A stretch of DNA of 64,000 nucleotides from Dietzia alimentaria 72 (GTDB taxonomy: Bacteria > Actinomycetota > Actinomycetes > Mycobacteriales > Mycobacteriaceae): contig NZ_AGFF01000025.1 in the NCBI RefSeq assembly GCF_000226215.1, positions 62,374 through 126,373 on the forward strand. The letters run 5' to 3'. The notes beneath the pieces are model-generated. The model ran no database searches, had not been told where the DNA came from, and saw only the letters and a program-made list of their open reading frames with translations. This document shows, one piece after another, positions 1-64,000 of this stretch (positions within the stretch are counted from its first letter, which is position 1; every line of letters begins with the position of its first letter). A program made the position numbers and the translations under genes.

Positions 1-657
1 CTGCGTGAGTTCACTGATGTGCCACGGGGCGTCCGGGCTGGTGCCGCGGGCCAGGACGAACTCCCGCGCCAGCGCGACGAGCCGGTCCGCGGCCTCGGCC
101 AGCGACACCACATCCGCGTACCCCGGGCCGACCCGCAGTTGCGCGGTCCCGGCATCCAGCGCCGCCAGACCGAGGTCGCAGGTCCGGTCGATAAGGTCGC
201 CGCGGCCGTCGTCCAGCACGAACAGAAAGCGGCCCGGTAATCCGGCGAGCGCAGGGTCGGCCAGCAGCCCGGCATCGAGCTGCTCGGTCAGGGCACGTAG
301 ATCTGCGCGGCCACCGGTCAGTCCTGTGAGCGGAGAGACCAACACGTTGCGCACGAGCTCGTGTCCGGGGGCCGGGAGCAGCCCGGTTGCCTCGATCGCC
401 GCCACCACCTCATCCGGCAGCTGTCCGTCCGGGCGGGTGGGAAGTCCCCGCACCTGCAGGTTCGCGCGGGTGGTCACGTGCACGTCGTCGTCGCCGTATT
501 CGGCGGCGACCCCGTGCAGTGCAGCCAGCGACGCCGGTGACACGCGACCACCGGGGACGCGCAGGCGGACCAGGGCGCCGTCGGCGGCGGGCCATGGGCG
601 CAGTACTCCGGGGCACAGGTCGCCGCGTGTGCGGCGGATCGGGTCGGGGGAGCTCAC
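1..657 (-). CDS. cobG: Precorrin-3B synthase CobG, 3' part outside the window
   Basis: Reading the minus strand from a GTG at 657 gives 219 open codons that run off the window edge. The protein opens with an arginine-rich stretch and then D-L-C-P-G-V-L-R-P-W, followed by a small-domain motif ending R-V-P-G-G. This is the N-terminal ferredoxin-like half-domain of the nitrite/sulfite reductase family in its CobG form. Family knowledge: CobG is the O2-dependent [4Fe-4S]/sirohaem monooxygenase that makes precorrin-3B in aerobic cobalamin synthesis. The C-terminal cluster-binding cysteines would lie outside the window. The gene is divergent from cobN, which supports the assignment. The start is uncertain because the frame stays open upstream without a good ribosome site. 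Confidence 0.8.
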   Translation of the reverse strand, partial: MSSPDPIRRTRGDLCPGVLRPWPAADGALVRLRVPGGRVSPASLAALHGVAAEYGDDDVHVTTRANLQVRGLPTRPDGQLPDEVVAAIEATGLLPAPGHELVRNVLVSPLTGLTGGRADLRALTEQLDAGLLADPALAGLPGRFLFVLDDGRGDLIDRTCDLGLAALDAGTAQLRVGPGYADVVSLAEAADRLVALAREFVLARGTSPDAPWHISELTQ

Positions 658-717
658 GTCGGCAAGTGTGGCACCCGGGGCGACGGCCCGGTTGTCGGAG
701 GTGACGGATAGAGTCGC

Positions 718-880
718 CGATGCCGTGGTGTTCGGGAAGCCGGAGGAAAAGCCGGCGCGGCCCTCGCCACTGTAGTCGCGGAGTCGCGCACCCTCGTCTG
801 CCCGGAAACGGGCGGAGACCACTGGGCCTCACGGCCCGGGAAGGTCGGTTGCGCGGCGTTGATGCGGAAGCCAGGAGACC
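718..880 (+). ncRNA. Cobalamin (B12) riboswitch upstream of cobN
   Basis: The leader carries the conserved cobalamin aptamer blocks in order. These are GGGAAGCCGG-AGGAAAAGCCGG near 734-755, the core GCGGCCCTCGCCACTGTA near 756-773, ACCACTGGG and CCGGGAAGGT near 818-845, and the B12 box GGAAGCCAGGAGACC at 866-880. The box ends 30 nt before the Shine-Dalgarno site of cobN, so the expression platform must act within that short stretch, most likely at translation initiation. Family knowledge: adenosylcobalamin binding lowers expression of the downstream gene. Repression of cobN by B12 is inferred. Confidence 0.9.
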
Positions 881-919
881 GGCCACGGCGACATGTTCCA
901 CGAGGGTTTGGAGAAGAAC

Positions 920-3900
920 ATGCGCCACGATCGGCGTTCGGTGTCCCCTGATGACGCCTCAGTATCACCCGCACCACGCATCGCACTGCTGTCCACGTCC
1001 GACACGGACCTGCTGTCCGCGCGGGAGTCCGGGGCGGAGTTCACGCTCGGCAACCCGTCCCGCATCGACGTCGAGTTGGAGCTTCCGGACCTGCTCGCGG
1101 GGGCCGACCTCGTGGTGATCCGGATCCTCGGCTCCAGGCGCTCCTGGGATCACGGGTTCGAGGCGGTGTTGGGCGCGGGCGTGCCCGTCGTCGTCCTGGG
1201 CGGCGAGCAGGCCCCCGACGCCGACCTCATGGAGGTCTCCACCGTCCCCATCGGCACCGCCGCTGAGGCGCACCGCTACCTCGCCGAGGGCGGACCCGCC
1301 AACCTCGCGCAGCTCCATGCCTTCCTGTCCGACACCGTGCTGCTCACCGGCACGGGCTTCGAGCCGCCGGTGGCCGTGCCCGTGTGGGGTCTGCCCGAGC
1401 GGCCGGAGGCTCTCGTAGGGGACCTGCCCCGCGTCGGCGTGCTCTACTACCGCGCCCACGAGGTCAGCGGCAACGCCGGGTTCGCGCACTCCCTGGCGGA
1501 CGCGATCGACGCCACCGGCGAGGCGATAGGCGTGCCGGTGTTCGCCGGATCGCTGCGCTCCGCGCCGGACGAGTTGTTCGAGGCGTTCGGCAGCCTGGAT
1601 GCGCTGGTCGTCACGGTCCTCGCGGCCGGTGGCACCACCCCGGGCGCTGCGGGCGCCGGCGGGAACGACGAGACCTGGGACATCGAGCGCATCGCCGCGC
1701 TGGACATCCCCGTGCTGCAGGGACTGTGCCTGACCTGGAGCCGGGACGACTGGGAAGCCTCCGACGACGGCGTCAACCCGCTGGACTCGGCCAACCAGAT
1801 CGCGATCCCCGAGTTCGACGGCCGGATCATCACCGCCCCGTTCTCGTTCAAGGAGATCGACGCCGACGGACTGCCCCGCTACGTGGCCGACCCCGAGCGG
1901 TGCGCGCGCGTCGCCGGCATCGCGGTCGCCCACGCCCGGCTGCGGCACGTCCCCGCAGCCGAGCGGCGAGTCGCGTTGGTCCTGTCGGCCTATCCCACCA
2001 AGCATTCCCGCATCGGCAACGCCGTCGGCCTGGACACACCGGTCTCGACCATCCGCCTGCTGCGCCGCATGCGCGAGGACGGCTACGACCTCGGCCCGGA
2101 TGACGGGCCCATCGCCAGGTTCCTCGACCAGGCCACGTACGCCGACGACACGGCCGCCGGCGACGCCCTGATCCATGCGCTCATCGCCGCGGGCGGTCAG
2201 GACGAGGAGTGGCTCACCACGGCCCAGCTCACCGACAGCCATGTCCGGATCAGCACACCGGACTACCTGCGCTGGACCGGGGACCTGCCCGGGACGCTGC
2301 GCGATGAGATGGTGCAGGCGTGGGGCGAGGCGCCGGGCGAGCTGTTCGTCAACGACGCCGGCGAGATCGTGCTCGCGACGCTGCAGGCCGGCAATGTGGT
2401 CCTGCTGATCCAGCCGCCCCGCGGGTTCGGCGAGAATCCGGTGGCGATCTACCACGACCCCGAGCTTGCGCCGTCGCACCATTATTTGGCCGCCTACCGG
2501 TGGCTGCGCCACGGCTTCGGCGCGCATGCGCTGGTCCACCTGGGCAAACACGGCTCGCTGGAGTGGCTCCCGGGCAAGAACGCGGCCCTGTCGGCGGACT
2601 GCGCGACCGACGCCGCGATCGCCGACATGCCCCTGATCTACCCGTTCCTCGTCAACGATCCGGGCGAGGGGGCGCAGGCCAAGCGCCGCGCGCACGCGAC
2701 GATCGTCGACCACCTGGTGCCGCCCATGGCCCGCGCGGAGTCCTACGGCGACATCGCGCGGCTCGAGCAGCTCCTGGACGAGTACGGCAACATCGCCGCG
2801 ATGGACCCGGGCAAGCTCGGCGCCATCCGCGACCAGATCTGGACTCTCATGCAGTCCGCGCACATGCACGAGGACCTGGGGATGGAGCAACAACCGGGCG
2901 ACGAGGAGTTTGACGACTTCATCCTTCACGTCGACGGCTGGCTGTGTGAGATCAAGGACGTGCAGATCCGCGACGGACTGCACATCATGGGTCAGGCACC
3001 TGACGGTATGGCGCGCATCAACCTGGTGCTGGCGATCCTGCGGGCCTCGCAGGTGTGGGGCGGGGAGTCCGCCGCGGTGCCGGGCCTGCGTCGCGCGCTC
3101 GGGTTGGCCGAGGGCGCCCCGACCGAGGAAGTCGACCGCGTTGAAGCGCTAGCCCGGGCGCTCGTGGTGGCGATGGACGAGCGCGACTGGGACGTGGCCG
3201 CCGTGCCCGAGGTCCTCGCCGCAGTCGGAGGATCGGACCACGACCACGACCACGACCACGACTATGACGACGACGAGGTCGCCAGCGTCCTGGAGTTCGC
3301 GGCTCGCGAGGTCGTGCCGCGCCTGGCCGCCACCGCCGGCGAGATGGACGCGGTTCTGCACGCCCTCGACGGGGGATTCATCCCGGCCGGGCCGTCGGGC
3401 TCGCCGCTCCGCGGGCTGGTGAACGTGCTACCCACGGGACGGAACTTCTACACGGTGGACCCGCGTGCCATCCCGTCGCGGCTGGCGTGGGAGACAGGCC
3501 AGCTCATGGCCGACTCCCTGCTGGAGCGGCACGTCGAGGAGACCGGTGGATACCCGGCCTCGGTGGGTCTGTCGATCTGGGGCACCTCCGCCATGCGTAC
3601 CTCCGGAGACGACATCGCCGAGGTGCTGGCCCTGCTCGGCGTGCGGCCACAGTGGGACGAGGCGTCGCGACGGGTCAACGGCCTCGAGGTGATCCCGGCG
3701 GAGGAACTGGGGCGCCCGCGCATCGACGTGACGGTCCGCATCTCGGGATTCTTCCGGGATGCGTTCCCGCACGTCATCGCGATGATCGACGACGCCGTGC
3801 AGCTGGTCGCCGGGCTGGACGAGTCCGACGAGCTCAACTTTGTGGCCGCGCACGCCCGCGCCGACCTGGCCGAGCACACCGACCAGCGGCGGGCCACCAC

Positions 3901-4627
3901 ACGGATCTTCGGTTCCGCGCCCGGCTCGTACGGTGCGGGCCTGCTGCAGACCATCGAGGCCGGAAACTGGCGGGACGACCGTGACCTGGCGGAGGTCTAC
4001 ACCCGGTGGGGCGGCTACGCCTACGGCCGCGATCTCGACGGCGTGCCGGCCGCTGAGGACATGCGCACCAACTACCGGCGCATCGCCGTGGCGGCGAAAA
4101 ATATCGACACCCGCGAGCACGACATCGCCGATTCGGACGACTACTTCCAGTACCACGGCGGCATGATCGCCACCGTGCGTGCGCTCACCGGGTCCGAGCC
4201 CAAGGCGTACGTCGGGGACTCCACCACGCCTGATGCGATACGCACCCGCACCCTGGCCGAGGAGACGATTCGCGTGTTCCGTGCCCGGGTGGTCAATCCG
4301 CGGTGGATCGCGGCCATGCAGCGGCACGGCTACAAGGGAGCCTTTGAGCTGGCCGCGACCGTGGACTACCTGTTCGGGTTCGACGCCACCGCCGGCGTGG
4401 TCCACGACTGGATGTACGACACCCTGAGCCGCGAATACGTGCTGGATGAGACCAACCAGGAGTTCCTGCGCCGCTCAAACCCGTGGGCGCTGCGCGGGAT
4501 CATCGAACGCCTCACCGAGGCTGCCGACCGTGGCCTGTGGGCCGAGCCCGGCGCCGACCTGATGGACCAGATGCGCCAGGTCTACCTGGATGTAGAGGGC
4601 GATCTCGAGGACGCCCACGGTGAGTGA
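920..4627 (+). CDS. cobN: Cobaltochelatase large subunit CobN
   Basis: The product is about 1,235 residues, normal for CobN and for the magnesium-chelatase H-subunit family. It inserts Co2+ into hydrogenobyrinic acid a,c-diamide, with ATP hydrolysis by partner subunits not seen here. The diagnostic core H-L-G-K-H-G-S-L-E-W-L-P-G-K-N starts at His540. It is followed by the conserved P-F-L-V-N-D-P-G-E-G and a long C-terminal half. ATG at 920 is preferred because GGAGAAG lies 6 nt upstream; ATG at 893 is in frame but has no such site and sits directly behind the B12 box. Residues 773-786 form an unusual Asp/His tract (four DH repeats, then DYDDDE). The end overlaps cobF by 8 nt. Confidence 0.96.
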   Translation: MRHDRRSVSPDDASVSPAPRIALLSTSDTDLLSARESGAEFTLGNPSRIDVELELPDLLAGADLVVIRILGSRRSWDHGFEAVLGAGVPVVVLGGEQAPDADLMEVSTVPIGTAAEAHRYLAEGGPANLAQLHAFLSDTVLLTGTGFEPPVAVPVWGLPERPEALVGDLPRVGVLYYRAHEVSGNAGFAHSLADAIDATGEAIGVPVFAGSLRSAPDELFEAFGSLDALVVTVLAAGGTTPGAAGAGGNDETWDIERIAALDIPVLQGLCLTWSRDDWEASDDGVNPLDSANQIAIPEFDGRIITAPFSFKEIDADGLPRYVADPERCARVAGIAVAHARLRHVPAAERRVALVLSAYPTKHSRIGNAVGLDTPVSTIRLLRRMREDGYDLGPDDGPIARFLDQATYADDTAAGDALIHALIAAGGQDEEWLTTAQLTDSHVRISTPDYLRWTGDLPGTLRDEMVQAWGEAPGELFVNDAGEIVLATLQAGNVVLLIQPPRGFGENPVAIYHDPELAPSHHYLAAYRWLRHGFGAHALVHLGKHGSLEWLPGKNAALSADCATDAAIADMPLIYPFLVNDPGEGAQAKRRAHATIVDHLVPPMARAESYGDIARLEQLLDEYGNIAAMDPGKLGAIRDQIWTLMQSAHMHEDLGMEQQPGDEEFDDFILHVDGWLCEIKDVQIRDGLHIMGQAPDGMARINLVLAILRASQVWGGESAAVPGLRRALGLAEGAPTEEVDRVEALARALVVAMDERDWDVAAVPEVLAAVGGSDHDHDHDHDYDDDEVASVLEFAAREVVPRLAATAGEMDAVLHALDGGFIPAGPSGSPLRGLVNVLPTGRNFYTVDPRAIPSRLAWETGQLMADSLLERHVEETGGYPASVGLSIWGTSAMRTSGDDIAEVLALLGVRPQWDEASRRVNGLEVIPAEELGRPRIDVTVRISGFFRDAFPHVIAMIDDAVQLVAGLDESDELNFVAAHARADLAEHTDQRRATTRIFGSAPGSYGAGLLQTIEAGNWRDDRDLAEVYTRWGGYAYGRDLDGVPAAEDMRTNYRRIAVAAKNIDTREHDIADSDDYFQYHGGMIATVRALTGSEPKAYVGDSTTPDAIRTRTLAEETIRVFRARVVNPRWIAAMQRHGYKGAFELAATVDYLFGFDATAGVVHDWMYDTLSREYVLDETNQEFLRRSNPWALRGIIERLTEAADRGLWAEPGADLMDQMRQVYLDVEGDLEDAHGE

Positions 4628-5393
4628 CCGACGCCGGGTGAGCGTGGTGGGGATCGGCTCCGGCGGACTCGACCAGGTCACCGTCGAGGTGGTGCGCACA
4701 CTCCAGGCCGCCGACTACGCGATAGCCGCGCGTAAGCGGCCGGGCGATCCACTGTTCACCCGGCGCATCGAGCTCCTCGGACGGCACGCGCCCGGGCTCG
4801 AGCTGGTGGGGGTGGCCGATCCGGAGAGGGACCGCTCGTCGTCGTCGACCTCCACCCACAGCGGCTACCGCGGCGTGGTCCGGGACTGGCACGAGGCCCG
4901 GGCACTGGCCTGGGAGCAGGTCCTGGCCGAGCGGCCCGGGGATGTGACGATCCCGGTGTGGGGCGATCCCGCGTTCTACGACTCCACCCTGCGAATACTG
5001 GACCGGATAGTCGAGCGCGGGCACCTGGATCTTGACGTGCAGGTGCTGCCAGGCATCTCGGCGCTGCAGGTCCTGGCCGCGCGGCACGGCCTCGTCCTGC
5101 ACGAGATCGGCGGGACGATCACCATCACCACCGGCCGGCGACTGCGCGAGGTGGTGGCCGCCGGCGCGGACAACGTGGTGGTGATGCTCAACTCCGACCT
5201 TTCGCTCGACGGGCTGGACGACTGGCACATCTGGTGGGGCGCCAACCTCGGCGACACGGGTGAGTCGCTCGTTGCGGGTCGCGTGGGCGACGTCCTGGCA
5301 GACCTGCTCGAGGAACGCTCGCGCCTGCGCGCCGAGCACGGCTGGGTGATGGACGTGTACCTGCTGCGCCGTGGGACAGAGATTAACGCGTAA
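4620..5393 (+). CDS. cobF: Precorrin-6A synthase (deacetylating) CobF
   Basis: This 257-residue protein is an SAM-dependent tetrapyrrole methylase. The N-terminal V-S-V-V-G-I-G-S-G-G loop and the later V-W-G-D-P-A-F-Y-D-S and V-L-P-G-I-S-A-L-Q motifs are those of CobF. CobF methylates C-1 of precorrin-5 with loss of acetate, giving precorrin-6A in the aerobic B12 pathway. Start GTG at 4620 overlaps the cobN stop, so the two are translationally coupled and share the B12-riboswitch transcript. The C-terminal W-V-M-D-V-Y-L-L-R also matches the family. Length is typical. Confidence 0.93.
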   Translation: MSDRRRVSVVGIGSGGLDQVTVEVVRTLQAADYAIAARKRPGDPLFTRRIELLGRHAPGLELVGVADPERDRSSSSTSTHSGYRGVVRDWHEARALAWEQVLAERPGDVTIPVWGDPAFYDSTLRILDRIVERGHLDLDVQVLPGISALQVLAARHGLVLHEIGGTITITTGRRLREVVAAGADNVVVMLNSDLSLDGLDDWHIWWGANLGDTGESLVAGRVGDVLADLLEERSRLRAEHGWVMDVYLLRRGTEINA

Positions 5394-5398
5394 TGAGG

Positions 5399-5416
5399 GC
5401 GGGGAGTTATCCCCGC
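5399..5416. terminator. Short hairpin between convergent cobF and cobC
   Basis: GCGGGGA, a GTTA loop, then TCCCCGC form a perfect 7-bp stem in the 13-bp gap between the convergent genes. The loop contains the cobC stop codon. There is no U-tract, so termination is inferred from position and symmetry. Confidence 0.5.
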
Positions 5417-6483
5417 GGAGGGGCGCTCTCCCCCGGCAGCGCCTCCCGCCACGCGGTGACCAGTTCCTGCACCGCGGCCGGGCCCCGGACTGCCAGCCGG
5501 ACGTGCCGCGGGTCGAGCCCGGGGAAGGTGTCGCAGCGCCGGACCGCGACCCCGCGCGCCGCAAGTCGCCCGCGAAACTCCGTCGGATCCTGACCGCTCG
5601 GCGTCCTGACCAGCATGAAGGGAGCTGCTGGCGGGACGGCTATCTCGATCCCGGCTGCGGTGAGTAGCCCACACATCGCCTCGCGGTCGGCGGCGATCTG
5701 TCGCCGGATCCGGTCGAGGTGGTCCGTCGCCTCGGCCGAGCAGCAGGCCGCGATCGCCTCCAGCTGCAGGGTGCCCAGCGGCCAGTGGACCCTGTGCGCG
5801 GCGAGGTCGGCGAGCACGTCCGGGTCGCCCACCGCGTACCCCGCGCGCAGACCGGCCAGCGCCCACGTCTTGGTGACCGAGCGCAGCACCACGAGTCCGG
5901 GGAGGTCCGACCCGGCGAGGGTGGAGCCGGCCTCGTCGTGCACCACGTCGCCGAACGCTTCGTCCACCACGGTGACGCGCCCGGGCCTGCACAGCGCCGC
6001 GAGAGTCCGGCGTGGGTGGAGGACCGACGTCGGGTTGGTGGGATTACCGACGACGACGAGATCGGCCGCGTCCGGGACGAGGTCCGGGTCGACGGTGTAC
6101 GGAGCCGGCAGAAGCACGCGGGTCACCGGCACTCCCGCCCGTCTCAGCTCTACTTCGGGTTCGGTGAACGACGGGTGCACCACCGCGGCGTGCATCCCGC
6201 GGCGTGCGGCGTGGTCGGCGAGGAGATGGAACCCCTCCGCGGACCCGGCGAGCGGCAGGACGGTGGCGGGATCCACGCCGTGCCGGTCGGCCGCAGACTG
6301 CCTGGCCCGCGCTTCATCGGCAGCGGTGGGGTAGGCGGCGAGGTCGTCGACGCGCCGACGCAGGCGGTCCGCCAACCATTCGGGCGGGCGATCGCCGTGG
6401 ACATTCACCGCGAAGTCGAGCTCCCCGGGCCCGACCTGGGTGTCACCGTGGAGACGCAGCCTGTCGAGGTCGTCATCTACCAC
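5407..6483 (-). CDS. cobC: CobC-like PLP-dependent aminotransferase (threonine-phosphate decarboxylase type)
   Basis: This 358-residue fold-type-I PLP enzyme has the pattern of actinobacterial CobC, the Rv2231c type. An early D-F-A-V-N-V-H-G and A-A-Y-P-T are followed by V-V-V-G-N-P-T-N-P-T, V-V-D-E-A-F and the Schiff-base loop S-V-T-K-T-W-A-L-A-G-L-R-A-G-Y with Lys205. The family includes L-threonine-O-3-phosphate decarboxylase, which supplies the aminopropanol linker of the nucleotide loop, and histidinol-phosphate aminotransferase. The B12 context favours the former. The GTG start overlaps the 3' end of cbiB by 11 nt, so the pair is an operon. Confidence 0.85.
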   Translation of the reverse strand: MVDDDLDRLRLHGDTQVGPGELDFAVNVHGDRPPEWLADRLRRRVDDLAAYPTAADEARARQSAADRHGVDPATVLPLAGSAEGFHLLADHAARRGMHAAVVHPSFTEPEVELRRAGVPVTRVLLPAPYTVDPDLVPDAADLVVVGNPTNPTSVLHPRRTLAALCRPGRVTVVDEAFGDVVHDEAGSTLAGSDLPGLVVLRSVTKTWALAGLRAGYAVGDPDVLADLAAHRVHWPLGTLQLEAIAACCSAEATDHLDRIRRQIAADREAMCGLLTAAGIEIAVPPAAPFMLVRTPSGQDPTEFRGRLAARGVAVRRCDTFPGLDPRHVRLAVRGPAAVQELVTAWREALPGESAPPRG

Positions 6484-7507
6484 GGTGCGCAGTCCTTCGG
6501 TGTGCGGTCAGCAGTCCGAAGATCATCAGGCCGGCGGTGGCCAGCTGGACGCGGTCGTGAAGGCGGACGGCCCGGCCGATATCGGAGGCTTGGACCGGCC
6601 TGCCGTCTCCGAGGACCGCGCGGTCCTGCACGCCGTAGGGGTACGGGGTCGGGCCGCCGAGTCGGACGCCCAGAGCACCGGCACATACCGCTTCCACCAC
6701 ACCGGCATTCGGGCTCGGATGTGCGGGGGAATCCCTCCGCCATGCCCGCAGCGCCCCGGTGGGGCTTCCGCCGACAGTTCCCGCGGCCGCGACCCCGACG
6801 AGCCCGGCGAGGCGGGCGGGCAGGAAACCCAGGACGTCGTCGAGTCTGGCGGAGGCGGTGCCGAAGTGCTGGTATCGGGGTGAGCGATGGCCGACCATCG
6901 CGTCCAGAGTGTTGGCGGCCCGGTGCGCCGCGGCGCCGGCCGGGCCCGCGACGGCTGCCCAGAAGAGCGTGGCCACGGCGGCGTCGGAAGTGTTCTCGGC
7001 GACTGACTCCACCACGGCGCGGGCGAGGCCGTCCGGGTCGAGGGCATCCGGATCGCGCCCGCAGAGCCACGGAAGCAGCGCGCGCGATCCATCATGGTCG
7101 CCGGCCCGCAGCAACTCGTCCTGCCGGCGTGCGACGGTCAGTAGGGAGGTCCCGCCCAGGCAGGACCACACGACGGCGGCGTTCCACAACACGGACCGCA
7201 CTGCGCTGTCGCTGCGTGAGAGAAGTCGGCTCCCGCCGAAGGTCGCCGCGGTGGTCCCGCCGACGAGTAGCCCGGTGAACGCCAGGCCCGCAGCCCGCTG
7301 CCGGGCCGCGGACTGGCGTGGGTCCAGCAGAAAATTCTCCATCGCGAGCGCGACTCGTCCGAATCCCGCGACGGGGTGCAGGCGCTGCGGATCTCCCACG
7401 AGCCGGTCCAGCAGGACCGCCAGGCCGAGACCCAGGGCCCGGGTCAGCGGGGTGGTTCCGTCAGGGTGTGCCAGGGATTCGATGGGGCGCAGCCCGGGAG
7501 CGTGCAT
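6473..7507 (-). CDS. cbiB: Adenosylcobinamide-phosphate synthase CbiB/CobD
   Basis: This 344-residue polytopic membrane protein matches CbiB (also called CobD). Landmarks are L-L-D-R-L-V-G-D-P-Q-R-L-H-P-V near the N-terminus, V-V-E-S-V-A-E-N-T-S-D-A with R-A-A-N-T-L-D-A-M-V-G in the middle, and A-G-V-V-E-A with L-G-V-R-L-G-G near the C-terminus. It joins the aminopropanol arm to adenosylcobyric acid at the inner membrane. It lies directly upstream of cobC, which supplies the aminopropanol precursor. The ATG start at 7507 follows a modest AAGGG site. Confidence 0.93.
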   Translation of the reverse strand: MHAPGLRPIESLAHPDGTTPLTRALGLGLAVLLDRLVGDPQRLHPVAGFGRVALAMENFLLDPRQSAARQRAAGLAFTGLLVGGTTAATFGGSRLLSRSDSAVRSVLWNAAVVWSCLGGTSLLTVARRQDELLRAGDHDGSRALLPWLCGRDPDALDPDGLARAVVESVAENTSDAAVATLFWAAVAGPAGAAAHRAANTLDAMVGHRSPRYQHFGTASARLDDVLGFLPARLAGLVGVAAAGTVGGSPTGALRAWRRDSPAHPSPNAGVVEAVCAGALGVRLGGPTPYPYGVQDRAVLGDGRPVQASDIGRAVRLHDRVQLATAGLMIFGLLTAHRRTAHRGR

Positions 7508-7658
7508 TGTGAGGCCCTTGAAGTCGCGGGCCCGGCAGCGCAGGAGCCCGATCGTGACCCGGCGGTGGTTTCCGCTAGGGCCAGCCGGTGTCCGGGTTCG
7601 GGGTGGTCCGGTATTCGCGCGACCTGTTGGTCCTGCTGGCCGGGAGAACGTAACACGA

Positions 7659-7691
7659 CCGGACGCGGGCCCACTTTCGGCCCGCGTCCGG
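7659..7691. terminator. Strong GC hairpin downstream of the HdeD-like gene
   Basis: A perfect 13-bp inverted repeat (CCGGACGCGGGCC, 7-nt loop, GGCCCGCGTCCGG) lies 15 nt past the stop of the HdeD-like gene and before cbiB on the same strand. Without a clear U-tract it is a GC-type actinobacterial terminator by inference. It would separate the two transcripts. Confidence 0.7.
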
Positions 7692-7705
7692 CGAGAGACC
7701 GAGGA

Positions 7706-8260
7706 TCAGGCCTTGACCGAGAAGCCGCGCACCACGTTGAGCACGCCCAGCACGAGGAGGGAGATTCCGAGGAGCCACCAGAGGAAGCCCGCGCCCCACA
7801 CCGGGGTGCTCAGCAGCGCGAAGCCGGCGAGCACCGAGACGATCGCGAAGAGAATCGTGATCGCTTTGTTGCCCGGCGCGTTCAGCGTGAACAGCGCGGT
7901 AAAGCCCTCGACGATCCACATCACGCCGATCATGATCGTCACGAACAGGCCGAGGAAAAGAGCGGACTCCTGGAGCGACGCGAACGCATAGGCTCCGGCG
8001 ACGATGAACAGCAGGCCCAGCAGGACGTGCCCCACCCGGCTACCCGTGCCCTGGGTCGTGGAGACGATGCCGACGGCGGCGTAGACGATGCCGGCGAGGA
8101 TCGCGTAGACGGCCAGAACCGCGGTGATCGCGACAGCGGTCTTGACGGGCCAGACCAGAACGGCGATACCGAATGCGATGGCGATCACGCCACCGACCAA
8201 GAGTGCGATACGCAGGGCTTTGGCGACAGGGGCGACGGGGTTGATGGTGGGTGCGGTCAT
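7706..8260 (-). CDS. HdeD-like (DUF308) membrane protein
   Basis: This 184-residue protein has six predicted hydrophobic segments in three internally similar hairpins, the layout of the DUF308/HdeD family. Typical phrases are I-A-F-G-I-A-V-L-V-W-P, L-L-G-L-L-F-I-V-A-G and a C-terminal L-L-G-I-S-L-L-V-L-G-V-L-N-V. Family members are linked to acid or envelope stress, but a biochemical role is not established. No clear Shine-Dalgarno sequence precedes the ATG, so a leaderless transcript is possible. Two inverted repeats sit upstream (8301-8326 and 8339-8382). Confidence 0.8.
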   Translation of the reverse strand: MTAPTINPVAPVAKALRIALLVGGVIAIAFGIAVLVWPVKTAVAITAVLAVYAILAGIVYAAVGIVSTTQGTGSRVGHVLLGLLFIVAGAYAFASLQESALFLGLFVTIMIGVMWIVEGFTALFTLNAPGNKAITILFAIVSVLAGFALLSTPVWGAGFLWWLLGISLLVLGVLNVVRGFSVKA

Positions 8261-8300
8261 GAATGGAGGCCGATCTACGCGGGGACACGAGAGCGGACGC

Positions 8301-8326
8301 GCTCGATAGGAATTAACTTATCGAGC
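8301..8326. promoter_or_regulatory. Inverted repeat upstream of the HdeD-like gene
   Basis: GCTCGATA, a 10-bp AT-rich spacer (GGAATTAACT) and TATCGAGC form a perfect 8-bp dyad 41-66 bp upstream of the HdeD-like start. The local AT-rich patch and the position suggest an operator at a promoter. The cognate regulator is unknown. Confidence 0.45.
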
Positions 8327-8338
8327 AACTTCGTTGGG

Positions 8339-8382
8339 TGCCGACGGTCCACCGCAACGGGCTGAAACTACCCCCGTCGGCA
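8339..8382. repeat. Inverted repeat with long spacer
   Basis: TGCCGACGG and CCGTCGGCA form perfect 9-bp arms around a 26-nt spacer. It lies between the HdeD promoter and the end of the 58-residue gene, so it could end that transcript. It resembles other long-spacer dyads in this window. Confidence 0.4.
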
Positions 8383-8433
8383 TCCGCTCCCGCGCCTGCT
8401 CCCGAGCCCGCGTGCGGGCCTACCGGGGCCCGG

Positions 8434-8610
8434 TCAGGCGGCCTGAGCGAAGCTGTGCAGCTCGGCTCGGGCCGCGGAGTGGCCCGGTTCGTTCATGCAG
8501 AGGGTGCGTGCACGATCCGAGACCGCGCCCCCGTGACGGAGTGCACTGGCGGTGTCGAGGGCGAACCACAGCTGAGTGAGGAATCGGGTGAGCGGACGGA
8601 ACGGGGCCAT
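8434..8610 (-). CDS. Small protein of 58 residues, function unknown
   Basis: Translation from ATG 8610 gives M-A-P-F-R-P-L-T-R-F-L-T-Q-L-W-F-A-L-D-T and continues to a C-terminal H-S-F-A-Q-A-A. The start is well supported: GGGAGGT lies 7 nt upstream. An upstream in-frame extension to 8808 would cross the TetR operators and the tetR start, so it is rejected. The N-terminal part could be one amphipathic helix; no transmembrane segment or family motif was recognised. It is divergent from the tetR gene and shares its control region, so the TetR protein probably controls it. Confidence 0.55.
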   Translation of the reverse strand: MAPFRPLTRFLTQLWFALDTASALRHGGAVSDRARTLCMNEPGHSAARAELHSFAQAA

Positions 8611-8693
8611 GGCTGGACCTCCCTTGAGGGTATGAGTGAACCGAGCCGTGTGAACTGGGCAGTTCGATGGTCCCGGTGATTGTCGAGCGCAGG

Positions 8694-8743
8694 TATACAG
8701 ACCTGTAAAGCTCGGTTTCAGATTAGGTATACAGGGCTGTAAA
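8694..8743. promoter_or_regulatory. Twin TetR-type operators
   Basis: Two nearly identical boxes occur: AGGTATACAG-AC-CTGTAAAG at 8691-8709 and AGGTATACAG-GG-CTGTAAAG at 8725-8743. Each contains a perfect TACAG-N2-CTGTA palindrome (8696-8707 and 8730-8741), with centres 34 bp apart. The second ends 12 bp before the tetR start. This is a strong candidate for autoregulation and control of the divergent small gene. Confidence 0.75.
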
Positions 8744-8755
8744 GTCAAGGGCCAT

Positions 8756-9340
8756 ATGGCTATCGATTTTCCCGATCTCAGCGACCTGACCCCGGGCGCC
8801 AAACGCATCCTCGACGTAGCGTCCGAATTGTTCTACGAGCAGGGCATCCACAGTGTCGGCGTGGACACGATCGCCGCGGAATCCGGCGTCTCCAAGCCGA
8901 TCCTCTACACGAACTTCGGTTCCAAGGACGGCCTCGTGGTGGCCTATCTGGTCAACCGTCACCGGTGGTGGTGGGCCCTCCTCGAGCAGGAGGTGGAGAA
9001 GGCCGAGAGCCCACGCGCCCTGGCCTTCTTTGACGTGTACGCCTCAGACCACCTCAACGGCCGGCGCGGGTGCGCGTTCCTCAACGCCGCTGCCGAACTG
9101 CCGGACGACCACCCGGCGCACGAGGTGATCCGCTATCACAAGCACTCGATCCTTGACCTGCTCGAGGAGTTGGTCAAAGAAGACGCCTCACCCGACGTCG
9201 ACCACCGGCACCTGGCCAACCACCTCTTCCTCCTGCTGGAGGGAGCGTTTGCCCACCGCCCGATCTACGGGACCGAGATGGTCTGGCAGGGCCGCGACAT
9301 GGCGGAGCGGCTGCTTGCCCTGCCCGAGGTGGCCGGCTGA
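8756..9340 (+). CDS. TetR/AcrR family transcriptional regulator
   Basis: This 194-residue protein has an N-terminal TetR helix-turn-helix. Key phrases are R-I-L-D-V-A-S-E-L-F-Y-E-Q-G-I-H, T-I-A-A-E-S-G-V-S-K-P-I-L-Y and N-F-G-S-K-D-G-L-V, roughly residues 18-70. The C-terminal all-helical domain would bind an unknown ligand. The ATG lies only 12-15 bp from the nearer palindrome. No drug pump is adjacent, so the 58-residue gene upstream and tetR itself are the best target candidates. Confidence 0.92.
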   Translation: MAIDFPDLSDLTPGAKRILDVASELFYEQGIHSVGVDTIAAESGVSKPILYTNFGSKDGLVVAYLVNRHRWWWALLEQEVEKAESPRALAFFDVYASDHLNGRRGCAFLNAAAELPDDHPAHEVIRYHKHSILDLLEELVKEDASPDVDHRHLANHLFLLLEGAFAHRPIYGTEMVWQGRDMAERLLALPEVAG

Positions 9341-9359
9341 GTGCCGGTCAGGTCTGCGA

Positions 9360-10565
9360 CTAGCGCAGCGGCATCTCGTGCTGCTCGCGCACGAACTCCG
9401 GCAGCGGTCCGGCCGACCGCAGAACGCCGGCGATCGCCGGATCGGCCAGGTGGAGACGACCCACCGAGATGAGGTCGAACTCGCCGCGCTCCATGAGCTC
9501 CACCACCGAATCGATATTGTCCGAACTCTGCACCTCGACGCCGGACTTCTGCTCGCGCAGTGATGTGCCGATGCCCACGCCGCCCACGGCCCCGGACAGC
9601 TTCCCGGTCAACCGGCGGGCCCAGCCGGCGAGGGTGACCTCGCCGTCGTCGCCGTCCAGGTCCGGGAACGCCGGGTCGCTGAACCGTCGCGTGGAGGCGT
9701 CGAACAGGTCGGCGCCCGCCTCGGCGAGCGCGCCCAGGTAGACGCCCAGTTCGTCCGGATTGGTGGCCTTGCGGGCCTTGTAGTCCTGCTGCGTGTGCTG
9801 CGAGAAGCGGTAGAACAGCGCTGCGTCCGGCCCGATGGCCTCACGAACCGCCGCCACCACGGCCGCCGGATAGCGAACTCGCGCGGCGAGGTCGCCGCCC
9901 CAGGAATCGGTGCGGCGGTTGGTGTCGTCCCAGACGAACGCGTCGGGCAGGTAGCCGTGGCCGCCGTGGATGGTCACGCCGTCGAAGCCTGCCTCCATGG
10001 CAAGCTTCGACGATCGGGCGTACGCCTCGATGGTCTCGACGATCTCGGTCTCGGTCATCGGGTCGATCTCCGGCGACCACCGTGCCACGCTGCGCTCGGA
10101 ATACGTGGTTACGCCCGGGGTTCCCCACAGTCCCGACGGGCGCATCGGGCGCATCGCCATGAGCTCGTCGCGATGGGGCTTGTCGAACCGGGCGTTGGCG
10201 CCCCACAGCGGGCCCACGTGCCAGAGCTGCGCCATGATCCGACCGCCTGCGGCGTGTACCGCGTCGGTGACCACGCGCCACGCAGCCACCGACTCCGGGG
10301 TGTCGAGGCGCGGGATGCACGAATGGTCGACCGAGGTCGGGTGATCGACGCCGATCCCCTCGGTCACGACCAGCCCGGTCCCACCGGCCGCGCGGGAGGC
10401 GTAGTAATCGCGGTTTATCGCGTCCGGCAGAGCGCCCGGGCAACCCATGCGGGTCATGGGTGACATGACCAGGCGATTGTCCAGGTGCAGGGAACGGACG
10501 TCGAGCGGGCGGAAGAGCGGCTCGCGTCCGGCGGCAGCCGGGGGAGTTTCACTGCGCGGCGTCAT
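9360..10565 (-). CDS. Old Yellow Enzyme family NADH:flavin oxidoreductase
   Basis: This 401-residue FMN TIM-barrel protein carries the OYE signature. N-R-L-V-M-S-P-M-T-R stands near the N-terminus, and I-H-G-G-H-G-Y-L follows with His200 and His203 as the probable substrate-anchoring pair. N-R-R-T-D-S-W-G-G and a C-terminal L-I-S-V-G-R-L-H-L-A-D-P phosphate-binding loop complete the pattern. Such enzymes reduce activated C=C bonds with NAD(P)H; the physiological substrate cannot be read from the sequence. It is convergent with tetR with a gap of only 19 bp and appears monocistronic. Confidence 0.92.
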   Translation of the reverse strand: MTPRSETPPAAAGREPLFRPLDVRSLHLDNRLVMSPMTRMGCPGALPDAINRDYYASRAAGGTGLVVTEGIGVDHPTSVDHSCIPRLDTPESVAAWRVVTDAVHAAGGRIMAQLWHVGPLWGANARFDKPHRDELMAMRPMRPSGLWGTPGVTTYSERSVARWSPEIDPMTETEIVETIEAYARSSKLAMEAGFDGVTIHGGHGYLPDAFVWDDTNRRTDSWGGDLAARVRYPAAVVAAVREAIGPDAALFYRFSQHTQQDYKARKATNPDELGVYLGALAEAGADLFDASTRRFSDPAFPDLDGDDGEVTLAGWARRLTGKLSGAVGGVGIGTSLREQKSGVEVQSSDNIDSVVELMERGEFDLISVGRLHLADPAIAGVLRSAGPLPEFVREQHEMPLR

Positions 10566-10674
10566 GATGCGCGACCTCTTTGTTTCCTCGGGGCGAGGGT
10601 CTCACGAGTCGGTGTCGAGCCCTCTACGGATTGACGGGTGTCAGGTGTGATCGAGGTTACCTAAACCGGTGACG

Positions 10675-11580
10675 CTACGCCGCATCCAGGGCCGCGCGGA
10701 TCGACTCGTCAATCCCCGTCATCTCCCAGCCCCGGGGCAGCAGTCCGTCCGCGGACTCCTCGACCACCATGTCGTGCTGCAGACTCTCGATGAGCGCGCC
10801 GACCGTCGCGCCGTTCTGACCCACGAGCGGCGAGAGACCGGCGGCGACGAGGTCCCACGGGACCCCGGGCACCGGGATCCGCACCGTGGGCAACCCGGCG
10901 ATGCGTGAATAGCGGGCGAGCAGCGCCGGGTAGGTCAGCGCCTCGCCGCAGCCCAGGTCGCCGTGGCCGGAGCGCGGCTCTCCGTCCAGGGCGTGGCACA
11001 GCGCGGCCACCACGTCTCGTTCGGCGACCGGCTCGACCCTGCGGTCGCGCATCCAGCGGGGAACGGGCTGAATGGGCAACAACTCGCAGAGCGTGCGCAG
11101 CACCTCGAAACTGGTCGAGCCCGCCCCCAGGATCACCCCGGCCCGCAGGGTGAACACGGGGGTGGACCCGGCAGAGAGTAACGACTCCACCTCGAGGCGG
11201 GACGCCATGTGCCGGGACATCGGTAGGTGGTCGTCTCCGGACGGGGCCAGCCCGGAGACGTAAACGCAGCGACGCGTGCCCGCGGCGGCCATGGCCTCGC
11301 GCATGGCGACGGCGCCCACCGCGTCTTCTCGACGGAAATCAGTTCCGGCCCCCATCCGGTGCACCAGATACACCACGTCGTCGACCCCGTCGAGAGCATC
11401 CGCGAGGCTGGCCTCGTCCAGGACGTCGCAGCGCACCGTCTCGACCCGGTCGGACCAGGGGTGCACCGCGGCCCGGCGGGGGTTGGTGACGCCCGCCCGC
11501 ACGTGGTGGCCGCGCTCGAGCAGCGCGGGCACCAGGCGGGAGCCGAGGTAGCCGCCGGACCCCACGACCAGGACGGTCAC
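10675..11580 (-). CDS. Atypical SDR / NmrA-like NAD(P)-binding protein
   Basis: This 301-residue protein begins M-T-V-L-V-V-G-S-G-G-Y-L-G-S-R, a Rossmann G-x-G-x-x-G-type loop, with V-Y-V-S-G-L at the usual SDR serine position. It lacks a clear YxxxK catalytic pair, so it belongs with atypical SDRs that may bind or slowly reduce substrates. The start is GTG 11580, which has no Shine-Dalgarno sequence. It overlaps the stop of a 14-codon leader ORF by GTGA, so translation probably depends on coupling. Substrate and role are unknown. Confidence 0.85.
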   Translation of the reverse strand: MTVLVVGSGGYLGSRLVPALLERGHHVRAGVTNPRRAAVHPWSDRVETVRCDVLDEASLADALDGVDDVVYLVHRMGAGTDFRREDAVGAVAMREAMAAAGTRRCVYVSGLAPSGDDHLPMSRHMASRLEVESLLSAGSTPVFTLRAGVILGAGSTSFEVLRTLCELLPIQPVPRWMRDRRVEPVAERDVVAALCHALDGEPRSGHGDLGCGEALTYPALLARYSRIAGLPTVRIPVPGVPWDLVAAGLSPLVGQNGATVGALIESLQHDMVVEESADGLLPRGWEMTGIDESIRAALDAA

Positions 11581-11621
11581 GAGGCGACTAGTTCATGCTC
11601 GACGACGACGACGGTGGCCAT
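11577..11621 (-). CDS. 14-codon leader ORF coupled to the atypical SDR gene
   Basis: ATG 11621 opens M-A-T-V-V-V-V-E-H-E-L-V-A-S and stops in a GTGA overlap with the SDR start. A purine-rich GAGAAGAGAAGA lies upstream of this ATG, whereas the SDR GTG has no ribosome site. The arrangement suggests re-initiation. Four consecutive valine codons could make it sensitive to valine supply. No homolog is claimed. Confidence 0.4.
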   Translation of the reverse strand: MATVVVVEHELVAS

Positions 11622-11807
11622 GGCGTCTTCTCTTCTCTCACGGTGGTGCCGGGTTCGGCTGGTCGCGCGCTCGGCTGCTTCTGCAATAGTGCAGCCTCGG
11701 GCGTCGCGACGCGACCGGCGTTGCTGGACAATGGCCACGTGACGGCGGCTCTGCGAGAGACCGGCTGACACGCAATCCGACATCGACGCCGCAACTGAGG
11801 AGTCCTC

Positions 11808-12335
11808 GTGAACGACGAATCCGCACCCGATGCAGACCTCATACCCGATGCAGCCCCCACGCTCGGCGCCGACGACCTCGCCCACCTGCGCCGCTGCGTG
11901 GAGTTGGCAGGTGAGGCGGTCGCGGCCGGGGACGAGGCGTTCGGGTCGCTGCTGGTCGATGCGGCCGGGACGGTCCGGTTCGAGGACCGCAACAGGATCT
12001 CCGGTGGCGACGCGACCAGGCACCCCGAGTTCGAGATCGCCCGCTGGGCCGCGGAAAACCTCACGCCGGACGAGCGTGCCACGGCGACCGTGTACACCTC
12101 GGGTGAGCATTGCCCGATGTGCAGTGCCGCTCACGCCCTCGTCGGCCTGGGGCGCATCGTGTTTGCGACCAGTGGTGCCCAGCACTCCGCCTGGATGGCG
12201 GAGTTCGGGCTGGCTCCCGCCCCGGTGGCGGGTCTGTCCATCACCGAGGTGGCGCCGGGGGTGCCTGTCACGGGGCCGGTGCCCGAGCTCGCCGAGCAGG
12301 TGCGTGAGTTGCACGAGCGTTCGGTGCGACGCTGA
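11808..12335 (+). CDS. Nucleoside/cytidine deaminase family protein
   Basis: This 175-residue protein has the zinc-dependent deaminase signature. R-H-P-E-F-E supplies the His72/Glu74 pair, and G-E-H-C-P-M-C-S-A-A-H supplies Cys102 and Cys105 for zinc. The layout resembles guanine deaminase and tRNA-adenosine-deaminase-like small enzymes; the substrate base cannot be assigned. The start is GTG 11808 with GAGGAG 7-8 nt upstream. It reads away from the SDR gene and converges on the SnoaL-like gene. Confidence 0.88.
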   Translation: MNDESAPDADLIPDAAPTLGADDLAHLRRCVELAGEAVAAGDEAFGSLLVDAAGTVRFEDRNRISGGDATRHPEFEIARWAAENLTPDERATATVYTSGEHCPMCSAAHALVGLGRIVFATSGAQHSAWMAEFGLAPAPVAGLSITEVAPGVPVTGPVPELAEQVRELHERSVRR

Positions 12336-12368
12336 CTGTGCCGCGACCCGGGCCCGGCCCGCCCAGGT

Positions 12369-12383
12369 GCTGAGGCACTCAGC
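12369..12383. terminator. Small hairpin between convergent genes
   Basis: GCTGAG-GCA-CTCAGC forms a perfect 6-bp stem with a 3-nt loop in a GC-rich stretch between the deaminase and SnoaL-like genes, touching the stop of the latter. Termination is inferred from position. Confidence 0.4.
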
Positions 12384-12825
12384 CGGGGCGGAGCACCCGG
12401 GCGTCACCGAGGTCGAAGCTCACCTCGAACCACCGAGAACTGATCTGCCACCCCGCACCCGCCCGCGTCCACAGGTCGGTGTACTCGCCGCAGCACTCGT
12501 ATGTCAGCCCGGCGAGGTCGTCGGCGCCCAGATGCAGGACCCTTCCGTATGTCCGGCTCCGAGCGCAGTCGGGGTCGCCGTCGAGGTCGAGTTCTACGCG
12601 ATGGTTGCCCAGTAGATGCTGCGACGGACCGCAGCCCCCGAGGTGGGCCTTGACCCTGTCGACGATCGCGTCGCGGCCGGTAGCCCCATATCCCGTCGCG
12701 GACTCGGTGAACAGCTGGCCGAGCGCGGTCCACTCACGGGCGTCCAGGGCGGTGGCGACATCGGCCAACCGCTCGATGATCTGATCTCTGTCGCCCATCA
12801 TCACCCTGTCACTCAGCCTGCTCAT
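12379..12825 (-). CDS. SnoaL-like / NTF2-fold protein
   Basis: This 148-residue protein has the cone-shaped NTF2/SnoaL pattern. I-I-E-R-L-A-D-V-A-T-A-L-D-A-R-E-W is followed by L-F-T-E-S-A, G-R-D-A-I-V-D-R-V and a C-terminal Y-T-D-L-W-T-R-A-G-A-G-W-Q-I-S-S-R-W. The fold serves as an isomerase, dehydratase or binding protein; no function is implied here. The ATG at 12825 overlaps the end of the upstream GltS-like gene by 17 nt. Internal ATGs at 12801 and 12798 are possible starts. Confidence 0.8.
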   Translation of the reverse strand: MSRLSDRVMMGDRDQIIERLADVATALDAREWTALGQLFTESATGYGATGRDAIVDRVKAHLGGCGPSQHLLGNHRVELDLDGDPDCARSRTYGRVLHLGADDLAGLTYECCGEYTDLWTRAGAGWQISSRWFEVSFDLGDARVLRPG

Positions 12826-14275
12826 GTTCCTGCTCCTGCTCCTGCTCCCACTCGCGTCTGTCCTTCATCTCCCTGGGCCGGAAGTAGAAGAGCCCCGACC
12901 CCACAGCGACGAGGAACACGGCGAGCATGACAAAGAACAGTGGCCAGATGCCGGTGAGGAAGATGATCGGCACGGCCATGGCGGTGACGAGGCCGCCACC
13001 GAAGAACGGCTCAAAGATGAGTTGCTTGTACCCGAACGCCTCAAACGCGGGGCTCTCGGCTTCCGGGTCGACGATGCGCATGAGGATGAGGCCGGTGGCG
13101 GTGACGCCCATGGATTGCCCGAAGTCGCCGATGCCGCGCTCGAACCAGAAGCGGCCGATGATCCGCGGTGCCAGGAACAGGAAGATCCCGACGTTCACCA
13201 GGATGCCGGCCACCGCCAGGATCGTGAACGCGCCGATGTTCTGGCCAATCGCCTGGAGGGAGAGGGTCCCGATCGCGGCGACAATGAGGAAGTCGAGCGC
13301 CCAGCCCTGGATCCGCAACATGATCTGAGGGTCGATCACGTGCGCGACCCCGAACTTAGTGGCGATGACCTGCACTATCACGCCGCCGAGCAGCGCTATG
13401 GGGAACAGCGGCACGTAGGCAAAGATCTCCAGCGGGGTGTTCTCGTCGAGCATCACGGACGCGTAGGTGGCCTGCTCGATCCACCGCAGTCCCTCAAGGA
13501 TCACCAGGCCGATGAGGATGGCCACGGTCACGAGCGCCATGTGCAGCGACAGCGGCTCGACCGACGCGGGACGGGAGGTCATCGTGCCCGCTGAGTAGTG
13601 TTCGTCCTTGCGGAACAGGCCCTTCTGCTCACTGATGGACATCGACGCGCTCCCGCTGATGAGCTCGGTCTTGCCCGTGCGGGCCCCCCAGTTGATGAGC
13701 GCGATACCGATGACGATGCCACCGACGATTCCCACCGTCGCCATACCGACCGCGAGGTCGGCACCCACCGAGAAGCCGAGCTCGTCAAACACGCTCCGCA
13801 TCCCGGCCGCGGTGCCGTGGCCGCCCTCGAACCCGATCTCGATGAGTGCGCCCGTCATCGGAGAGGCGGCCAGTAGCGGCACCAGGATCAGCGCGGCGAG
13901 GAGCAGACCCACGACGTACTGACCCGATCCCATCGCCATCCCCAAGGACAGCTGCGGGCCGACGAGCTTTACTGCTCGTGAGGGCTTCGGCAGCTTCTGT
14001 CCGAGGAACATGGTGGCAAAGATGACGCTGATGAGAAGACCTGGGAGCGCCGACCACACGTCGACCATCTGATCGGTGAACAGACCGTTCTCGCCCCACG
14101 GGCCGGAGAATCGGCCCAGGACCTCAGGCCCGAGGAGGAGCAGCAGCGTCCCGCCAACGATCGAGCTGGGCAGGAACAGGGTCTGCACTATCCCCACCCG
14201 GACGCGGATGATCTTTCCGATCAACAGCGCCAACCCGAGGATGAGAAGTGCGAATCCGATGGAGTCTGCAGACAT
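12809..14275 (-). CDS. GltS-type sodium/glutamate symporter family protein
   Basis: The protein has about 488 residues and ten or more hydrophobic segments. The motif M-S-A-D-S-I-G-F-A-L-L starts the protein. F-L-P-S-S-I-V-G-G and G-F-E-G-G-H-G-T-A-A-G are the family's conserved substrate and Na+ loops. A second inverted half with G-Q-S-M-G-V-T-A-T-G lies near residue 400. The C-terminus ends in a charged tail with E-Q-E-Q-E repeats. GltS proteins import glutamate with Na+; the exact substrate is inferred. ATG 14275 is chosen because a GAGGTC site precedes it. Confidence 0.85.
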   Translation of the reverse strand: MSADSIGFALLILGLALLIGKIIRVRVGIVQTLFLPSSIVGGTLLLLLGPEVLGRFSGPWGENGLFTDQMVDVWSALPGLLISVIFATMFLGQKLPKPSRAVKLVGPQLSLGMAMGSGQYVVGLLLAALILVPLLAASPMTGALIEIGFEGGHGTAAGMRSVFDELGFSVGADLAVGMATVGIVGGIVIGIALINWGARTGKTELISGSASMSISEQKGLFRKDEHYSAGTMTSRPASVEPLSLHMALVTVAILIGLVILEGLRWIEQATYASVMLDENTPLEIFAYVPLFPIALLGGVIVQVIATKFGVAHVIDPQIMLRIQGWALDFLIVAAIGTLSLQAIGQNIGAFTILAVAGILVNVGIFLFLAPRIIGRFWFERGIGDFGQSMGVTATGLILMRIVDPEAESPAFEAFGYKQLIFEPFFGGGLVTAMAVPIIFLTGIWPLFFVMLAVFLVAVGSGLFYFRPREMKDRREWEQEQEQEHEQAE

Positions 14276-14386
14276 TGGTCGACCTCGGTTCCAAAGGGGG
14301 CGTGTCTCGGTGTCTTTCCTGCAACCTAGCGATCGGCGCCGCGCGTCGTGTGCGATCGGCCGACACTTCTGCGGCATCATCGATCG

Positions 14387-15100
14387 GTGACCGAACCGCG
14401 ATGGAGAGAGCTGACGGAGTGGCCCCTCATGGCGGCGGCCGTCGCATTCCTGGCGGCCTACGCGATGACCGTGCTCGTCCGGCCGACCGGTGCCGCCGGG
14501 ATCGTCACTGATGTCGTGATGTGGGGGACGTGGCTACTCTTCGCCCTGGACTTCGTGGTGCGCGTCGTTCTGGCGGAGAACCGTCTGCGGTGGCTGGTCG
14601 CCCACTGGTACGAGGTCGCGGTGATCGTGCTGCCCATGCTGCGGCCCCTACGACTGCTCCGACTGGTGACGCTGCTCGGGTTCCTCCAGCGCTCGGCGGG
14701 GACTGTGGTGCGTGGACAGGTGACCATCTACGCCGCCGGGTGGACGACGGTGCTGCTGGTGGTGTCGTCGCTCGCGATGCTCGACGCTGAACGCGGAGCG
14801 CCGGGGGCATCGATCGATTCCTACGGCGAAGCACTGTGGTGGTCGGCGGTGACGGTCACGACCGTGGGCTACGGCGATTTCTCACCGGTGACCCCTGTGG
14901 GTCGGGCGATCGCAGTGGGCCTGATGATCGCGGGTATAGCACTGCTGGGCGTCGTCACGGCGACCCTGGCGTCGTGGATCGCGGACCGGGTCGGTGAGCA
15001 GAGCGGTGCTCATCACGCCGCGACCAAGGCTCAGGTGGCCGAATTGTCCGAGGAGATCGCTGCTCTGCGTAGGCAGCTGAGCGGTGGCCAGGCCCCTTGA
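14387..15100 (+). CDS. Voltage-gated-like potassium channel
   Basis: This 237-residue protein has four to six hydrophobic segments. An S4-like segment M-L-R-P-L-R-L-L-R-L-V contains regularly spaced arginines. The pore helix is followed by the K+ selectivity filter T-V-T-T-V-G-Y-G-D-F and a last helix. A short C-terminal coiled coil (A-Q-V-A-E-L-S-E-E-I-A-A-L-R-R-Q-L) probably holds the tetramer together. The start is GTG 14387, and the promoter region is shared with the divergent GltS-like gene. No RCK domain is present. Confidence 0.9.
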   Translation: MTEPRWRELTEWPLMAAAVAFLAAYAMTVLVRPTGAAGIVTDVVMWGTWLLFALDFVVRVVLAENRLRWLVAHWYEVAVIVLPMLRPLRLLRLVTLLGFLQRSAGTVVRGQVTIYAAGWTTVLLVVSSLAMLDAERGAPGASIDSYGEALWWSAVTVTTVGYGDFSPVTPVGRAIAVGLMIAGIALLGVVTATLASWIADRVGEQSGAHHAATKAQVAELSEEIAALRRQLSGGQAP

Positions 15101-15160
15101 CAGGCCCAGCCGCGGGATCGTCCCTGCCCCGGCTACATCAGCCCAGCATCCGCGACTCGC

Positions 15161-15202
15161 GATGAACTCGCGCCCGTACCGCGGCGGGTGCCGGAGTTCA
15201 TC
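15161..15202. terminator. Long hairpin between convergent genes
   Basis: GATGAACTC pairs with GAGTTCATC (9 bp), and inside that GCGCCCG pairs with CGGGTGC (one G-U). This gives a long bulged stem between the K+ channel and the DUF2156 gene. It is a good candidate for a bidirectional terminator. Confidence 0.6.
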
Positions 15203-15220
15203 GCCGGTGGCGGTTGTGTC

Positions 15221-15328
15221 AGGGGATCGCAGGCCGGGTGGCGCGCGTGCAGGCGCGGGTGCGGATGCCCTGGCAGGGGATCGCAGGCCGGGTGGCGCGA
15301 GTGCAGGCGCGGGTGCGGATGCCGTGCG
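15221..15328. repeat. 54-bp tandem repeat, two copies plus a partial third
   Basis: The unit starting AGGGGATCGCAGGCCGGGTG at 15221 is repeated almost exactly from 15275, with one substitution in the middle and one near the end. A third partial copy (GGGATCGC) begins near 15328. It fills the gap between two convergent genes. The unit is a multiple of 3, so frames stay open across it, but no coding evidence was seen. Confidence 0.85.
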
Positions 15329-15347
15329 GGATCGCCGAGGACGCGGC

Positions 15348-17522
15348 TCAGACGTCGATCGTGTCCGAGTTGCCGGAGCGTGCCAGCGTGGCGAATTGGC
15401 GAGGAGTCGCACCCGGCAGGTAGGCCCGGCCGATCGCCACACCGATCCGCGGCAGGTCCGCCTCGTCCCTGAAGCAGAGGTAGACGGGCTCGATCCTCGG
15501 GTTGAACTTGGACTTGAACTGGTGCAGCGACCGGAACCCGTAATACGGCTCCAGCGCCTGACCGAGCAAATCGAGCCCGCGGTCGAGGACTGCGACGTCG
15601 TCGCTGTGGTTGCCACTACGGGCCAACGGAGCCCCGGACAACGAGACGTAATCGGCGCCCTCGTCCTTGAACTCCAGAGCCGAGGACGCGATGAGGAACT
15701 CGATCATGTTGTTGGCGCCGGGGCCGTTGCGCTTGCGCATCACGTCCAGCGTCCAGCCGCGCACGCCACCCTCGGAGCCGCCGCGGTAGATCGGCAGCCA
15801 CGACAGTGCCGCCTGCACCACGCCGTCAGCGTCCACGGCGAGGGCGATGCGGACGTCGTCGTCGAGTGCCTCCTCGACCGTGCCCAGCGTGAACCCCATC
15901 TCCGGCAACTCCTTGTCGCCCACCCACTGCTCGGAAATTTCTCGCACCTGTGCCAGGACGCCGGCGGGCTGTGCGCGCAGTAGCCCCGAGACGTAGACCG
16001 TGCCGCTCTTGGTGGCCTTGTTCATTGCCGTACGGATCTTCTGCCACTTCTTGCCGGCAAAGGCCAGGTCGGGGAGGTCAATGATGGTGTCCTCGGCGAT
16101 CTGCAACGCCCGCCAACCGCGTGCCCGCATGTGCTCGGCCGTCTCGCCGGACACCGAGAACAGGCACGGCACCGCCCCCTGGGTCTCCGCGAAGTGCACG
16201 AACTCGCCGAGCAGTCGGTCGCGGTCGGCGGGTGCGGCAACGGGATCGGCCAACGCGATCATCGTGCCCACGTGCGAGCGGTAGCCCACCACGCCTTCGC
16301 CGGGCACGGAGCGAGCCGAGGCCGCGTCGGCGAAGAAGTAGTTCATCGGCTGCCACGTGATCATCCACGACATGGTGCTCCCACCGTGACGTCGGATGAG
16401 GCCGCGGACGCGCTCCACCACGTCGTCGGGGTGCACACGCGAACCCGTCACCCGGCGCCGGAACCGCACTCCGAATGCGTTGCGGCCCACCACCAATAGG
16501 ACGGCCTCGCCGGTCCAGAGCAGGCCGGTTCCGAGGGTGACGGCACCGAGGGACTCGAAGTCGGCCGCGATCACGAGCGTCGTGACGACGAGGGTGGCGA
16601 CCGCGGTGAGGAGTGCATAGACCAGGGCCACACCCCACGCGGCACGGAATCCTCGGCGCAGCAATTCCGCTGTCACCGCAGCGATCAGGACGGACAGGAG
16701 CATGCTGAGCAGGCTCACGTCGTCGGCTTCGGTCGGACCGAGGGGGCCGTCGGACGGCACGACGTACACCACCACGTGGACGGCGGCGATGAACCACATT
16801 CCCGCGGAGACGACTAGACGCGTCTCCCGGCGCGTGCGGGGCGCCAGCCCACGCTCCGTCCCCGATAGGAATCGCTCGCCGACCACCAGGAACACCGCAA
16901 AGGCGATGAGGTGTGTCAGATCGGCCAGACTGCCCACAAACAGGAAGCTGACGATCACGTAGCCGTAGAGGATCGCCCGAGCTCGCAGTCGCCACGGTGA
17001 CACCAGTGTCGCGGTGGTCGCGGCCAGGACCGCGATCACGGCGGTCGAGCACCCCACATCCAGGACCACCGAGAGTTCCGTGGCCCATTCCCAGCCGACC
17101 GCGTCGCCGGAGACGATCACCGCCACCGCCCCCATAACGCCCAGCACCTGGCCGCCCAGCCCGACGAGTGCGGTGCGCAGGGAGCCGAGTCGCCACTCAC
17201 CCACCCCGAAACCCACCGCGACCAGCACGATCAGTGATGCGTGCTGCAGGGGCGTCAGACCGAACCAGGGGCCGCTCAGGACGGCCCACCATTTGCCGTT
17301 CTGCAGAGCGGGCAGGCCGTAGGCGACGGAGTCGAACCACGGCGCGTGATGAGCACCCCGCCAGAGAGCACTGAACACGATGCCGGTGACCAGCAGCGCT
17401 GAGACCACCGTGGCGGTCACGGGTAGCCGTCGCGTGGCCGAGACCAGTGTGCGACCGGGATCGGCCGGAGTCGCCGGCGACGCGGGTTCGTCCGATTGCT
17501 CGACGATCTGGTCGGTGCTCAC
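15348..17522 (-). CDS. MprF-like membrane protein with rhomboid-like N-terminus and DUF2156 domain
   Basis: The product is about 724 residues. The N-terminal 300 residues hold six or more hydrophobic segments and a rhomboid-like start (W-F-D-S-V-A-Y-G and G-V-G-E-W-R-L-G). A second membrane block follows. The C-terminal 350 residues form a GNAT-like DUF2156 domain as in phosphatidylglycerol lysyltransferases ([25 protein letters not shown]). MprF proteins aminoacylate phosphatidylglycerol and lower the surface charge; whether this member does so is inferred. GTG 17522 is the likely start because GGAGG stands 5 nt upstream. Confidence 0.85.
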
Positions 17523-17633
17523 AGTGCCTCCAGGGGGCGCGAGGGATGCGCCAATTATGCGACCACCGAGGTGAGCGTGTCGCTCTTTCTCCGGTTGTGG
17601 GGCAGGGCTGCCGGGATCCGTATCGTCGGGGGC

Positions 17634-19088
17634 ATGAGCACCACTGCGCGTCCAGGGCATCAGGGGCCGTTGCTCGGCACCCGCTACGCCACCGAACTGC
17701 CAGAGCTGGTGCTGTCGTGGAAGGCAGCGGAGGTCACCGAGCCGCGACTGCTCGCGCTCAACGAGGACCTCGCCGCTGAACTCGGGCTGGACCCGGACTA
17801 CCTGCGCGGAGAGGAGGGCGTGCGGCTACTGACCGGCAACCACGTCCCTGACGGCGCCGAGCCGGTCGCGCAGGCCTACGCCGGCCACCAGTTCGGCGGG
17901 TATTCGCCGAGGTTGGGGGACGGGCGGGCCCTGCTGATGGGTGAACTGGCCGACGGCCGCGACCTGCACCTCAAGGGCTCGGGGCGCACCCCGTTCGCCC
18001 GCGGGGGCGACGGACTGGCCGCGGTGGGGCCGATGTTGCGCGAGTACGTGATCAGCGAGGCGATGCACGCGCTCGGCGTGCCCACCACTCGGTCGCTGGC
18101 GGTCACCGCGACCGGCAATACCGTGCATCGCGAGCAGCCGCTGCCCGGCGCTGTGCTCGCCCGCGTGGCCGCGAGTCACCTGAGGGTGGGGACGTTCCAG
18201 TTGGCACGATCCGCCGACGACGACGAGCTCCTGCGCCGGCTGGCCGACCACGCGATCGCCCGGCATTACCCGGACGCGCGGGACTCGCAGAACCCCTACC
18301 TGGAGCTGTTCGCCTCCGTTCTCCGCGCCCAGGCGGCGTTGGTGGCGGACTGGATGCTCATCGGGTTCATCCACGGCGTCATGAACACGGATAACACCAC
18401 GATCTCCGGCGAGACGATCGACTACGGGCCGTGTGCGTTCATGGAGGATTTCGATCCGGCCACCGTGTTCAGCTCCATCGACACCGGTGGCCGTTACGCC
18501 TACGCAAACCAGCCACCGATCCTGCAGTGGAACCTCGCCCGCTTCGCCGAGACGCTCATCCCGCTTGTTGACGCCGACCAGGACGAGTCGGTCCGACTTC
18601 TCACCGATCTGCTGGGCACCTTTCCCGCCGAATACCAGCGCGCCTGGACCGCCGGGATGCGCGACAAGCTCGGACTGGGCGCCGAGGTGTCGGATGAGAC
18701 CGCGACAGAGCTGATCGACGAGGTCTCGCGACTGCTCAGCGCCTCGCGAGCTGACTTCACCAGCTTCTTCCGCGCGCTCGGTAAGGCCGCTGCCGGCGAC
18801 CCCGCCCCGGTACGCGACCTGGTGGGCAACCTCGCCGATGACTGGCTAGCGCGTTGGCGAGCCCTCGGCCCGGACCGGGAGTTGATGGGCCGCGTCAATC
18901 CCGTCTACATCCCGCGCAATTTCCTGGTGGAAGAGGCGCTGGACGCGGCCACGGCAGGGGACCTGGGCCCGTTCGCCGAACTCCTCGTCGTCGTCACCGA
19001 CCCCTACACCGAGCGGCCGGGCTACGAGCGCTACGCACGTCCCGCGCCGCCCGAAGCCGCGCCGCACGTCACCTACTGCGGCACGTAG
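17634..19088 (+). CDS. selO: SelO protein AMPylase (YdiU family)
   Basis: This 484-residue protein matches the SelO pseudokinase fold. Diagnostic stretches are [38 protein letters not shown] and G-V-M-N-T-D-N-T. Family knowledge: SelO transfers AMP from ATP to protein hydroxyls and influences redox-stress responses. The C-terminus ends Y-C-G-T with Cys482 third from the end, the position of selenocysteine in eukaryotic SelO. ATG 17634 gives the family start. The gene is divergent from the DUF2156 gene. Confidence 0.95.
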
Positions 19089-19127
19089 CAGTGGGCGCGG
19101 TGGGGCGGGCGGTGCTCAGGCCGGGGG

Positions 19128-19937
19128 TCAGGTGCGCAGTACGTTGAGGAGTGCGACCAACAGGACCGCGAGAGTTCCGATCGCCGCCGTCCAGGCCAGA
19201 GCGGGCGACGCGAACGCGCCCTCGGTCCGCCCGACCGCGATCCACGCCAGGCCCCACGAGGTGGCCACCGCCGGGGCGACACGCCCACGACTGAGCAGCG
19301 CCGTGGCGATGCCGACGACCATCGCCGCGATGACGCCGACGATCCCGGCCGCGATGGTGCTGACCACCTCGACGCCGCTCGCGACCAGCCAGGCGTACGC
19401 GTTGGCCAGCGTCGCGACCGTCACCCATCCCAGGTAGAGCCCGAACGTGCCGTCGACCACCGTCAGTTCGATCACGCCACCGGCCCGTGGGGCGCCCAGG
19501 ACGAACATCGCCCTGATCAGGACGGCGAGCAGCACCACGATCACTGAGACCGACACGGCCACCGCGTCCAGTTGGATGGCCCAGATCCATGCCGCGTTGA
19601 GCAGCACCGACGCGAGCGCCCAGGGGCGCAGCGTCCGCTGACGGGACGAGCCTCGTGCAGTGGGCGTGAGTTGCCACAACGCATATGCGAGCAGGCCCAG
19701 GTAGATGACGCTCCAGATGCTGAACGCAGCCCCGGCCGGCGCCACCGGGGTGGCGTCCGCGGACAGCGCCCCTCCTGCGGCCTCCGCGATGGGTGTTCCG
19801 CCGAGGGCGCCACTGCCGACGAACGCACCGATGATCGCGGCGGTCACGCCGAGAAGGGTCAGGACCGGCATCGCCCAGCCCGCAGGCTCTACGGCATGCG
19901 CGGCCGCCGGGGTCTGTTGCTGAAGTGTCCGGCTCAT
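19128..19937 (-). CDS. TspO/MBR-like membrane protein
   Basis: This protein of about 269 residues has roughly eight hydrophobic segments. A-A-F-S-I-W-S-V-I-Y-L-G-L-L-A-Y-A and L-N-A-A-W-I-W-A-I-Q-L-D resemble the conserved Trp-rich segments of TspO/MBR proteins. It is longer than the classical five-helix TspO (about 160 residues), so it is a distant member. TspO proteins bind porphyrins and other hydrophobic ligands; the ligand here is unknown. ATG 19937 follows only a weak CGGCGGG site. A longer open frame upstream has no membrane character. Confidence 0.75.
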   Translation of the reverse strand: MSRTLQQQTPAAAHAVEPAGWAMPVLTLLGVTAAIIGAFVGSGALGGTPIAEAAGGALSADATPVAPAGAAFSIWSVIYLGLLAYALWQLTPTARGSSRQRTLRPWALASVLLNAAWIWAIQLDAVAVSVSVIVVLLAVLIRAMFVLGAPRAGGVIELTVVDGTFGLYLGWVTVATLANAYAWLVASGVEVVSTIAAGIVGVIAAMVVGIATALLSRGRVAPAVATSWGLAWIAVGRTEGAFASPALAWTAAIGTLAVLLVALLNVLRT

Positions 19938-20026
19938 CCCGCCGACCGTACTGCGGTTCGCCGCGAGCGCAACCACTCCGGATGAGAGGTGACCACCTCG
20001 ACACCCGGTCGATCTATCGGCCCGGG

Positions 20027-21052
20027 TCAAGTCTTCACCCTTCCGTCCTTGCGTCCGTTTCTGAGCTCGCTCGCTGTCATCCCCCACCAGCGGCGCGCGT
20101 AATGACTGAATGTGGTGTGGTCGCCCAGAGCCAGAGCGGAGGCGATTTGATAGAGCGGGACCTCGGTTGTGGTGAGCAAGCGGGTAGCGATCTCGCGGCG
20201 GACGTCATCCCGGATCGCGACGAAGCTCGTGCCTTCCTTGAAAAGCGCACGCTGGAGGGTCCGCGGCGACACCGCAAGTAGTCCGGCCACCTCCGCCAGC
20301 GATGATGTCCCGGTGGCCATCGACTGGTGTACCACTGCCCGCGTCTGGTCTGCGACGCTGAGACGCTCGGCAGGAACGTGCTGGTCTAGGTAACGCAGCG
20401 CGAGTTGCTGCACTGCGTGGTCGCCGCCTGGGATGGAGCGGCCCAGCAATGCTGCCGGTACGCGCAGGGCCGCGGCGGAGGTCATGGGCGTGACAGGCGC
20501 CCCGAAGAGACGTTCGTAGGTTTCGGGGTGGGTGCTCAGAGGATTGGGCAGTTCGACCGAGATGAGTCCGTAGTTGGCTTCCAGCACGCTCTGCATGGCG
20601 CGGTGCAGGAAGAGGAGGACCAAATCGACGGATTGCGGCGGTATCACCTGTTCCGGATCGCGGTAGCCGAAGCGGACGGCCAACACGTCGTCGTCATACC
20701 TCGGGTCCTCCGTCACGGTGATCTCTATCGAGCGGGAGTGGAAGAACAGGTAGCGGGAGGTCATTTCCAGCGCCTGGGTGGTGGTGCGCGCGTTACGGAC
20801 GGCGACGGCGACCGGGCCGAGCATGTCCAGGTCCTGGTGGCAGGCGACGCGCAGGCCGAAGTCGGGGCACCGCAGTTCGACGGCGGCGGTCTCGAGGAGC
20901 AGGGCTATGGACAGGTCCTCGACCAGCTTCTCGTCGGTGTCGAGGGCGCCGGGCGGGAGACCGGCACGGCGGGCGAGGTCGTGGGGGTCGCCGCCCAACT
21001 CGGTCACCACGTGTCGCACCCCGCGCAGGCCCGATGATCGGATAAACGCCAT
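20027..21052 (-). CDS. VirS-like AraC-family regulator
   Basis: This 341-residue protein has an N-terminal ligand domain of the arabinose-binding-like type (C-P-D-F-G-L-R-V-A, L-G-P-V-A-V-A-V-R-N-A). The C-terminal double helix-turn-helix contains V-S-P-R-T-L-Q-R-A-L and A-L-G-D-H-T-T-F-S-H-Y-A-R-R-W-W-G. Length, domain order and divergence from a MymA-like monooxygenase match M. tuberculosis VirS (Rv3082c), which activates the mymA operon under acid stress. Activation of the adjacent pair is inferred. A TGGCGCA direct repeat lies between the two genes. Confidence 0.88.
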   Translation of the reverse strand: MAFIRSSGLRGVRHVVTELGGDPHDLARRAGLPPGALDTDEKLVEDLSIALLLETAAVELRCPDFGLRVACHQDLDMLGPVAVAVRNARTTTQALEMTSRYLFFHSRSIEITVTEDPRYDDDVLAVRFGYRDPEQVIPPQSVDLVLLFLHRAMQSVLEANYGLISVELPNPLSTHPETYERLFGAPVTPMTSAAALRVPAALLGRSIPGGDHAVQQLALRYLDQHVPAERLSVADQTRAVVHQSMATGTSSLAEVAGLLAVSPRTLQRALFKEGTSFVAIRDDVRREIATRLLTTTEVPLYQIASALALGDHTTFSHYARRWWGMTASELRNGRKDGRVKT

Positions 21053-21072
21053 GCGCGGGACACTCCGTTATA

Positions 21073-21100
21073 TGGCGCAAAATCTCAACTTGTTGGCGCA
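21073..21100. promoter_or_regulatory. Direct repeats, candidate VirS-like binding site
   Basis: TGGCGCA occurs at 21073-21079 and again at 21094-21100, 21 bp apart start to start, or two helical turns. It lies within the 91-bp divergent region between the AraC-family gene and the monooxygenase gene. Direct repeats on the same DNA face are the usual AraC-family target. Confidence 0.6.
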
Positions 21101-21143
21101 TTAGACAAACCTCGATCGGCGCCGGCGGACTACGGTTCCGGTC

Positions 21144-22706
21144 ATGACTACTTCCACCGATCGCGCAAAGTGGCCCGGTGAAACCCCTGAAACACCGCTG
21201 GACCTGCTGATCGTCGGGGCTGGACTGTCGGGTATCGACCTGGCTCACCATGTCGCATGCGAATTGCCCGCATGGGAATGGGAGATCCACGATGCGCACG
21301 ATGATCTGGGCGGCACGTGGCACACGTTCCGCTACCCGGGCATCCGTTCCGACTCGGACATGGCCACCTTCGGTTTCCCGTTCCGCCCCTGGCCCCATGG
21401 CTCGACACTCGGTGGTGGGGCAGACATCAAGGAGTACCTTCGCGACACCGCTCGCGACTGCGGCGCGCTCGAGCGGCTACATCTGAACTCGTGGGTCTCG
21501 GACGCGGACTGGATCAGTGCGCTACAGATGTATCGCATCACGTGTCACCTGGGCGGCGGAGGCCGCGTCGAACCGGCCGAGCGCATCGTCTGGGCCCGCC
21601 GCGTCCACTACGGATCCGGGTACTACCAGCATGACGAGGGGCACCGGCCCGAATTCCCGGGCGAGGCCGACTTCCGCGGCGAGATCATTCACCCACAACA
21701 GTGGCCCGAGGGCATGGACTACGTGGGTCGAAAATTCGTGGTGATCGGCTCGGGTGCGACAGCCGTGACCATGCTGCCGGCGCTGGAGAAGCGGGGTGCG
21801 CAGGTCACTATGCTGCAACGGACACCCAGCTACATCGGCCCCCTGCCGGAGAAGGACATCATCAGCGCGGTGTGGAAGAAACTTCTGCCCGGGCCTCTCG
21901 CGTACCGCATGGCGCGGTTCAATCACGGTGCGAGGGACATGATGCAGTTCGTGATCGCTCAACGCGCGCCGTGGTTGTTCAAGCTGAGACTGCGCGCGAT
22001 GCAGCGTCGCTTCATCTCAGCGGAGATGATCGATCAGCACTTCACACCCGACTACCGGCCCTGGGATCAGCGCGTCTGCAAGGCACCTGACGGGGACATC
22101 TTCCGCTCCCTGCAGCGCGGCGCGAGGGTCGTCACGGGCTACATCGACGAGTTCACGGAGACCGGAATCCGTCTCACGAATGGAGAGGAGATCCCGGCCG
22201 ATGTCGTTGTCACTGCTACCGGTCTGAAATTGCAGGCGTTCGGTGGTGGAACACTCAGCATCGATGGGCACAAGCTCCACGTCCCGGCCCAGACCACCTA
22301 CCGCGGAATGATGCTCGCCGGCCTGCCCAACTTCAGCTTCACGGTGGGCTACATCAACTCCTCCTGGACGCTGAGGGCAGACATGGTGTCGAGATACATG
22401 GTCAAGCTCTGGAAGAGCGGCGAGCGTGTGTACGCACCGCGGGTGACCGGTGAGCCCGCCGACCGGCTCCTACTGGACTTCGACGCCGGCTACATCCAGC
22501 GCGACGGTCACCTGTTCCCTAAACAGGGCGACGCTCGCCCGTGGCGATACGTGCAGAATTATCTCGTGGAGATCCCGGAGCTGGCATTCGGTGACCAACG
22601 CAGGGGCATGGCGTTCGGGGACGAGGCGGCGTTGTCTGGAGTCCTACTCACCGCCGAAGTAGCTGGTGGGAAGAACAACACACTCGACGACGACAAGGTG
22701 GCCTGA
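21144..22706 (+). CDS. MymA/EthA-type flavin-containing Baeyer-Villiger monooxygenase
   Basis: This 520-residue protein has the first Rossmann loop G-A-G-L-S-G near residue 27 and the EthA-type D-D-L-G-G-T-W with F-R-Y-P-G-I-R-S-D-S-D-M. The Baeyer-Villiger fingerprint F-x-G-x-x-x-H-x-x-x-W runs from Phe177 to Trp188, and a second Rossmann loop is G-S-G-A-T-A. It would oxidise a ketone or thio compound with NADPH and O2. The position beside a VirS-like gene and an SDR favours the MymA role in lipid or envelope modification. The EthA label would rest only on motif similarity. Confidence 0.92.
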   Translation: MTTSTDRAKWPGETPETPLDLLIVGAGLSGIDLAHHVACELPAWEWEIHDAHDDLGGTWHTFRYPGIRSDSDMATFGFPFRPWPHGSTLGGGADIKEYLRDTARDCGALERLHLNSWVSDADWISALQMYRITCHLGGGGRVEPAERIVWARRVHYGSGYYQHDEGHRPEFPGEADFRGEIIHPQQWPEGMDYVGRKFVVIGSGATAVTMLPALEKRGAQVTMLQRTPSYIGPLPEKDIISAVWKKLLPGPLAYRMARFNHGARDMMQFVIAQRAPWLFKLRLRAMQRRFISAEMIDQHFTPDYRPWDQRVCKAPDGDIFRSLQRGARVVTGYIDEFTETGIRLTNGEEIPADVVVTATGLKLQAFGGGTLSIDGHKLHVPAQTTYRGMMLAGLPNFSFTVGYINSSWTLRADMVSRYMVKLWKSGERVYAPRVTGEPADRLLLDFDAGYIQRDGHLFPKQGDARPWRYVQNYLVEIPELAFGDQRRGMAFGDEAALSGVLLTAEVAGGKNNTLDDDKVA

Positions 22707-22709
22707 CCC

Positions 22710-23549
22710 ATGGCTCGTTTTTCCTCCCGCACGCACGCGCACCGGTCCGGGGCGGCGCCCGCCGCAGCCGGTGCTCGTCGCGTCCTCATCACCGGGGCGG
22801 CGTCCGGGTTGGGGTTGGCGCTGGCGCGTGAGTTCCTGGCGCTGGGGGACGAGGTGGTCCTCACCGACGTTCATGCTGACGCCCCCACCGAGGTTCAGTC
22901 GTTGGCCGGGCAATGGACGTACCGGACGCTCGACGTGACCTCGGACGCGGATTGGACAATGGCCGCGGCAGAAATCGACCGGCTGGACGTACTGGTCAAC
23001 AACGCGGGCATCGCGGTGGGCGGGCCGATCGAGATCACCGCCATCGAGTCGTGGCAGCGGATCGTCGACATCAATCTGCTCGGTGTGGTGCGCGGCTGTC
23101 GAACCTTCGCGTCCCGGATTCCCCGCGGCGGGAGAATCGTCATCACCGCCTCGGCCGCCGGGCTGGTGCACGCACCGCAGATGAGCGCCTACAACGCCAC
23201 CAAGGCGGCGGCCGTCGCGCTGGGGGAGACCCTCGACGCCGAACTCCGGCCGCGCGGGGTGTCCACGTCGGTGATCTGCCCACAGTTCTTCAGATCAGGG
23301 CTGGCGGATTCGCTGTCCGGCGAGGACGCGCAGTCAGATGAGATGGCGCGCAAGCTGCTATCGCTGACGCGGCTGACATCGGAGACCATCGCCCATCGGT
23401 CGATGAAAGGTATCGAGACGCGCCGCCTGGTGATCACGCCCGACGCCTTTGCGACCTTCGCCTGGTACTCAAAGCGTTTCTCCCGAATTCCCTACCTCGC
23501 GGGCACCCGCACGATCGGACGCGTCACGGCCCGCGGAACTCAGCCCTGA
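22710..23549 (+). CDS. Short-chain dehydrogenase of a MymA-like operon
   Basis: This 279-residue SDR has T-G-A-A-S-G-L-G near residue 31 and N-N-A-G-I-A. The catalytic region has I-T-A-S-A-A-G followed by Y-N-A-T-K. It starts 3 nt after the monooxygenase stop, so it is an operon partner. In M. tuberculosis the mymA operon also carries an SDR (Rv3085, SadH). Substrate unknown. The 3' end overlaps the convergent dienelactone hydrolase gene by 10 bp. Confidence 0.92.
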   Translation: MARFSSRTHAHRSGAAPAAAGARRVLITGAASGLGLALAREFLALGDEVVLTDVHADAPTEVQSLAGQWTYRTLDVTSDADWTMAAAEIDRLDVLVNNAGIAVGGPIEITAIESWQRIVDINLLGVVRGCRTFASRIPRGGRIVITASAAGLVHAPQMSAYNATKAAAVALGETLDAELRPRGVSTSVICPQFFRSGLADSLSGEDAQSDEMARKLLSLTRLTSETIAHRSMKGIETRRLVITPDAFATFAWYSKRFSRIPYLAGTRTIGRVTARGTQP

Positions 23550-24283
23550 GCGTTGTCCCGGACTGTGCGGCCGAGTAGGCCCTCCAGTGTGTGGAACATC
23601 CGCTCGGCGCCTTCTTCCTGGTAGGACGCGGTATCTGACATAGAGAAGCCGTGCGGGGCGTCCGGGTAGGTCTCGTTCACCGCGGTCAGACCGGCAGCCT
23701 CGAGTGCCCGGCCCAACTCGTCGATCGCGTCGGCGTCGTTGGCGGGGTCGGCATCAGCGTGCCCGAAAGCGAACTCCGCCCGGCAGCGCGGTAGGAGCAG
23801 GTGGGGGCTGCGGTTGGTGTCATCGACCAGCGCGGCGCCATGGAATCCGGCTACCGCGCGCACCTGCTCGGGCCGCAGGGCGGCCGCGCGGATCGCCAGC
23901 CGGGCGCCCATGCAGTAACCGGTCACCCCGACCGACCCGCCGGTGGCGTGCTCGGCGAGGACGTCCAGCCACCGTGTGGTGTCGGGATCGGACTGGTCAG
24001 GGGTGTAGCCCTGCACCCGCGGCATGATCACCGGCCCGTAGGCCTTCCGGTTCTCCGGCACGGTCAGGTCCATGGTGGGGCGCAGTTCGCGGGCGGTGCC
24101 GAGCCGGTAGAAGACGTTCGGCGCCAGGACCGTGTAGCCCCAGCTCGCAATCCGGTCGGCCATCTCCTCGATCCGCGGACGCAATCCGATCGCATCCATG
24201 AAAAACAGGACCCCGGGTCCTTCTCCTGTGAGGTAGGCCTCGGCCACGCCGTCGTCGGTGGTGATGTCCAGTGTCGATCCCAT
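23540..24283 (-). CDS. Dienelactone hydrolase family protein
   Basis: This 247-residue alpha/beta hydrolase uses a cysteine nucleophile. G-Y-C-M-G-A-R holds the Cys, H-A-D-A-D-P-A-N the Asp region, and D-A-P-H-G-F the His, the dienelactone hydrolase triad. F-F-M-D-A-I-G-L-R near residue 30 is also typical. Family members open lactones, including in aromatic degradation. No aromatic pathway is adjacent, so the substrate stays open. Confidence 0.9.
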   Translation of the reverse strand: MGSTLDITTDDGVAEAYLTGEGPGVLFFMDAIGLRPRIEEMADRIASWGYTVLAPNVFYRLGTARELRPTMDLTVPENRKAYGPVIMPRVQGYTPDQSDPDTTRWLDVLAEHATGGSVGVTGYCMGARLAIRAAALRPEQVRAVAGFHGAALVDDTNRSPHLLLPRCRAEFAFGHADADPANDADAIDELGRALEAAGLTAVNETYPDAPHGFSMSDTASYQEEGAERMFHTLEGLLGRTVRDNAQG

Positions 24284-24418
24284 GACACGTGCCTACCCGG
24301 CGCCACCCGGCCAGGCAACCCCTCCTCCGGCGCCCGCCGCGGTGTCAGCCGCTGCTCGGTTCTGCCCGCAGCCGCGCGACCGGATGCGGGACGCGGCCGC
24401 AGCGGGCACGGTGGAGTC

Positions 24419-24883
24419 ATGAGCGAAACCACGAACATCACCGTCGAGCGCGTGATCGACCACTCGGCGGCCGAAATCTTCCAGTTCCTGTCCAATCCGG
24501 AGAATCACGCCCGCCTGGACGGCTCCGGCTTCGTCCGCGGCGACTTCAAGTCCGACCGGATCCAACAGGTCGGCGACGTGTTCGCCATGGACATGGAGGG
24601 CGAGCATATGGGCGGCGAGTACCGCACCGAGAACCACGTCACCGGCTTCGCGGCGGACAAGCTGCTCGCCTGGGAGACAGCCCCTTCCGGCACGCAGCCC
24701 CCCGGCTGGCAATGGGTCTGGGAACTCGAGCCGCAGGGTCCGGACTCCACGCTGGTCCGCCACACCTACGACTGGTCCAAGGTCACCGACAAGGAGATCC
24801 TCAAGAAGGTCTCGTTCCCGTTGGTGTCCGAGAAGGAGCTAGACGAATCGCTGTCGAACCTCGCGGCGGCCGTCGCCGGCTGA
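24419..24883 (+). CDS. SRPBCC (START/Bet v1 fold) protein
   Basis: This 154-residue protein has the SRPBCC layout. I-T-V-E-R-V-I-D-H-S-A-A-E-I-F-Q-F-L-S-N-P opens the domain, and a helix at the C-terminus (E-L-D-E-S-L-S-N-L-A-A-A-V) closes the cavity. These proteins bind hydrophobic ligands or act in polyketide and aromatic metabolism. ATG 24419 follows GGTGGAG. The role is unknown, and its neighbour downstream is convergent. Confidence 0.85.
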   Translation: MSETTNITVERVIDHSAAEIFQFLSNPENHARLDGSGFVRGDFKSDRIQQVGDVFAMDMEGEHMGGEYRTENHVTGFAADKLLAWETAPSGTQPPGWQWVWELEPQGPDSTLVRHTYDWSKVTDKEILKKVSFPLVSEKELDESLSNLAAAVAG

Positions 24884-24926
24884 CCCCGCCACCCGGCCGC
24901 GCCGTCACGCCGCCGCGGGTCCGGAG

Positions 24927-25136
24927 TCAGCGGACCTTCTTCAAGGCGGTCCCCTTGTGCACGGCCACGTGATCGGTCTTGTCACTGTCGATCTCGTACT
25001 GCGGGTCCTCGGGACTGCAATGTCGAGTGCGCCCCTTGAATTCGAAATTCTTGGTGTGAACGGCCCGGATCACTCCGCTGACCATCCCGGCCTCCGAGTT
25101 CCACTCAACGTGGTCACCCACTGCGAACTTGCTCAT
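24927..25136 (-). CDS. DUF2945 / hypervirulence-associated TUDOR-like protein
   Basis: This 69-residue protein begins M-S-K-F-A-V-G-D-H-V-E-W-N-S-E-A-G and continues with G-V-I-R and a final A-L-K-K-V-R. That is the pattern of the small DUF2945 family (Tudor-like beta barrel). The function of the family is unresolved. It is charged and soluble, without signal or membrane segment. Its 5' end faces the rpf-like gene across 262 bp. Confidence 0.85.
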   Translation of the reverse strand: MSKFAVGDHVEWNSEAGMVSGVIRAVHTKNFEFKGRTRHCSPEDPQYEIDSDKTDHVAVHKGTALKKVR

Positions 25137-25398
25137 GAGACCCAGTATCCACCTCTCGCGCGCTTGATGTGGGGGATGTCATAGCCGGGTAGCAGCCCGG
25201 TGCCCCGAGTCAGAGATTGCAGCCGTGACCTGCGGCGGAACTCGTCGTCGTCGTCACTTTCTGATCTTTTGGATCGCCCTCGCGACCGGTTCAGGGCGGA
25301 TCGACCCTTGCGCCCACCCGCCGGTGTGATCGTAATGTCGGCCGCTGACCGATGAACGACTGAAAGCACGACACGAGACCTACAGGAGGTCACGAGGG

Positions 25399-25740
25399 AT
25401 GCAGAAGAAGATCGTCCGAACCCTGACCGGCGCAATCCTGGCAGGAGGAATGGCTGCTGGCGGTGCCTCATTGGCGGTGCCCGCGGCGAACGCTGCCCCG
25501 GTGTCGGCGTGGGATCAGGTCGCCCAGTGTGAGTCCGGTGGGAACTGGAACATCAACACCGGCAACGGCTATTACGGTGGTCTGCAGTTCGCGGCCCAGA
25601 CGTGGAGCGGCTACGGCGGCGACCAGTACGCGCCCACCGCCGACCAGGCCACCAAGCAGCAGCAGATCGAGATCGGCGAGAAGGTACTCGCGGGCCAGGG
25701 CGCAGGCGCCTGGCCGAACTGCGGCGGCCCGCTGGGCTGA
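25399..25740 (+). CDS. Small resuscitation-promoting-factor-like transglycosylase
   Basis: This 113-residue secreted protein has a signal peptide with cleavage near A-N-A-A (residues 31-34). An Rpf domain follows: W-D-Q-V-A-Q-C-E-S-G-G-N-W-N-I-N with probable catalytic Glu45, G-Y-Y-G-G-L-Q-F, and paired Cys44 and Cys108 for a disulfide. Rpf proteins cleave peptidoglycan and help dormant cells resume growth. There is no LysM or DUF348 domain, so it is a minimal form like RpfC/RpfE. AGGAGGT lies about 11 nt before ATG. The Rpf family fits a mycolic-acid actinobacterium. Confidence 0.95.
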   Translation: MQKKIVRTLTGAILAGGMAAGGASLAVPAANAAPVSAWDQVAQCESGGNWNINTGNGYYGGLQFAAQTWSGYGGDQYAPTADQATKQQQIEIGEKVLAGQGAGAWPNCGGPLG

Positions 25741-25798
25741 CCGGTCCGGCGCCCGCGCGCGCCAGATAGCTGACGCGCGTTCCACGCGCATGGGTCCC

Positions 25799-25872
25799 GA
25801 AATCCGCTACTTCGACCTCGCAGTCGTTACTCCCTCTGGCGTAGCGATTTCCGAGGACGGGTAGCGGATTCC
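25799..25872. repeat. Inverted-repeat element with three related arms
   Basis: AATCCGCTAC at 25801-25810 is matched by GTAGCGGATT at 25861-25870, and a third related copy GTAGCGATTTCC stands at 25841-25852. The first arm can pair with either of the other two, giving mutually exclusive hairpins with 30- or 50-nt loops. It sits between the rpf-like and MFS genes, so it could be a terminator, an attenuator or a multi-site operator. Confidence 0.5.
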
Positions 25873-25898
25873 GTGTTTAGGGGAGGTTTATTCAGAAT

Positions 25899-27284
25899 GT
25901 GTCCGATGGGGCAACTACTGTCCTGAACGTGACCGCCGCCGACCGCCTCTACTCCGCTCTCGTCACGCGGGTCGATCCCGCAGACGTCAACCTGCCCGAA
26001 TCCGTCAGCCGGGAGGTTCCGCGCAACGGCATGAAGCTCGTCGCTGCCAACACCCTGCAGTCGTCGGGTGACCAGACGATGAGCGCATCCACGGTGCTGC
26101 CCTGGATCTTCAACGTCCTCGGCGTGCCGGCGGCGCTGGTCGGCCTGCTGGTGCCGATCCGAGAGTCGGGATCGATGCTCCCGCAGGCGTTCCTCACCCC
26201 GCTGATCGTGCGGGTCCGGCGTCGGAAGTGGGTGTTTGTCGCCGGCGCGGCTGTGCAGGCTGTGTCGGTGGCAGTGATGGCGGCAATCGCGGCGCTGGGT
26301 TACGGAACGGCTGCCGGGGTAGGGATCCTGGTGGCGCTGACGGTGTTCTCGCTGGGCAGATGCCTGTGCTCGATCGCGTCCAAAGACGTTCAGGGTCGCA
26401 CCATTCCGTCCGGCGAGCGTGGGCAGATCATCGGGCTCGCCACCTCTGCCGCGGGACTGGTCGCCATCACGTTGGGCCTGGCGATCCGTGTGGTGGGTGG
26501 GGGCAACCTGGACAAGGCCCAACTCGCCATCCTTTTGGCTGCGGGCGCGGTCCTGTGGACGATCTCCGCCGCCGTGTATGCACAGGTGAGAGAGCCGGCC
26601 GGGGAAGTCCCTGCAGCGTCAGAATCGGGAGACGACGCGCAAACCGGGTCCGACGATTCCTCACCCTCGTGGTGGTCGGACGCCGTCCAGCTGTTTCGCG
26701 ACGACCCGACGTTTCGGAAATTCATCTCCGTCCGAGGACTGCTTCTCGTCTCGTCGCTGAGTCCGCCGTTCATCGTGTCGATGTCCGTGGCTGCCGGCAC
26801 CGGGGCGCTCACCGGGTTGGGTGGTTTCGTCCTGGCGTCGGGTGTGGCGTCGTTGATCGGTGGGCGGATCTTTGGCCGGATGGCGGACAAGTCGAGTCGG
26901 TTGCTCATGGCGCGAGCCGCGTCGGCGGCCTCCGTCGTGGCTGTGGCTCTGGTCGTGGTGGTGCTGGCGGTCCCAGACTTCGACGGCGGTTCCGTGGCGG
27001 GTTCCGCCGTATTCGTGGGGTCGTACTTCTTGCTGACGCTGCTGCATTCGGGGGTGCGTGTCGGCCGGAAGACCTACGTCGTGGATGTGGCCGAGGGTGA
27101 CACCCGCACGATGTATGTCGCAGTGGGCAACACGACCATGGGTCTCATCCTCCTGGCTGTGGGCGGGGTGAGCTCCGCGCTCGCGGTATTCGGCGTGCCC
27201 TGGGCCCTGGTGTTCCTCGCCATCCTGGGGCTGATCGGCGCGTTCTCGGCCCTCTCGATGCCCGAGGTCTCCCGCGGCGCCTGA
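25899..27284 (+). CDS. MFS-type membrane transporter
   Basis: This 461-residue protein has about ten to twelve hydrophobic segments. A central hydrophilic loop near residues 230-255 is rich in Glu, Ser and Asp. R-R-R-K-W-V-F-V-A-G and I-G-G-R-I-F-G-R-M-A-D-K-S are MFS-type loop motifs. The second half has a long L-T-L-L-H-S-G-V-R-V-G-R-K-T. Substrate unknown. GTG 25899 is taken as start because GGGGAGG precedes it, though the spacing (about 13 nt) is long. The stop lies inside the first copy of a 23-bp repeat. Confidence 0.85.
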   Translation: MSDGATTVLNVTAADRLYSALVTRVDPADVNLPESVSREVPRNGMKLVAANTLQSSGDQTMSASTVLPWIFNVLGVPAALVGLLVPIRESGSMLPQAFLTPLIVRVRRRKWVFVAGAAVQAVSVAVMAAIAALGYGTAAGVGILVALTVFSLGRCLCSIASKDVQGRTIPSGERGQIIGLATSAAGLVAITLGLAIRVVGGGNLDKAQLAILLAAGAVLWTISAAVYAQVREPAGEVPAASESGDDAQTGSDDSSPSWWSDAVQLFRDDPTFRKFISVRGLLLVSSLSPPFIVSMSVAAGTGALTGLGGFVLASGVASLIGGRIFGRMADKSSRLLMARAASAASVVAVALVVVVLAVPDFDGGSVAGSAVFVGSYFLLTLLHSGVRVGRKTYVVDVAEGDTRTMYVAVGNTTMGLILLAVGGVSSALAVFGVPWALVFLAILGLIGAFSALSMPEVSRGA

Positions 27285-27339
27285 TCCGCACGCCCCGCGG
27301 CGCCTGCCCCGAACATCCCGCGGCGCCTGCCAAGCGCGC
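27271..27339. repeat. 23-bp tandem repeat, three copies
   Basis: CCCGCGGCGCCTG recurs at 27271, 27294 and 27317 with an exact 23-bp period; the last ten bases of each unit vary. The first copy contains the MFS stop codon, so the array began as coding sequence or grew into it. Confidence 0.8.
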
Positions 27340-27377
27340 CTCTCCATCTGCAATTCCGCCGCGCCCGCGCTCACCAT

Positions 27378-27442
27378 CCGCCGCCAAGAGGAATTTGTGC
27401 AGATCCACTCGGTCGATGCAGGCGTTTTCCTCTTGGCGGCGG
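27378..27442. repeat. 16-bp perfect inverted repeat with 33-nt loop
   Basis: CCGCCGCCAAGAGGAA at 27378-27393 and its exact complement at 27427-27442 flank a 33-nt spacer that contains an inner TGCA...TGCA pair. It lies between the MFS transporter and the glutathione peroxidase gene. The perfect 16-bp arms are unlikely by chance. Confidence 0.8.
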
Positions 27443-27504
27443 GTTGTGGCGGCGGGTTGTGGCGGCGGGCTGTGGCGGCGGGCTGTGGCGGCGGCCAGCG
27501 GCGG
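27441..27504. repeat. 13-bp tandem repeat, four copies plus a degenerate fifth
   Basis: GGGTTGTGGCGGC occurs twice from 27441 and GGGCTGTGGCGGC twice from 27467, all with a 13-bp period, then a degenerate GGCCAGCGGCGG. It abuts the right arm of the inverted repeat. With the 23-bp array it fills most of the 307-bp gap 27285-27591, in which no gene was seen. Confidence 0.85.
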
Positions 27505-27591
27505 AAACGGCGACAATGGCGGGTAACGCGGCAAGCCGGGAAACCACGCCCACGACTTCGACGACAACAACACCTACGACGAGGAGCCCAC

Positions 27592-28086
27592 ATGCCAAAC
27601 AACCAGACCACCCTCACGGATTTCGAAGCGAACCTGCTGGACGGAACTCCGAAGGATTTGTCCGACTACGCGGGGCAGGTCGTCCTGGTGGTCAACACCG
27701 CGAGCAAGTGTGGGTTCACCCCGCAGTACACGGGCCTGCAGAAGCGGTACGAAGATTATCGCGATCAGGGTCTGGTCGTACTGGGATTCCCGTGCGACCA
27801 GTTCGCGCACCAGGAGCCCGGCACGGACGAGGAGATCGGCGCGTTCTGCGAGCGAAACTTCGGAGTGGACTTCCCCCTGTTCTCGAAGATCGAGGTCAAC
27901 GGCTCGGGAGCACATCCGCTGTACCAGTGGCTCAAGACCGAGAAGTCGGGCCTGTTGGGTGGGCGGATCAAGTGGAACTTCACCAAGTTCCTTATTGGAC
28001 GAGACGGCACGGTGGTGGGCCGCTTTGGGCCGAACCGTAGGCCCGAGGACTTGCGCGACGCCGTCGAAGAGGCGCTGCGGGGCTGA
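27592..28086 (+). CDS. Glutathione-peroxidase-family thiol peroxidase
   Basis: This 164-residue protein has the peroxidatic Cys40 in N-T-A-S-K-C-G-F-T-P-Q-Y. The family loop F-P-C-D-Q-F-A-H-Q-E-P-G contains a second cysteine and the Gln, and W-N-F-T-K-F-L gives the conserved Trp. It is a cysteine, not selenocysteine, member. Actinobacteria lack glutathione, so the reductant is probably thioredoxin or mycothiol-linked; this is inferred. ATG 27592 follows GAGGAG. Confidence 0.93.
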   Translation: MPNNQTTLTDFEANLLDGTPKDLSDYAGQVVLVVNTASKCGFTPQYTGLQKRYEDYRDQGLVVLGFPCDQFAHQEPGTDEEIGAFCERNFGVDFPLFSKIEVNGSGAHPLYQWLKTEKSGLLGGRIKWNFTKFLIGRDGTVVGRFGPNRRPEDLRDAVEEALRG

Positions 28087-28170
28087 GGGCGAATGCAGCT
28101 CCGTTACGTCGTGAACTCAGGGGAGATTAAGGTAAGTCGATCTAGTCGTCGATAGTCCCATTGGAGATTG

Positions 28171-29322
28171 ATGTCCCTCCCCTTCCGTCGCTTCGCAGCC
28201 ACCACAGCCGGCACGCTCGCCGTCGCCCTGACAATCGGTTCAGCAAGTCCAGCATTGGCCCAGGGCATCGATCCCTCCAGCCTGGGGGAGCAGGGCGCCG
28301 GCTCAGCCATTGCAGCGATCGGCTCCGTACCCGTGGGTTCGACCGCCGACGTCCTGGGATCTGTCGGATCCGCTGACTTCCCCATGGACGCGGGCTCGTC
28401 CTCTCCCGTCGGAACACCTCGCCCTGTTGACGAGACCATCACCGAGTCGAAGTTCCTGAGGATCGAGAGAACGGCTGGCGATTACCAGTACTGGCTGGTT
28501 CAGTCCCAGGCGATGAAGCGTGAGGTCCTCGTTGAGGTCGTGCCATCGCGTCTGGGAGACGAGGCGCCGGTTCTCTACATGCTCGACGGCGTCGACTCGC
28601 CCGAGAACCCGTCCGGCTGGAGTTCGATGGGCAAAATCGCCGACCGCATGGCCGACGAGAACGTGCACGTGGTGACCCCCACGGGTGCCTACGCCTCCTA
28701 CTTCGCGGACTGGGAGAACGAGGACCCGGTCCTCGGCAACAACAAGTGGGAGACCTTCCTCACTAAGGAACTCCCTGCGATCGTCTCCTCACGGCTCGAC
28801 GTGACCGACAAGGCTGCGGTGGGCGGCATCTCGATGGGCGGGCAGGCGGCCATGCACCTGGCGGCCACGTACCCGGAGCTCTACGACGCGGTCATGTCCT
28901 TCTCCGGCTACTACTCGACGATGGACCAGCTGGGCTACCAGACGATTCGACTCACCGTGGAGACCCGCGGAGGGGCGATCGAGAACTTGTGGGGCACGCA
29001 TGGCGCTGCGGCTTGGCGAGCCCACGACACGATTTCGCACGTCCAGAACCTCGCCGATGCCCGGGTCTATTTCTCCGCGGGCAACGGAGTGGTCGGGCCG
29101 GATGACCTCGCCGCCTACGGTGGCGATCTCGAAGGCGTAGCGGCCGGGCTCGTTCTCGAGCGGGGTGTGCTCGAAGGAACCACGGCGTTCGAGAAGGCTC
29201 TCGAGGCCAAGGGTATAGACCACCGGGTCGATTACTCCGATACCGGGCTACACAACTGGGTCAACTTCATGAAAAACTTCGATGCCGGTTGGGACTACAT
29301 TAAACCGGCACTCGCGGGCTGA
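28171..29322 (+). CDS. Antigen-85-type mycolyltransferase/esterase
   Basis: This 383-residue secreted alpha/beta hydrolase has a signal peptide ending near A-L-A-Q (residues 28-31) and a Ser/Gly-rich linker. The catalytic fold contains L-Y-M-L-D-G-V-D-S, G-G-I-S-M-G-G with Ser221 as nucleophile, and G-L-H-N-W with His361. The family transfers mycolates to trehalose and arabinogalactan. This is the strongest evidence for a mycolate-containing host. ATG 28171 is preferred over TTG 28168 because GGAG sits 4 nt upstream. A hairpin terminator follows. Confidence 0.93.
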   Translation: MSLPFRRFAATTAGTLAVALTIGSASPALAQGIDPSSLGEQGAGSAIAAIGSVPVGSTADVLGSVGSADFPMDAGSSSPVGTPRPVDETITESKFLRIERTAGDYQYWLVQSQAMKREVLVEVVPSRLGDEAPVLYMLDGVDSPENPSGWSSMGKIADRMADENVHVVTPTGAYASYFADWENEDPVLGNNKWETFLTKELPAIVSSRLDVTDKAAVGGISMGGQAAMHLAATYPELYDAVMSFSGYYSTMDQLGYQTIRLTVETRGGAIENLWGTHGAAAWRAHDTISHVQNLADARVYFSAGNGVVGPDDLAAYGGDLEGVAAGLVLERGVLEGTTAFEKALEAKGIDHRVDYSDTGLHNWVNFMKNFDAGWDYIKPALAG

Positions 29323-29333
29323 CCGCGCAGCAC

Positions 29334-29367
29334 GGTGGCCCGGCCCGCATCATCGGCCCGGGCCACC
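29334..29367. terminator. Hairpin between mycolyltransferase and aminotransferase
   Basis: GGTGGCCCGG pairs with CCGGGCCACC across a 14-nt loop, 11 nt past the mycolyltransferase stop. The neighbouring genes converge, so it likely serves both. Confidence 0.65.
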
Positions 29368-29407
29368 GGCCAATCCTGCGATTGTGCCCGTCGATGGCGC
29401 AGGCCGG

Positions 29408-30682
29408 TCAGGACGCGTGAGCGTGGTTGAGCCTGCGACGGGCCAGGTAGTCACCGATCGATGCGATCGCCCGGTCCAGCACGCCTGCCTCCGGCAGGCA
29501 GACGATCCGGAAATGGTCCGGCTCGGGCCAATTGAAACCCGTCCCGTGGGTGACGAGAACATGCTCAGATCGCAGCAGGTCGAGAACGAACTCCTCGTCG
29601 TCGTCAATCCCGAACATCGCTCTGTCGATCCGTGGGAAGCAATACAGCGCACCACGCGGGGGCACGCAGCTCACCCCGGGGATTGCGTTGAGCGCCTCCG
29701 CTGCCCGCGCGAGCTGCGACTCCAGGCGGCCACCCGGGTCCACGACATCGGCGGGGAGCGCGGAACCCGGGGTGCCGGCCGCGAGCGCCACGGGGATCGC
29801 GTACTGACCGGGCAGGTTGGGGCACACGCGCATGTTAGACAGCAGCGTTATGCCCTCGAGCAGGTCAGCCGCACGGTCCAGCGGACCCGTCGCAGCCACC
29901 CACCCCGCCCGGTAACCGCACACCCGGTACGCCTTGGACAAGCCCCCGAAGGTCAGACACAGGACGTCGTCGCCGGCAGCGAGCGCTGCGTGATGATGCT
30001 GGGCGTCGCCGAAGATCAGCTCTTCGTAGATCTCGTCGCTCAGCAGTACGAGTCCGTGTCGGCGAGCGATGTCGGCTATCCCGCGGACGATCTCTTCGCT
30101 GTACACCGCACCCGTTGGATTATTGGGGTTGATCAGCACGAGCGCGGTGGTCTGTGGGGTCACCTTGGACTCGATGTCCTCGAGCGACGGATTCCAGTCG
30201 TTCTCCTCATCCGCCAGGTAATGCACGGGAACGCCGCCGGTGAGGTTCACGGCTCCGGTCCAGGTCGGGTAGTCGGGCGCGGGGACCAGGATCTCGTCGC
30301 CCGGGTTCACCAACGCCTGCAGGACGAGTGTGATGAGTTCGCTGACGCCGTTGCCTAAGAAGACGTCCTCTGCCGAGATCTGATCGATTCCGCAGCGGTG
30401 ATAGTGCTCAGCCACCGCTTCGCGGGCCACGCGGATCCCGCGCGAGTCCGAGTAGGCCTGGGCATCGTCGAGCCCGCGGGCTACGGCATCCACGATCTCC
30501 GGGCGCGCTTCCAGGTCGAAGGGGCGCATGTTGCCCAGGTTCAGCCGCAGAATGTCGTGCCCCTCGGCCTCCAGCCGCATCGCCTCGGTGAGAATCGGGC
30601 CGCGCACGTCGTAGCGGACGTCGCGGAGGCGCCGGGACTGGCGGTAGGTGGGCGTGGTGTGCGGCTGGACTGGGCTCAACAT
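29408..30682 (-). CDS. AlaA-like aminotransferase (aspartate/alanine family)
   Basis: This protein of about 424 residues is fold-type-I PLP. L-L-I-N-P-N-N-P-T-G-A-V is followed by L-S-D-E-I-Y-E and the Schiff-base loop G-G-L-S-K-A-Y-R-V-C-G-Y-R-A-G with Lys250. It resembles the alanine-producing aminotransferase group of mycobacteria (Rv0337c). The keto partner cannot be read. ATG 30682 is chosen over an upstream in-frame TTG/ATG-rich extension, because the inverted repeat at 30698-30752 lies in that region. Confidence 0.88.
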   Translation of the reverse strand: MLSPVQPHTTPTYRQSRRLRDVRYDVRGPILTEAMRLEAEGHDILRLNLGNMRPFDLEARPEIVDAVARGLDDAQAYSDSRGIRVAREAVAEHYHRCGIDQISAEDVFLGNGVSELITLVLQALVNPGDEILVPAPDYPTWTGAVNLTGGVPVHYLADEENDWNPSLEDIESKVTPQTTALVLINPNNPTGAVYSEEIVRGIADIARRHGLVLLSDEIYEELIFGDAQHHHAALAAGDDVLCLTFGGLSKAYRVCGYRAGWVAATGPLDRAADLLEGITLLSNMRVCPNLPGQYAIPVALAAGTPGSALPADVVDPGGRLESQLARAAEALNAIPGVSCVPPRGALYCFPRIDRAMFGIDDDEEFVLDLLRSEHVLVTHGTGFNWPEPDHFRIVCLPEAGVLDRAIASIGDYLARRRLNHAHAS

Positions 30683-30697
30683 GCCGCTATTCCACCG

Positions 30698-30752
30698 CCT
30701 AAGTGGCGTGGATGGAAGGTCCACTTCCGGCAAAACGATGAGACCACTTAGG
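30698..30752. promoter_or_regulatory. Inverted repeat upstream of the aminotransferase
   Basis: CCTAAGTGG at 30698-30706 and CCACTTAGG at 30744-30752 form perfect 9-bp arms with a 37-bp spacer, 16 bp from the aminotransferase start. A smaller GGAAG...CTTCC pair lies inside. It may be an operator or looped leader element. Confidence 0.45.
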
Positions 30753-30891
30753 GGTCTCGAGGTGAGGGGGCAGCGCTCGTGGGGCGGCGGAGCAGCGGCG
30801 GCGGGTCAGCGGCGGGGGCCAGCGGCGGCCGCAGGATTGCGGCGGGTCAGGGCGCGGTGGTGGGCACGGGCGCGGCCCGAAATTTTGACGT

Positions 30892-30927
30892 GGTCACTGC
30901 GAAAATCTGACTCATTCTTCGCAGTGA
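30892..30927. repeat. 11-bp inverted repeat with 14-nt loop
   Basis: GTCACTGCGAA and TTCGCAGTGAC are exact complements separated by 14 nt in the 399-bp gap between the aminotransferase and terC. The rest of the gap is low-complexity GGCGG sequence (about 30780-30850) and a 9-bp hairpin at 31011-31041; no gene was seen there. Confidence 0.6.
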
Positions 30928-31010
30928 CGACGACAAAACTCGCTGCCAGCTCCCGGGGGCGACCCCGCCGCGTGGGCAGCGACGAAGCCGTCGCCTGGGG
31001 GCCGAGCAAC

Positions 31011-31041
31011 GAACCCGCCGCGGGAAGCCTATGGCGGGTTC
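31011..31041. terminator. Hairpin downstream of terC
   Basis: GAACCCGCC pairs with GGCGGGTTC across a 13-nt loop, about 41 nt past the terC stop. It lacks a U-tract; terminator function is inferred. Confidence 0.55.
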
Positions 31042-31081
31042 GCTGGCAACACCTGCACGCCTGACGGCGAGCGAGGCGGGA

Positions 31082-32347
31082 TCAGACGGTGGGGCCGTGC
31101 TGCTCCACGATCTTCTCGGACTCGCCCACTTCGCGCCCCTCGGCCCGCGCGGAGGCCAGCCGGGTCTCGTGGGCGGTACGGATGATCTCGGAGTACTTGT
31201 CCTTGTGATCGAGTAGATCGTCGCGGTACTTCTGCGCCACGGCCTCGGCCTTGCGGGTCCAGGTGTCCATGAGTTGCTCGGCCTGCTGGCGGTCGGTGTC
31301 GGTTACGTCGTCGGCCTCGGCGAGGCGGGAGTAGCGGTAGGCGTAACGCTCGGCGTTCTGCAGCGCGCGCAGAGCCTTGCCCTTGCGGCTGTTGAGCGAG
31401 ACCACCACGGTGATGGCCAGGATCACCACGATCACCAGCAGCGAGATCGTGGTGGGTATCTCCGCCACGGGGACGTTCTCGCCGTCGTTGATGAACGGCA
31501 GGTTGTTCTCGTTCAGCGCATGCAGCACCAGCTTCACGCCGATGAACCCGAGCACCGCGGACAGGCCGTAGGAGAGGTACACCAGTCGGTCGAGTAGGCC
31601 GTCGATGAGGAAGTACAGCTGACGCAGGCCCATCAGCGAGAACGCGGTGGCGGTGAAGACGATGTACGGCTCCTGGGTCAGACCGAAGATCGCCGGGATC
31701 GAGTCGAACGCGAAGAGGATATCCGTGGCGCCGATAGCCACCATGACCAGCAGCATCGGGGTGAGTAGCCGCTTGCCGTTCTCGCGGGTGAACAGCTTGT
31801 CGCCGTTGTAGTGCTCGGAGGCCGGCAGGACCTTCTTGGCCAGCCGGATCATGATGTTGTCGGCGTCGTCCTTGCCGTCCTTGTCGCCGGTCATCTCGCC
31901 GCGCAGCTGCTGGCCGGCGATGAGCAGGAGGGCGATTCCGAACAGGTAGAAGACGTCGGACCAGGCCTCGATGATCGCCGCGCCCAGGAGGATGAAGACG
32001 GTGCGCGAGACCAGGGCGAACGTGATGCCGAACAGCAGGACCTTCTGCTGGAACTCGCGTGGCACCTTGAACGACGCCATGATCACCAGGAACACGAAGA
32101 GGTTGTCGACACTCAACGCCTTCTCGGTGATGTAGCCGGCGTAGTACTCCACGGCGTGCGAGGTGTCGCCGAAGGCGAAGAACATAAGGCCGAACAGCAG
32201 GGCGATGCCGATGTAGATCCCGGACCAGACCGCGGCCTCGCGGATGGTCGGGAGGTGCGCCTTGCGGACGTGGAAGAAGTAGTCAAAGGCGAGTAGGCCC
32301 ACGATCACCGCGATCGTGATGCCCCAAAGTAGCGGAGTGATCTCCAT
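31082..32347 (-). CDS. TerC-family membrane protein, probable Mn2+ exporter
   Basis: This 421-residue protein has eight or more hydrophobic segments with the TerC patterns A-L-S-V-D-N-L-F-V-F and D-I-L-F-A-F-D-S-I-P-A-I-F-G-L-T. Both carry paired Asp/Asn in the membrane. A long charged C-terminal helix (residues about 335-420) probably lies in the cytoplasm. TerC-family proteins include manganese exporters controlled by the yybP-ykoY riboswitch, and such an element appears upstream here. A tellurite role should not be assumed from the name. Confidence 0.9.
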   Translation of the reverse strand: MEITPLLWGITIAVIVGLLAFDYFFHVRKAHLPTIREAAVWSGIYIGIALLFGLMFFAFGDTSHAVEYYAGYITEKALSVDNLFVFLVIMASFKVPREFQQKVLLFGITFALVSRTVFILLGAAIIEAWSDVFYLFGIALLLIAGQQLRGEMTGDKDGKDDADNIMIRLAKKVLPASEHYNGDKLFTRENGKRLLTPMLLVMVAIGATDILFAFDSIPAIFGLTQEPYIVFTATAFSLMGLRQLYFLIDGLLDRLVYLSYGLSAVLGFIGVKLVLHALNENNLPFINDGENVPVAEIPTTISLLVIVVILAITVVVSLNSRKGKALRALQNAERYAYRYSRLAEADDVTDTDRQQAEQLMDTWTRKAEAVAQKYRDDLLDHKDKYSEIIRTAHETRLASARAEGREVGESEKIVEQHGPTV

Positions 32348-32394
32348 GGACGGGAGGGGTCCTTTCGTGAGAGACGGCGTGGGACGACGATGCC

Positions 32395-32515
32395 CCGTGA
32401 GTCTCTCCGCTCATTCGGGCCTGTCGCCGTCGGAATGAGCCGCTGTGCCCGGCCGGTCCGGTCTTCGGACCCGCGTGCTGACGTCCACAGCGTGTTGGAT
32501 ACTCCCCCACTGCGG
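32395..32515 (-). ncRNA. Probable yybP-ykoY (Mn2+) riboswitch
   Basis: Reading the minus strand, the leader contains GTGGGGGAGTATCC, then ACGTCAGCACG, CCGGACCGG and, at the end, GGAGAGACTCACGG. These correspond to the GGGGAGTA, GTCA-CACG and GAGACC landmarks of the yybP-ykoY aptamer. P1 would pair GTGGG with CTCAC. Downstream, GTCTCTC just before the AAAGGA ribosome site can instead pair with GAGAGAC, a plausible ON/OFF switch. Gene context (TerC) agrees with Mn2+ control. Confidence 0.65.
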
Positions 32516-32553
32516 GTGAATGCTACACCGACGCGCAGACCTAGGCTGGGTGC

Positions 32554-34074
32554 ATGGCCCGCATACCCCGCCCCGGTTCGCTGGTCGTGGGTGAAGTGTC
32601 GGCAGCCGCGGATCTGGTGGACGTGATCATCAACCGGATCGCGGACGGGGCCCTGGCGGACGGCGACAGATTGCCGTCCACCCGCGCACTGGCCGAGCAG
32701 ACCGGGCTCTCCCGAGGCACGGTCGTCCGCGCCTTCGACGAACTCACCGCCGCGGGATTCGTCGCCTCCGTCCACGGCTCGGGCACCCGCGTCAGTTCGG
32801 GTGCTGGCCAGGCTGCGCGTGCTGGCGCGCGAACTCGTGGTCGGCGGGAGGCGGTGTCGTCGTCATCGTCGGTGGCCGGTGGGGCGGGCGCGGCGGGCAC
32901 GGCAGGACCAGGGGGGACAGTGAAAGCGGGGGGCGCGGCGGAGGGGTTGGCTCCGCGACAGGGCCGGTCACCGCGAGATCTGCGCCCCGGGATCCCCGAC
33001 GCGTCGCTAGTTGACGAGCGGGCGTGGCGGTCGGCGGTGCGGGCGGCCGCTGCGGCGGGGTTGGTGGGGTTGAATCCGTGGGAGGAGCCGAGCCCCGGAT
33101 TGCGGGCGGCGTTGGCGGGGCATCTCCGGAGACATCGAGGGATCGCGGGTGCGGACCCGCTGCTGTTCGACTCGTCGAGGTCAGCGGTGGCGGCCCTGTG
33201 TGCGGCATTCGTCGCCGAGCACGCCGAGCACCCCGAGCAAACCGAGCACCCCGCGATTCCGTTCCACATGGAGGACCCCGGCTACCGCGGCGCGCTGCTC
33301 ATGGCCCGCGAGCAACGCCTGGACGTGCGGCTGCACCCCGTGGATCCCGATGGCCTCGACGTCGCGCGCCTGGGCGACGAGCCGGGGATCGTGTTCACCA
33401 CGCCCGCGCACCAGTTCCCCCTCGGCCACCGTATGAACGTCGAGCGGCGCGTGGCGCTGGTGGAGTGGGCGCGGCGGACCGGCTCGCTGGTGATCGAAGA
33501 CGACTACGACGGCGAATTCCGCTACGGCGTCGCCCCGCTGCCCGCACTCGCCACCTTGCCGGGCGCGGACGGGTGCGTGGCGTATGTGGGCACCTCATCC
33601 AAGTCGGTGGCCCCGGACCTTCGCGTCGCGTGGTGTCTGCCACCGGAGGCGTTGCGTCGGGAGGTCGAGCGGTGTCTGGCTGTGCACCGGCGGGGGCCGT
33701 CGTCGCTGCCCGCGGACACGTTGGGGGAGTTCATGGCTTCCGGGGCGATGGACCGCCACCTGGCGCGCGCGGCACGGGTGTACAGCGACCGCCGTTCACG
33801 TCTGGTGTCGGCGCTGGCGCGCGAGTGTCCGACGTTGGACGTGACGGGTGTGGAGGCCGGTCTGCATCTGTGCGTGTTGCTCCCCGGATATGACGACGAC
33901 GACGTGGTCCGCGGGCTCGAGCGGGCCGGGTGGCGTACGCGGTCGCTGAGTAGTCAGTCGGCGCAGGCCGCGGTGTCGGGCCTGGTGCTGAGCTATTCGC
34001 GACTCGGAGCGCGGGACGCGGCGGCGTTTGCGGTGGCGTTGCGAGAGGTCCTGAGCGGCGGCCAATTCAGCTGA
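32554..34074 (+). CDS. MocR-family GntR/aminotransferase transcription regulator
   Basis: This 506-residue protein has an N-terminal GntR winged helix (P-S-T-R-A-L-A-E-Q-T-G-L-S-R-G-T-V-V-R, residues about 40-62). A Gly/Ala/Arg-rich linker follows, then a fold-type-I aminotransferase-like domain with T-S-S-K-S-V-A-P, Lys350 as PLP lysine. MocR proteins use PLP as effector and control pdx, gab or related genes. None of these is adjacent, so its target is unknown. It is divergent from terC. Confidence 0.93.
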   Translation: MARIPRPGSLVVGEVSAAADLVDVIINRIADGALADGDRLPSTRALAEQTGLSRGTVVRAFDELTAAGFVASVHGSGTRVSSGAGQAARAGARTRGRREAVSSSSSVAGGAGAAGTAGPGGTVKAGGAAEGLAPRQGRSPRDLRPGIPDASLVDERAWRSAVRAAAAAGLVGLNPWEEPSPGLRAALAGHLRRHRGIAGADPLLFDSSRSAVAALCAAFVAEHAEHPEQTEHPAIPFHMEDPGYRGALLMAREQRLDVRLHPVDPDGLDVARLGDEPGIVFTTPAHQFPLGHRMNVERRVALVEWARRTGSLVIEDDYDGEFRYGVAPLPALATLPGADGCVAYVGTSSKSVAPDLRVAWCLPPEALRREVERCLAVHRRGPSSLPADTLGEFMASGAMDRHLARAARVYSDRRSRLVSALARECPTLDVTGVEAGLHLCVLLPGYDDDDVVRGLERAGWRTRSLSSQSAQAAVSGLVLSYSRLGARDAAAFAVALREVLSGGQFS

Positions 34075-34108
34075 TCGACCCCGGCGGCTGGCGCCTGGGT
34101 GCTTAGAT

Positions 34109-34124
34109 CCTGACAGGAGTCAGG
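34109..34124. terminator. Small hairpin after the MocR gene
   Basis: CCTGAC-AGGA-GTCAGG is a perfect 6-bp stem with a 4-nt loop between the MocR and SDR genes, 35 nt past the MocR stop. Weak candidate. Confidence 0.4.
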
Positions 34125-34185
34125 TCGCCGTCCGGGGGCCGGGCCGGGCGCCATTCGGGTCGCCGGGATCAGGAGCGTGGCACAG

Positions 34186-35013
34186 ATGGAACAGCAGCAG
34201 TCACTCGCGGGCAAGGTCGCCTTCATCACCGGCGCGGCCCGGGGCCAGGGTCGCAGTCACGCGGTGGAGCTCGCCCGGCGCGGGGCCCGCATCCTCGCGC
34301 TGGACATCTGCGAGGACATCGCCTCGGTCCCATATGCACTGGCGTCGCGGTCGGACATGGACCAGACGGTCACCGAGGTCGAGGCGGTGGGTGGCGAGAT
34401 CGTGGCCGTCGAGGGCGATGTGCGGGAGACCGCCGACGTCGCCGCTGCCGTGGACAAGTGCGTCGAGGCGTTCGGTGTGCCGGACATCGTGGTGGCCAAC
34501 GCCGGGGTGAACCTCCAGCGCGGTCTGGAGCCGGATGCTCAACAGGCGTTCGTCGACACGATCATGGTCAACCTGGTGGGCGTGTGGAACACGGCGCACG
34601 CGATCGCGCCGCTGATGGTCGAGCGGGGTGAGGGCGGAGCGCTCGTGCTGATCTCCTCCACCAACGGCCTGACCGGGCGAGGCGGCGACGGCTCCGGCGC
34701 GGCGACCGGATATACCGCCAGCAAGCACGGCGTGGTGGGCATCATGCGCAGTCTCATGATCTGGCTGGCGCCGCACGGCATCCGCATCAACACCATCCAC
34801 CCGGCCGGTGTGGTCACACCGATGGTCGCGCACGAGGAGATGCAGGCCTGGTTTGCCGCCAACCCCGCTGCGCACACGATGGGCAATGCCCTGCCGGTGG
34901 CCATGCTCGACACGATCGACATCTCGCGCGCGGTGCTCTACCTGGTGGAGGAATCGGGCCGTAACATCACCGGGATCACGCTCCCGGTGGACGCGGGTTT
35001 TACCGGCAAGTAA
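34186..35013 (+). CDS. Mycofactocin-type SDR oxidoreductase
   Basis: This 275-residue SDR has T-G-A-A-R-G-Q-G-R-S-H-A near residue 17. The insertion A-L-D-I-C-E-D-I-A-S-V-P-Y-A-L-A-S follows, a signature of mycofactocin-coupled SDRs that hold NAD very tightly. V-A-N-A-G-V-N and Y-T-A-S-K-H-G-V-V give the catalytic core. Family knowledge: such enzymes pass electrons to the peptide cofactor mycofactocin. No mft gene is in the window. ATG 34186 is preferred over GTG 34177 because AGGAG is only 1 nt from the GTG but about 10 nt from the ATG. Confidence 0.92.
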   Translation: MEQQQSLAGKVAFITGAARGQGRSHAVELARRGARILALDICEDIASVPYALASRSDMDQTVTEVEAVGGEIVAVEGDVRETADVAAAVDKCVEAFGVPDIVVANAGVNLQRGLEPDAQQAFVDTIMVNLVGVWNTAHAIAPLMVERGEGGALVLISSTNGLTGRGGDGSGAATGYTASKHGVVGIMRSLMIWLAPHGIRINTIHPAGVVTPMVAHEEMQAWFAANPAAHTMGNALPVAMLDTIDISRAVLYLVEESGRNITGITLPVDAGFTGK

Positions 35014-35116
35014 TCGCCGCGCCTCGGGGTCCTCCGCCGAGCGGTCGCGGGCGGTCGGGTGCGGTCCTACTGTGAGATTCGCGAGACCGTAGGCGACAGC
35101 TCGGAGGAGGCGCACC

Positions 35117-36616
35117 ATGGGCGAGGCATTCTGGAGACGCACGACCATCGACCCGCCGGCGGAGGCGTTCCCGGCCGGCGAGCACGTGGATCTGGTGGTT
35201 GCGGGCGCGGGCTTCACCGGCCTGATCACCGCAATCATGGCGGCCGCGCGCGGCAGATCCGTGGTGGTGCTGGAGGCACGCACGGTGGGGGCCGGGGCGA
35301 GTGGAGCGACCACGGCCAAGATCTCGGTTCTCCAGGGCACGCGATTGTCGGCCATTCGGTCGCGGCACGGGCTCGAGACGACGCGTGCCTACGCCGACGC
35401 CAACCTCTACGGGCTGGACTGGTGGGTTGAGTTCTGCGACTCCCACGGCGTTGATGTGCAACGACGTCGCGCGGTGACGTTCTCGAACAGCACTCTGGGC
35501 ACCTCCAGGCTCCGCAAGGAGATGCGCACGCTCGTCGAATTGGAGCTGCCCGCCCGGTGGTACGACAAGATGGACGTCCCGTTCCCGTCCCGCGCGGGGG
35601 TCGAACTGCCCGATCAACTGCAGTTCGATCCGGTGGAGGCGCTCGGCGCGCTGACCCGCGAGGCCACCGCGTTGGGCGTGCGGATCGTCGAACACGCCCG
35701 GGTCACCGGGCTCAAGGCGCAGGGCGCGGGGGAGGAGGCGTTTGTCGAGGTCACCGCCGCGATCGGTGCCTCCACCGATCCTGATCCCGATGCCAGAACC
35801 ACAGACACGCTCACCGCCCGCGACGTCGTCCTCGCCACCGCGACCCCCGCCCTCGACCACGGTCCCAGCGTGGCGACCATGGAGGCCGAGCGCTCATACC
35901 TGTGTGCATTCGAATACCCCGGCGGGCTACCGCAGGGCATGTACGCCTCGGTCGAGAGTCCGGTGCGCTCGCTGCGGACCGTCCCCCAAGGCAGCGATGA
36001 GGTCCTGTTGGTCGGAGGTAACGGTCACCGCACCGGAACCGCCGCCGGGACCGCCTCCAAGGTTGACTCACTCCGCGAGTACGCCGAGAAGCACTTCCCG
36101 GGCGCGCGATTCACCCACGGCTGGTCGGCGCAGGACTATCACCCCGTGACAATGTTGCCCAGGTCAGGCCCTCTGCCGTGGGGCCGCGGCCGAGTGCACT
36201 TCGCCGGCGGCTACAGCAAGTGGGGCCTGAGCGGGGCGCCCGCCGCGGCGGGGATCATGATCGATCGCCTCGAAGGCCTGGACCAGCGGGTCACGTTCGG
36301 CAAGCCGTCGATCACCGGGTCGGTCAAGAACGCGGTGCCACTGCTGGCGGACCTTCCCGTGCAACTCGCGGCCACCGCGGCGCAGGCGGCGGTACGGCGG
36401 CCACGGCCGACCGTCCGACCGATCGGTCAGGCGGTGGGCGACGACGGCGAGGTGTGCCGCGTCGGACTGCTGTGCCCCCACATGGGAGCCGCATTGGCGT
36501 GGAACGAGGTCGAGCGGTCCTGGGACTGTCCCTGGCACGGGTCGCGCTTCACCGCCTGCGGAGACCTGCTCGAAGGGCCCGCCAGCACCGGCCTCAAGAA
36601 ATACGACGTCCCCTGA
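35117..36616 (+). CDS. FAD-dependent oxidoreductase with C-terminal Rieske domain
   Basis: This 499-residue protein has an N-terminal DAO-type FAD fold (V-A-G-A-G-F-T-G-L, G-A-G-A-S-G-A-T-T-A-K) and, after residue 440, a Rieske [2Fe-2S] site. The ligands are Cys453-x-His455, then 15 residues, then Cys471-x-x-His474. Such fusions pass electrons between flavin and Rieske cluster; the substrate is unknown. ATG 35117 follows GGAGGAGG. Downstream at 27 nt is a Crp/Fnr gene on the same strand, a possible operon with redox sensing. Confidence 0.92.
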   Translation: MGEAFWRRTTIDPPAEAFPAGEHVDLVVAGAGFTGLITAIMAAARGRSVVVLEARTVGAGASGATTAKISVLQGTRLSAIRSRHGLETTRAYADANLYGLDWWVEFCDSHGVDVQRRRAVTFSNSTLGTSRLRKEMRTLVELELPARWYDKMDVPFPSRAGVELPDQLQFDPVEALGALTREATALGVRIVEHARVTGLKAQGAGEEAFVEVTAAIGASTDPDPDARTTDTLTARDVVLATATPALDHGPSVATMEAERSYLCAFEYPGGLPQGMYASVESPVRSLRTVPQGSDEVLLVGGNGHRTGTAAGTASKVDSLREYAEKHFPGARFTHGWSAQDYHPVTMLPRSGPLPWGRGRVHFAGGYSKWGLSGAPAAAGIMIDRLEGLDQRVTFGKPSITGSVKNAVPLLADLPVQLAATAAQAAVRRPRPTVRPIGQAVGDDGEVCRVGLLCPHMGAALAWNEVERSWDCPWHGSRFTACGDLLEGPASTGLKKYDVP

Positions 36617-36643
36617 GCGCGCGACACTGGCACAGTTGAGGTC

Positions 36644-37447
36644 ATGGCCACCGTCTCGGACAGTTCCGTTGTTCGTGAAACCTCTGATCGGCGCCGCACC
36701 CCGCTGCGGACGACGTGCGCCCAGCCGCACGCCTGCCCCCGGCCGGTGCGGCTAGCCGTGCTGCGTCACGCGCCGTTCTTCGCCGACCTCGACGCCGACG
36801 GCATCGCGGACGTCGACGCGCACGCGGTCGTGCTCTCCTGGGCGGCCGGCGACGCGGTCTACACGGAGGGCGAGCCGGGCGGGCACCTGTATCTGGTGGC
36901 TCACGGGCAGGCCAAGGCCTATCAGGACACCGAAGACGGACGGACCGTGGTGGTGGACCTGCTGGCGCCGGGCGACATGTTCGGCGGGTTCGACACCCTC
37001 GGCAAGCCCGAGTACGGCGAGACGGTGGAGGCGTTCGGCACCCTGTGCGCTCTGCGGATCTCCGATGAGGACTTCCGTGAGATCCTCGTCCGTTACCCGG
37101 AGGTCGCGCTGCGCGTCGTGGACGATCTGGCCGGCCAACTCGGTGACGCCCGCACCACGGTGCTGCAGCAGTCCACTCGGACGGTCGCCGAGCGGGTCGC
37201 CGCAACACTTCTCCGGATCGCCGACAAGTTCGGTGAGGCGAGGTCCGGCTTCGGAGGCGACGACTCGCACGGCACGCTGCTCCAGTTGCCGCTCACCCGC
37301 GTCGACCTGGCGGGCATGACGGGTTCCACGCCCGAGTCGGTATCGCGGGTGATGAGCCGTCTGCGCAGGGAGGGGATCATCGATTCCGGTCGCCGCTGGA
37401 CCGCGGTGCTCGACCGGGATCGGCTGGCGGAGATCGCCGGCACCTGA
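36644..37447 (+). CDS. Crp/Fnr-family transcriptional regulator
   Basis: This 267-residue protein has a cyclic-nucleotide-type beta roll (G-D-A-V-Y-T-E-G-E-P-G-G-H-L-Y-L-V, residues about 67-83). The C-terminal helix-turn-helix is L-A-G-M-T-G-S-T-P-E-S-V-S-R-V-M-S-R-L. The N-terminus has C-A-Q-P-H-A-C, a cysteine pair reminiscent of Fnr-type metal or redox sensing, but it is too few for a classical 4Fe-4S site. Effector unknown. It follows the FAD/Rieske gene at 27 nt. Confidence 0.93.
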   Translation: MATVSDSSVVRETSDRRRTPLRTTCAQPHACPRPVRLAVLRHAPFFADLDADGIADVDAHAVVLSWAAGDAVYTEGEPGGHLYLVAHGQAKAYQDTEDGRTVVVDLLAPGDMFGGFDTLGKPEYGETVEAFGTLCALRISDEDFREILVRYPEVALRVVDDLAGQLGDARTTVLQQSTRTVAERVAATLLRIADKFGEARSGFGGDDSHGTLLQLPLTRVDLAGMTGSTPESVSRVMSRLRREGIIDSGRRWTAVLDRDRLAEIAGT

Positions 37448-37568
37448 GGTGCGGACAGGCTGGCCTTGGTTGAAAGAACCGCCGAGGTCGCCGACACTCG
37501 ATAGCGGATCGGGCGTACCTGGTCCCGGTTCTACTACCGCTTTGCTTACCGATCAGACAGGAACCACG

Positions 37569-37976
37569 ATGAGCCCCACCGACCATGGCCCGAATCCGTT
37601 TGTCGTCAACATCGAGGACGCCACGCTCTCGAACGACAATTACCGGACCACCCTGTGGACGGGATCGAACATGCAGCTCACGGTGATGAGCATCGCGCCG
37701 GGAGATGACATCGGACTCGAGGTCCACGCCGACCACGACCAGTTCCTGCGCGTCGAGGCCGGCAAGGGCCGCGTTCAGATGGGCCCCGCCAAGGATCAGC
37801 TCGACTTCGAGCGTGAGGTCGGCGACGACTGGGTGATCCTCGTGCCCGCCGGTTCGTGGCACAACGTCACCAACATCGGCGACGACCACCTCAAGGTGTA
37901 CTCGCTGTACGCCCCGCCGGAGCACGCGCACGGCACTGTTCACCCCACCAAGGCCGACGGCGAGCACGATCACTGA
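37569..37976 (+). CDS. Cupin-domain protein
   Basis: This 135-residue single-domain cupin has the first motif H-A-D-H-D-Q-F-L-R-V-E-A-G-K-G and the second P-A-G-S-W-H-N-V-T-N-I-G-D, with metal-ligand histidines in place. The C-terminus is His-rich. It could be a metalloenzyme or storage-type cupin; the substrate is unknown. ATG 37569 follows CAGGAA. A strong terminator (37992-38021) follows. Confidence 0.9.
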   Translation: MSPTDHGPNPFVVNIEDATLSNDNYRTTLWTGSNMQLTVMSIAPGDDIGLEVHADHDQFLRVEAGKGRVQMGPAKDQLDFEREVGDDWVILVPAGSWHNVTNIGDDHLKVYSLYAPPEHAHGTVHPTKADGEHDH

Positions 37977-37991
37977 CCTGACCTGACGAGA

Positions 37992-38021
37992 CCCGCGCTG
38001 CGCAGATGTGCGCAGCGCGGG
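37992..38021. terminator. Strong hairpin between cupin and P-type ATPase
   Basis: CCCGCGCTGCGCA pairs perfectly with TGCGCAGCGCGGG over a GATG loop, 13 bp, between convergent genes. Clear GC-type terminator. Confidence 0.8.
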
Positions 38022-38038
38022 CCAGGTCGTGAATGAGG

Positions 38039-39988
38039 TCAGACCTTCACGGGATCGCGATCTGCTCCGGCAGGCGCCCGAACTGCGGCTGCCTGCCGCG
38101 CCTCGGATTGTCGACGCATCAGACGCATGGCATTGATGATCACCACCAGCACCGATCCCTCGTGCACCAGCATGCCGATCGACATGGTCACGCCGCCGGC
38201 AAAGACACCTGCCAGGAGCGCGGCCACGGTGATCATCGCGATCGCGATGTTCTGCCGCATCACGCTGACGGTGCGCTTGGCCAACCCGATGGCCTCGGGC
38301 AGCCGGAGCAGGTCGTCGCCCATCAGGGCGATGTCCGCGGTCTCCACCGCCACCGCCGAGCCGGCCGCGCCCATCGCCACTCCGATGTTCGCGGTGGCCA
38401 GCGCCGGGGCATCGTTCACGCCGTCGCCGACCATGGCCACGGTGTGCCCCGCACGCTGCAGCTCGGTCACGGCATCCAGCTTGTCCTCGGGGAGCAGTCC
38501 CGCCCGGACCTCGTCCACCCCGGTGGCCTTGCCCACGGCCTCGGCCACCAGCTGGACGTCGCCGGTGAGCATGACGACCTTCTTCACACCTGCGGCGTGG
38601 AGGCGGGCGATCATCTCTGGCGCATCTGCACGGATGGTGTCGGCCACGGCGAGGACACCGGCCACCTTGTCGTCGACACCCACGATCATCGGGGTCTTGC
38701 CGTCGCGGGCGAACTCGTCGGCCGCACGCTGGGCCCCACCGTCGTCGACGATTCCGAACTGATCCAGTAACGCCTGGTTTCCGATGAGTACGCGCTGTCC
38801 GTGGACCTGCGCGGTCAGACCCTTACCCGCCACCGGGGTGACCGACTCGGGGGTGTCGTAAGCGATCCCCTCGGCCGCCGCCGCATCCAGGATCGGACGG
38901 GCCAGGGGGTGCTCGGATCCGGCCTCGCCACCAGCCGCCAGTGCCAACACATCAGCGCGGTTCATGCTCGGATCCAGCACCACCACGTCGGTCAGCTCCG
39001 GGCGCCCCTCGGTCAGGGTGCCGGTCTTGTCCACGGCCACCACGTCGATCTTCGCCGAGGTCTCCAGGAACTCGCCGCCCTTGATGAGGATGCCGTTGCG
39101 CGCGGCCCGACCGATGCCGGCGACGATCGCCACCGGGATCGAGATGACCAGTGCGCCCGGGCAGCCGATCACCAGCAGGGTCAGCGCCAACACCACGTCA
39201 CCGCTGATCAGGCCCGCGACCAGCGCGAGGAGCATGATGCCGGGGGTGTACCAGCTGGAGAAGCGGTCGATGAAGCTCTGAGTGCGGGCCTTGGCGTCCT
39301 GCGCCTCCTCGACACGATGGATGATCCGCGCCAGGGTGGTGTCGGCTCCGATACCGGTGGCCAACACGTGCAGGAAGCCGCCGCGAGAGATGGTGCCGGC
39401 GAACACCTGGTCACCCTTCGACTTCTCCACCGGGATCGACTCGCCGGTGATCGACGCCTCGTCCAGCGCGCCGGAGCCGGCGACCACCTGGCCGTCGACC
39501 GGAACCTTGGCTCCGTTCTTCACCAGCACGATCTCGCCCTGGCGGACGTCGACGGCGTCCACCTCAACCTGTTCGCCGTCACGCATCACCACCGCGACAT
39601 CCGGGGCCACGGCCACCAATTCGGCCAGGGCAGACCGGGTCTTGTTGAGAGTCGCGGATTCGAGCGCGTGGCCGATCGCGAACAGGAAGGTGACCGCGGC
39701 CGCCTCCCAGTAGTTGCCGATGATGATCGCGCCGATCGCGGCCACCGAGACCAGCAGGTCGATGCCGATGTGGCGAATAAACAGGGCGTCGACGGCCTTC
39801 TTGACGATCGGGGCGCCCGCCACCACAGCGGCGGCGAACATCAGTGCGTCGGCCAGGACGGTGTTGTCCTCGAGCCCACGGAAATCCGAACCTGCCACAC
39901 CGGCGACGATGAACGAGCCGATGATGAGCAGTCCGGACACGATGGGCACGAACCAGCGCCCGTACACCCACCTACGGATCGTGTTCAT
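38039..39988 (-). CDS. Heavy-metal P1B-type ATPase with CPG motif
   Basis: This 649-residue protein has T-G-E-S-I-P-V-E-K and D-K-T-G-T-L-T with catalytic Asp320. The nucleotide motif G-D-G-V-N-D-A-P and eight probable membrane segments are also present. The ion-coordinating segment 6 reads G-C-P-G-A-L-V-I-S-I-P (Cys276-Pro277-Gly278) instead of the usual CPC, so metal specificity differs from CopA or ZntA types. There is no N-terminal HMA domain; a separate HMA protein is encoded 55 bp upstream. Direction (export) is family inference. Confidence 0.93.
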   Translation of the reverse strand: MNTIRRWVYGRWFVPIVSGLLIIGSFIVAGVAGSDFRGLEDNTVLADALMFAAAVVAGAPIVKKAVDALFIRHIGIDLLVSVAAIGAIIIGNYWEAAAVTFLFAIGHALESATLNKTRSALAELVAVAPDVAVVMRDGEQVEVDAVDVRQGEIVLVKNGAKVPVDGQVVAGSGALDEASITGESIPVEKSKGDQVFAGTISRGGFLHVLATGIGADTTLARIIHRVEEAQDAKARTQSFIDRFSSWYTPGIMLLALVAGLISGDVVLALTLLVIGCPGALVISIPVAIVAGIGRAARNGILIKGGEFLETSAKIDVVAVDKTGTLTEGRPELTDVVVLDPSMNRADVLALAAGGEAGSEHPLARPILDAAAAEGIAYDTPESVTPVAGKGLTAQVHGQRVLIGNQALLDQFGIVDDGGAQRAADEFARDGKTPMIVGVDDKVAGVLAVADTIRADAPEMIARLHAAGVKKVVMLTGDVQLVAEAVGKATGVDEVRAGLLPEDKLDAVTELQRAGHTVAMVGDGVNDAPALATANIGVAMGAAGSAVAVETADIALMGDDLLRLPEAIGLAKRTVSVMRQNIAIAMITVAALLAGVFAGGVTMSIGMLVHEGSVLVVIINAMRLMRRQSEARQAAAVRAPAGADRDPVKV

Positions 39989-40043
39989 GTCTGTTCCTCT
40001 TTCTCATGCAGTGCGAGGGGATGGCTGGTGGGCGTCGGCCCGG

Positions 40044-40283
40044 TCAGAAGGCGCTGGCGCGGGCCTTGTAGCCGGCCTTGCCGACAGCGGCCACGATGTC
40101 GTCTACGCTCGCGACGGCCGGGTCGTGGTCGACCTCGATCCGGGAGGAGGCGAAGTGCACCTTCACGTTCTCCACGCCGGCCATGCGGCCGACCCGCTTC
40201 TCGATCTTGGAGACACAGGACGGGCAGGAGAAGCCCTCCGCCCGGAGCATGCTGTTCTTGAGGTTCTGGCTGTTGACGGCCAT
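40044..40283 (-). CDS. HMA-domain metal-binding protein
   Basis: This 79-residue protein has the heavy-metal-associated fold with G-F-S-C-P-S-C-V-S-K-I-E, a CxxC metal site. ATG 40283 has AGGAG at good spacing. It lies 55 bp upstream of the P1B ATPase on the same strand, so it probably hands metal to the ATPase. CopZ-like role inferred; which metal is unknown. Confidence 0.92.
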   Translation of the reverse strand: MAVNSQNLKNSMLRAEGFSCPSCVSKIEKRVGRMAGVENVKVHFASSRIEVDHDPAVASVDDIVAAVGKAGYKARASAF

Positions 40284-40309
40284 GTTGATCACTCCTGGTT
40301 TCGTTCTTC

Positions 40310-40330
40310 CCGGGCCCACTCCGGGCCCGG
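40310..40330. promoter_or_regulatory. Inverted repeat upstream of the HMA gene
   Basis: CCGGGCCC-ACTCC-GGGCCCGG, a perfect 8-bp dyad, lies 27 bp upstream of the HMA start in the 136-bp region shared with the divergent glutaminase gene. Candidate operator for a metal sensor not seen in the window. Confidence 0.4.
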
Positions 40331-40419
40331 CACCTTGGAAGTTACGGAGGATCAGGGAGAAGAACACTGACGGGCATCACTTGTCCGCATAGTCGTGCGG
40401 GCATGACACGCTGGGGAAC

Positions 40420-41676
40420 GTGAAGACGCCGGTACCTGACTATCTACTCGAGATCCGCGATGCCTGTTCAGTGGGCGACGACGGCGAACTCGCCGACTAC
40501 ATCCCCGAGCTCGCGTCCGTTGATCCGGACCGTTTCGCGGTGGCGGCCTGCACCATGGACGGGGTCGTCTACACGGCGGGTGATGCGGACGCGGAGTTCA
40601 CCATCCAGTCCATGAGCAAGCCGTTCATCTATGCCCTGGCCCTGCGCGATCGCGGGATCGGAGGGGTGCTCGAGAAGGTGGCCGTGGAGCCGTCTGGCGA
40701 CGCGTTCAATCAGATCTCCCTGGAGAGGGTCTCGGGCCGGCCGCGCAATCCGATGATCAATATCGGTGCCATCACCACGCACACGCTCGTCGGCCAGCCG
40801 GACGCCACCGAGATCGAGCGCGACACCGCCGTGGCCGAAGGGCTCTCGGCGTTCGCCGGCCGGCCTCTGGAGGTGGACATCACCGTCCTGGACTCCGAAT
40901 TGCGCACGGCTTTCCGTAACCGGGCCATGGCCAACCTGGTGCGCGCCGGCGGGATCATCGACGGCGACCCCGATGAGGCGGTCCGCGGTTACACCAGGCA
41001 GTGCGCCTACAAGGTGACCGTCCGTGATCTGGCGGTGATGGCGGTGACCCTCGCGACCGGCGGCGTCAACCCCGTCACCCGTGAGCAGGTGGTCTCCGCG
41101 CGCGTGGCCCGGCAGGTGCTCGCGGTGATGGCCACGTGCGGAATGTACGACGCGGCCGGTGACTGGATGTCCACCGTTGGCATCCCCGCCAAGAGTGGGG
41201 TCTCCGGCGGGATCTTTGGTGCGCTGCCCGGGCAGGTGGGACTGGGAGTGTTCTCACCACGACTCGACGATCACGGCCACAGTGTGGAGGGCGTGCGCAC
41301 CTTCGAGCGGCTTTCCCGCGACCTCGACCTGCATCTGATGAACACCACCGTGACAGACGTCGAGGCGGTCCGCTCGGTGCGCTACGACGAGGCCAGTGGC
41401 CGGCGCACCTTCCGGCTCCAGGGTCCCATGACGTTCGCCAGCGCCGAGCAGGTGCTGCGCCGTCTCGTTGAGATCCCGCCGGGTGACAGCGAGGTGACCC
41501 TGGATCTGAGCCGGGTGTCCTCGGTCAACAGGAGCGCACGGCGGATGCTGATCGAGGGGATGAGCCGACTGTCCGCCGACGGACACACCGTGGGTCTGGC
41601 CGACCCCAGTCGTCGTCTTCCCCAGCCTGAGCTGAGCGACGGGTCCCGGCCGGTCACCCGGCGCGCTGCCCGCTGA
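40420..41676 (+). CDS. glsA: Glutaminase with C-terminal STAS domain
   Basis: This 418-residue protein has a serine-glutaminase core of beta-lactamase fold. F-T-I-Q-S-M-S-K-P-F gives Ser64 and Lys67, N-P-M-I-N-I-G-A-I holds the Asn region, and G-I-P-A-K-S-G-V-S-G-G completes the motif. After about residue 315 follows a STAS-like domain (L-D-L-S-R-V-S-S-V-N-R-S-A-R-R-M-L). It converts glutamine to glutamate and ammonia. The STAS domain suggests regulation by partner binding, as in some actinobacterial glutaminases. Confidence 0.93.
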   Translation: MKTPVPDYLLEIRDACSVGDDGELADYIPELASVDPDRFAVAACTMDGVVYTAGDADAEFTIQSMSKPFIYALALRDRGIGGVLEKVAVEPSGDAFNQISLERVSGRPRNPMINIGAITTHTLVGQPDATEIERDTAVAEGLSAFAGRPLEVDITVLDSELRTAFRNRAMANLVRAGGIIDGDPDEAVRGYTRQCAYKVTVRDLAVMAVTLATGGVNPVTREQVVSARVARQVLAVMATCGMYDAAGDWMSTVGIPAKSGVSGGIFGALPGQVGLGVFSPRLDDHGHSVEGVRTFERLSRDLDLHLMNTTVTDVEAVRSVRYDEASGRRTFRLQGPMTFASAEQVLRRLVEIPPGDSEVTLDLSRVSSVNRSARRMLIEGMSRLSADGHTVGLADPSRRLPQPELSDGSRPVTRRAAR

Positions 41677-41857
41677 CCGGGAGCTGCGAGCAGCGGTTCA
41701 GGCCTCCGAACGGGGAGCGCGTTCCCACTCGCGGAGTACCTTCTGAGCCAGGAGTCCCTCGCGCCACCCGGAGACCAACGCGGCGCGGTCGAGCAGGTCG
41801 GGATGGATGCTCCACAGACGCATCCACCGAGTGGAGGGCGCGCGCCGGAGGAGAGAT

Positions 41858-42535
41858 ATGACGACGACGACACCGCCGACTCTCGACCAGGTGATGGCCG
41901 AGCTCTCGGACCTCGCGGACGCCCGGATCCGGGAGGTCAACGAGCGGCACGGCGACGACCACGCGGTGAACCTGACCAAGCTCCGAGCTGTGGCCAAGCG
42001 GGTGAAGAAGAACCATCCCCTGGCTGTGGACTTGTGGGGCACCGGTGACTCGGCTGCACGGCTGCTGGCGTTGCTCATCTGCAGGCCGAGAGAGTTCTCC
42101 GCTGCCGAGCTCGATGCGATGATCCGCGAGGCCCGCACCCGCAAGGTGCACGACTGGCTGGTGCGGTACGTGGTGATGAAGGGTCCGCACGCCGAGGACC
42201 TGCGCATCGCCTGGATGGCTGATGTCGATCCGGTGGTGGCCTCGGCCGGCTGGGCGGTGACCGCGGACAGGGTGGTCACGAGGCCGGAGGGGCTGGACCT
42301 GACCGCACTTCTCGACAGGATCGAGGCAGAGATGGCAGGAGCTCACGAGCGGTTGCAGTGGGAGATGAACACCTGCCTGGCGCAGATCGGGATCCAACAC
42401 CCTGAGTTGCGGGCGCGCGCGCTGGAGATCGGCGAGCGTCTGGGAGTCCTTCGCGACTATCCGACACCGCCCTACTGCACCTCGCCGTTCGCCCCGGCGT
42501 GGATCAACGAAATCGTCCGCCGCAAGGAGGGCTGA
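41858..42535 (+). CDS. AlkD-like DNA alkylation repair protein
   Basis: This 225-residue all-helical protein resembles AlkD (HEAT-like repeats). A basic segment K-R-V-K-K-N-H-P-L-A-V-D-L-W is followed by W-M-A-D-V-D-P-V-V-A-S-A-G-W-A-V. AlkD removes N-alkylated bases. Whether this member is catalytic cannot be said from the sequence. ATG 41858 has GGAGGAGAG close by; an upstream in-frame ATG at 41807 is less likely. Confidence 0.8.
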   Translation: MTTTTPPTLDQVMAELSDLADARIREVNERHGDDHAVNLTKLRAVAKRVKKNHPLAVDLWGTGDSAARLLALLICRPREFSAAELDAMIREARTRKVHDWLVRYVVMKGPHAEDLRIAWMADVDPVVASAGWAVTADRVVTRPEGLDLTALLDRIEAEMAGAHERLQWEMNTCLAQIGIQHPELRARALEIGERLGVLRDYPTPPYCTSPFAPAWINEIVRRKEG

Positions 42536-42538
42536 TCG

Positions 42539-43675
42539 TCACCGCCCTGACCCGCGTGGTGCGCCGAGCGCATCGCGGTAGACCTCGGCGTGAGCCGCTG
42601 CGACCGCGCCGTCCTCGGCCTCGGCGGCCCGTGGGGGGACAGTCGAGCTGGTGAGGGCGGTCTGCAGGGCGTCGCGCAACCCTGTGAGCCCGCGTTGTCC
42701 GGGATCGTAGGAGCCCGCCGGCGAACCCCACTGCTCGAGCAGGTGCCCGATTTCGGGGATGACCGGCGGCACCCCGAGGTCGCGGCACAGCTCCAGCCAC
42801 CCCGAGTGCGTGCCGTGACGATGCGGAAGAACCAGAGCGTCGAACCCGGCCAGGGTCCGGCACAGTTCGTCGTCGTCCAGGTGCTCGTGCGGGAGAAGGC
42901 GGACGTGCTCGCGGGCGTGCAGCAGGTCCAGGGTGAGGGCGGCAGCATGTCGGGCGTGACCGGGATCCCGGGCGGCGGACAGGGCGTCGGAGCGGACCAT
43001 CGCCACCAGGTCGACGCCATCGGGGAGCGCGTCGGCCAGCCGGGGGAGGAGTTCTTCCGCGGCGATCCCGGACCTCAGGGACCCCAGCATCACGCCCACG
43101 GAGCGACGGCCGGCCGGGCTGGGACCGTCCAGGCCTTCCAGGTGGCGGAGCCGGTGCGGCTCGGTGACCCCGGCGGGGAGCAGTCGCGGATGAGGAATCA
43201 CCCGCGCGTCCACGCCCCAGAGCCGCCCTATCTCGGTGGCCGCACCGCAGGTCAGCGTGATCACGGCGTCCGCGCCGCGGACCAGATGGCCGGTTCGCTC
43301 CAGGTGAGCCGTGGGATCGGTCTCGTGCGGATTGGTGAGGTCGTGCACAGTCACTACCAGCGCGAGCCCGCGGTCCCGCACAGCGGAGACAAAGCCCGCC
43401 ACCTGCTCAGGCGTCCTGTGCTCGTAGCCGAAGTGCACGTGCACCACGTCAGCGCCCCCCAGCACCCCGGGACGCTCAGCGGCCTCCAGCGCGGGGTGCG
43501 GCCACCAGCGAGCCGGGTCCGAGGGGTCCAGGATCGGGTCGTCGAGCAGGTGAACCGCGGACGTGCCCACCGCGGTGCCGACGGCGTGGCGGACGTAGTC
43601 GTGGCCAGCCGGCACAGACCGGACTCGGATCGATTGTCTGGTCGGGGTCGGGGTCGGGGGAACGCTGGAGTGCAC
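42539..43675 (-). CDS. GT4-type glycosyltransferase (divergent from glycan block)
   Basis: This protein of about 378 residues has a GT-B-type pattern. V-H-V-H-F-G-Y-E-H-R-T-P precedes V-V-T-V-H-D-L-T-N-P and A-D-A-V-I-T-L-T. H-R-H-G-T-H-S-G-W-L-E-L-C-R-D-L-G-V-P-P matches the C-terminal nucleotide-binding part, but the classic E-x7-E is not clear. GTG 43675 with AAGGTG upstream is preferred, since the longer frame runs into the divergent WcbI gene. It probably starts the glycan locus on the other strand. Sugar donor unknown. Confidence 0.75.
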   Translation of the reverse strand: MHSSVPPTPTPTRQSIRVRSVPAGHDYVRHAVGTAVGTSAVHLLDDPILDPSDPARWWPHPALEAAERPGVLGGADVVHVHFGYEHRTPEQVAGFVSAVRDRGLALVVTVHDLTNPHETDPTAHLERTGHLVRGADAVITLTCGAATEIGRLWGVDARVIPHPRLLPAGVTEPHRLRHLEGLDGPSPAGRRSVGVMLGSLRSGIAAEELLPRLADALPDGVDLVAMVRSDALSAARDPGHARHAAALTLDLLHAREHVRLLPHEHLDDDELCRTLAGFDALVLPHRHGTHSGWLELCRDLGVPPVIPEIGHLLEQWGSPAGSYDPGQRGLTGLRDALQTALTSSTVPPRAAEAEDGAVAAAHAEVYRDALGAPRGSGR

Positions 43676-43810
43676 CCCGTCACCTTGCCATCCGCGCGTG
43701 CCTAACCCCACTGCATCGGTGGCGGCAGTTGCGGGCCGGTTGCCGCCGCCGGGGGGCCTGCCTACGCTCGGCGCAGTGAATACCCCCAGCGCAGAGAAGG
43801 GTTCGGTCCA

Positions 43811-44677
43811 GTGAGCCACACCGACGTGCCCTCAGTCATGGTGATCGGCAATTGCCAGGCGGACGTCTATCGCGACCTGCTGCGTTCCGCCGAGGGCACC
43901 GCGGTGACCGACGTGCGACCGGTGTACGAGATGACGGCCCGGGATATCCCGACGCTGCATGCTGATCTCGCGCGCACCGACGTGTTGATCGTCCAGCCGA
44001 TCCGCGACGACTACCGCGACCTGCCGCTCGGTCACCGCCAGATGACCGCGCAGCTGCCGGCCTCGGCCACGGTCGTGCTGGTGCCGGTCCTGCGTTTCGC
44101 GGGGCTGCACCCGTACCAGGTGCTGATCCGGCCCCCACGGGACCGATCGCTCGTCCCGCCCATCGCCCCGTACCACGACCTGCGGGCGATCATGGCCGCG
44201 GCGACCGGGGATCGCGAGGTGCTCGACGCCGTGCCGAATCCGGACCAGGCGCATGCCTCGGTCCGCGAATCAGTTGAGGCGCTGCGGACCCGCGAGCAGG
44301 CCCACGGCACGCTGACCGCATCGGACCTGCTGGACTCCATGCCCCGCTGGCACACGATCAACCACCCGGACCGCGGCACCCTGGCGGGAGTCTTCGGGCG
44401 CATCCTCGCTGAACTCCCTCCCGGACTGATCGACCCGCCGCCCCGGATCGGCGACCGCGAACCCCTGGGTGACACCCAGGCTCCCGTCGATCCCGCCGTC
44501 GAGCGCGCGCTGGGCCTTCCCGAGATCGGACCGCGCGACTGGCTGGTCAACGGCGACGCCGTCTCCGCGAGTGAGGTCGTCGAGGCGCATCTGGCCTGGT
44601 ACGAGTCCACCCCGGGCGTGGTCGAGGAGGGCTTGCGCCGCCACGCCGCGCGCATCGAGCTCCTGGGGCTCAGGTGA
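43811..44677 (+). CDS. WcbI-family polysaccharide-biosynthesis protein
   Basis: This 288-residue protein opens V-M-V-I-G-N-C-Q-A-D-V-Y; the G-N-C-Q motif with Cys15 marks WcbI-type proteins linked to capsule synthesis and thought to modify sugars, perhaps as acyltransferases. There is no signal peptide or membrane segment. It is the first plus-strand gene of the glycosyltransferase block, overlapping the next gene by 4 bp (GTGA). WcbI from capsule loci binds coenzyme A; transfer to a sugar here is inferred. Confidence 0.8.
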   Translation: MSHTDVPSVMVIGNCQADVYRDLLRSAEGTAVTDVRPVYEMTARDIPTLHADLARTDVLIVQPIRDDYRDLPLGHRQMTAQLPASATVVLVPVLRFAGLHPYQVLIRPPRDRSLVPPIAPYHDLRAIMAAATGDREVLDAVPNPDQAHASVRESVEALRTREQAHGTLTASDLLDSMPRWHTINHPDRGTLAGVFGRILAELPPGLIDPPPRIGDREPLGDTQAPVDPAVERALGLPEIGPRDWLVNGDAVSASEVVEAHLAWYESTPGVVEEGLRRHAARIELLGLR

Positions 44678-45699
44678 ATGCACCGCTGACGATCGCGCTC
44701 GGCCCGCCGGCGCACGGGGTGACCCGCTTCGCCGTCGAGTGTGCTCAGGCCGCCGGAGCCGCGGTTCTCGACGTGCCCGACGTGGCCGGATTGCCCGCGG
44801 CGCTGGCCGCACTCCCGGCTCAGGGCTCGGCGAGGGCCATTCACCTGCACGTCACCGACCCGCTGTTCGGGGCGACTCCGGACGAGGCGGCAGACACGGT
44901 CGAGGCGGTGGCGCGGGACCGTCCGCTGGCCGTGACCCTGCACGATGTTCCCCAACCGGCCGAGGGCGAGGAGCGGTGTCGTTTCCGGACCCGGGCGTAT
45001 CAGCGGATCGCGGCGGCCGCTGACCTGGTCGTGGTGAGCTCCCGGCACGAGCGTGCCCTCTGCGAGGCTGCGGGCATCGTCGTCGACGCGGTGATCCCCC
45101 TGCCCGTCCCCGACCTGGGCGTCGCCTCGCGCCACGGCGCCCCACCTGAACCTGACGCGCGGTCGGTGGGGGTGTTCGGCTTCCTGCACCCGGGCAAAGC
45201 GGTGGACGTGGTGGCCGCGGCCGTGGCCGACCTCGCCGCCGCCGGCGATCACGAGGTGACGCTGCGGCTGCTGGGCGCGCCCGCCGACGGCCACCAGGAT
45301 TACGTGCGCGCCGCGGTCGAGACGGTCCGGGCAGCCGGGGGACGCGCCGAGGTCACCGGGAGGGTCGACGACGACGAGCTCGCCCGCGTCCTGGCGGAGG
45401 TGACCGTGCCGGTGGCCCTGTTCCGCAACGTGTCCGCGTCGGGCTCACTCAACACCTGGGCCGCCGCCGGGCGCCGCCCCCTGACCACCGATTCGGACTA
45501 CACCCGCGAGATGGAACAGCGGCGGCCCGGTTCCCTGCTGCTCACGGGCGCCCCCGGTCCCGCCGGTATCTCCGACCTCGCCGGCGACCTGCGCGCACTC
45601 CTCGACAACCCCGCCCCGACTCGCATCGACCCGCCCGGACCGGGCGCCACAGAGTTGGGCCGCGCCTACCGGCAGGCCTGGGAGAGGTGGATCGGGTGA
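44674..45699 (+). CDS. Glycosyltransferase, GT4/GT-B type
   Basis: This 341-residue GT-B-like protein lacks a signal and membrane segment. V-T-L-H-D-V-P-Q-P-A and A-A-D-L-V-V-V-S-S-R-H-E form the N-terminal half. V-G-V-F-G-F-L-H-P-G-K starts the C-terminal nucleotide-sugar half. The usual E-x7-E is degenerate (S-A-S-G-S-L-N-T-W-A). Start GTG 44674 overlaps the WcbI stop, and its own stop overlaps the next start by GTGA. Donor and acceptor unknown. Confidence 0.85.
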   Translation: MNAPLTIALGPPAHGVTRFAVECAQAAGAAVLDVPDVAGLPAALAALPAQGSARAIHLHVTDPLFGATPDEAADTVEAVARDRPLAVTLHDVPQPAEGEERCRFRTRAYQRIAAAADLVVVSSRHERALCEAAGIVVDAVIPLPVPDLGVASRHGAPPEPDARSVGVFGFLHPGKAVDVVAAAVADLAAAGDHEVTLRLLGAPADGHQDYVRAAVETVRAAGGRAEVTGRVDDDELARVLAEVTVPVALFRNVSASGSLNTWAAAGRRPLTTDSDYTREMEQRRPGSLLLTGAPGPAGISDLAGDLRALLDNPAPTRIDPPGPGATELGRAYRQAWERWIG

Positions 45700-47075
45700 G
45701 CGCGGGTACCTCGGCAATCCAGGCAAGCGTGGATGTGGTGATCCCGTACTACCGGGACCAGCAGATGCTCGACCGGATCCTCCACGCACTGCGCCACCAG
45801 ACCGGGCTCGCCGAGTCCCCCCGGGTGATCGTGGCGGACGACGGCTCGCCCACCCCGCCCGTCGTCCCCCCTGAGGTCACAGTGGTCCGGCAGGAGGACC
45901 GCGGATTCCGCGCCTCCGCCGCCCGGCACCTGGGCGCCCGGGCGGGAGAGGGTGAGCTGCTGCTTTTCCTGGACGGCGACACGGTCCCCGAGGCCGGCTA
46001 CGTGGCCGCCCTGCTGGCCGCCCTGGAGGGGAACCCGGACCTACTCGTGGTGGGCCGGCGCCGGTACGGGGTGTTCAGCGACCCCGCGGCGGCACCGGCG
46101 CAGCCAGCCCACCGGGGCCTCGAACTCGCCGAAGTCCTCCCGGATCCCGAGTGGCCGGCCTCGTTCTACACCGAGACCGACGGCCTCACCCGCACCGACG
46201 GTGGATGGCGAGCCGGACTCTGGCGGGGCGTGCTCTCGGCGGTGTGCGGGATGCACCGCCGGATGTACGACCTGGCCGGGGGCTTTGATCCCCACATCGT
46301 CGGTTACGGCGGTGAGGACTGGGACCTCGCCTGGCGCTGCGAACAGGTCGGCGGCCGGCTCCGCTACGTCCCCGACGCGGTGGCCTGGCACGACGGCCCC
46401 GACTGGTCGGGCCGCGCCGGAGCCGATGATCCCGACGGCGCTGCGCACCTGGCCCAGAAGAATGCCGAAACCGCACGACTGGCCCCGCTCATCGCCTCTC
46501 CCCTCACCCGGCCAGCGGGAGGGATCTTCGAGCTGCCGCTGATCGCCGTCCGCATCCATCGGGGCCCGGGCGGGGCGCAGCACGGCGCCGCCACCGCAAG
46601 CGTCGCGGGCAGCGGGTCCGTGGCAGCAACGTGTGCCTCGCTACTGCGGTGGGGCGATGTGACCGTCTCGGTGGACCCGGACACCCCGGACGCCCCTCTG
46701 ATCGCCGAGCTCTTCGCCGCGGATCCCCGGGTCCGACTCGAACCGCACGACCCGGGGGAGGCCCGCGAGGCAGCTGGCGCGGGTCTTCGTCGTCGTCCCG
46801 AGGTTCTGGTGGACATCCTCCGCCCCTGCGGGCTCGGTGCGCTCGACCCCGACCGGGTGCGTGCACTGTGCCCACCCGTGGGGAGCCTGACCGTGGACGA
46901 CGACGAGGGGCGCGTCCTCGCCCGGATCCGCACGTCGCGCGCCCTGGCCCGCGAGCAGATCTGGGGGGATTGCCCGGACGCGCCTAGGGCGATCGCCGCG
47001 AGAGAAGTCGGGGTGAGCCCCTTCGGAACACGGGGAGCGGGGGTACGGCTTGAACAGGTCCTCGGCGGCTGGTGA
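45696..47075 (+). CDS. GT2-type glycosyltransferase with extra C-terminal domain
   Basis: This 459-residue protein begins as a GT-A GT2 enzyme. V-D-V-V-I-P-Y-Y-R-D is followed by V-A-D-D-G-S and F-L-D-G-D-T, the DxD metal site. G-G-F-D-P-H-I-V-G-Y-G-G-E-D-W-D-L is the galactosyltransferase-7C-like motif. After residue 280 follows a domain of unknown type. GTG 45696 is preferred over GTG 45687 because GGAGAGG is then at proper spacing and the stop overlap is GTGA. Confidence 0.88.
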   Translation: MSAGTSAIQASVDVVIPYYRDQQMLDRILHALRHQTGLAESPRVIVADDGSPTPPVVPPEVTVVRQEDRGFRASAARHLGARAGEGELLLFLDGDTVPEAGYVAALLAALEGNPDLLVVGRRRYGVFSDPAAAPAQPAHRGLELAEVLPDPEWPASFYTETDGLTRTDGGWRAGLWRGVLSAVCGMHRRMYDLAGGFDPHIVGYGGEDWDLAWRCEQVGGRLRYVPDAVAWHDGPDWSGRAGADDPDGAAHLAQKNAETARLAPLIASPLTRPAGGIFELPLIAVRIHRGPGGAQHGAATASVAGSGSVAATCASLLRWGDVTVSVDPDTPDAPLIAELFAADPRVRLEPHDPGEAREAAGAGLRRRPEVLVDILRPCGLGALDPDRVRALCPPVGSLTVDDDEGRVLARIRTSRALAREQIWGDCPDAPRAIAAREVGVSPFGTRGAGVRLEQVLGGW

Positions 47076-47181
47076 CCAGGTCGTTCACCCCTCCGGTGGC
47101 GTCAGGCCCCCCGGGGGGTCACGATCGTAGGTCCAGCAGCGGTTAGCATCCGCCGGCTCGAGCCGAAGCGAAAGGGGGCCC

Positions 47182-48282
47182 GTGAACGCCCAAGACGACG
47201 ACCGACTGAAGATCGCCGTGATCGGCCCATCGCGGTTCCCCATCCGGGAACCGTACGCAGGCGGCCTCGAGGTGGTGGTGGCCAAGGAGGTTCCGGCCCT
47301 GCGCAGACGAGGCCACGACGTCACGCTGTTCGCCGCCGCCGGCAGCAAGGGGCACGACCGGCGGTTCGAGTTCACCACCATGACCGACGTGACCGGTTTC
47401 GGTGACAGCTTCTATCCCACGGGCGGGTACGAGGCCGACGCGGCCGAGTTCCACCGGCTCATGGACCATCTCGCCGAGTCCGATGTCGACGTGGTCCTCA
47501 ATCACAGCCTCAGCCACGTGCCACTGGTCCGGGCGGCCGACCTGGGCGCCCGCATGATCACCACGCTGCACTGCCCGCGGCTCGACCCCATGCAGGACGC
47601 CTTCGATCAGCTCGGCGAGGCGGCGGGCAGTGTGCTGGCGGTCAGTCGCTCCGTGCTCAGTTCCTGGCGGGTGCCCCAGGGCGCCACGGTGGTGCCCAAC
47701 GGGGTGGAGACGCGGATCTGGCGTCCGCAGCCCACCGCCGCCAACCCATCGCGCGCCGTGTGGTGCGGCCGCGTCGTTCCGGAGAAGGCGCCACATCTGG
47801 CGGTCGACGCGGTGATGCGGGCGGGCATGACCCTGGACTTGGCCGGCCGCGTCGGGGATGACCGGTACCTGGACGAGATCCTGGCTCCGCGCCTGCGGGA
47901 GGCGGGCAGTGCGGTCCGCTTCCACGGCGCTCTCAGCCGCGAGGCCCTGGTTCCACTCGTGGCACACGCGTCGGTGGCGCTGGTGACGCCGTGCTGGGAG
48001 GAGCCCTTCGGACTGACCGCGGTCGAGGCACTGGCCTGCGGGACGCCGGTCGTCGCGCTGGCTCGCGGTGGAATCCGCGAGATCCTCAGCGGCCAGCCCG
48101 GGGTGGTGCTGGTCGAACCGGAAGGCGATCTCGCCGCGCGCCTGGCCGCAGCCATTCCCGCCGCGCTGACCTTCGACCGCGCGGCCACCGCTCGGGCCGC
48201 CGCCGCGAGGTTCTCCCACGTCACCCGGATGGACCGCGTGGAGGCCCAGTTGAGGGGGCTGCCGGTCGGAGCCGCCACATGA
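47182..48282 (+). CDS. Glycosyltransferase, GT4 type
   Basis: This 366-residue protein is the most classical GT4 in the block. P-Y-A-G-G-L-E-V-V-V-A-K-E-V is followed by T-T-L-H-C-P-R, V-V-P-N-G-V-E-T and W-C-G-R-V-V-P-E-K-A-P-H. The nucleotide-sugar motif E-E-P-F-G-L-T-A-V-E-A shows the E-x7-E pair. GTG 47182 starts 106 bp after the previous gene, the largest gap in the block. The stop overlaps the next ATG (ATGA). Confidence 0.93.
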   Translation: MNAQDDDRLKIAVIGPSRFPIREPYAGGLEVVVAKEVPALRRRGHDVTLFAAAGSKGHDRRFEFTTMTDVTGFGDSFYPTGGYEADAAEFHRLMDHLAESDVDVVLNHSLSHVPLVRAADLGARMITTLHCPRLDPMQDAFDQLGEAAGSVLAVSRSVLSSWRVPQGATVVPNGVETRIWRPQPTAANPSRAVWCGRVVPEKAPHLAVDAVMRAGMTLDLAGRVGDDRYLDEILAPRLREAGSAVRFHGALSREALVPLVAHASVALVTPCWEEPFGLTAVEALACGTPVVALARGGIREILSGQPGVVLVEPEGDLAARLAAAIPAALTFDRAATARAAAARFSHVTRMDRVEAQLRGLPVGAAT

Positions 48283-49328
48283 TCGGTATCTACGCCCACC
48301 ACCACGGCAGCGGACACCTCCAGCGGGCGTTTTCCGTTTCGGCCGCCCTGGGCTATGACGTCACCATTCTCACCTCTGCGCCGGTCCCGGACGGCGCGAC
48401 CCCGTCCCCCGACCGTGTCCGGGTCCTGCGGTTGCCTCTGGACCACGACGGGCCGGGCGCCGTGTCCGGGCCTGTTGACCCCGCGAGCGAGCCGACCGCC
48501 GGTGGGCGACTGCACTGGGCCCCGCTCGGACAGCCGGGCCTGCGTCGACGGACGGCGATGCTCACCGAGTGGATCGACCAGAACCAGCCGACGGTCATGT
48601 TGACCGATGTCTCCGTCGAGATCACCCTCGCCGCTCGGCTGACCGGCACGCCGGTGGTCTCCACCGTGCTGCCCGGTCGGCGTGACGACGCGCCGCACGA
48701 GATGGCGCACGGCGTGTGCTCGGAGCTGGTGGCCGCGTGGCCGCGCTCGGCCGGTGCGCCCGTGCCCGCCGGGGCCGAGGCGCCTCTGATCCCGGTCGGA
48801 GGCGTCTCGCGCTTCGCGGGCCGCGACCCGGAACCGGCCGCGCGGGGTCGCGGCCGGCCTCGCGTCCTGCTCTTGCGGGGCAGCGGCGGACATGGCGACG
48901 ACCCCCGGTGGGAGGCCGTGCGCGATCAGTTCGACGACGTGGAGTGGGTGCAGCTCGGCGGGCCCGGTGGTCGCTGGGTGAGCGACCCCTGGGCGGAACT
49001 GTGTAGCGCCGACGTGGTGATCAGCGCGGCCGGGCAGAGCTCGGTGGCCGACCTCGCCGCCGCCGACGCGTTCATGGTGGCCGTTCCAGAGGAGCGCCCG
49101 TTCGCAGAGCAGGACGCCACCGCCGACCAGCTCGAGAGTCTGGGACACGGAGCGGTGGTCCGCCGAGACGCCCCCGTCGCCGATCTTGTCCGCGCGGTCC
49201 GCCAGATGCTCGAGCGATCTCGCTCGAACCCGGGCGCGGGATCGGGTCTGCGGCGCTCGTGGGAAATCGATGGTGCCGCCGAGAGACTGGCAACCGTCCT
49301 GACCTCGGTCTCCGGAGGTGCGCGGTGA
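48279..49328 (+). CDS. Glycosyltransferase, GT28/GT1-like
   Basis: This 349-residue protein begins M-I-G-I-Y-A-H-H-H-G-S-G-H-L-Q-R-A, the Gly-His loop of GT1/GT28 (MurG-like) enzymes. It ends with A-D-V-V-I-S-A-A-G-Q-S-S-V-A-D-L-A, the donor-binding GT28 motif. Start ATG 48279 overlaps the previous stop, and its stop overlaps the next GTG. No membrane segment. Donor unknown. Confidence 0.87.
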   Translation: MIGIYAHHHGSGHLQRAFSVSAALGYDVTILTSAPVPDGATPSPDRVRVLRLPLDHDGPGAVSGPVDPASEPTAGGRLHWAPLGQPGLRRRTAMLTEWIDQNQPTVMLTDVSVEITLAARLTGTPVVSTVLPGRRDDAPHEMAHGVCSELVAAWPRSAGAPVPAGAEAPLIPVGGVSRFAGRDPEPAARGRGRPRVLLLRGSGGHGDDPRWEAVRDQFDDVEWVQLGGPGGRWVSDPWAELCSADVVISAAGQSSVADLAAADAFMVAVPEERPFAEQDATADQLESLGHGAVVRRDAPVADLVRAVRQMLERSRSNPGAGSGLRRSWEIDGAAERLATVLTSVSGGAR

Positions 49329-50176
49329 TTCCCGGCTACCCGAAGCCGTCGACGGCGGTGGTCACGGTGTGCACTCCAGATCGGAAGGAGCACCTGCGCT
49401 CCCAGCGCCGCGCCCTGGCCGTTCACCTACCCGGCGCCCAGCACATCGTGGTGCTGCCGACTCGGCCGGGCAGCGAAGAGTTGGCCGCGGAACTCGCCAC
49501 AGACGGGGCCCTCCCCCTGGAGGTTCCCGCAGGACCCGATCTGCCAGTGGCCCGGTGCCGCAATCTGGGAGGGGACCGCGCGGCGGAGCTTGCTGAGCTG
49601 ATCATCTTCCTGGACGTGGACTGCATGCCGGGCCCCGATCTGAGAACCCGGTACAGCGAGCTCCCGCCGAATGCGGTGGGGCTCGGGCCGGTGACCTATC
49701 TGCCCGAGTCCGCGGGGGCGCCCTACCCGGACGATCTGCCCGGCTTCACCGATCCGCATCCGGCGCGGCCGTTCCCCGAGGAGGGGCTCCGGCAGCTGGA
49801 GACCGACGAGTTCGGGATGTTCTGGTCGCTGTCGTTCGCTCTTCACTCCGAACTCTGGAAGCGGCTCCGGTTTGAGTTCGGGGCATTTGACGAGGTCTAC
49901 ACCGGCTACGGTGCGGAGGACACTGACTTCGGCCGCCGGCTGCTGTACCGCCGCGTCCCTGTGGTGCTGGTGGCGGGCGCTCACGTGTATCACCGGTGGC
50001 ATCCGGTATCGGATCCGCCGGTCGAGCACCTCGGGGACCTGCTGCGCAACGGCGCCCACTTCGCTGAACGCTGGGGGGAGTGGCCCGCACCGGGCTGGTT
50101 CGCGGAGTTTGAGCGGCGGGGCCTGGTCCGACGCGAGGGCAACGGGTGGGTGGCGGCGGACCCGCCGCCCGCCTAG
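49325..50176 (+). CDS. GT2-type glycosyltransferase, last gene of the block
   Basis: This 283-residue GT-A-type enzyme has L-I-I-F-L-D-V-D-C-M (DxD) near residue 100 and A-F-D-E-V-Y-T-G-Y-G-A-E-D-T-D-F-G near residue 200. It resembles the 45.7-kb GT2 in the latter motif. Start GTG 49325 (GGAGGTG upstream) overlaps the preceding stop by GTGA. It ends the block; a long inverted repeat follows at 50194-50257. Confidence 0.9.
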   Translation: MIPGYPKPSTAVVTVCTPDRKEHLRSQRRALAVHLPGAQHIVVLPTRPGSEELAAELATDGALPLEVPAGPDLPVARCRNLGGDRAAELAELIIFLDVDCMPGPDLRTRYSELPPNAVGLGPVTYLPESAGAPYPDDLPGFTDPHPARPFPEEGLRQLETDEFGMFWSLSFALHSELWKRLRFEFGAFDEVYTGYGAEDTDFGRRLLYRRVPVVLVAGAHVYHRWHPVSDPPVEHLGDLLRNGAHFAERWGEWPAPGWFAEFERRGLVRREGNGWVAADPPPA

Positions 50177-50193
50177 CCCGCCCCGCCCCGCCC

Positions 50194-50257
50194 CGCCGAG
50201 CAGAGTGTTCTGCGCGTATCGCCCGAGTGACGGGTGCGCGAAACACTCTTCTCGGCG
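50194..50257. repeat. 16-nt inverted repeat with 32-nt loop after the glycan block
   Basis: CGCCGAGCAGAGTGTT at 50194-50209 and AACACTCTTCTCGGCG at 50242-50257 pair with one mismatch; inside, CCCG-AGTGA-CGGG and GCGC...GCGC can pair further. It lies between the last GT gene and the convergent ABC gene, so terminator function is possible, but its arm/loop size almost equals that of the 27378-27442 element. Confidence 0.7.
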
Positions 50258-50305
50258 AGGTGGGTGGCCCTGGATGGGCGCGACCGGGGCGTGGAGCCGG
50301 GGCGG

Positions 50306-51097
50306 TCAGCCCAGGAATGCCTGGTCGGAGAGGGTGGCGCCCTTGATCTTGGTGAACTCGCGCAGCAGATCTTGGACGGTCAGTGCCGACTTGGTCTCGG
50401 CGTCCGCCTCGTAGACGATCTGCCCCTCGTGCATCATGATCAGGCGGTTACCCAGCCGGATGGCCTGCTCCATGTTGTGAGTCACCATGAGCGTGGTCAG
50501 TCCACCGGTGTAGACGATCCGCTGGGTGAGCGTGGTGACCAGTTCCGCGCGCTGCGGGTCGAGTGCCGCCGTGTGCTCGTCGAGGAGCATGATGCGTGGC
50601 TCCGTGAAACCGGCCATCAGGAGCGACAGTGCCTGCCGCTGGCCGCCAGAGAGCAATCCCACCTTGGCGGTGAGCCGGTCCTCGAGACCCAGCTCCAGCA
50701 TGGCGAGTTGCTCGGCGAAACTCCCCCGCCGCTTCTTGCTGAGGCTTGGCCTGAGAGACCGGGACTTGCCGCGCAGCAGCGCCAGCGACAGGTTCTCCTC
50801 GATCGTGAGATTGGGCGCGGTCCCGGCGAGCGGGTCCTGGAATACACGGCCGATGTACTTGGCGCGCTTGTAGTCGGGAAGTCGGTTGACCGAGGTCCCG
50901 TCGATCTCGATGCCACCGGTGTCCACCGGGAGACGGCCGGAGATGGCGTTGAGCAGGGTCGATTTGCCGGCGCCGTTGGAGCCGATCACGGTGACGAAGT
51001 CGCCCTCGTCGAGACGCAGGGTCAGATCGTGCAGTGCCCTGCGCTCGTTGACGGTGCCCGGGAAGAAGGTCTTGGACACCTTGCTCACGTTCAGCAT
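50306..51097 (-). CDS. ABC transporter ATPase (TrpZ-like)
   Basis: This protein of about 263 residues has Walker A G-S-N-G-A-G-K-S-T, signature L-S-G-G-Q-R-Q and Walker B I-M-L-L-D-E. ATG 51097 sits 7 nt after AAGGAGG and is preferred; ATG 51103 would overlap the permease stop by ATGA. It is the last gene of a substrate-binding/permease/ATPase operon. The family is the tryptophan/tyrosine-type importer; the substrate is inferred from this. Confidence 0.93.
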   Translation of the reverse strand: MLNVSKVSKTFFPGTVNERRALHDLTLRLDEGDFVTVIGSNGAGKSTLLNAISGRLPVDTGGIEIDGTSVNRLPDYKRAKYIGRVFQDPLAGTAPNLTIEENLSLALLRGKSRSLRPSLSKKRRGSFAEQLAMLELGLEDRLTAKVGLLSGGQRQALSLLMAGFTEPRIMLLDEHTAALDPQRAELVTTLTQRIVYTGGLTTLMVTHNMEQAIRLGNRLIMMHEGQIVYEADAETKSALTVQDLLREFTKIKGATLSDQAFLG

Positions 51098-51099
51098 GG

Positions 51100-52074
51100 T
51101 CATGCCTCCTTGGCGCCGGTGGCTGCGGCATCGGCGGAACCGGGGCCCGCGTCGACGGTGGTTCCGGCCCCCGCCGCCGCGCGTTCGTTGGCCGCGACGG
51201 CCGTGGTGGGTTTGCGACCGAACCGGCTCCCGGCGCCCTTCCACCGGGGGAGCAGAAGCGCCACCACCACGAGGAGCGCGGTGACTGCCTTCATGTCGTT
51301 CGGGTTAAGGCCCACGCGCAGCGCGGCGAAGATGATGAGCTGGTAGAGCAGTGCGCCCAGGATGACGGCGAACGTGGCCAGCACGAGCTTGCGCTGACCG
51401 AGGATGGCCTGACCGATGATCACCGAGGCCAGGCCCACCAGGATGAGGCCGATACCCATCGAGACGTCCGCGAACCCGCGGTACTGCGCGAGCAGCGCAC
51501 CGCACATGCCAACGAACCCGTTGGACAGCGACAGCGTGAGGGTCTTGGTGAAGTCGGTGGAGACTCCGAACGAGGCGATCATGGGCCCGTTGTCGCCGGT
51601 CGCGCGAATGGACAGCCCGAGGTCGGTGGTGAGAAACCAGACCACGACGAGCCCGAGCAGTACGACGGCCAGCAGGAGGACGCCGACCCCGCCCCAGGTG
51701 CCGAGTAGTCCGGCATCCTCGAGCGGGGTGAATACCGTGTCCTGCCGTAGGAGCGGGACGTTGGCCCCGTCCATGATCCGCAGGTTGACGGACCACAGCG
51801 CGATCATCGTGAGGATACCGGCGAGGAGGCCGTCGATCTTTCCCTTGGTGTGCAACAGCCCGGTGATCGTGCCCGCCAGGAACCCGGTGACGAAACCCGC
51901 GAGGGTCGCGAGCACCGGGTTCCAGCCGCTGGTGATCATCATGGCCGCAGTGGCGGCACCGGTGGTGAAGCTGCCGTCAACGGTGAGGTCGGGGAAGTTG
52001 AGCACGCGGAAGGTCAGGAAGACCCCCAGCGCCATGACCCCGTAGATCAGGCCGACCTCGACGGTGCCAATCAC
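51100..52074 (-). CDS. ABC transporter permease (TrpY-like)
   Basis: This 324-residue protein has eight or more hydrophobic segments of the branched-chain permease type. V-E-V-G-L-I-Y-G-V-M-A-L-G-V stands at the start and F-P-D-L-T-V-D-G-S-F-T-T-G-A-A near residue 28. Both are typical for TrpY-like proteins that work with an ABC_sub_bind lipoprotein. Start GTG overlaps the lipoprotein stop by GTGA. It carries an Ala-rich C-terminal tail. Confidence 0.93.
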   Translation of the reverse strand: MIGTVEVGLIYGVMALGVFLTFRVLNFPDLTVDGSFTTGAATAAMMITSGWNPVLATLAGFVTGFLAGTITGLLHTKGKIDGLLAGILTMIALWSVNLRIMDGANVPLLRQDTVFTPLEDAGLLGTWGGVGVLLLAVVLLGLVVVWFLTTDLGLSIRATGDNGPMIASFGVSTDFTKTLTLSLSNGFVGMCGALLAQYRGFADVSMGIGLILVGLASVIIGQAILGQRKLVLATFAVILGALLYQLIIFAALRVGLNPNDMKAVTALLVVVALLLPRWKGAGSRFGRKPTTAVAANERAAAGAGTTVDAGPGSADAAATGAKEA

Positions 52075-53051
52075 TTCTTCTCAGCCTGGGCCAGGATGTC
52101 CTCGGGGATGGTCACACCCTGACGCTTGGCAGCGGCCTCGTTGACGACGTAGGTGAGCTCGGAGGCGGTCTCGACGGGCATGGTGGCCGGATCCGCATCG
52201 TCCTGCAGGATGCGCAGCGCCATCTCGCCGGTCTGGCGACCCAGCTCGGTGTAGTCGATGCCCAGGGTGGCGACGGCGCCGCCCTCGACGGTGCCCTCCT
52301 CCGCGGCGATTACGGGGATCTGCTTGCTCTCGGCCACCTGGATGAGCGAGGCGATGCCGGAGACGACCATGTTGTCGGTGGGGACGTAGATCGCGTCCAC
52401 GTCGCCCAGTGCCTCGACGGCCTGCTGGATCTCGTTGACCGTGGTGACGGTCTGCGTCTTGATCTCGAGATCGAGCGGGCCAGCGGCCTCCTTGGCCTGA
52501 TCCACCTGCACCTGCGAGTTGACCTCCCCCGAGGCGTAGACGATGCCGACGGTCTCGGCGTCCGGGACCAGCTCCTTGAGAAGCTCGAGCTGCTGCTCGA
52601 TCGGGGCGGCGTCCGAGGTGCCGGTGACGTTGGCGCCCGGGGCGTCCATCGAGTCGACGAGCTCGGCCGAGACCGGATCGGTGACGGCGGTGAACAGGAG
52701 GGGGACGTCCCTGAGGTTCTGCGCCATGGCCTGTGCGGCGGGGGTAGCCACGGCCAGGGCGAGATCGAGATCGTCGCTCGCGAACTGCTGCGCAATGGTC
52801 AGCGCGGTGCCCTGCTCACCGTTGGCGTTCTGCTCGTCGAACTCCACGTCGACGCCCGCGTCGGCGAAGGCCTGCTTGAAGCCCTCGGTGGCGGCGTCGA
52901 GGGCCGGGTGCTGGACGAGCTGGTTGATGCCGATCGTGTACGACTCGTCGCCGCCTGAGGCGCCGCCTCCGGAGTCATTACTGCAGCCTGCGAGGACGAG
53001 TGCCGAGGTGGCGACGAGTCCGGTGATGAGCTTCGCGCGTGAGAATGCCAT
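52071..53051 (-). CDS. ABC substrate-binding lipoprotein (TrpX-like)
   Basis: This 326-residue lipoprotein has a signal peptide ending L-V-L-A-G-C and a Ser/Gly-rich tether. The ABC_sub_bind core reads I-G-I-N-Q-L-V-Q-H-P-A-L-D, L-F-T-A-V-T-D-P and Y-V-P-T-D-N-M-V. Homologs bind aromatic amino acids; here the ligand is inferred. The three genes form an operon on the minus strand. Confidence 0.93.
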   Translation of the reverse strand: MAFSRAKLITGLVATSALVLAGCSNDSGGGASGGDESYTIGINQLVQHPALDAATEGFKQAFADAGVDVEFDEQNANGEQGTALTIAQQFASDDLDLALAVATPAAQAMAQNLRDVPLLFTAVTDPVSAELVDSMDAPGANVTGTSDAAPIEQQLELLKELVPDAETVGIVYASGEVNSQVQVDQAKEAAGPLDLEIKTQTVTTVNEIQQAVEALGDVDAIYVPTDNMVVSGIASLIQVAESKQIPVIAAEEGTVEGGAVATLGIDYTELGRQTGEMALRILQDDADPATMPVETASELTYVVNEAAAKRQGVTIPEDILAQAEKK

Positions 53052-53156
53052 GTGCCATGCCTTATCTACGCCTCACGCCTGAACGCGAGGGGCCGGATGC
53101 GTGAACGGTGCTGGTACAAGAGGCTACCGGGTCATCCCGACATGGTGAGCCCGGAC

Positions 53157-53960
53157 TCACCTCACCGGCTGCTGCGCCGCCCGCTCGCTTTCTGCCAGCT
53201 CGCGCTTCCAGGTTCGGAATCCCTCCTGCGAACGCCCGCGCCGCCAGTACCCCGAGATCGACGCCCGCGCCACGGGGAGCTGCCGCTCGTTGCGCAGGTA
53301 GGGCCGCAGATGCTTCATCACCGTCTCGGCCTCTCCGTGGACGAAGGCGTGGACGTCCCCGCCCGGCCACGTCATGTCGCGGACCGCCCGGACCAGCGGG
53401 GCGTCGCCCTCGATCTCTCCGGCGCCCGCCTCGGCAGAAGAGGATCCGCGGTGCACCCAGGCGATCTCCACGCCCGCCGGCGCGGTGAGGTCGATCTCGT
53501 TGTCGTCGTCCTCGACCTCGAGGAAGACAGCGCCCACGGCGTCGTCAGGCAGTGACTCCAGCGCGTTGGCGACCGCTGGGATGGCGGTCTCGTCACCCGC
53601 CAACAGGTGAAAGTCAGCTGTCGGGTCCGGCCGGTACCCGCCGCCGGGTCCGCGGACCACGACCTCGGTGCCGGGCGCGACCGATTGCGCCCACGGTCCG
53701 GCCACGCCCTCGTTGCCGTGGGCGACGACGTCGATCCAGACCTCACGTGCCTCCGCGTCCACGCACCGGACGGTGAAGGTGCGGATGGCCACGTCGCCTG
53801 CGTGCGGTAGTTCGAGCTTGACGTAGCTGTCGGTCTCACTGCGCTCGACAAACGAGTCGAACCCGTCACCACCCAGGACGACCCGCACCAGGTGTGCGGT
53901 CACCTGCTCCGTTCGTAGCACCGCAAGGGTGAACGGGGTGCGGGACTGGGTGCGGGTCAC
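53157..53960 (-). CDS. Siderophore-interacting protein (ViuB-like flavoprotein)
   Basis: This 267-residue protein has an FAD-binding beta-barrel (R-T-F-T-V-R near residue 59) and V-V-R-G-P-G-G-G-Y. The C-terminal NAD(P)H half contains A-G-D-E-T-A-I-P-A-V and Y-W-R-R-G-R-S-Q-E-G, typical of ViuB and siderophore-interacting proteins. It reduces ferric siderophores to release iron. GTG 53960 follows AAGGAG. An IdeR-type box lies 35 bp upstream, so iron repression is likely. Confidence 0.93.
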   Translation of the reverse strand: MTRTQSRTPFTLAVLRTEQVTAHLVRVVLGGDGFDSFVERSETDSYVKLELPHAGDVAIRTFTVRCVDAEAREVWIDVVAHGNEGVAGPWAQSVAPGTEVVVRGPGGGYRPDPTADFHLLAGDETAIPAVANALESLPDDAVGAVFLEVEDDDNEIDLTAPAGVEIAWVHRGSSSAEAGAGEIEGDAPLVRAVRDMTWPGGDVHAFVHGEAETVMKHLRPYLRNERQLPVARASISGYWRRGRSQEGFRTWKRELAESERAAQQPVR

Positions 53961-53994
53961 GACAATGCTCCTTCGATCCGGGATGGCTACCTAC

Positions 53995-54014
53995 AAGTTA
54001 GGCTACCCTAACTT
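53995..54014. promoter_or_regulatory. Iron box (IdeR/DtxR operator)
   Basis: AAGTTAGG-CTAC-CCTAACTT is a perfect 8-bp dyad. It contains GTTAGGCTACCCTAA, which matches the DtxR/IdeR consensus half TTAGGCTAACCTAA except at one base. It is 35 bp upstream of the siderophore-interacting protein. Confidence 0.85.
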
Positions 54015-54045
54015 GGGGCCGGAGCGGTGTCGCCGCCTTCAGGCA

Positions 54046-54591
54046 TCACCCTTCGTTGTATCGAATGTCGGACCTTCCCGTGTACGGCACCAGGCTGGAA
54101 CCGTCGCCCAGGTCGTCCCGGCCGATGGTTCCCAGGCTTCCGTCTTGATGCAGGATCACGGCGGCGACGTCCGCCAGTGACCCCTTGCCGGACTGACGTA
54201 CAGCTGTATGGATGTCCTCCTCGAGGAGCCGGTGGCTGCGCAGGGTTCGATCCTGAATGCGGCCTTCGTAGTAGAGGAGGACAGGCGGGTTGTCGACCAG
54301 GGCGCGCACGCGCGGGGATCGGGCCCGGGCGGCGGCGAAGAGCCACTGGACACCGACCAGTAACACCAGCACGACGACCGTCTGGGCCAACGGCACGGTG
54401 GTGGCGGTGAGCGTGCGCCCGAACGCCGAACCGATGGTCACCGCCACGATGAAGTCCAGCGGCGTCATCTTGGCCATCGTTCGCGGGCCGGACACGCGCA
54501 GGATCACGACGAGCGCGACGAAGCCGCAGAGGACCATGACGACGGAATGGACGATGGGTCCCCAGCCGTCCCAGAAAAGTGTGGAGTTCAT
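54046..54591 (-). CDS. DUF421 (YetF-like) membrane protein
   Basis: This protein of about 181 residues has three hydrophobic segments, then a soluble alpha/beta domain. R-T-M-A-K-M-T-P-L-D-F-I-V-A-V-T-I-G-S is the family's conserved segment, and V-L-L-Y-Y-E-G-R-I starts the soluble part. Function unknown. ATG 54591 is preferred over TTG 54627, which lies inside the end of the TauE gene. Downstream of the persulfide genes but perhaps only a neighbour. Confidence 0.85.
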   Translation of the reverse strand: MNSTLFWDGWGPIVHSVVMVLCGFVALVVILRVSGPRTMAKMTPLDFIVAVTIGSAFGRTLTATTVPLAQTVVVLVLLVGVQWLFAAARARSPRVRALVDNPPVLLYYEGRIQDRTLRSHRLLEEDIHTAVRQSGKGSLADVAAVILHQDGSLGTIGRDDLGDGSSLVPYTGRSDIRYNEG

Positions 54592-54616
54592 ACGGGCGAT
54601 CGTGCGCGTAGCGCGC

Positions 54617-55510
54617 TCACGGGGCAACCGGCCTCGGCAGAACCTCCGCAGGTGGCGAGGTTCGGAGGGGGCACCGGTCCTTGGCGGCGACCACGCAGAT
54701 CGCTGCGGCTATAGCCAGGACCGCGACGATGCCCAGGATGATCGGGGCGGCGGGGAAGGGCAGCTCCTGCGACAGGACGAACGCGCCCATGAGCAGGACG
54801 AAGTATCCGAATCCCTTGCGGAGAGCCTTCTCGGGCACCACGGAGGTGAGCCGCACGCCGACGAAGGAGCCGACGACGGCGGCGGCGGTGACTGCCCCTA
54901 CGAGCGGCCAGTCGAGGCTGACCGACGTCATGTACCCGGCGAGCCCGGCAAAGGACTTCATCGCAATGACCAACAGGGAGGTGCCCACGGCGGCGGTCAT
55001 CGGCAGGCCGGCCAGCAGAACAAGCGCCGGAACCACCAGGAACCCGCCTCCTGCACCGACCAAGCCGGTCGCGGCACCCACCACGAGCCCGTCCAGGAGG
55101 ATCCGCCACAGCGGGTGGTGATGCGCCCGGGGCTGACCGTCCGTGTCTTTACGGCCCTTGATCATCGCGCCGGCGGTTGCGAGCATCATGATCGCGAACG
55201 CAATCATCAGGGCGGTGCCGGGGATGTAACCCCCGGCCAGTCCTCCGAGGAACGCGCCGACCATCCCTGCGGCACCGAAGATCAGCCCTGTCCGCCATTG
55301 GACGTTGCCCATCCGGGCGTGGCCGATCATGCTCACGAAAGATGTGGCGCCGACGACGAACAGCGAGGTCGCGATGGCTTCCCGAGGGTCGAGACCGCCG
55401 ATGTAGGTCAGCAGCGGAACCACGAGGATGGAACCGCCCCCGCCGAGCAGGCCCAGGGACAGGCCGACCAGGACGGCCAGACCCACGACGATAATCGTGG
55501 TGATATCCAT
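54617..55510 (-). CDS. TauE/SafE (TSUP) family sulfur-anion exporter
   Basis: This 297-residue polytopic protein has two repeats: G-L-L-G-G-G-G-S-I-L-V-V-P-L-L near residue 20 and L-V-G-A-G-G-G-F-L-V-V-P-A-L near residue 160, the TSUP signature. The family exports sulfite, thiosulfate or organosulfur compounds. It starts 36 bp after the persulfide dioxygenase gene, so the pair is likely an operon for disposing of oxidised sulfur. Confidence 0.93.
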   Translation of the reverse strand: MDITTIIVVGLAVLVGLSLGLLGGGGSILVVPLLTYIGGLDPREAIATSLFVVGATSFVSMIGHARMGNVQWRTGLIFGAAGMVGAFLGGLAGGYIPGTALMIAFAIMMLATAGAMIKGRKDTDGQPRAHHHPLWRILLDGLVVGAATGLVGAGGGFLVVPALVLLAGLPMTAAVGTSLLVIAMKSFAGLAGYMTSVSLDWPLVGAVTAAAVVGSFVGVRLTSVVPEKALRKGFGYFVLLMGAFVLSQELPFPAAPIILGIVAVLAIAAAICVVAAKDRCPLRTSPPAEVLPRPVAP

Positions 55511-55546
55511 GGAAGATTCCTTTCTGCGGCGGGGCGGTCGGGTTGA

Positions 55547-56941
55547 TCAGGCGGTGGCGAGGTTGCGGGACGACCAGGCCTCGTAGCTGCCCTCGAGCTC
55601 CACGACGCGGTAGCCCGCGCGACGGAGCGCGCTGGCGGTGACCGAGTTGCGGACGCCGGTCTGGCAATAGGTCACGATCGGCCCGCCGGTGGGGATCTGG
55701 TCGAGGTTCCACAGAGCGCGCCCGCCGCTGAGCTGCACCGACCCCGGGATATGGCCGTCGGAGTGCTCGGTTTTGTTCCGCACGTCCAGGACCATCGCCG
55801 CGTCGAAGGATGCGAGCTCGTCGGGGCTGATCGTCTCGGGGGTCGTCATCGGCAGGCCCTCGAGGCTGGTGGTGTACCCGGTGACGGTGTCGATCCCGAC
55901 GCGGATCAGGTGGTCACGCAGCTGCTCGGCCACGTCTCGGTCCTCGGCGAGGACCACCAGCGGGGTGTCCTCGCGCTCGGGGTTGTAGACCCAGGCGCCG
56001 TAGGAAGCGGCCTTGTCGACGCCGGGGATGTTGAGCGAGCCGGGAACGGTGCCGGCGTGGACCTCGTCCTGGTCGCGGGTGTCGACGACGACGACCTCAT
56101 CCGCCTCGAGAGCCTTGGCGAGCTCGGCGGAGCCGTATTCGCGCAGCGGGGCCGGTGTGCCGAGGACGGCGGGGCCGTCCCTGTTCTGGCGCTTCATCCG
56201 GCCGAAGTAGGCGTGAGCGTCCGGTTGGCCGTCGAGCAGTTCGTTGACGAAGCCCTGCTCGTCGTCGTTGTCGATGTACCCGCCCCACCACGCGAAGCGC
56301 CGCTCGTAGCCGACGCTGGTGGACGGCAGGGCGCCCAGGGCCTTGCCGCAGGCGCTACCCGAGCCGTGGCCGGGAAAGACCTGGACGTGGTCGGGAAGCG
56401 TGATGAAGGAGTCCTTCAGGCTGCGGAAGATCTGCTTGGCTCCCTCGAAGCGGGTGTCGACCCCGCCCGCGGCCTCGTCGAGGAGGTCGGGCCGGCCGAG
56501 ATCACCGGAGAAAACGAAGTCACCGGTCAGCATGTATCCCGGGCTATCGGCGAAGGCGCCGTCAGTGATCAGGAACGACAGGTGCTCCGGGGTGTGCCCC
56601 GGCGTGTGCACGGCCTCGACGGTGATATTGCCGAGCTTCAGTTGGTCTCCGTGGTGGAGGCGTTCGGCTTCGAAGCCGTACTGCCAGTCGTCGCCGCCCT
56701 CGCCAGAGACGTAGATGGTCGCTCCGGTGGCCTCGGCGAGTTCGCGGGTCCCTGAAAGGTAGTCGGCGTGGATGTGGGTCTCGGTGACGGCGGTGATCGT
56801 CATGCCGTGGCGGGCGGCCAGATCGAGGTATTCGCGGACGTCGCGGCGGGCGTCGACCACCACTGCCTCACCCTTGGCCTGGCAGCCGATGAAGTAGCCG
56901 GCCTGTGCAAGGTCTTCGTCATAGATGCGTTCGAGAAGCAT
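55547..56941 (-). CDS. Persulfide dioxygenase-rhodanese protein (CstB-like)
   Basis: This 464-residue protein has an N-terminal MBL fold with T-H-I-H-A-D-Y-L-S-G and H-T-P-G-H-T-P-E-H, the mononuclear iron site of ETHE1/CstB enzymes. Two rhodanese domains follow. The first (residues about 270-360) lacks the active Cys. The second has V-T-Y-C-Q-T-G-V-R-N-S with Cys426. The family oxidises low-molecular persulfides to sulfite or thiosulfate. A CsoR/CstR-like operator stands 54 bp upstream. Function is inferred from motif and neighbour. Confidence 0.9.
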   Translation of the reverse strand: MLLERIYDEDLAQAGYFIGCQAKGEAVVVDARRDVREYLDLAARHGMTITAVTETHIHADYLSGTRELAEATGATIYVSGEGGDDWQYGFEAERLHHGDQLKLGNITVEAVHTPGHTPEHLSFLITDGAFADSPGYMLTGDFVFSGDLGRPDLLDEAAGGVDTRFEGAKQIFRSLKDSFITLPDHVQVFPGHGSGSACGKALGALPSTSVGYERRFAWWGGYIDNDDEQGFVNELLDGQPDAHAYFGRMKRQNRDGPAVLGTPAPLREYGSAELAKALEADEVVVVDTRDQDEVHAGTVPGSLNIPGVDKAASYGAWVYNPEREDTPLVVLAEDRDVAEQLRDHLIRVGIDTVTGYTTSLEGLPMTTPETISPDELASFDAAMVLDVRNKTEHSDGHIPGSVQLSGGRALWNLDQIPTGGPIVTYCQTGVRNSVTASALRRAGYRVVELEGSYEAWSSRNLATA

Positions 56942-56994
56942 TGCGCTCTCCTTGTCGATCGGGGTTCGTCGCGAGGTGCGTGCTTTGAGAATAC

Positions 56995-57010
56995 ATACCC
57001 CCCAGGGTAT
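56995..57010. promoter_or_regulatory. CsoR/CstR-type operator
   Basis: ATACCC-CCCA-GGGTAT is a pseudo-palindrome with the ATACCC...GGGTAT form typical of CsoR/CstR-family sites. It sits 54 bp upstream of the persulfide dioxygenase gene, in the region divergent from mmpL. No CsoR/CstR gene is in the window. Confidence 0.75.
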
Positions 57011-57050
57011 CTACAAGGGGCGCTAGCGAGGTGTTGTCCGCCACAAAAAC

Positions 57051-57086
57051 TTGCACGGGCTGTGCAATCGTGCAGCTGTCATGCAA
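57051..57086. promoter_or_regulatory. Two inverted-repeat operators upstream of mmpL
   Basis: Site 1, TTGCAC-GGGCT-GTGCAA (57051-57067), is a perfect dyad. Site 2, GTGCAG-CTGTC-ATGCAA (57070-57086), is a related copy. Both are 17 bp, centres 19 bp apart, 47 bp upstream of mmpL. The TetR gene at the end of the mmpL operon is the best candidate regulator. Confidence 0.65.
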
Positions 57087-57132
57087 AATTGCGAGGGTTC
57101 GCGAGTAGTACCTACGCAGGAGGGGCCAGCGC

Positions 57133-59640
57133 ATGGCGTCATTTCTTTACCGGATCGGCCGATCGGCCTACCTGCACAGATGGAGGTACATCGCCGCCTG
57201 GCTGCTGATCATCGTCGGCATGGGCACGGCGGCCGCAACGCTCTCGCAGCAGACCACCAGCAGTTTCGAGATCCCCGGCCTCGAGTCCATCGAGACGCAG
57301 GAGGAGATCCAGGACCGGTTCCCCGGTTCGCCGAGTCAGCTCGACATTCCGACCGGCACCGTGGTGATCCGAGCGCCGGAGGGAAGCACCCTCACCGACC
57401 CGGCGGTGTCGGAGGACGTCGACGCCTTCCTCGCGGACGTGCGGGAACTCGACTTCCTCACCGGAACAGACGAGATCGTCAATCCCGTGCTCGCCGCGGA
57501 AGGCGTGACGCAGCAGCTGACCGAAGCCGGCGAAGAACAGGGCGCTCCGCCCGAGCAGATCGAGGCCGACATCGCCGCGCTCAGTCCCCTGAGCGCCGAC
57601 GAGACCACCGGGACCCTCGAGGTCCAGTTCGCGGCCGAGACCACGATGAGCGTCGAGCCCGAGAACCGCGAAGCCTTCGCCGACGTCGTCGCAGAGCACG
57701 AGGACGGGCTCACCATCGCCTACTCCGGCAACGCTTTTCAGGCGTCCGAGATCGGCGCCACCGGCGAGATCATCGGCATCGCCGTGGCCGCCGTCATCCT
57801 CACCATCACCTTCGGATCGCTCATCGCGGCGGGACTTCCCCTGTTGGTCGGCGTGGTGGGCGTCGGTATCGGGATCGCGGGAATCTTCGCCGCGACCTCA
57901 TTCACCGACACGATCAGCAACTTCACGCCAACCCTGGCATCCATGATCGGTCTGGCCGTGGGTATCGACTACGCACTGTTCATCGTGTCCCGGTTCCGGA
58001 CGGAGCTGGTCAAACACATCGGCGGCAACGACCTACTGCCCCGAGAACTCGCGCAGCAACTCAAGACGATCCCGCGCCGCGAACGCGCCCACCTGGCGGG
58101 ACTCGCCGTGGGCAAGGCCGGCTCCGCTGTGGTGTTCGCGGGTCTGACGGTCCTCATCGCGCTCGCCGCGCTGTCGATCATCAACATCCCGTTCCTCACC
58201 GCGATGGCGCTGTCCGCCGCCGCGACCGTTGCCGTGGCCGTGCTCGTGGCCATCACACTCCTGCCCGCAGTCCTCGGTGCCGTGGGCACCAAGGTCTTCG
58301 CCGCACGCATCCCCGTCGTCAAGGCTCCAGACCCGGAGGACGAGAAGCCGACTATGGGCCTGTCGTGGGTCCGGCGAGTGCGCAAGCACCCGGTGCTGCA
58401 CGCCGTCGTCGGCGTCCTCCTGCTCGGCCTCCTCGCGGTCCCGGCCGCCCAGTTGCGCCTCGCCATGCCGTCAGACGGCACGATGTCACCGGGCACTCCC
58501 AACCGCACCGCGTACGACCTCACGTCGGAGGCGTTCGGTCCCGGGCGCAACGCGCCAATGATCGCCTTTGTGGACACGCTTGACGTGACCGAGGAGGAGC
58601 GTCCGGCCGCATGGGCCACCGCCGTGGAGGACATCCAGGCGGTCGACGGCGTGCAGAACGCCCAGATCATCGCGACCAACGAGACCGCGGACGCGGCCCA
58701 GGTGCTCATCACCCCGAAGTTCGGTGCCACGGATGAGCGCGCCGCCACGGTCCTCGACGACATCCGGGCGAGTGTCGGACAGTTCGAGCAGCAGACCGGT
58801 GGTACCTACTCGGTCACCGGCGTCACCCCGATCTACGAGGACATCTCCGAGCGACTGTCCGAGGTGTTGCTGCCGTACATCGGGATTGTCCTGGTGCTCG
58901 CCTTCATCCTGCTCATGCTGGTGTTCCGATCCATCTGGGTGCCGCTGATCGCCGCGCTGGGCTTCAGCCTGTCGGTTGCGGCCACGTTCGGTCTGACCGT
59001 TGCGCTCTGGCAGGAGGGCTGGGGCGGCCTCGTCTCCGACCCGCAGCCGATCATCAGCTTCCTGCCGATCATCCTCATCGGCATTGTGTTCGGCCTGGCC
59101 ATGGACTACCAGGTCTTCCTCGTCACCCGGATGCGCGAGGGGTGGGTCCACGGAAAGACGGCCGAGAACGCGGTGGCCAACGGGTTCAAGCACGGCGCCC
59201 GCGTCGTCACATCGGCCGCGTTGATCATGACGAGCGTCTTTGCCGCCTTCATGACGATCGATGAGCAATTCATCAAGGTCATGGGCTTCGCGTTGGCGGT
59301 GGCGGTCCTGTTCGATGCCTTCATCGTTCGAATGACCATCATCCCGGCGGTCATGTTCCTCCTCGGGGAGCGCGCCTGGAAGATTCCGCGGTGGCTCGAC
59401 CGGATACTGCCGGCCGTCGACGTCGAGGGGTCGGCGCTGGAATCGATGGAGGCCGAAGAGTCCTCTGGCCCACGCGGCTCTACCGACTCCTCGGACCCCG
59501 CTGAGGAGGCGCCCGAGCCCGCGTTGGTCAGTGGCCGCCACTCCGCCGACCACGTCGCCGACCAGTCATCCGGCGCGGGCAAGCATGAGCGCGACGATCA
59601 CGGCGGCGGTGATGGCGCCGGGAGCAGAGCAGATGGCTAG
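57133..59640 (+). CDS. MMPL-family RND transporter
   Basis: This 835-residue protein has twelve membrane segments in two halves. G-L-A-V-G-I-D-Y-A-L-F-I-V-S-R and G-L-A-M-D-Y-Q-V-F-L-V-T-R hold the Asp-Tyr proton-relay pairs. Large periplasmic domains follow segments 1 and 7. The C-terminal tail is rich in Ser, Glu and Asp and lacks known motifs. MmpL proteins export lipids or siderophores in mycolic-acid bacteria; cargo unknown. CAGGAGGGG precedes the ATG. The stop overlaps the TetR gene by 8 bp. Confidence 0.93.
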   Translation: MASFLYRIGRSAYLHRWRYIAAWLLIIVGMGTAAATLSQQTTSSFEIPGLESIETQEEIQDRFPGSPSQLDIPTGTVVIRAPEGSTLTDPAVSEDVDAFLADVRELDFLTGTDEIVNPVLAAEGVTQQLTEAGEEQGAPPEQIEADIAALSPLSADETTGTLEVQFAAETTMSVEPENREAFADVVAEHEDGLTIAYSGNAFQASEIGATGEIIGIAVAAVILTITFGSLIAAGLPLLVGVVGVGIGIAGIFAATSFTDTISNFTPTLASMIGLAVGIDYALFIVSRFRTELVKHIGGNDLLPRELAQQLKTIPRRERAHLAGLAVGKAGSAVVFAGLTVLIALAALSIINIPFLTAMALSAAATVAVAVLVAITLLPAVLGAVGTKVFAARIPVVKAPDPEDEKPTMGLSWVRRVRKHPVLHAVVGVLLLGLLAVPAAQLRLAMPSDGTMSPGTPNRTAYDLTSEAFGPGRNAPMIAFVDTLDVTEEERPAAWATAVEDIQAVDGVQNAQIIATNETADAAQVLITPKFGATDERAATVLDDIRASVGQFEQQTGGTYSVTGVTPIYEDISERLSEVLLPYIGIVLVLAFILLMLVFRSIWVPLIAALGFSLSVAATFGLTVALWQEGWGGLVSDPQPIISFLPIILIGIVFGLAMDYQVFLVTRMREGWVHGKTAENAVANGFKHGARVVTSAALIMTSVFAAFMTIDEQFIKVMGFALAVAVLFDAFIVRMTIIPAVMFLLGERAWKIPRWLDRILPAVDVEGSALESMEAEESSGPRGSTDSSDPAEEAPEPALVSGRHSADHVADQSSGAGKHERDDHGGGDGAGSRADG

Positions 59641-60256
59641 CCTGCGCGAACGCAAGAAGGCCGACACCCGCATCCGACTCTCGGTGGCCGCAGTCGAACT
59701 GCTGGTCACCGAGGGTGCGGAGGGCGCGACGGTGGCGGCTATCGCCGAGCGCGCCGGGGTCTCCGCCCGGACGTTCCATAATTACTTCGCGCATCGCGAG
59801 GACGCGTTCGTGCACTTCCTGCAGGAGCAGGTCGCCGAGTGGGTTCGACAGGTGGAGCGGGCGCCAGCGGATCTGAACCCGATCGCCGCACTTCACCGGA
59901 TCATCCGGGAGCTGTACCGCCGCTCCTCGGACGACATCGATGCGGCCGAGAATCTCCTCGTGGCCGGTGAGCAGATCGGGCTCATGCTCAGCGCCGAGGC
60001 GAGAACGTGCGTCGCCGAGGAACTCCTGGAGCCGCTGTACGAGGCGGTCGGTCGCCGGTCGCCGCAGATGAGCGCGGTGCGGGTCCGTGTGCTGGTGGAT
60101 CTGAGCCTGGCAGCCGGAGCCTCTGTGGTCAGGCACCATCCGCGTGGCGCCGGGCACGACTCGACCGGACACCACGCGCCGGAGCAGGGCGCTGCAGAGA
60201 GCTATCTCGATGAGGCCTTCGGACTGCTGGAGAACGGTTCCGGAGGACTGAGCTAG
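59633..60256 (+). CDS. TetR/AcrR regulator coupled to MmpL
   Basis: This 207-residue protein has the TetR helix-turn-helix: T-R-I-R-L-S-V-A-A-V-E-L-L is followed by V-A-A-I-A-E-R-A-G-V-S-A-R-T-F-H-N-Y-F. ATG 59633 overlaps the mmpL stop by 8 bp. It probably represses the mmpL operon via the twin TTGCAC...GTGCAA sites; the ligand could be the pump's cargo. It ends against the convergent MBL gene with a 4-bp overlap. Confidence 0.92.
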   Translation: MASLRERKKADTRIRLSVAAVELLVTEGAEGATVAAIAERAGVSARTFHNYFAHREDAFVHFLQEQVAEWVRQVERAPADLNPIAALHRIIRELYRRSSDDIDAAENLLVAGEQIGLMLSAEARTCVAEELLEPLYEAVGRRSPQMSAVRVRVLVDLSLAAGASVVRHHPRGAGHDSTGHHAPEQGAAESYLDEAFGLLENGSGGLS

Positions 60257-61077
60257 CGCGGGGCTGTTCGGGGACCGAAACGGACCACCTCGCCGTCGGT
60301 CCCCGCCCGGGCGCCGTGCTCGAGCAACCGCTGGGCCAACTCGCCCGGCGGCGGGTTGTGGTGGCCCAGGTGCACGGCCACCACCTTGGTCCGCTCGTCC
60401 ACCGCTCCGGCCTCGCGAAGCCGCCGGAGCATCGCCCCGAAACGAGGCAGCCCCAGGTGGGCGGGGGAGATGTCCTCGCGGTCGCCGAGGGTCTCCTCCA
60501 GGAAGACCGCGTCGAAGCGGGCCCCGCGCACGGCGTCGAACCACCCGTCGTCCCACGGCCCGGTGTCGCTGGCCCACAGCAGGCGGGCGCCGCCGGGCCC
60601 GGTCACGTCGTACAGCACCGCGTCGCCGTCGCGGAACACGCGGTGACGGGCGGGCAGGACCCGCACCTCGTACGCGCCCACCGTGAGGTGGTCACCGGCC
60701 GTGACCGGGACAAAGCGCACCGGGTCGTCGGGGCCCACCCAGGGCCGACAGGAGTCGAGGGCGTCCGCGGGGCCAAACACCTCCAGCAGGCCAGCGTCGG
60801 GGATCCACGAGCGGAACAACAACGCTTGCGGCGCGAGGTGGTCGGCGTGCGCATGCGTGATGAGCAGATGTCTGACCGACGCCAGAGTTCGCCCGAGCCG
60901 CACGGCCGAGCTGGGCGCCTCGGGTCCGCAGTCGATCAGCAACTCGTCGTCGACGAGCGCGGAGGTCTGGCCGCGCACCACGCCGAGCCGTCTCGCCTCC
61001 CCGCACGACCCGCACCGGCAGAACGGGTTGGGCCAGCCGTCGGCCGCGCCGGTCCCCAGCAGGACGACCTCCATCAC
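60253..61077 (-). CDS. MBL-fold hydrolase in the B12 import operon
   Basis: This 274-residue protein has a C-x-C-x-x-C Cys set in F-C-R-C-G-S-C and the MBL signature T-H-A-H-A-D-H, as in PhnP/PqqB-like members. A similar MBL domain is, to my knowledge, fused to CobU-type enzymes in Streptomyces; that makes a link to corrinoid salvage plausible but unproven. The GTG start overlaps the BtuD stop by GTGA. Substrate unknown. Confidence 0.85.
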   Translation of the reverse strand: MMEVVLLGTGAADGWPNPFCRCGSCGEARRLGVVRGQTSALVDDELLIDCGPEAPSSAVRLGRTLASVRHLLITHAHADHLAPQALLFRSWIPDAGLLEVFGPADALDSCRPWVGPDDPVRFVPVTAGDHLTVGAYEVRVLPARHRVFRDGDAVLYDVTGPGGARLLWASDTGPWDDGWFDAVRGARFDAVFLEETLGDREDISPAHLGLPRFGAMLRRLREAGAVDERTKVVAVHLGHHNPPPGELAQRLLEHGARAGTDGEVVRFGPRTAPR

Positions 61078-61874
61078 GCCCCCGGCTCGCGAAGCGGCAG
61101 CACCGCGGGGCCGTCCCGGCGGCTGAGGACCTCCACGCGCGCTCCGTACACCTGCGCTACGCGTTCGACGGTGAGAACCTCCTCGGGTGGGCCCTCGGAG
61201 ACCACCCGGCCCCGGTCGAGCAACACCAGCCGCTCCCCGTAGTGGGCGGCCGACGTGAGATCGTGCATGGCCGCCAGCACGGTCAGGCCGCTCTCCCGGC
61301 GCATGCTGTCGACCAGGTCGAGCACCTGCTGCTGGTGACCGATGTCCAGCGCGCTCGTGGGCTCATCGAGCAGCAGGACCCGCGGCTCCTGCGCCAAGGA
61401 TCGGGCCAGCACCACACGCTGCAGCTCGCCGCCGGACAGCGTGGTGGCGATGCGGGAGGCGAGGTCCTGCAGGCCCAGGCGGTCGATCACGCGGTCCACG
61501 ATCTCGTGGTCGCGCGCGGTCTCGGTACCAAAGCGGGCGATGTGGGGGGTGCGCCCGAGGTGGATGAGCTCACGGGCGGTGACCCCCTCCGGCACTACCG
61601 GGCGCTGGGGCATCATCGCCACGGTCCGCGCCACCCTGCGTCGACCCGCCCGACGCGGGGCCAGCCCGTCGACCTCGAGGTGGCCTTCGGCCGGGATGAG
61701 GCCGGCCAGTGCGAACAGCAACGTCGTCTTACCCGAGCCGTTGGGGCCCACCAGGGAGACCCAGGATCCCGCTTCCACGGTCAGGTCGATGCCGTGCAGG
61801 ATGTCGGTGCGGTCCCGTGTGACGCGCAGGTCACTGCAGGCCAGGGCGTACGACGCCCGCGGGGTGGTGCTCAT
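61074..61874 (-). CDS. btuD: ABC transporter ATPase, BtuD/FecE type
   Basis: This 266-residue ATPase has Walker A G-P-N-G-S-G-K-T-T, signature L-S-G-G-E-L-Q and Walker B V-L-L-L-D-E-P. It is the partner of the FecCD permease; starts and stops overlap by 4 bp in order BtuF-BtuC-BtuD. The B12 riboswitch at the head of this operon indicates a corrinoid rather than siderophore substrate. Confidence 0.9.
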   Translation of the reverse strand: MSTTPRASYALACSDLRVTRDRTDILHGIDLTVEAGSWVSLVGPNGSGKTTLLFALAGLIPAEGHLEVDGLAPRRAGRRRVARTVAMMPQRPVVPEGVTARELIHLGRTPHIARFGTETARDHEIVDRVIDRLGLQDLASRIATTLSGGELQRVVLARSLAQEPRVLLLDEPTSALDIGHQQQVLDLVDSMRRESGLTVLAAMHDLTSAAHYGERLVLLDRGRVVSEGPPEEVLTVERVAQVYGARVEVLSRRDGPAVLPLREPGA

Positions 61875-62899
61875 ATGTGCCCCCGGCTCCGGCGCAGGAC
61901 GATCAGGAAGAACGGGGCGCCGATAGCCGCGGTCACCACGCCGATGGGCAGCTCGGCCGGGCTCATCGCCGTGCGGGCCACGACGTCGGCGAGGATGAGA
62001 AAGGTGGCGCCGGTCAGCAGCGACACCGGCAGCAGCAACCGGTGCCCCGGGCCGATGAGCATGCGCACGGCGTGCGGGATGACGATGCCCACGAACCCGA
62101 TGAGGCCGGACACCGAGACCACCGCCGCAGTACCGAGCGTCGCCACGCTGATGAGCACCAGCCGTACCCGCGCCGGGGCGATCCCGAGGGTCGCGGCCTC
62201 CGCGTCGCCGACCGCCATCACGTCGAGGGTGCGCCGGAAAAGGGCGATCACCGCCACCGACAGGATCACGTAGGGCAGCACTGTCCGCACGTCGGCCCAC
62301 CCGCTGGTCGTGAGTCGGCCGAGCATCCACGAGTACACCTGCCGCAGTGTGTCGTCGTGGCGTTGCATGAAGAACGTCTGGATGGCGCTGGCGAACGCCG
62401 CCACGGCGACGCCGGCGAGGATGATGACGACCTCGCTGCGACCACCGCCGACGCTGCGCCCCAGCGTGTAGGTCGCAAGCACCGCGATCATGCCGCCGGC
62501 AAACGCTGCGGGCGGCACCAACGCCGATCCCATCGCGCCGCCCGCGACGATGGCCAGGGTCGCGCCGAGGCCTGCGCCGCTGGACACGCCCAGCAGGTAC
62601 GGGTCGGCGAGCGGGTTGCGGAACACGCCCTGGTAGGTGGCGCCGGCGATCGCCAACATCGCGCCGACGATCGCGCCCAGCACCACCCGTGGGATGCGGA
62701 TCTCCCACAGGATGACCTGCTGGCGGGCGGTGAATCCGGAGTCCACGTCGATCAGTGGCAGCCGGTCGACCAACTCGAGCACCACGCCGCCGGGGGTGAG
62801 CCCGGCCGGGCCGATGAGCGTGCCCAGCAGGACGGCCGCGGCCAGGAGCAATGTCGCCCCGCCCAGCACCAGGGCGTGGCGGGGCGACGGGCGGGTCAC
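61871..62899 (-). CDS. btuC: FecCD-type permease, BtuC
   Basis: This protein of about 342 residues has nine to ten hydrophobic segments. R-I-P-R-V-V-L-G-A-I-V-G-A-M-L-A is followed by N-P-L-A-D-P-Y-L-L-G-V-S-S-G-A, and the last part has I-G-F-V-G-I-V-I-P-H-A-V-R. These are BtuC/FecCD loops. GTG 62899 overlaps the BtuF stop by GTGA and is preferred over upstream in-frame starts that read Arg-rich sequence. Confidence 0.92.
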   Translation of the reverse strand: MTRPSPRHALVLGGATLLLAAAVLLGTLIGPAGLTPGGVVLELVDRLPLIDVDSGFTARQQVILWEIRIPRVVLGAIVGAMLAIAGATYQGVFRNPLADPYLLGVSSGAGLGATLAIVAGGAMGSALVPPAAFAGGMIAVLATYTLGRSVGGGRSEVVIILAGVAVAAFASAIQTFFMQRHDDTLRQVYSWMLGRLTTSGWADVRTVLPYVILSVAVIALFRRTLDVMAVGDAEAATLGIAPARVRLVLISVATLGTAAVVSVSGLIGFVGIVIPHAVRMLIGPGHRLLLPVSLLTGATFLILADVVARTAMSPAELPIGVVTAAIGAPFFLIVLRRSRGHI

Positions 62900-63813
62900 G
62901 GGGCGGGCTGGTTCGCGGGGATCTGCCCGACGATCGCGGCGACCTCGCGCATGAAGTCCACCACGCGCGGGCCCCACCGGCTGGCCAGGTCTTCATCCAC
63001 CAGGTGGACGCGGCCCTCGCGCACCGCGGTCAGGCCGTCCCAGCCCGGCCGCTCGGCGACGGTCTCGGGAGTGGCGCCGCAGCACTGGCCGTCGGCGAGG
63101 AACACGACATCCGGGTCGGTCTCGAGGATGAGCTCCTCGGACAGTTGGGGGTAGGCGTCGTCGCCGGTCGCGACGGAGGTCAGGCCGAGCTGGGAGTACA
63201 CCTCGCCGATGAAAGTGGCGTCGGTGACGGTGTAGTAGGTGTCGTCGAGCTCGTGGAAGTACGTCAGCGGGCTCTCGCGCTCCGGAACCGAGGCGACGAT
63301 CTCGTCAATCTCCCCCTGCATCCGCGAGACGAGTTCGGCGGCCTCGCCGATGTGTCCGGTGGCGGCGCCGACCTGCTCGAGCTGGGTGTAGGTGTCGTCG
63401 AGGGTCTGAGCGGCCGGCAGCTGCAGCACCTCGACGCCGGAACGTTCGAGCCCGTCCACGATGTCGCCGGAGTCGTCGGAGAGCACCACGAGGTCCGGTG
63501 CGTACCCCAGGATGGCCTCGAGGTTGGGCGTGTAGCCGGACAGCTCGGTGACCGGGGCTTCCTCCGGGTAGTCGGAGCGCTCGTCCACAGCCACGACCTG
63601 CTCCCCGGCGCCCACGGCATAGAGCATCTCGGTGGTGGTGGGGGCGAGCGAGACGATCGCCTGTGGTTCGCCTGCCGCTGTGGTGGTCTGGTCCGCCGGG
63701 GCCGCGTCATCGTCGGCGGTGCCGCTGCACGCCGAGGCGACCAGCGCGACTGCGGCCAGCGTGGCGGCGAGCATCGTGCGGGTTCGGGGCCGCCGGGTTC
63801 GTGGGTGGTGCAT
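62896..63813 (-). CDS. btuF: BtuF-like B12-binding lipoprotein
   Basis: This 305-residue lipoprotein has a signal peptide ending V-A-S-A-C-S. Its Peripla_BP_2 fold contains I-V-S-L-A-P-T-T-T-E-M-L-Y-A-V-G and L-V-V-L-S-D-D-S-G. ATG 63813 has GGAGG 5-6 nt upstream. A B12 riboswitch lies upstream, which fixes the substrate class as corrinoid by inference. Confidence 0.92.
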   Translation of the reverse strand: MHHPRTRRPRTRTMLAATLAAVALVASACSGTADDDAAPADQTTTAAGEPQAIVSLAPTTTEMLYAVGAGEQVVAVDERSDYPEEAPVTELSGYTPNLEAILGYAPDLVVLSDDSGDIVDGLERSGVEVLQLPAAQTLDDTYTQLEQVGAATGHIGEAAELVSRMQGEIDEIVASVPERESPLTYFHELDDTYYTVTDATFIGEVYSQLGLTSVATGDDAYPQLSEELILETDPDVVFLADGQCCGATPETVAERPGWDGLTAVREGRVHLVDEDLASRWGPRVVDFMREVAAIVGQIPANQPAP

Positions 63814-63914
63814 GACATCCTCCGGGGGTCGGAGGACGAAAACAGCTCGGCTGCGACGAGGGCGCCGCGGCACGCAACCGTCCTTCGTCCGAGGTCAGTT
63901 CGTACAGCGCCGCG

Positions 63915-64000
63915 GTACCGGCCGACCTGGCTCGCCCACTCAAAGTGGGATCACAGTTGCGGGACAGCGTCGGCATCTCACCGACTTCCACCGCGTACCA
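63915..64000 (-). ncRNA. Cobalamin riboswitch upstream of btuF, cut by window end
   Basis: On the minus strand the sequence reads GTGGAAGTCGGTGAGATGCC, then GACGCTGTCCCGCAACTGTGA and GGGCGAGCCAGG. These are the core and B12-box blocks of a cobalamin riboswitch. The 5' part lies beyond 64000. A GTAC-bounded GC hairpin after it may be the expression platform. Confidence 0.85.

Follow-up and report, generated by a model that had tools for sequence, protein, structure and literature searches.

The methylmannose and methylglucose polysaccharides of mycobacteria are cytosolic glycans of actinomycetes that have no exporter, a feature in which they resemble the gene block described here. With regard to the WcbI family, the CoA-contacting residues have been defined in the Burkholderia protein (Cys14, Arg167, His201 and Arg294), which binds CoA but displayed no transferase activity in vitro (PMC4104973). 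Here, we have analyzed a member of this family and six glycosyltransferases (GTs) encoded beside it in a window of 64,000 nucleotides (the whole stretch of DNA studied) from the 3.35-Mb genome of Dietzia alimentaria 72.

Gene content and predicted enzymes of the block

The GT/WcbI block occupies positions 42539-50176 of the window. All seven genes that the initial annotation had listed, one on the minus and six on the plus strand, were found as ORFs, and its domain assignments also hold, including one WcbI protein (PF18588), two GT2 proteins (g4 and g7), one protein with a GT28 C-terminal domain (g6) and three GT4/GT-B proteins (g1 by its AlphaFold2 model, g3 and g5 by Pfam). The features are listed below, with the modules to which they are assigned:

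42539..43675, minus strand: g1, GT-B (GT4-like) glycosyltransferase, core module; divergent from the other six genes, kept with the set elsewhere
43811..44677, plus strand: g2, WcbI-family protein (PF18588), putative CoA-dependent acyl/acetyltransferase, add-on module
44674..45699, plus strand: g3, GT4-like GT-B protein, add-on module
45696..47075, plus strand: g4, GT2 (GT-A) protein with a C-terminal degenerate second GT-A-like domain, add-on module
47076..47181, no strand: intermodule gap of 106 bp between add-on g2-g4 and core g5-g7
47182..48282, plus strand: g5, GT4 with an intact E-x7-E motif, core module
48279..49328, plus strand: g6, GT28/MurG/YjiC-like GT-B protein, core module; best marker of the system
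49325..50176, plus strand: g7, GT2/GT7C-like (galactosyltransferase-related) GT-A protein, core module

Five plus-strand junctions had been described as overlapping or nearly so; four of them are indeed 4-bp stop/start overlaps (GTGA, GTGA, ATGA and GTGA), but the fifth is the 106-bp gap, which sits exactly at the boundary between the add-on and the core. A perfect palindrome, CCCCCCGGGGGG, is found inside this gap at about 47107-47118, with no T run behind it. A sigma-70 promoter scan found none, and the two terminator-like sites are near chance level. Alternative starts are available for g1 (43819, 43711 and 43615) and possibly for g4 (45687); that of g1 is probably near 43675 or 43615 rather than 43819, and thus an overlap with g2 is not required.

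g2 scores 179 bits against the Pfam WcbI profile (cut-off 29.2) and matches the solved Burkholderia WcbI with an E value of 2e-17 in a profile search. The residues aligned to C14, R167, H201 and R294 of that protein are retained in g2 (C, R, H and R), and these CoA-contact residues are invariant across 20 relatives. In the Pfam search of the seven proteins, g1 had no match; its AlphaFold2 model (pLDDT 85) has a GT-B fold nearest to GT4 enzymes, the best fold matches being GlgM, BshA, MshA and sucrose-phosphate synthase (SPS), and g1 would be the primer-forming or first transferase. The Pfam GT4 match of g3 is weak and the protein is without the usual E-x7-E motif, so that g3 may be unusual or inactive. 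Pfam assigned GT2 to g4 and g7, GT4 to g5 and the GT28 C-terminal domain to g6. For the region of g4 past residue 280, which had been singled out as an extra domain, structure prediction (mean pLDDT 81) gave a shortened second GT-A-like domain at about 286-460, and the match to K4 chondroitin polymerase (K4CP) spans the whole length of the protein. Since no recognizable DDGS or DxD motif is present in this second domain when aligned with K4CP, it is probably not a second catalytic site. The closest solved relatives of g5 are UDP-glucose:tetrahydrobiopterin glucosyltransferases. In PHROGs, g1, g2, g6 and g7 were without match, and a hydropathy scan predicted membrane helices in none of the seven proteins.

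Conservation and modular organization

The complete set of seven genes is found in Dietzia, Corynebacterium, Kocuria, Brevibacterium and many other actinomycetes; conserved co-occurrence of the six plus-strand genes was what the initial annotation had asked for in support of its reading. Six Dietzia loci possess the complete set in identical order. Outside this genus the order is shuffled while the set itself is kept: in the Corynebacterium, Kocuria and Brevibacterium loci, g7-g6-g5-g1 share a strand and WcbI-g3-g4 run opposite to them (two of the Corynebacterium contigs, being short, do not show the full set), and further arrangements are present in other genomes of the order. In addition, g3 is fused to g4 in Corynebacterium lemuris, C. 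pilosum, C. gallinarum and two other genomes, g6 to g7 at locus L050 and g7 to g1 at locus L055, and these fusions tie the genes into what is predicted to be one pathway. WcbI and the block copy of g6 are both present in the same 12 of 23 Dietzia genomes and both absent in the other 11. Because all seven genes are under purifying selection (dN/dS of 0.15-0.25 versus D. natronolimnaea), stay together in other genera and show this co-presence within Dietzia, the block is far beyond chance, and the seven-gene set is well supported as a real, widely shared unit. The genome also has an intact g6 paralogue with about 42% identity, at L097:8508-9491 (C9:54507-55490), with no other GT of the set alongside; it is kept in most Dietzia genomes, some of which are without the seven-gene block.

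The initial annotation had missed its two-module structure as well as the stress and SPS neighborhoods discussed below. Judged by its distribution, the block resolves into a core (g1-g5-g6-g7) and an add-on (WcbI, g3 and g4). The core is a fixed four-gene operon that occurs alone in many genomes and is at times followed by g3-g4. Among 395 genomes of the class, 19 have WcbI and 55 have a close relative of g6 (E below 1e-50); every one of the 19 WcbI genomes carries g6 (hypergeometric 2e-18, with kinship ignored). In ten of them WcbI and g6 are linked, in one they are 28 kb apart, and in eight they are separated by more than 300 kb or do not share a contig; solitary WcbI genes elsewhere in core-bearing genomes are seen at loci L083, L085, L091 and L093. 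The add-on thus appears to depend on the core, in that WcbI was never seen without g6 in the 395-genome sample while the core occurs without WcbI.

A link to the mycolate envelope, which had been proposed as a possibility, is unsupported because the full set is found in Kocuria and Brevibacterium, both of which have no mycolates, and the core triad is found in Alphaproteobacteria.

Genomic neighborhoods in actinomycetes and Alphaproteobacteria

The flanks of solitary cores share KatE-type catalases, SigB/F-type sigma factors, zinc alcohol dehydrogenases, GAF-ANTAR regulators, a general-stress-protein-26-like protein and a DAO-Rieske oxidoreductase; these family names were assigned by reading the sequences, and several of the families are likewise annotated near cores on plasmids. 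Close to the core (10 kb or less), a KatE catalase gene was found in 8 genomes from five genera, against an expectation of 0.09 genes, and a SigB/F gene in 5 genomes, against an expectation of 0.22; both expectations are based on whole-genome counts in 28 core-bearing genomes with shared ancestry ignored. Among seven-gene loci, L098 has KatE nearby, and L041 has a zinc alcohol dehydrogenase and a DAO-Rieske oxidoreductase nearby. The catalase and sigma-factor neighbors suggest stress protection. In the window, there is no KatE or SigF neighbor of the Dietzia block; a DAO-Rieske FAD oxidoreductase at 35117-36616, about 6 kb from the block, is 42% identical to the family recurring near solitary cores of other genera. 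Control by a SigF promoter was considered and rejected, as no motif was found in the window or upstream of 29 core g1 genes. What ties the block to stress is therefore an association seen in relatives, and no demonstration in Dietzia. On a Rhodococcus plasmid (L058:9361-17961), genes for a SigB/F factor, an ANTAR protein and an anti-sigma-like ATPase lie a few kb away from the four-gene core, which can thus be mobile.

Relatives of g6, g7 and g5 are also present on plasmid records of Sulfitobacter, Paracoccus, Sphingomonas, Roseomonas, Pontibrevibacter, Methylobacterium and Falsirhodobacter, with identities, in those compared, of about 30-32% for g6, 37-41% for g7 and 37-39% for g5. Of the 13 alphaproteobacterial loci examined, 11 have an SPS-like gene upstream of their g6 relative, and a sucrose-phosphatase domain is fused to it in eight of the nine scanned among these 11, the shorter Falsirhodobacter gene being without this domain. 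The sucrose-phosphatase domain is clear, whereas the synthase domain scores 297-311 bits against an NCBIfam equivalog cut-off of 576. The remaining two loci, from Sphingobium RAC03 and Novosphingobium resinovorum, have a catalase gene just upstream of the triad. Further neighbors include treY/treZ at the Paracoccus aestuarii locus, a pyruvyl transferase gene near the triad in three Sphingomonas loci, and a sulfotransferase gene near the SPS-like gene and the triad in four rhodobacterial plasmid loci (by Pfam for three):

L059:6849-7637, sulfotransferase gene
L111:2072-2851, sulfotransferase gene
L113:2983-3750, sulfotransferase gene
L115:3039-3809, sulfotransferase gene

In two sphingomonad loci (L103:10002-13211 and L061:15133-18261), the triad is followed by genes for an acyl-CoA dehydrogenase, a PIG-L deacetylase, a NodS-like methyltransferase and a second GT2, which may form an additional module for decoration.

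Possible product and comparison with known systems

With moderate confidence, we favor the reading that the block, under stress, makes a soluble oligosaccharide primed by a small sugar, and that the WcbI module extends this product and O-acylates it. The core enzymes g1, g5, g6 and g7 would start from a small soluble primer and build the oligosaccharide in the cytosol, with g1 filling the place held by the SPS-like protein in Alphaproteobacteria and g5, g6 and g7 adding sugars after it; the add-on GTs would lengthen or branch the product, WcbI would O-acylate it, and the compound would serve as a stress or desiccation protectant. We infer this order of reactions, the primer, the solubility of the product, its acylation, its protective role (above all in Dietzia) and stress control in Dietzia. 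Such a product, soluble and built on a primer, accounts for the absence of exporters and of membrane segments, for the SPS connection and for the relatives of the enzymes.

The initial view that a self-contained GT set produces a defined glycan is supported by the co-occurrence of the genes and by the lack of a conserved transporter or polymerase. It had noted that no transporter, flippase, polymerase or sugar-nucleotide gene accompanies the block; none of these is conserved at the loci compared, and no Wzx/Wzy, ABC exporter or priming phosphoglycosyltransferase recurs at the 29 WcbI loci or at about 30 core loci. It is accordingly improbable that the block makes the repeat unit of a surface or wall polysaccharide whose polymerase or exporter is encoded elsewhere, even though the founding WcbI sits in a capsule cluster (PMC4104973) and the alphaproteobacterial pyruvyl transferase and sulfotransferase neighbors point to modifications that exported glycans typically carry. 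A capsule-type assignment based on WcbI alone was rejected, as no export genes recur at the loci.

An all-against-all comparison of flanking ORFs in the 29 loci revealed MMPL as the only recurrent extra family, in four distant loci, and an MMPL family transporter is located at 57133-59640 of the window, about 7 kb downstream of the block. Together with the fact that GT4 enzymes often act on lipids, these genes may be counted for a glycolipid head group, where peripheral GTs would extend an inner-leaflet lipid, WcbI would acylate it and unlinked proteins such as MMPL would flip it. The absence of helices is compatible with such a product, since peripheral GT4 membrane proteins exist, and we regard it as possible but rather unlikely, though more likely than the surface polymer. 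MMPL genes are, however, plentiful in actinomycetes and, with only four of 29 loci, are probably background; in addition, the closest folds of g1 and the solved relatives of g5 use soluble acceptors, and the alphaproteobacterial version starts with an SPS-like gene.

For the favored soluble oligosaccharide, the acceptor of the nearest solved relatives of g5, a soluble pterin, provides support, but the sucrose link rests on Alphaproteobacteria, with g6 only 30-32% identical and a synthase scoring below the NCBIfam SPS cut-off. The same g5 relatives, and a partial match of g4 to the mycofactocin glycosyltransferase MftF, could point instead to glycosylation of a non-sugar small molecule, e.g., a pterin or, as in mycofactocin, a redox cofactor. 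This is very improbable, considering that the MftF match reaches 88 bits against a cut-off of 280 and that no cofactor-biosynthesis gene recurs at the loci.

More tentatively, the oligosaccharide may belong to a modular pathway shared across phyla and partly plasmid-borne, in which stress-induced sucrose-type oligosaccharides are made by the GT triad with interchangeable starters (g1 or SPS/phosphatase) and decorations (WcbI acylation, sulfation or pyruvylation), representing a new class of decorated compatible solutes. Overall, the probable product of the block is a previously undescribed sugar compound, decorated and protective. If so, a widespread, unstudied gene set of actinomycetes and surface-living Alphaproteobacteria makes an overlooked protective carbohydrate, for which g6 is a single marker gene and a predicted starter is available in each phylum, and WcbI-family proteins gain a soluble pathway in which to seek their missing substrate.

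In line with the initial statement that no named system with this gene set was known to it, neither the set, nor its modularity, nor the cross-phylum triad was found described in the open-access literature searched (most subscription papers lie outside it); the enzyme families are all known. The second GT-A-like domain relates g4 to K4CP, from which it differs in that this domain is short and has no recognizable DDGS/DxD, and there is no capsule system at the block. With MftF, g4 shares partial GT2 similarity, and its assignment as MftF was rejected on the above score. The methylmannose mannosyltransferase of M. hassiacum is among the fold matches of g1, but no methyltransferase or dedicated hydrolase recurs with the set. 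Like WcbI of the Burkholderia pseudomallei CPS-I capsule, g2 is a family member with the four CoA residues retained, whereas the block is without the capsule export and heptose genes of CPS-I and the partners of g2 are six GTs without membrane segments. Finally, the sucrose-phosphate synthase/phosphatase pathways share with the system the SPS-like gene, mostly phosphatase-fused, that precedes the alphaproteobacterial triad; they differ in that the window has no SPS and the actinomycete loci have g1 as an extra GT-B gene.
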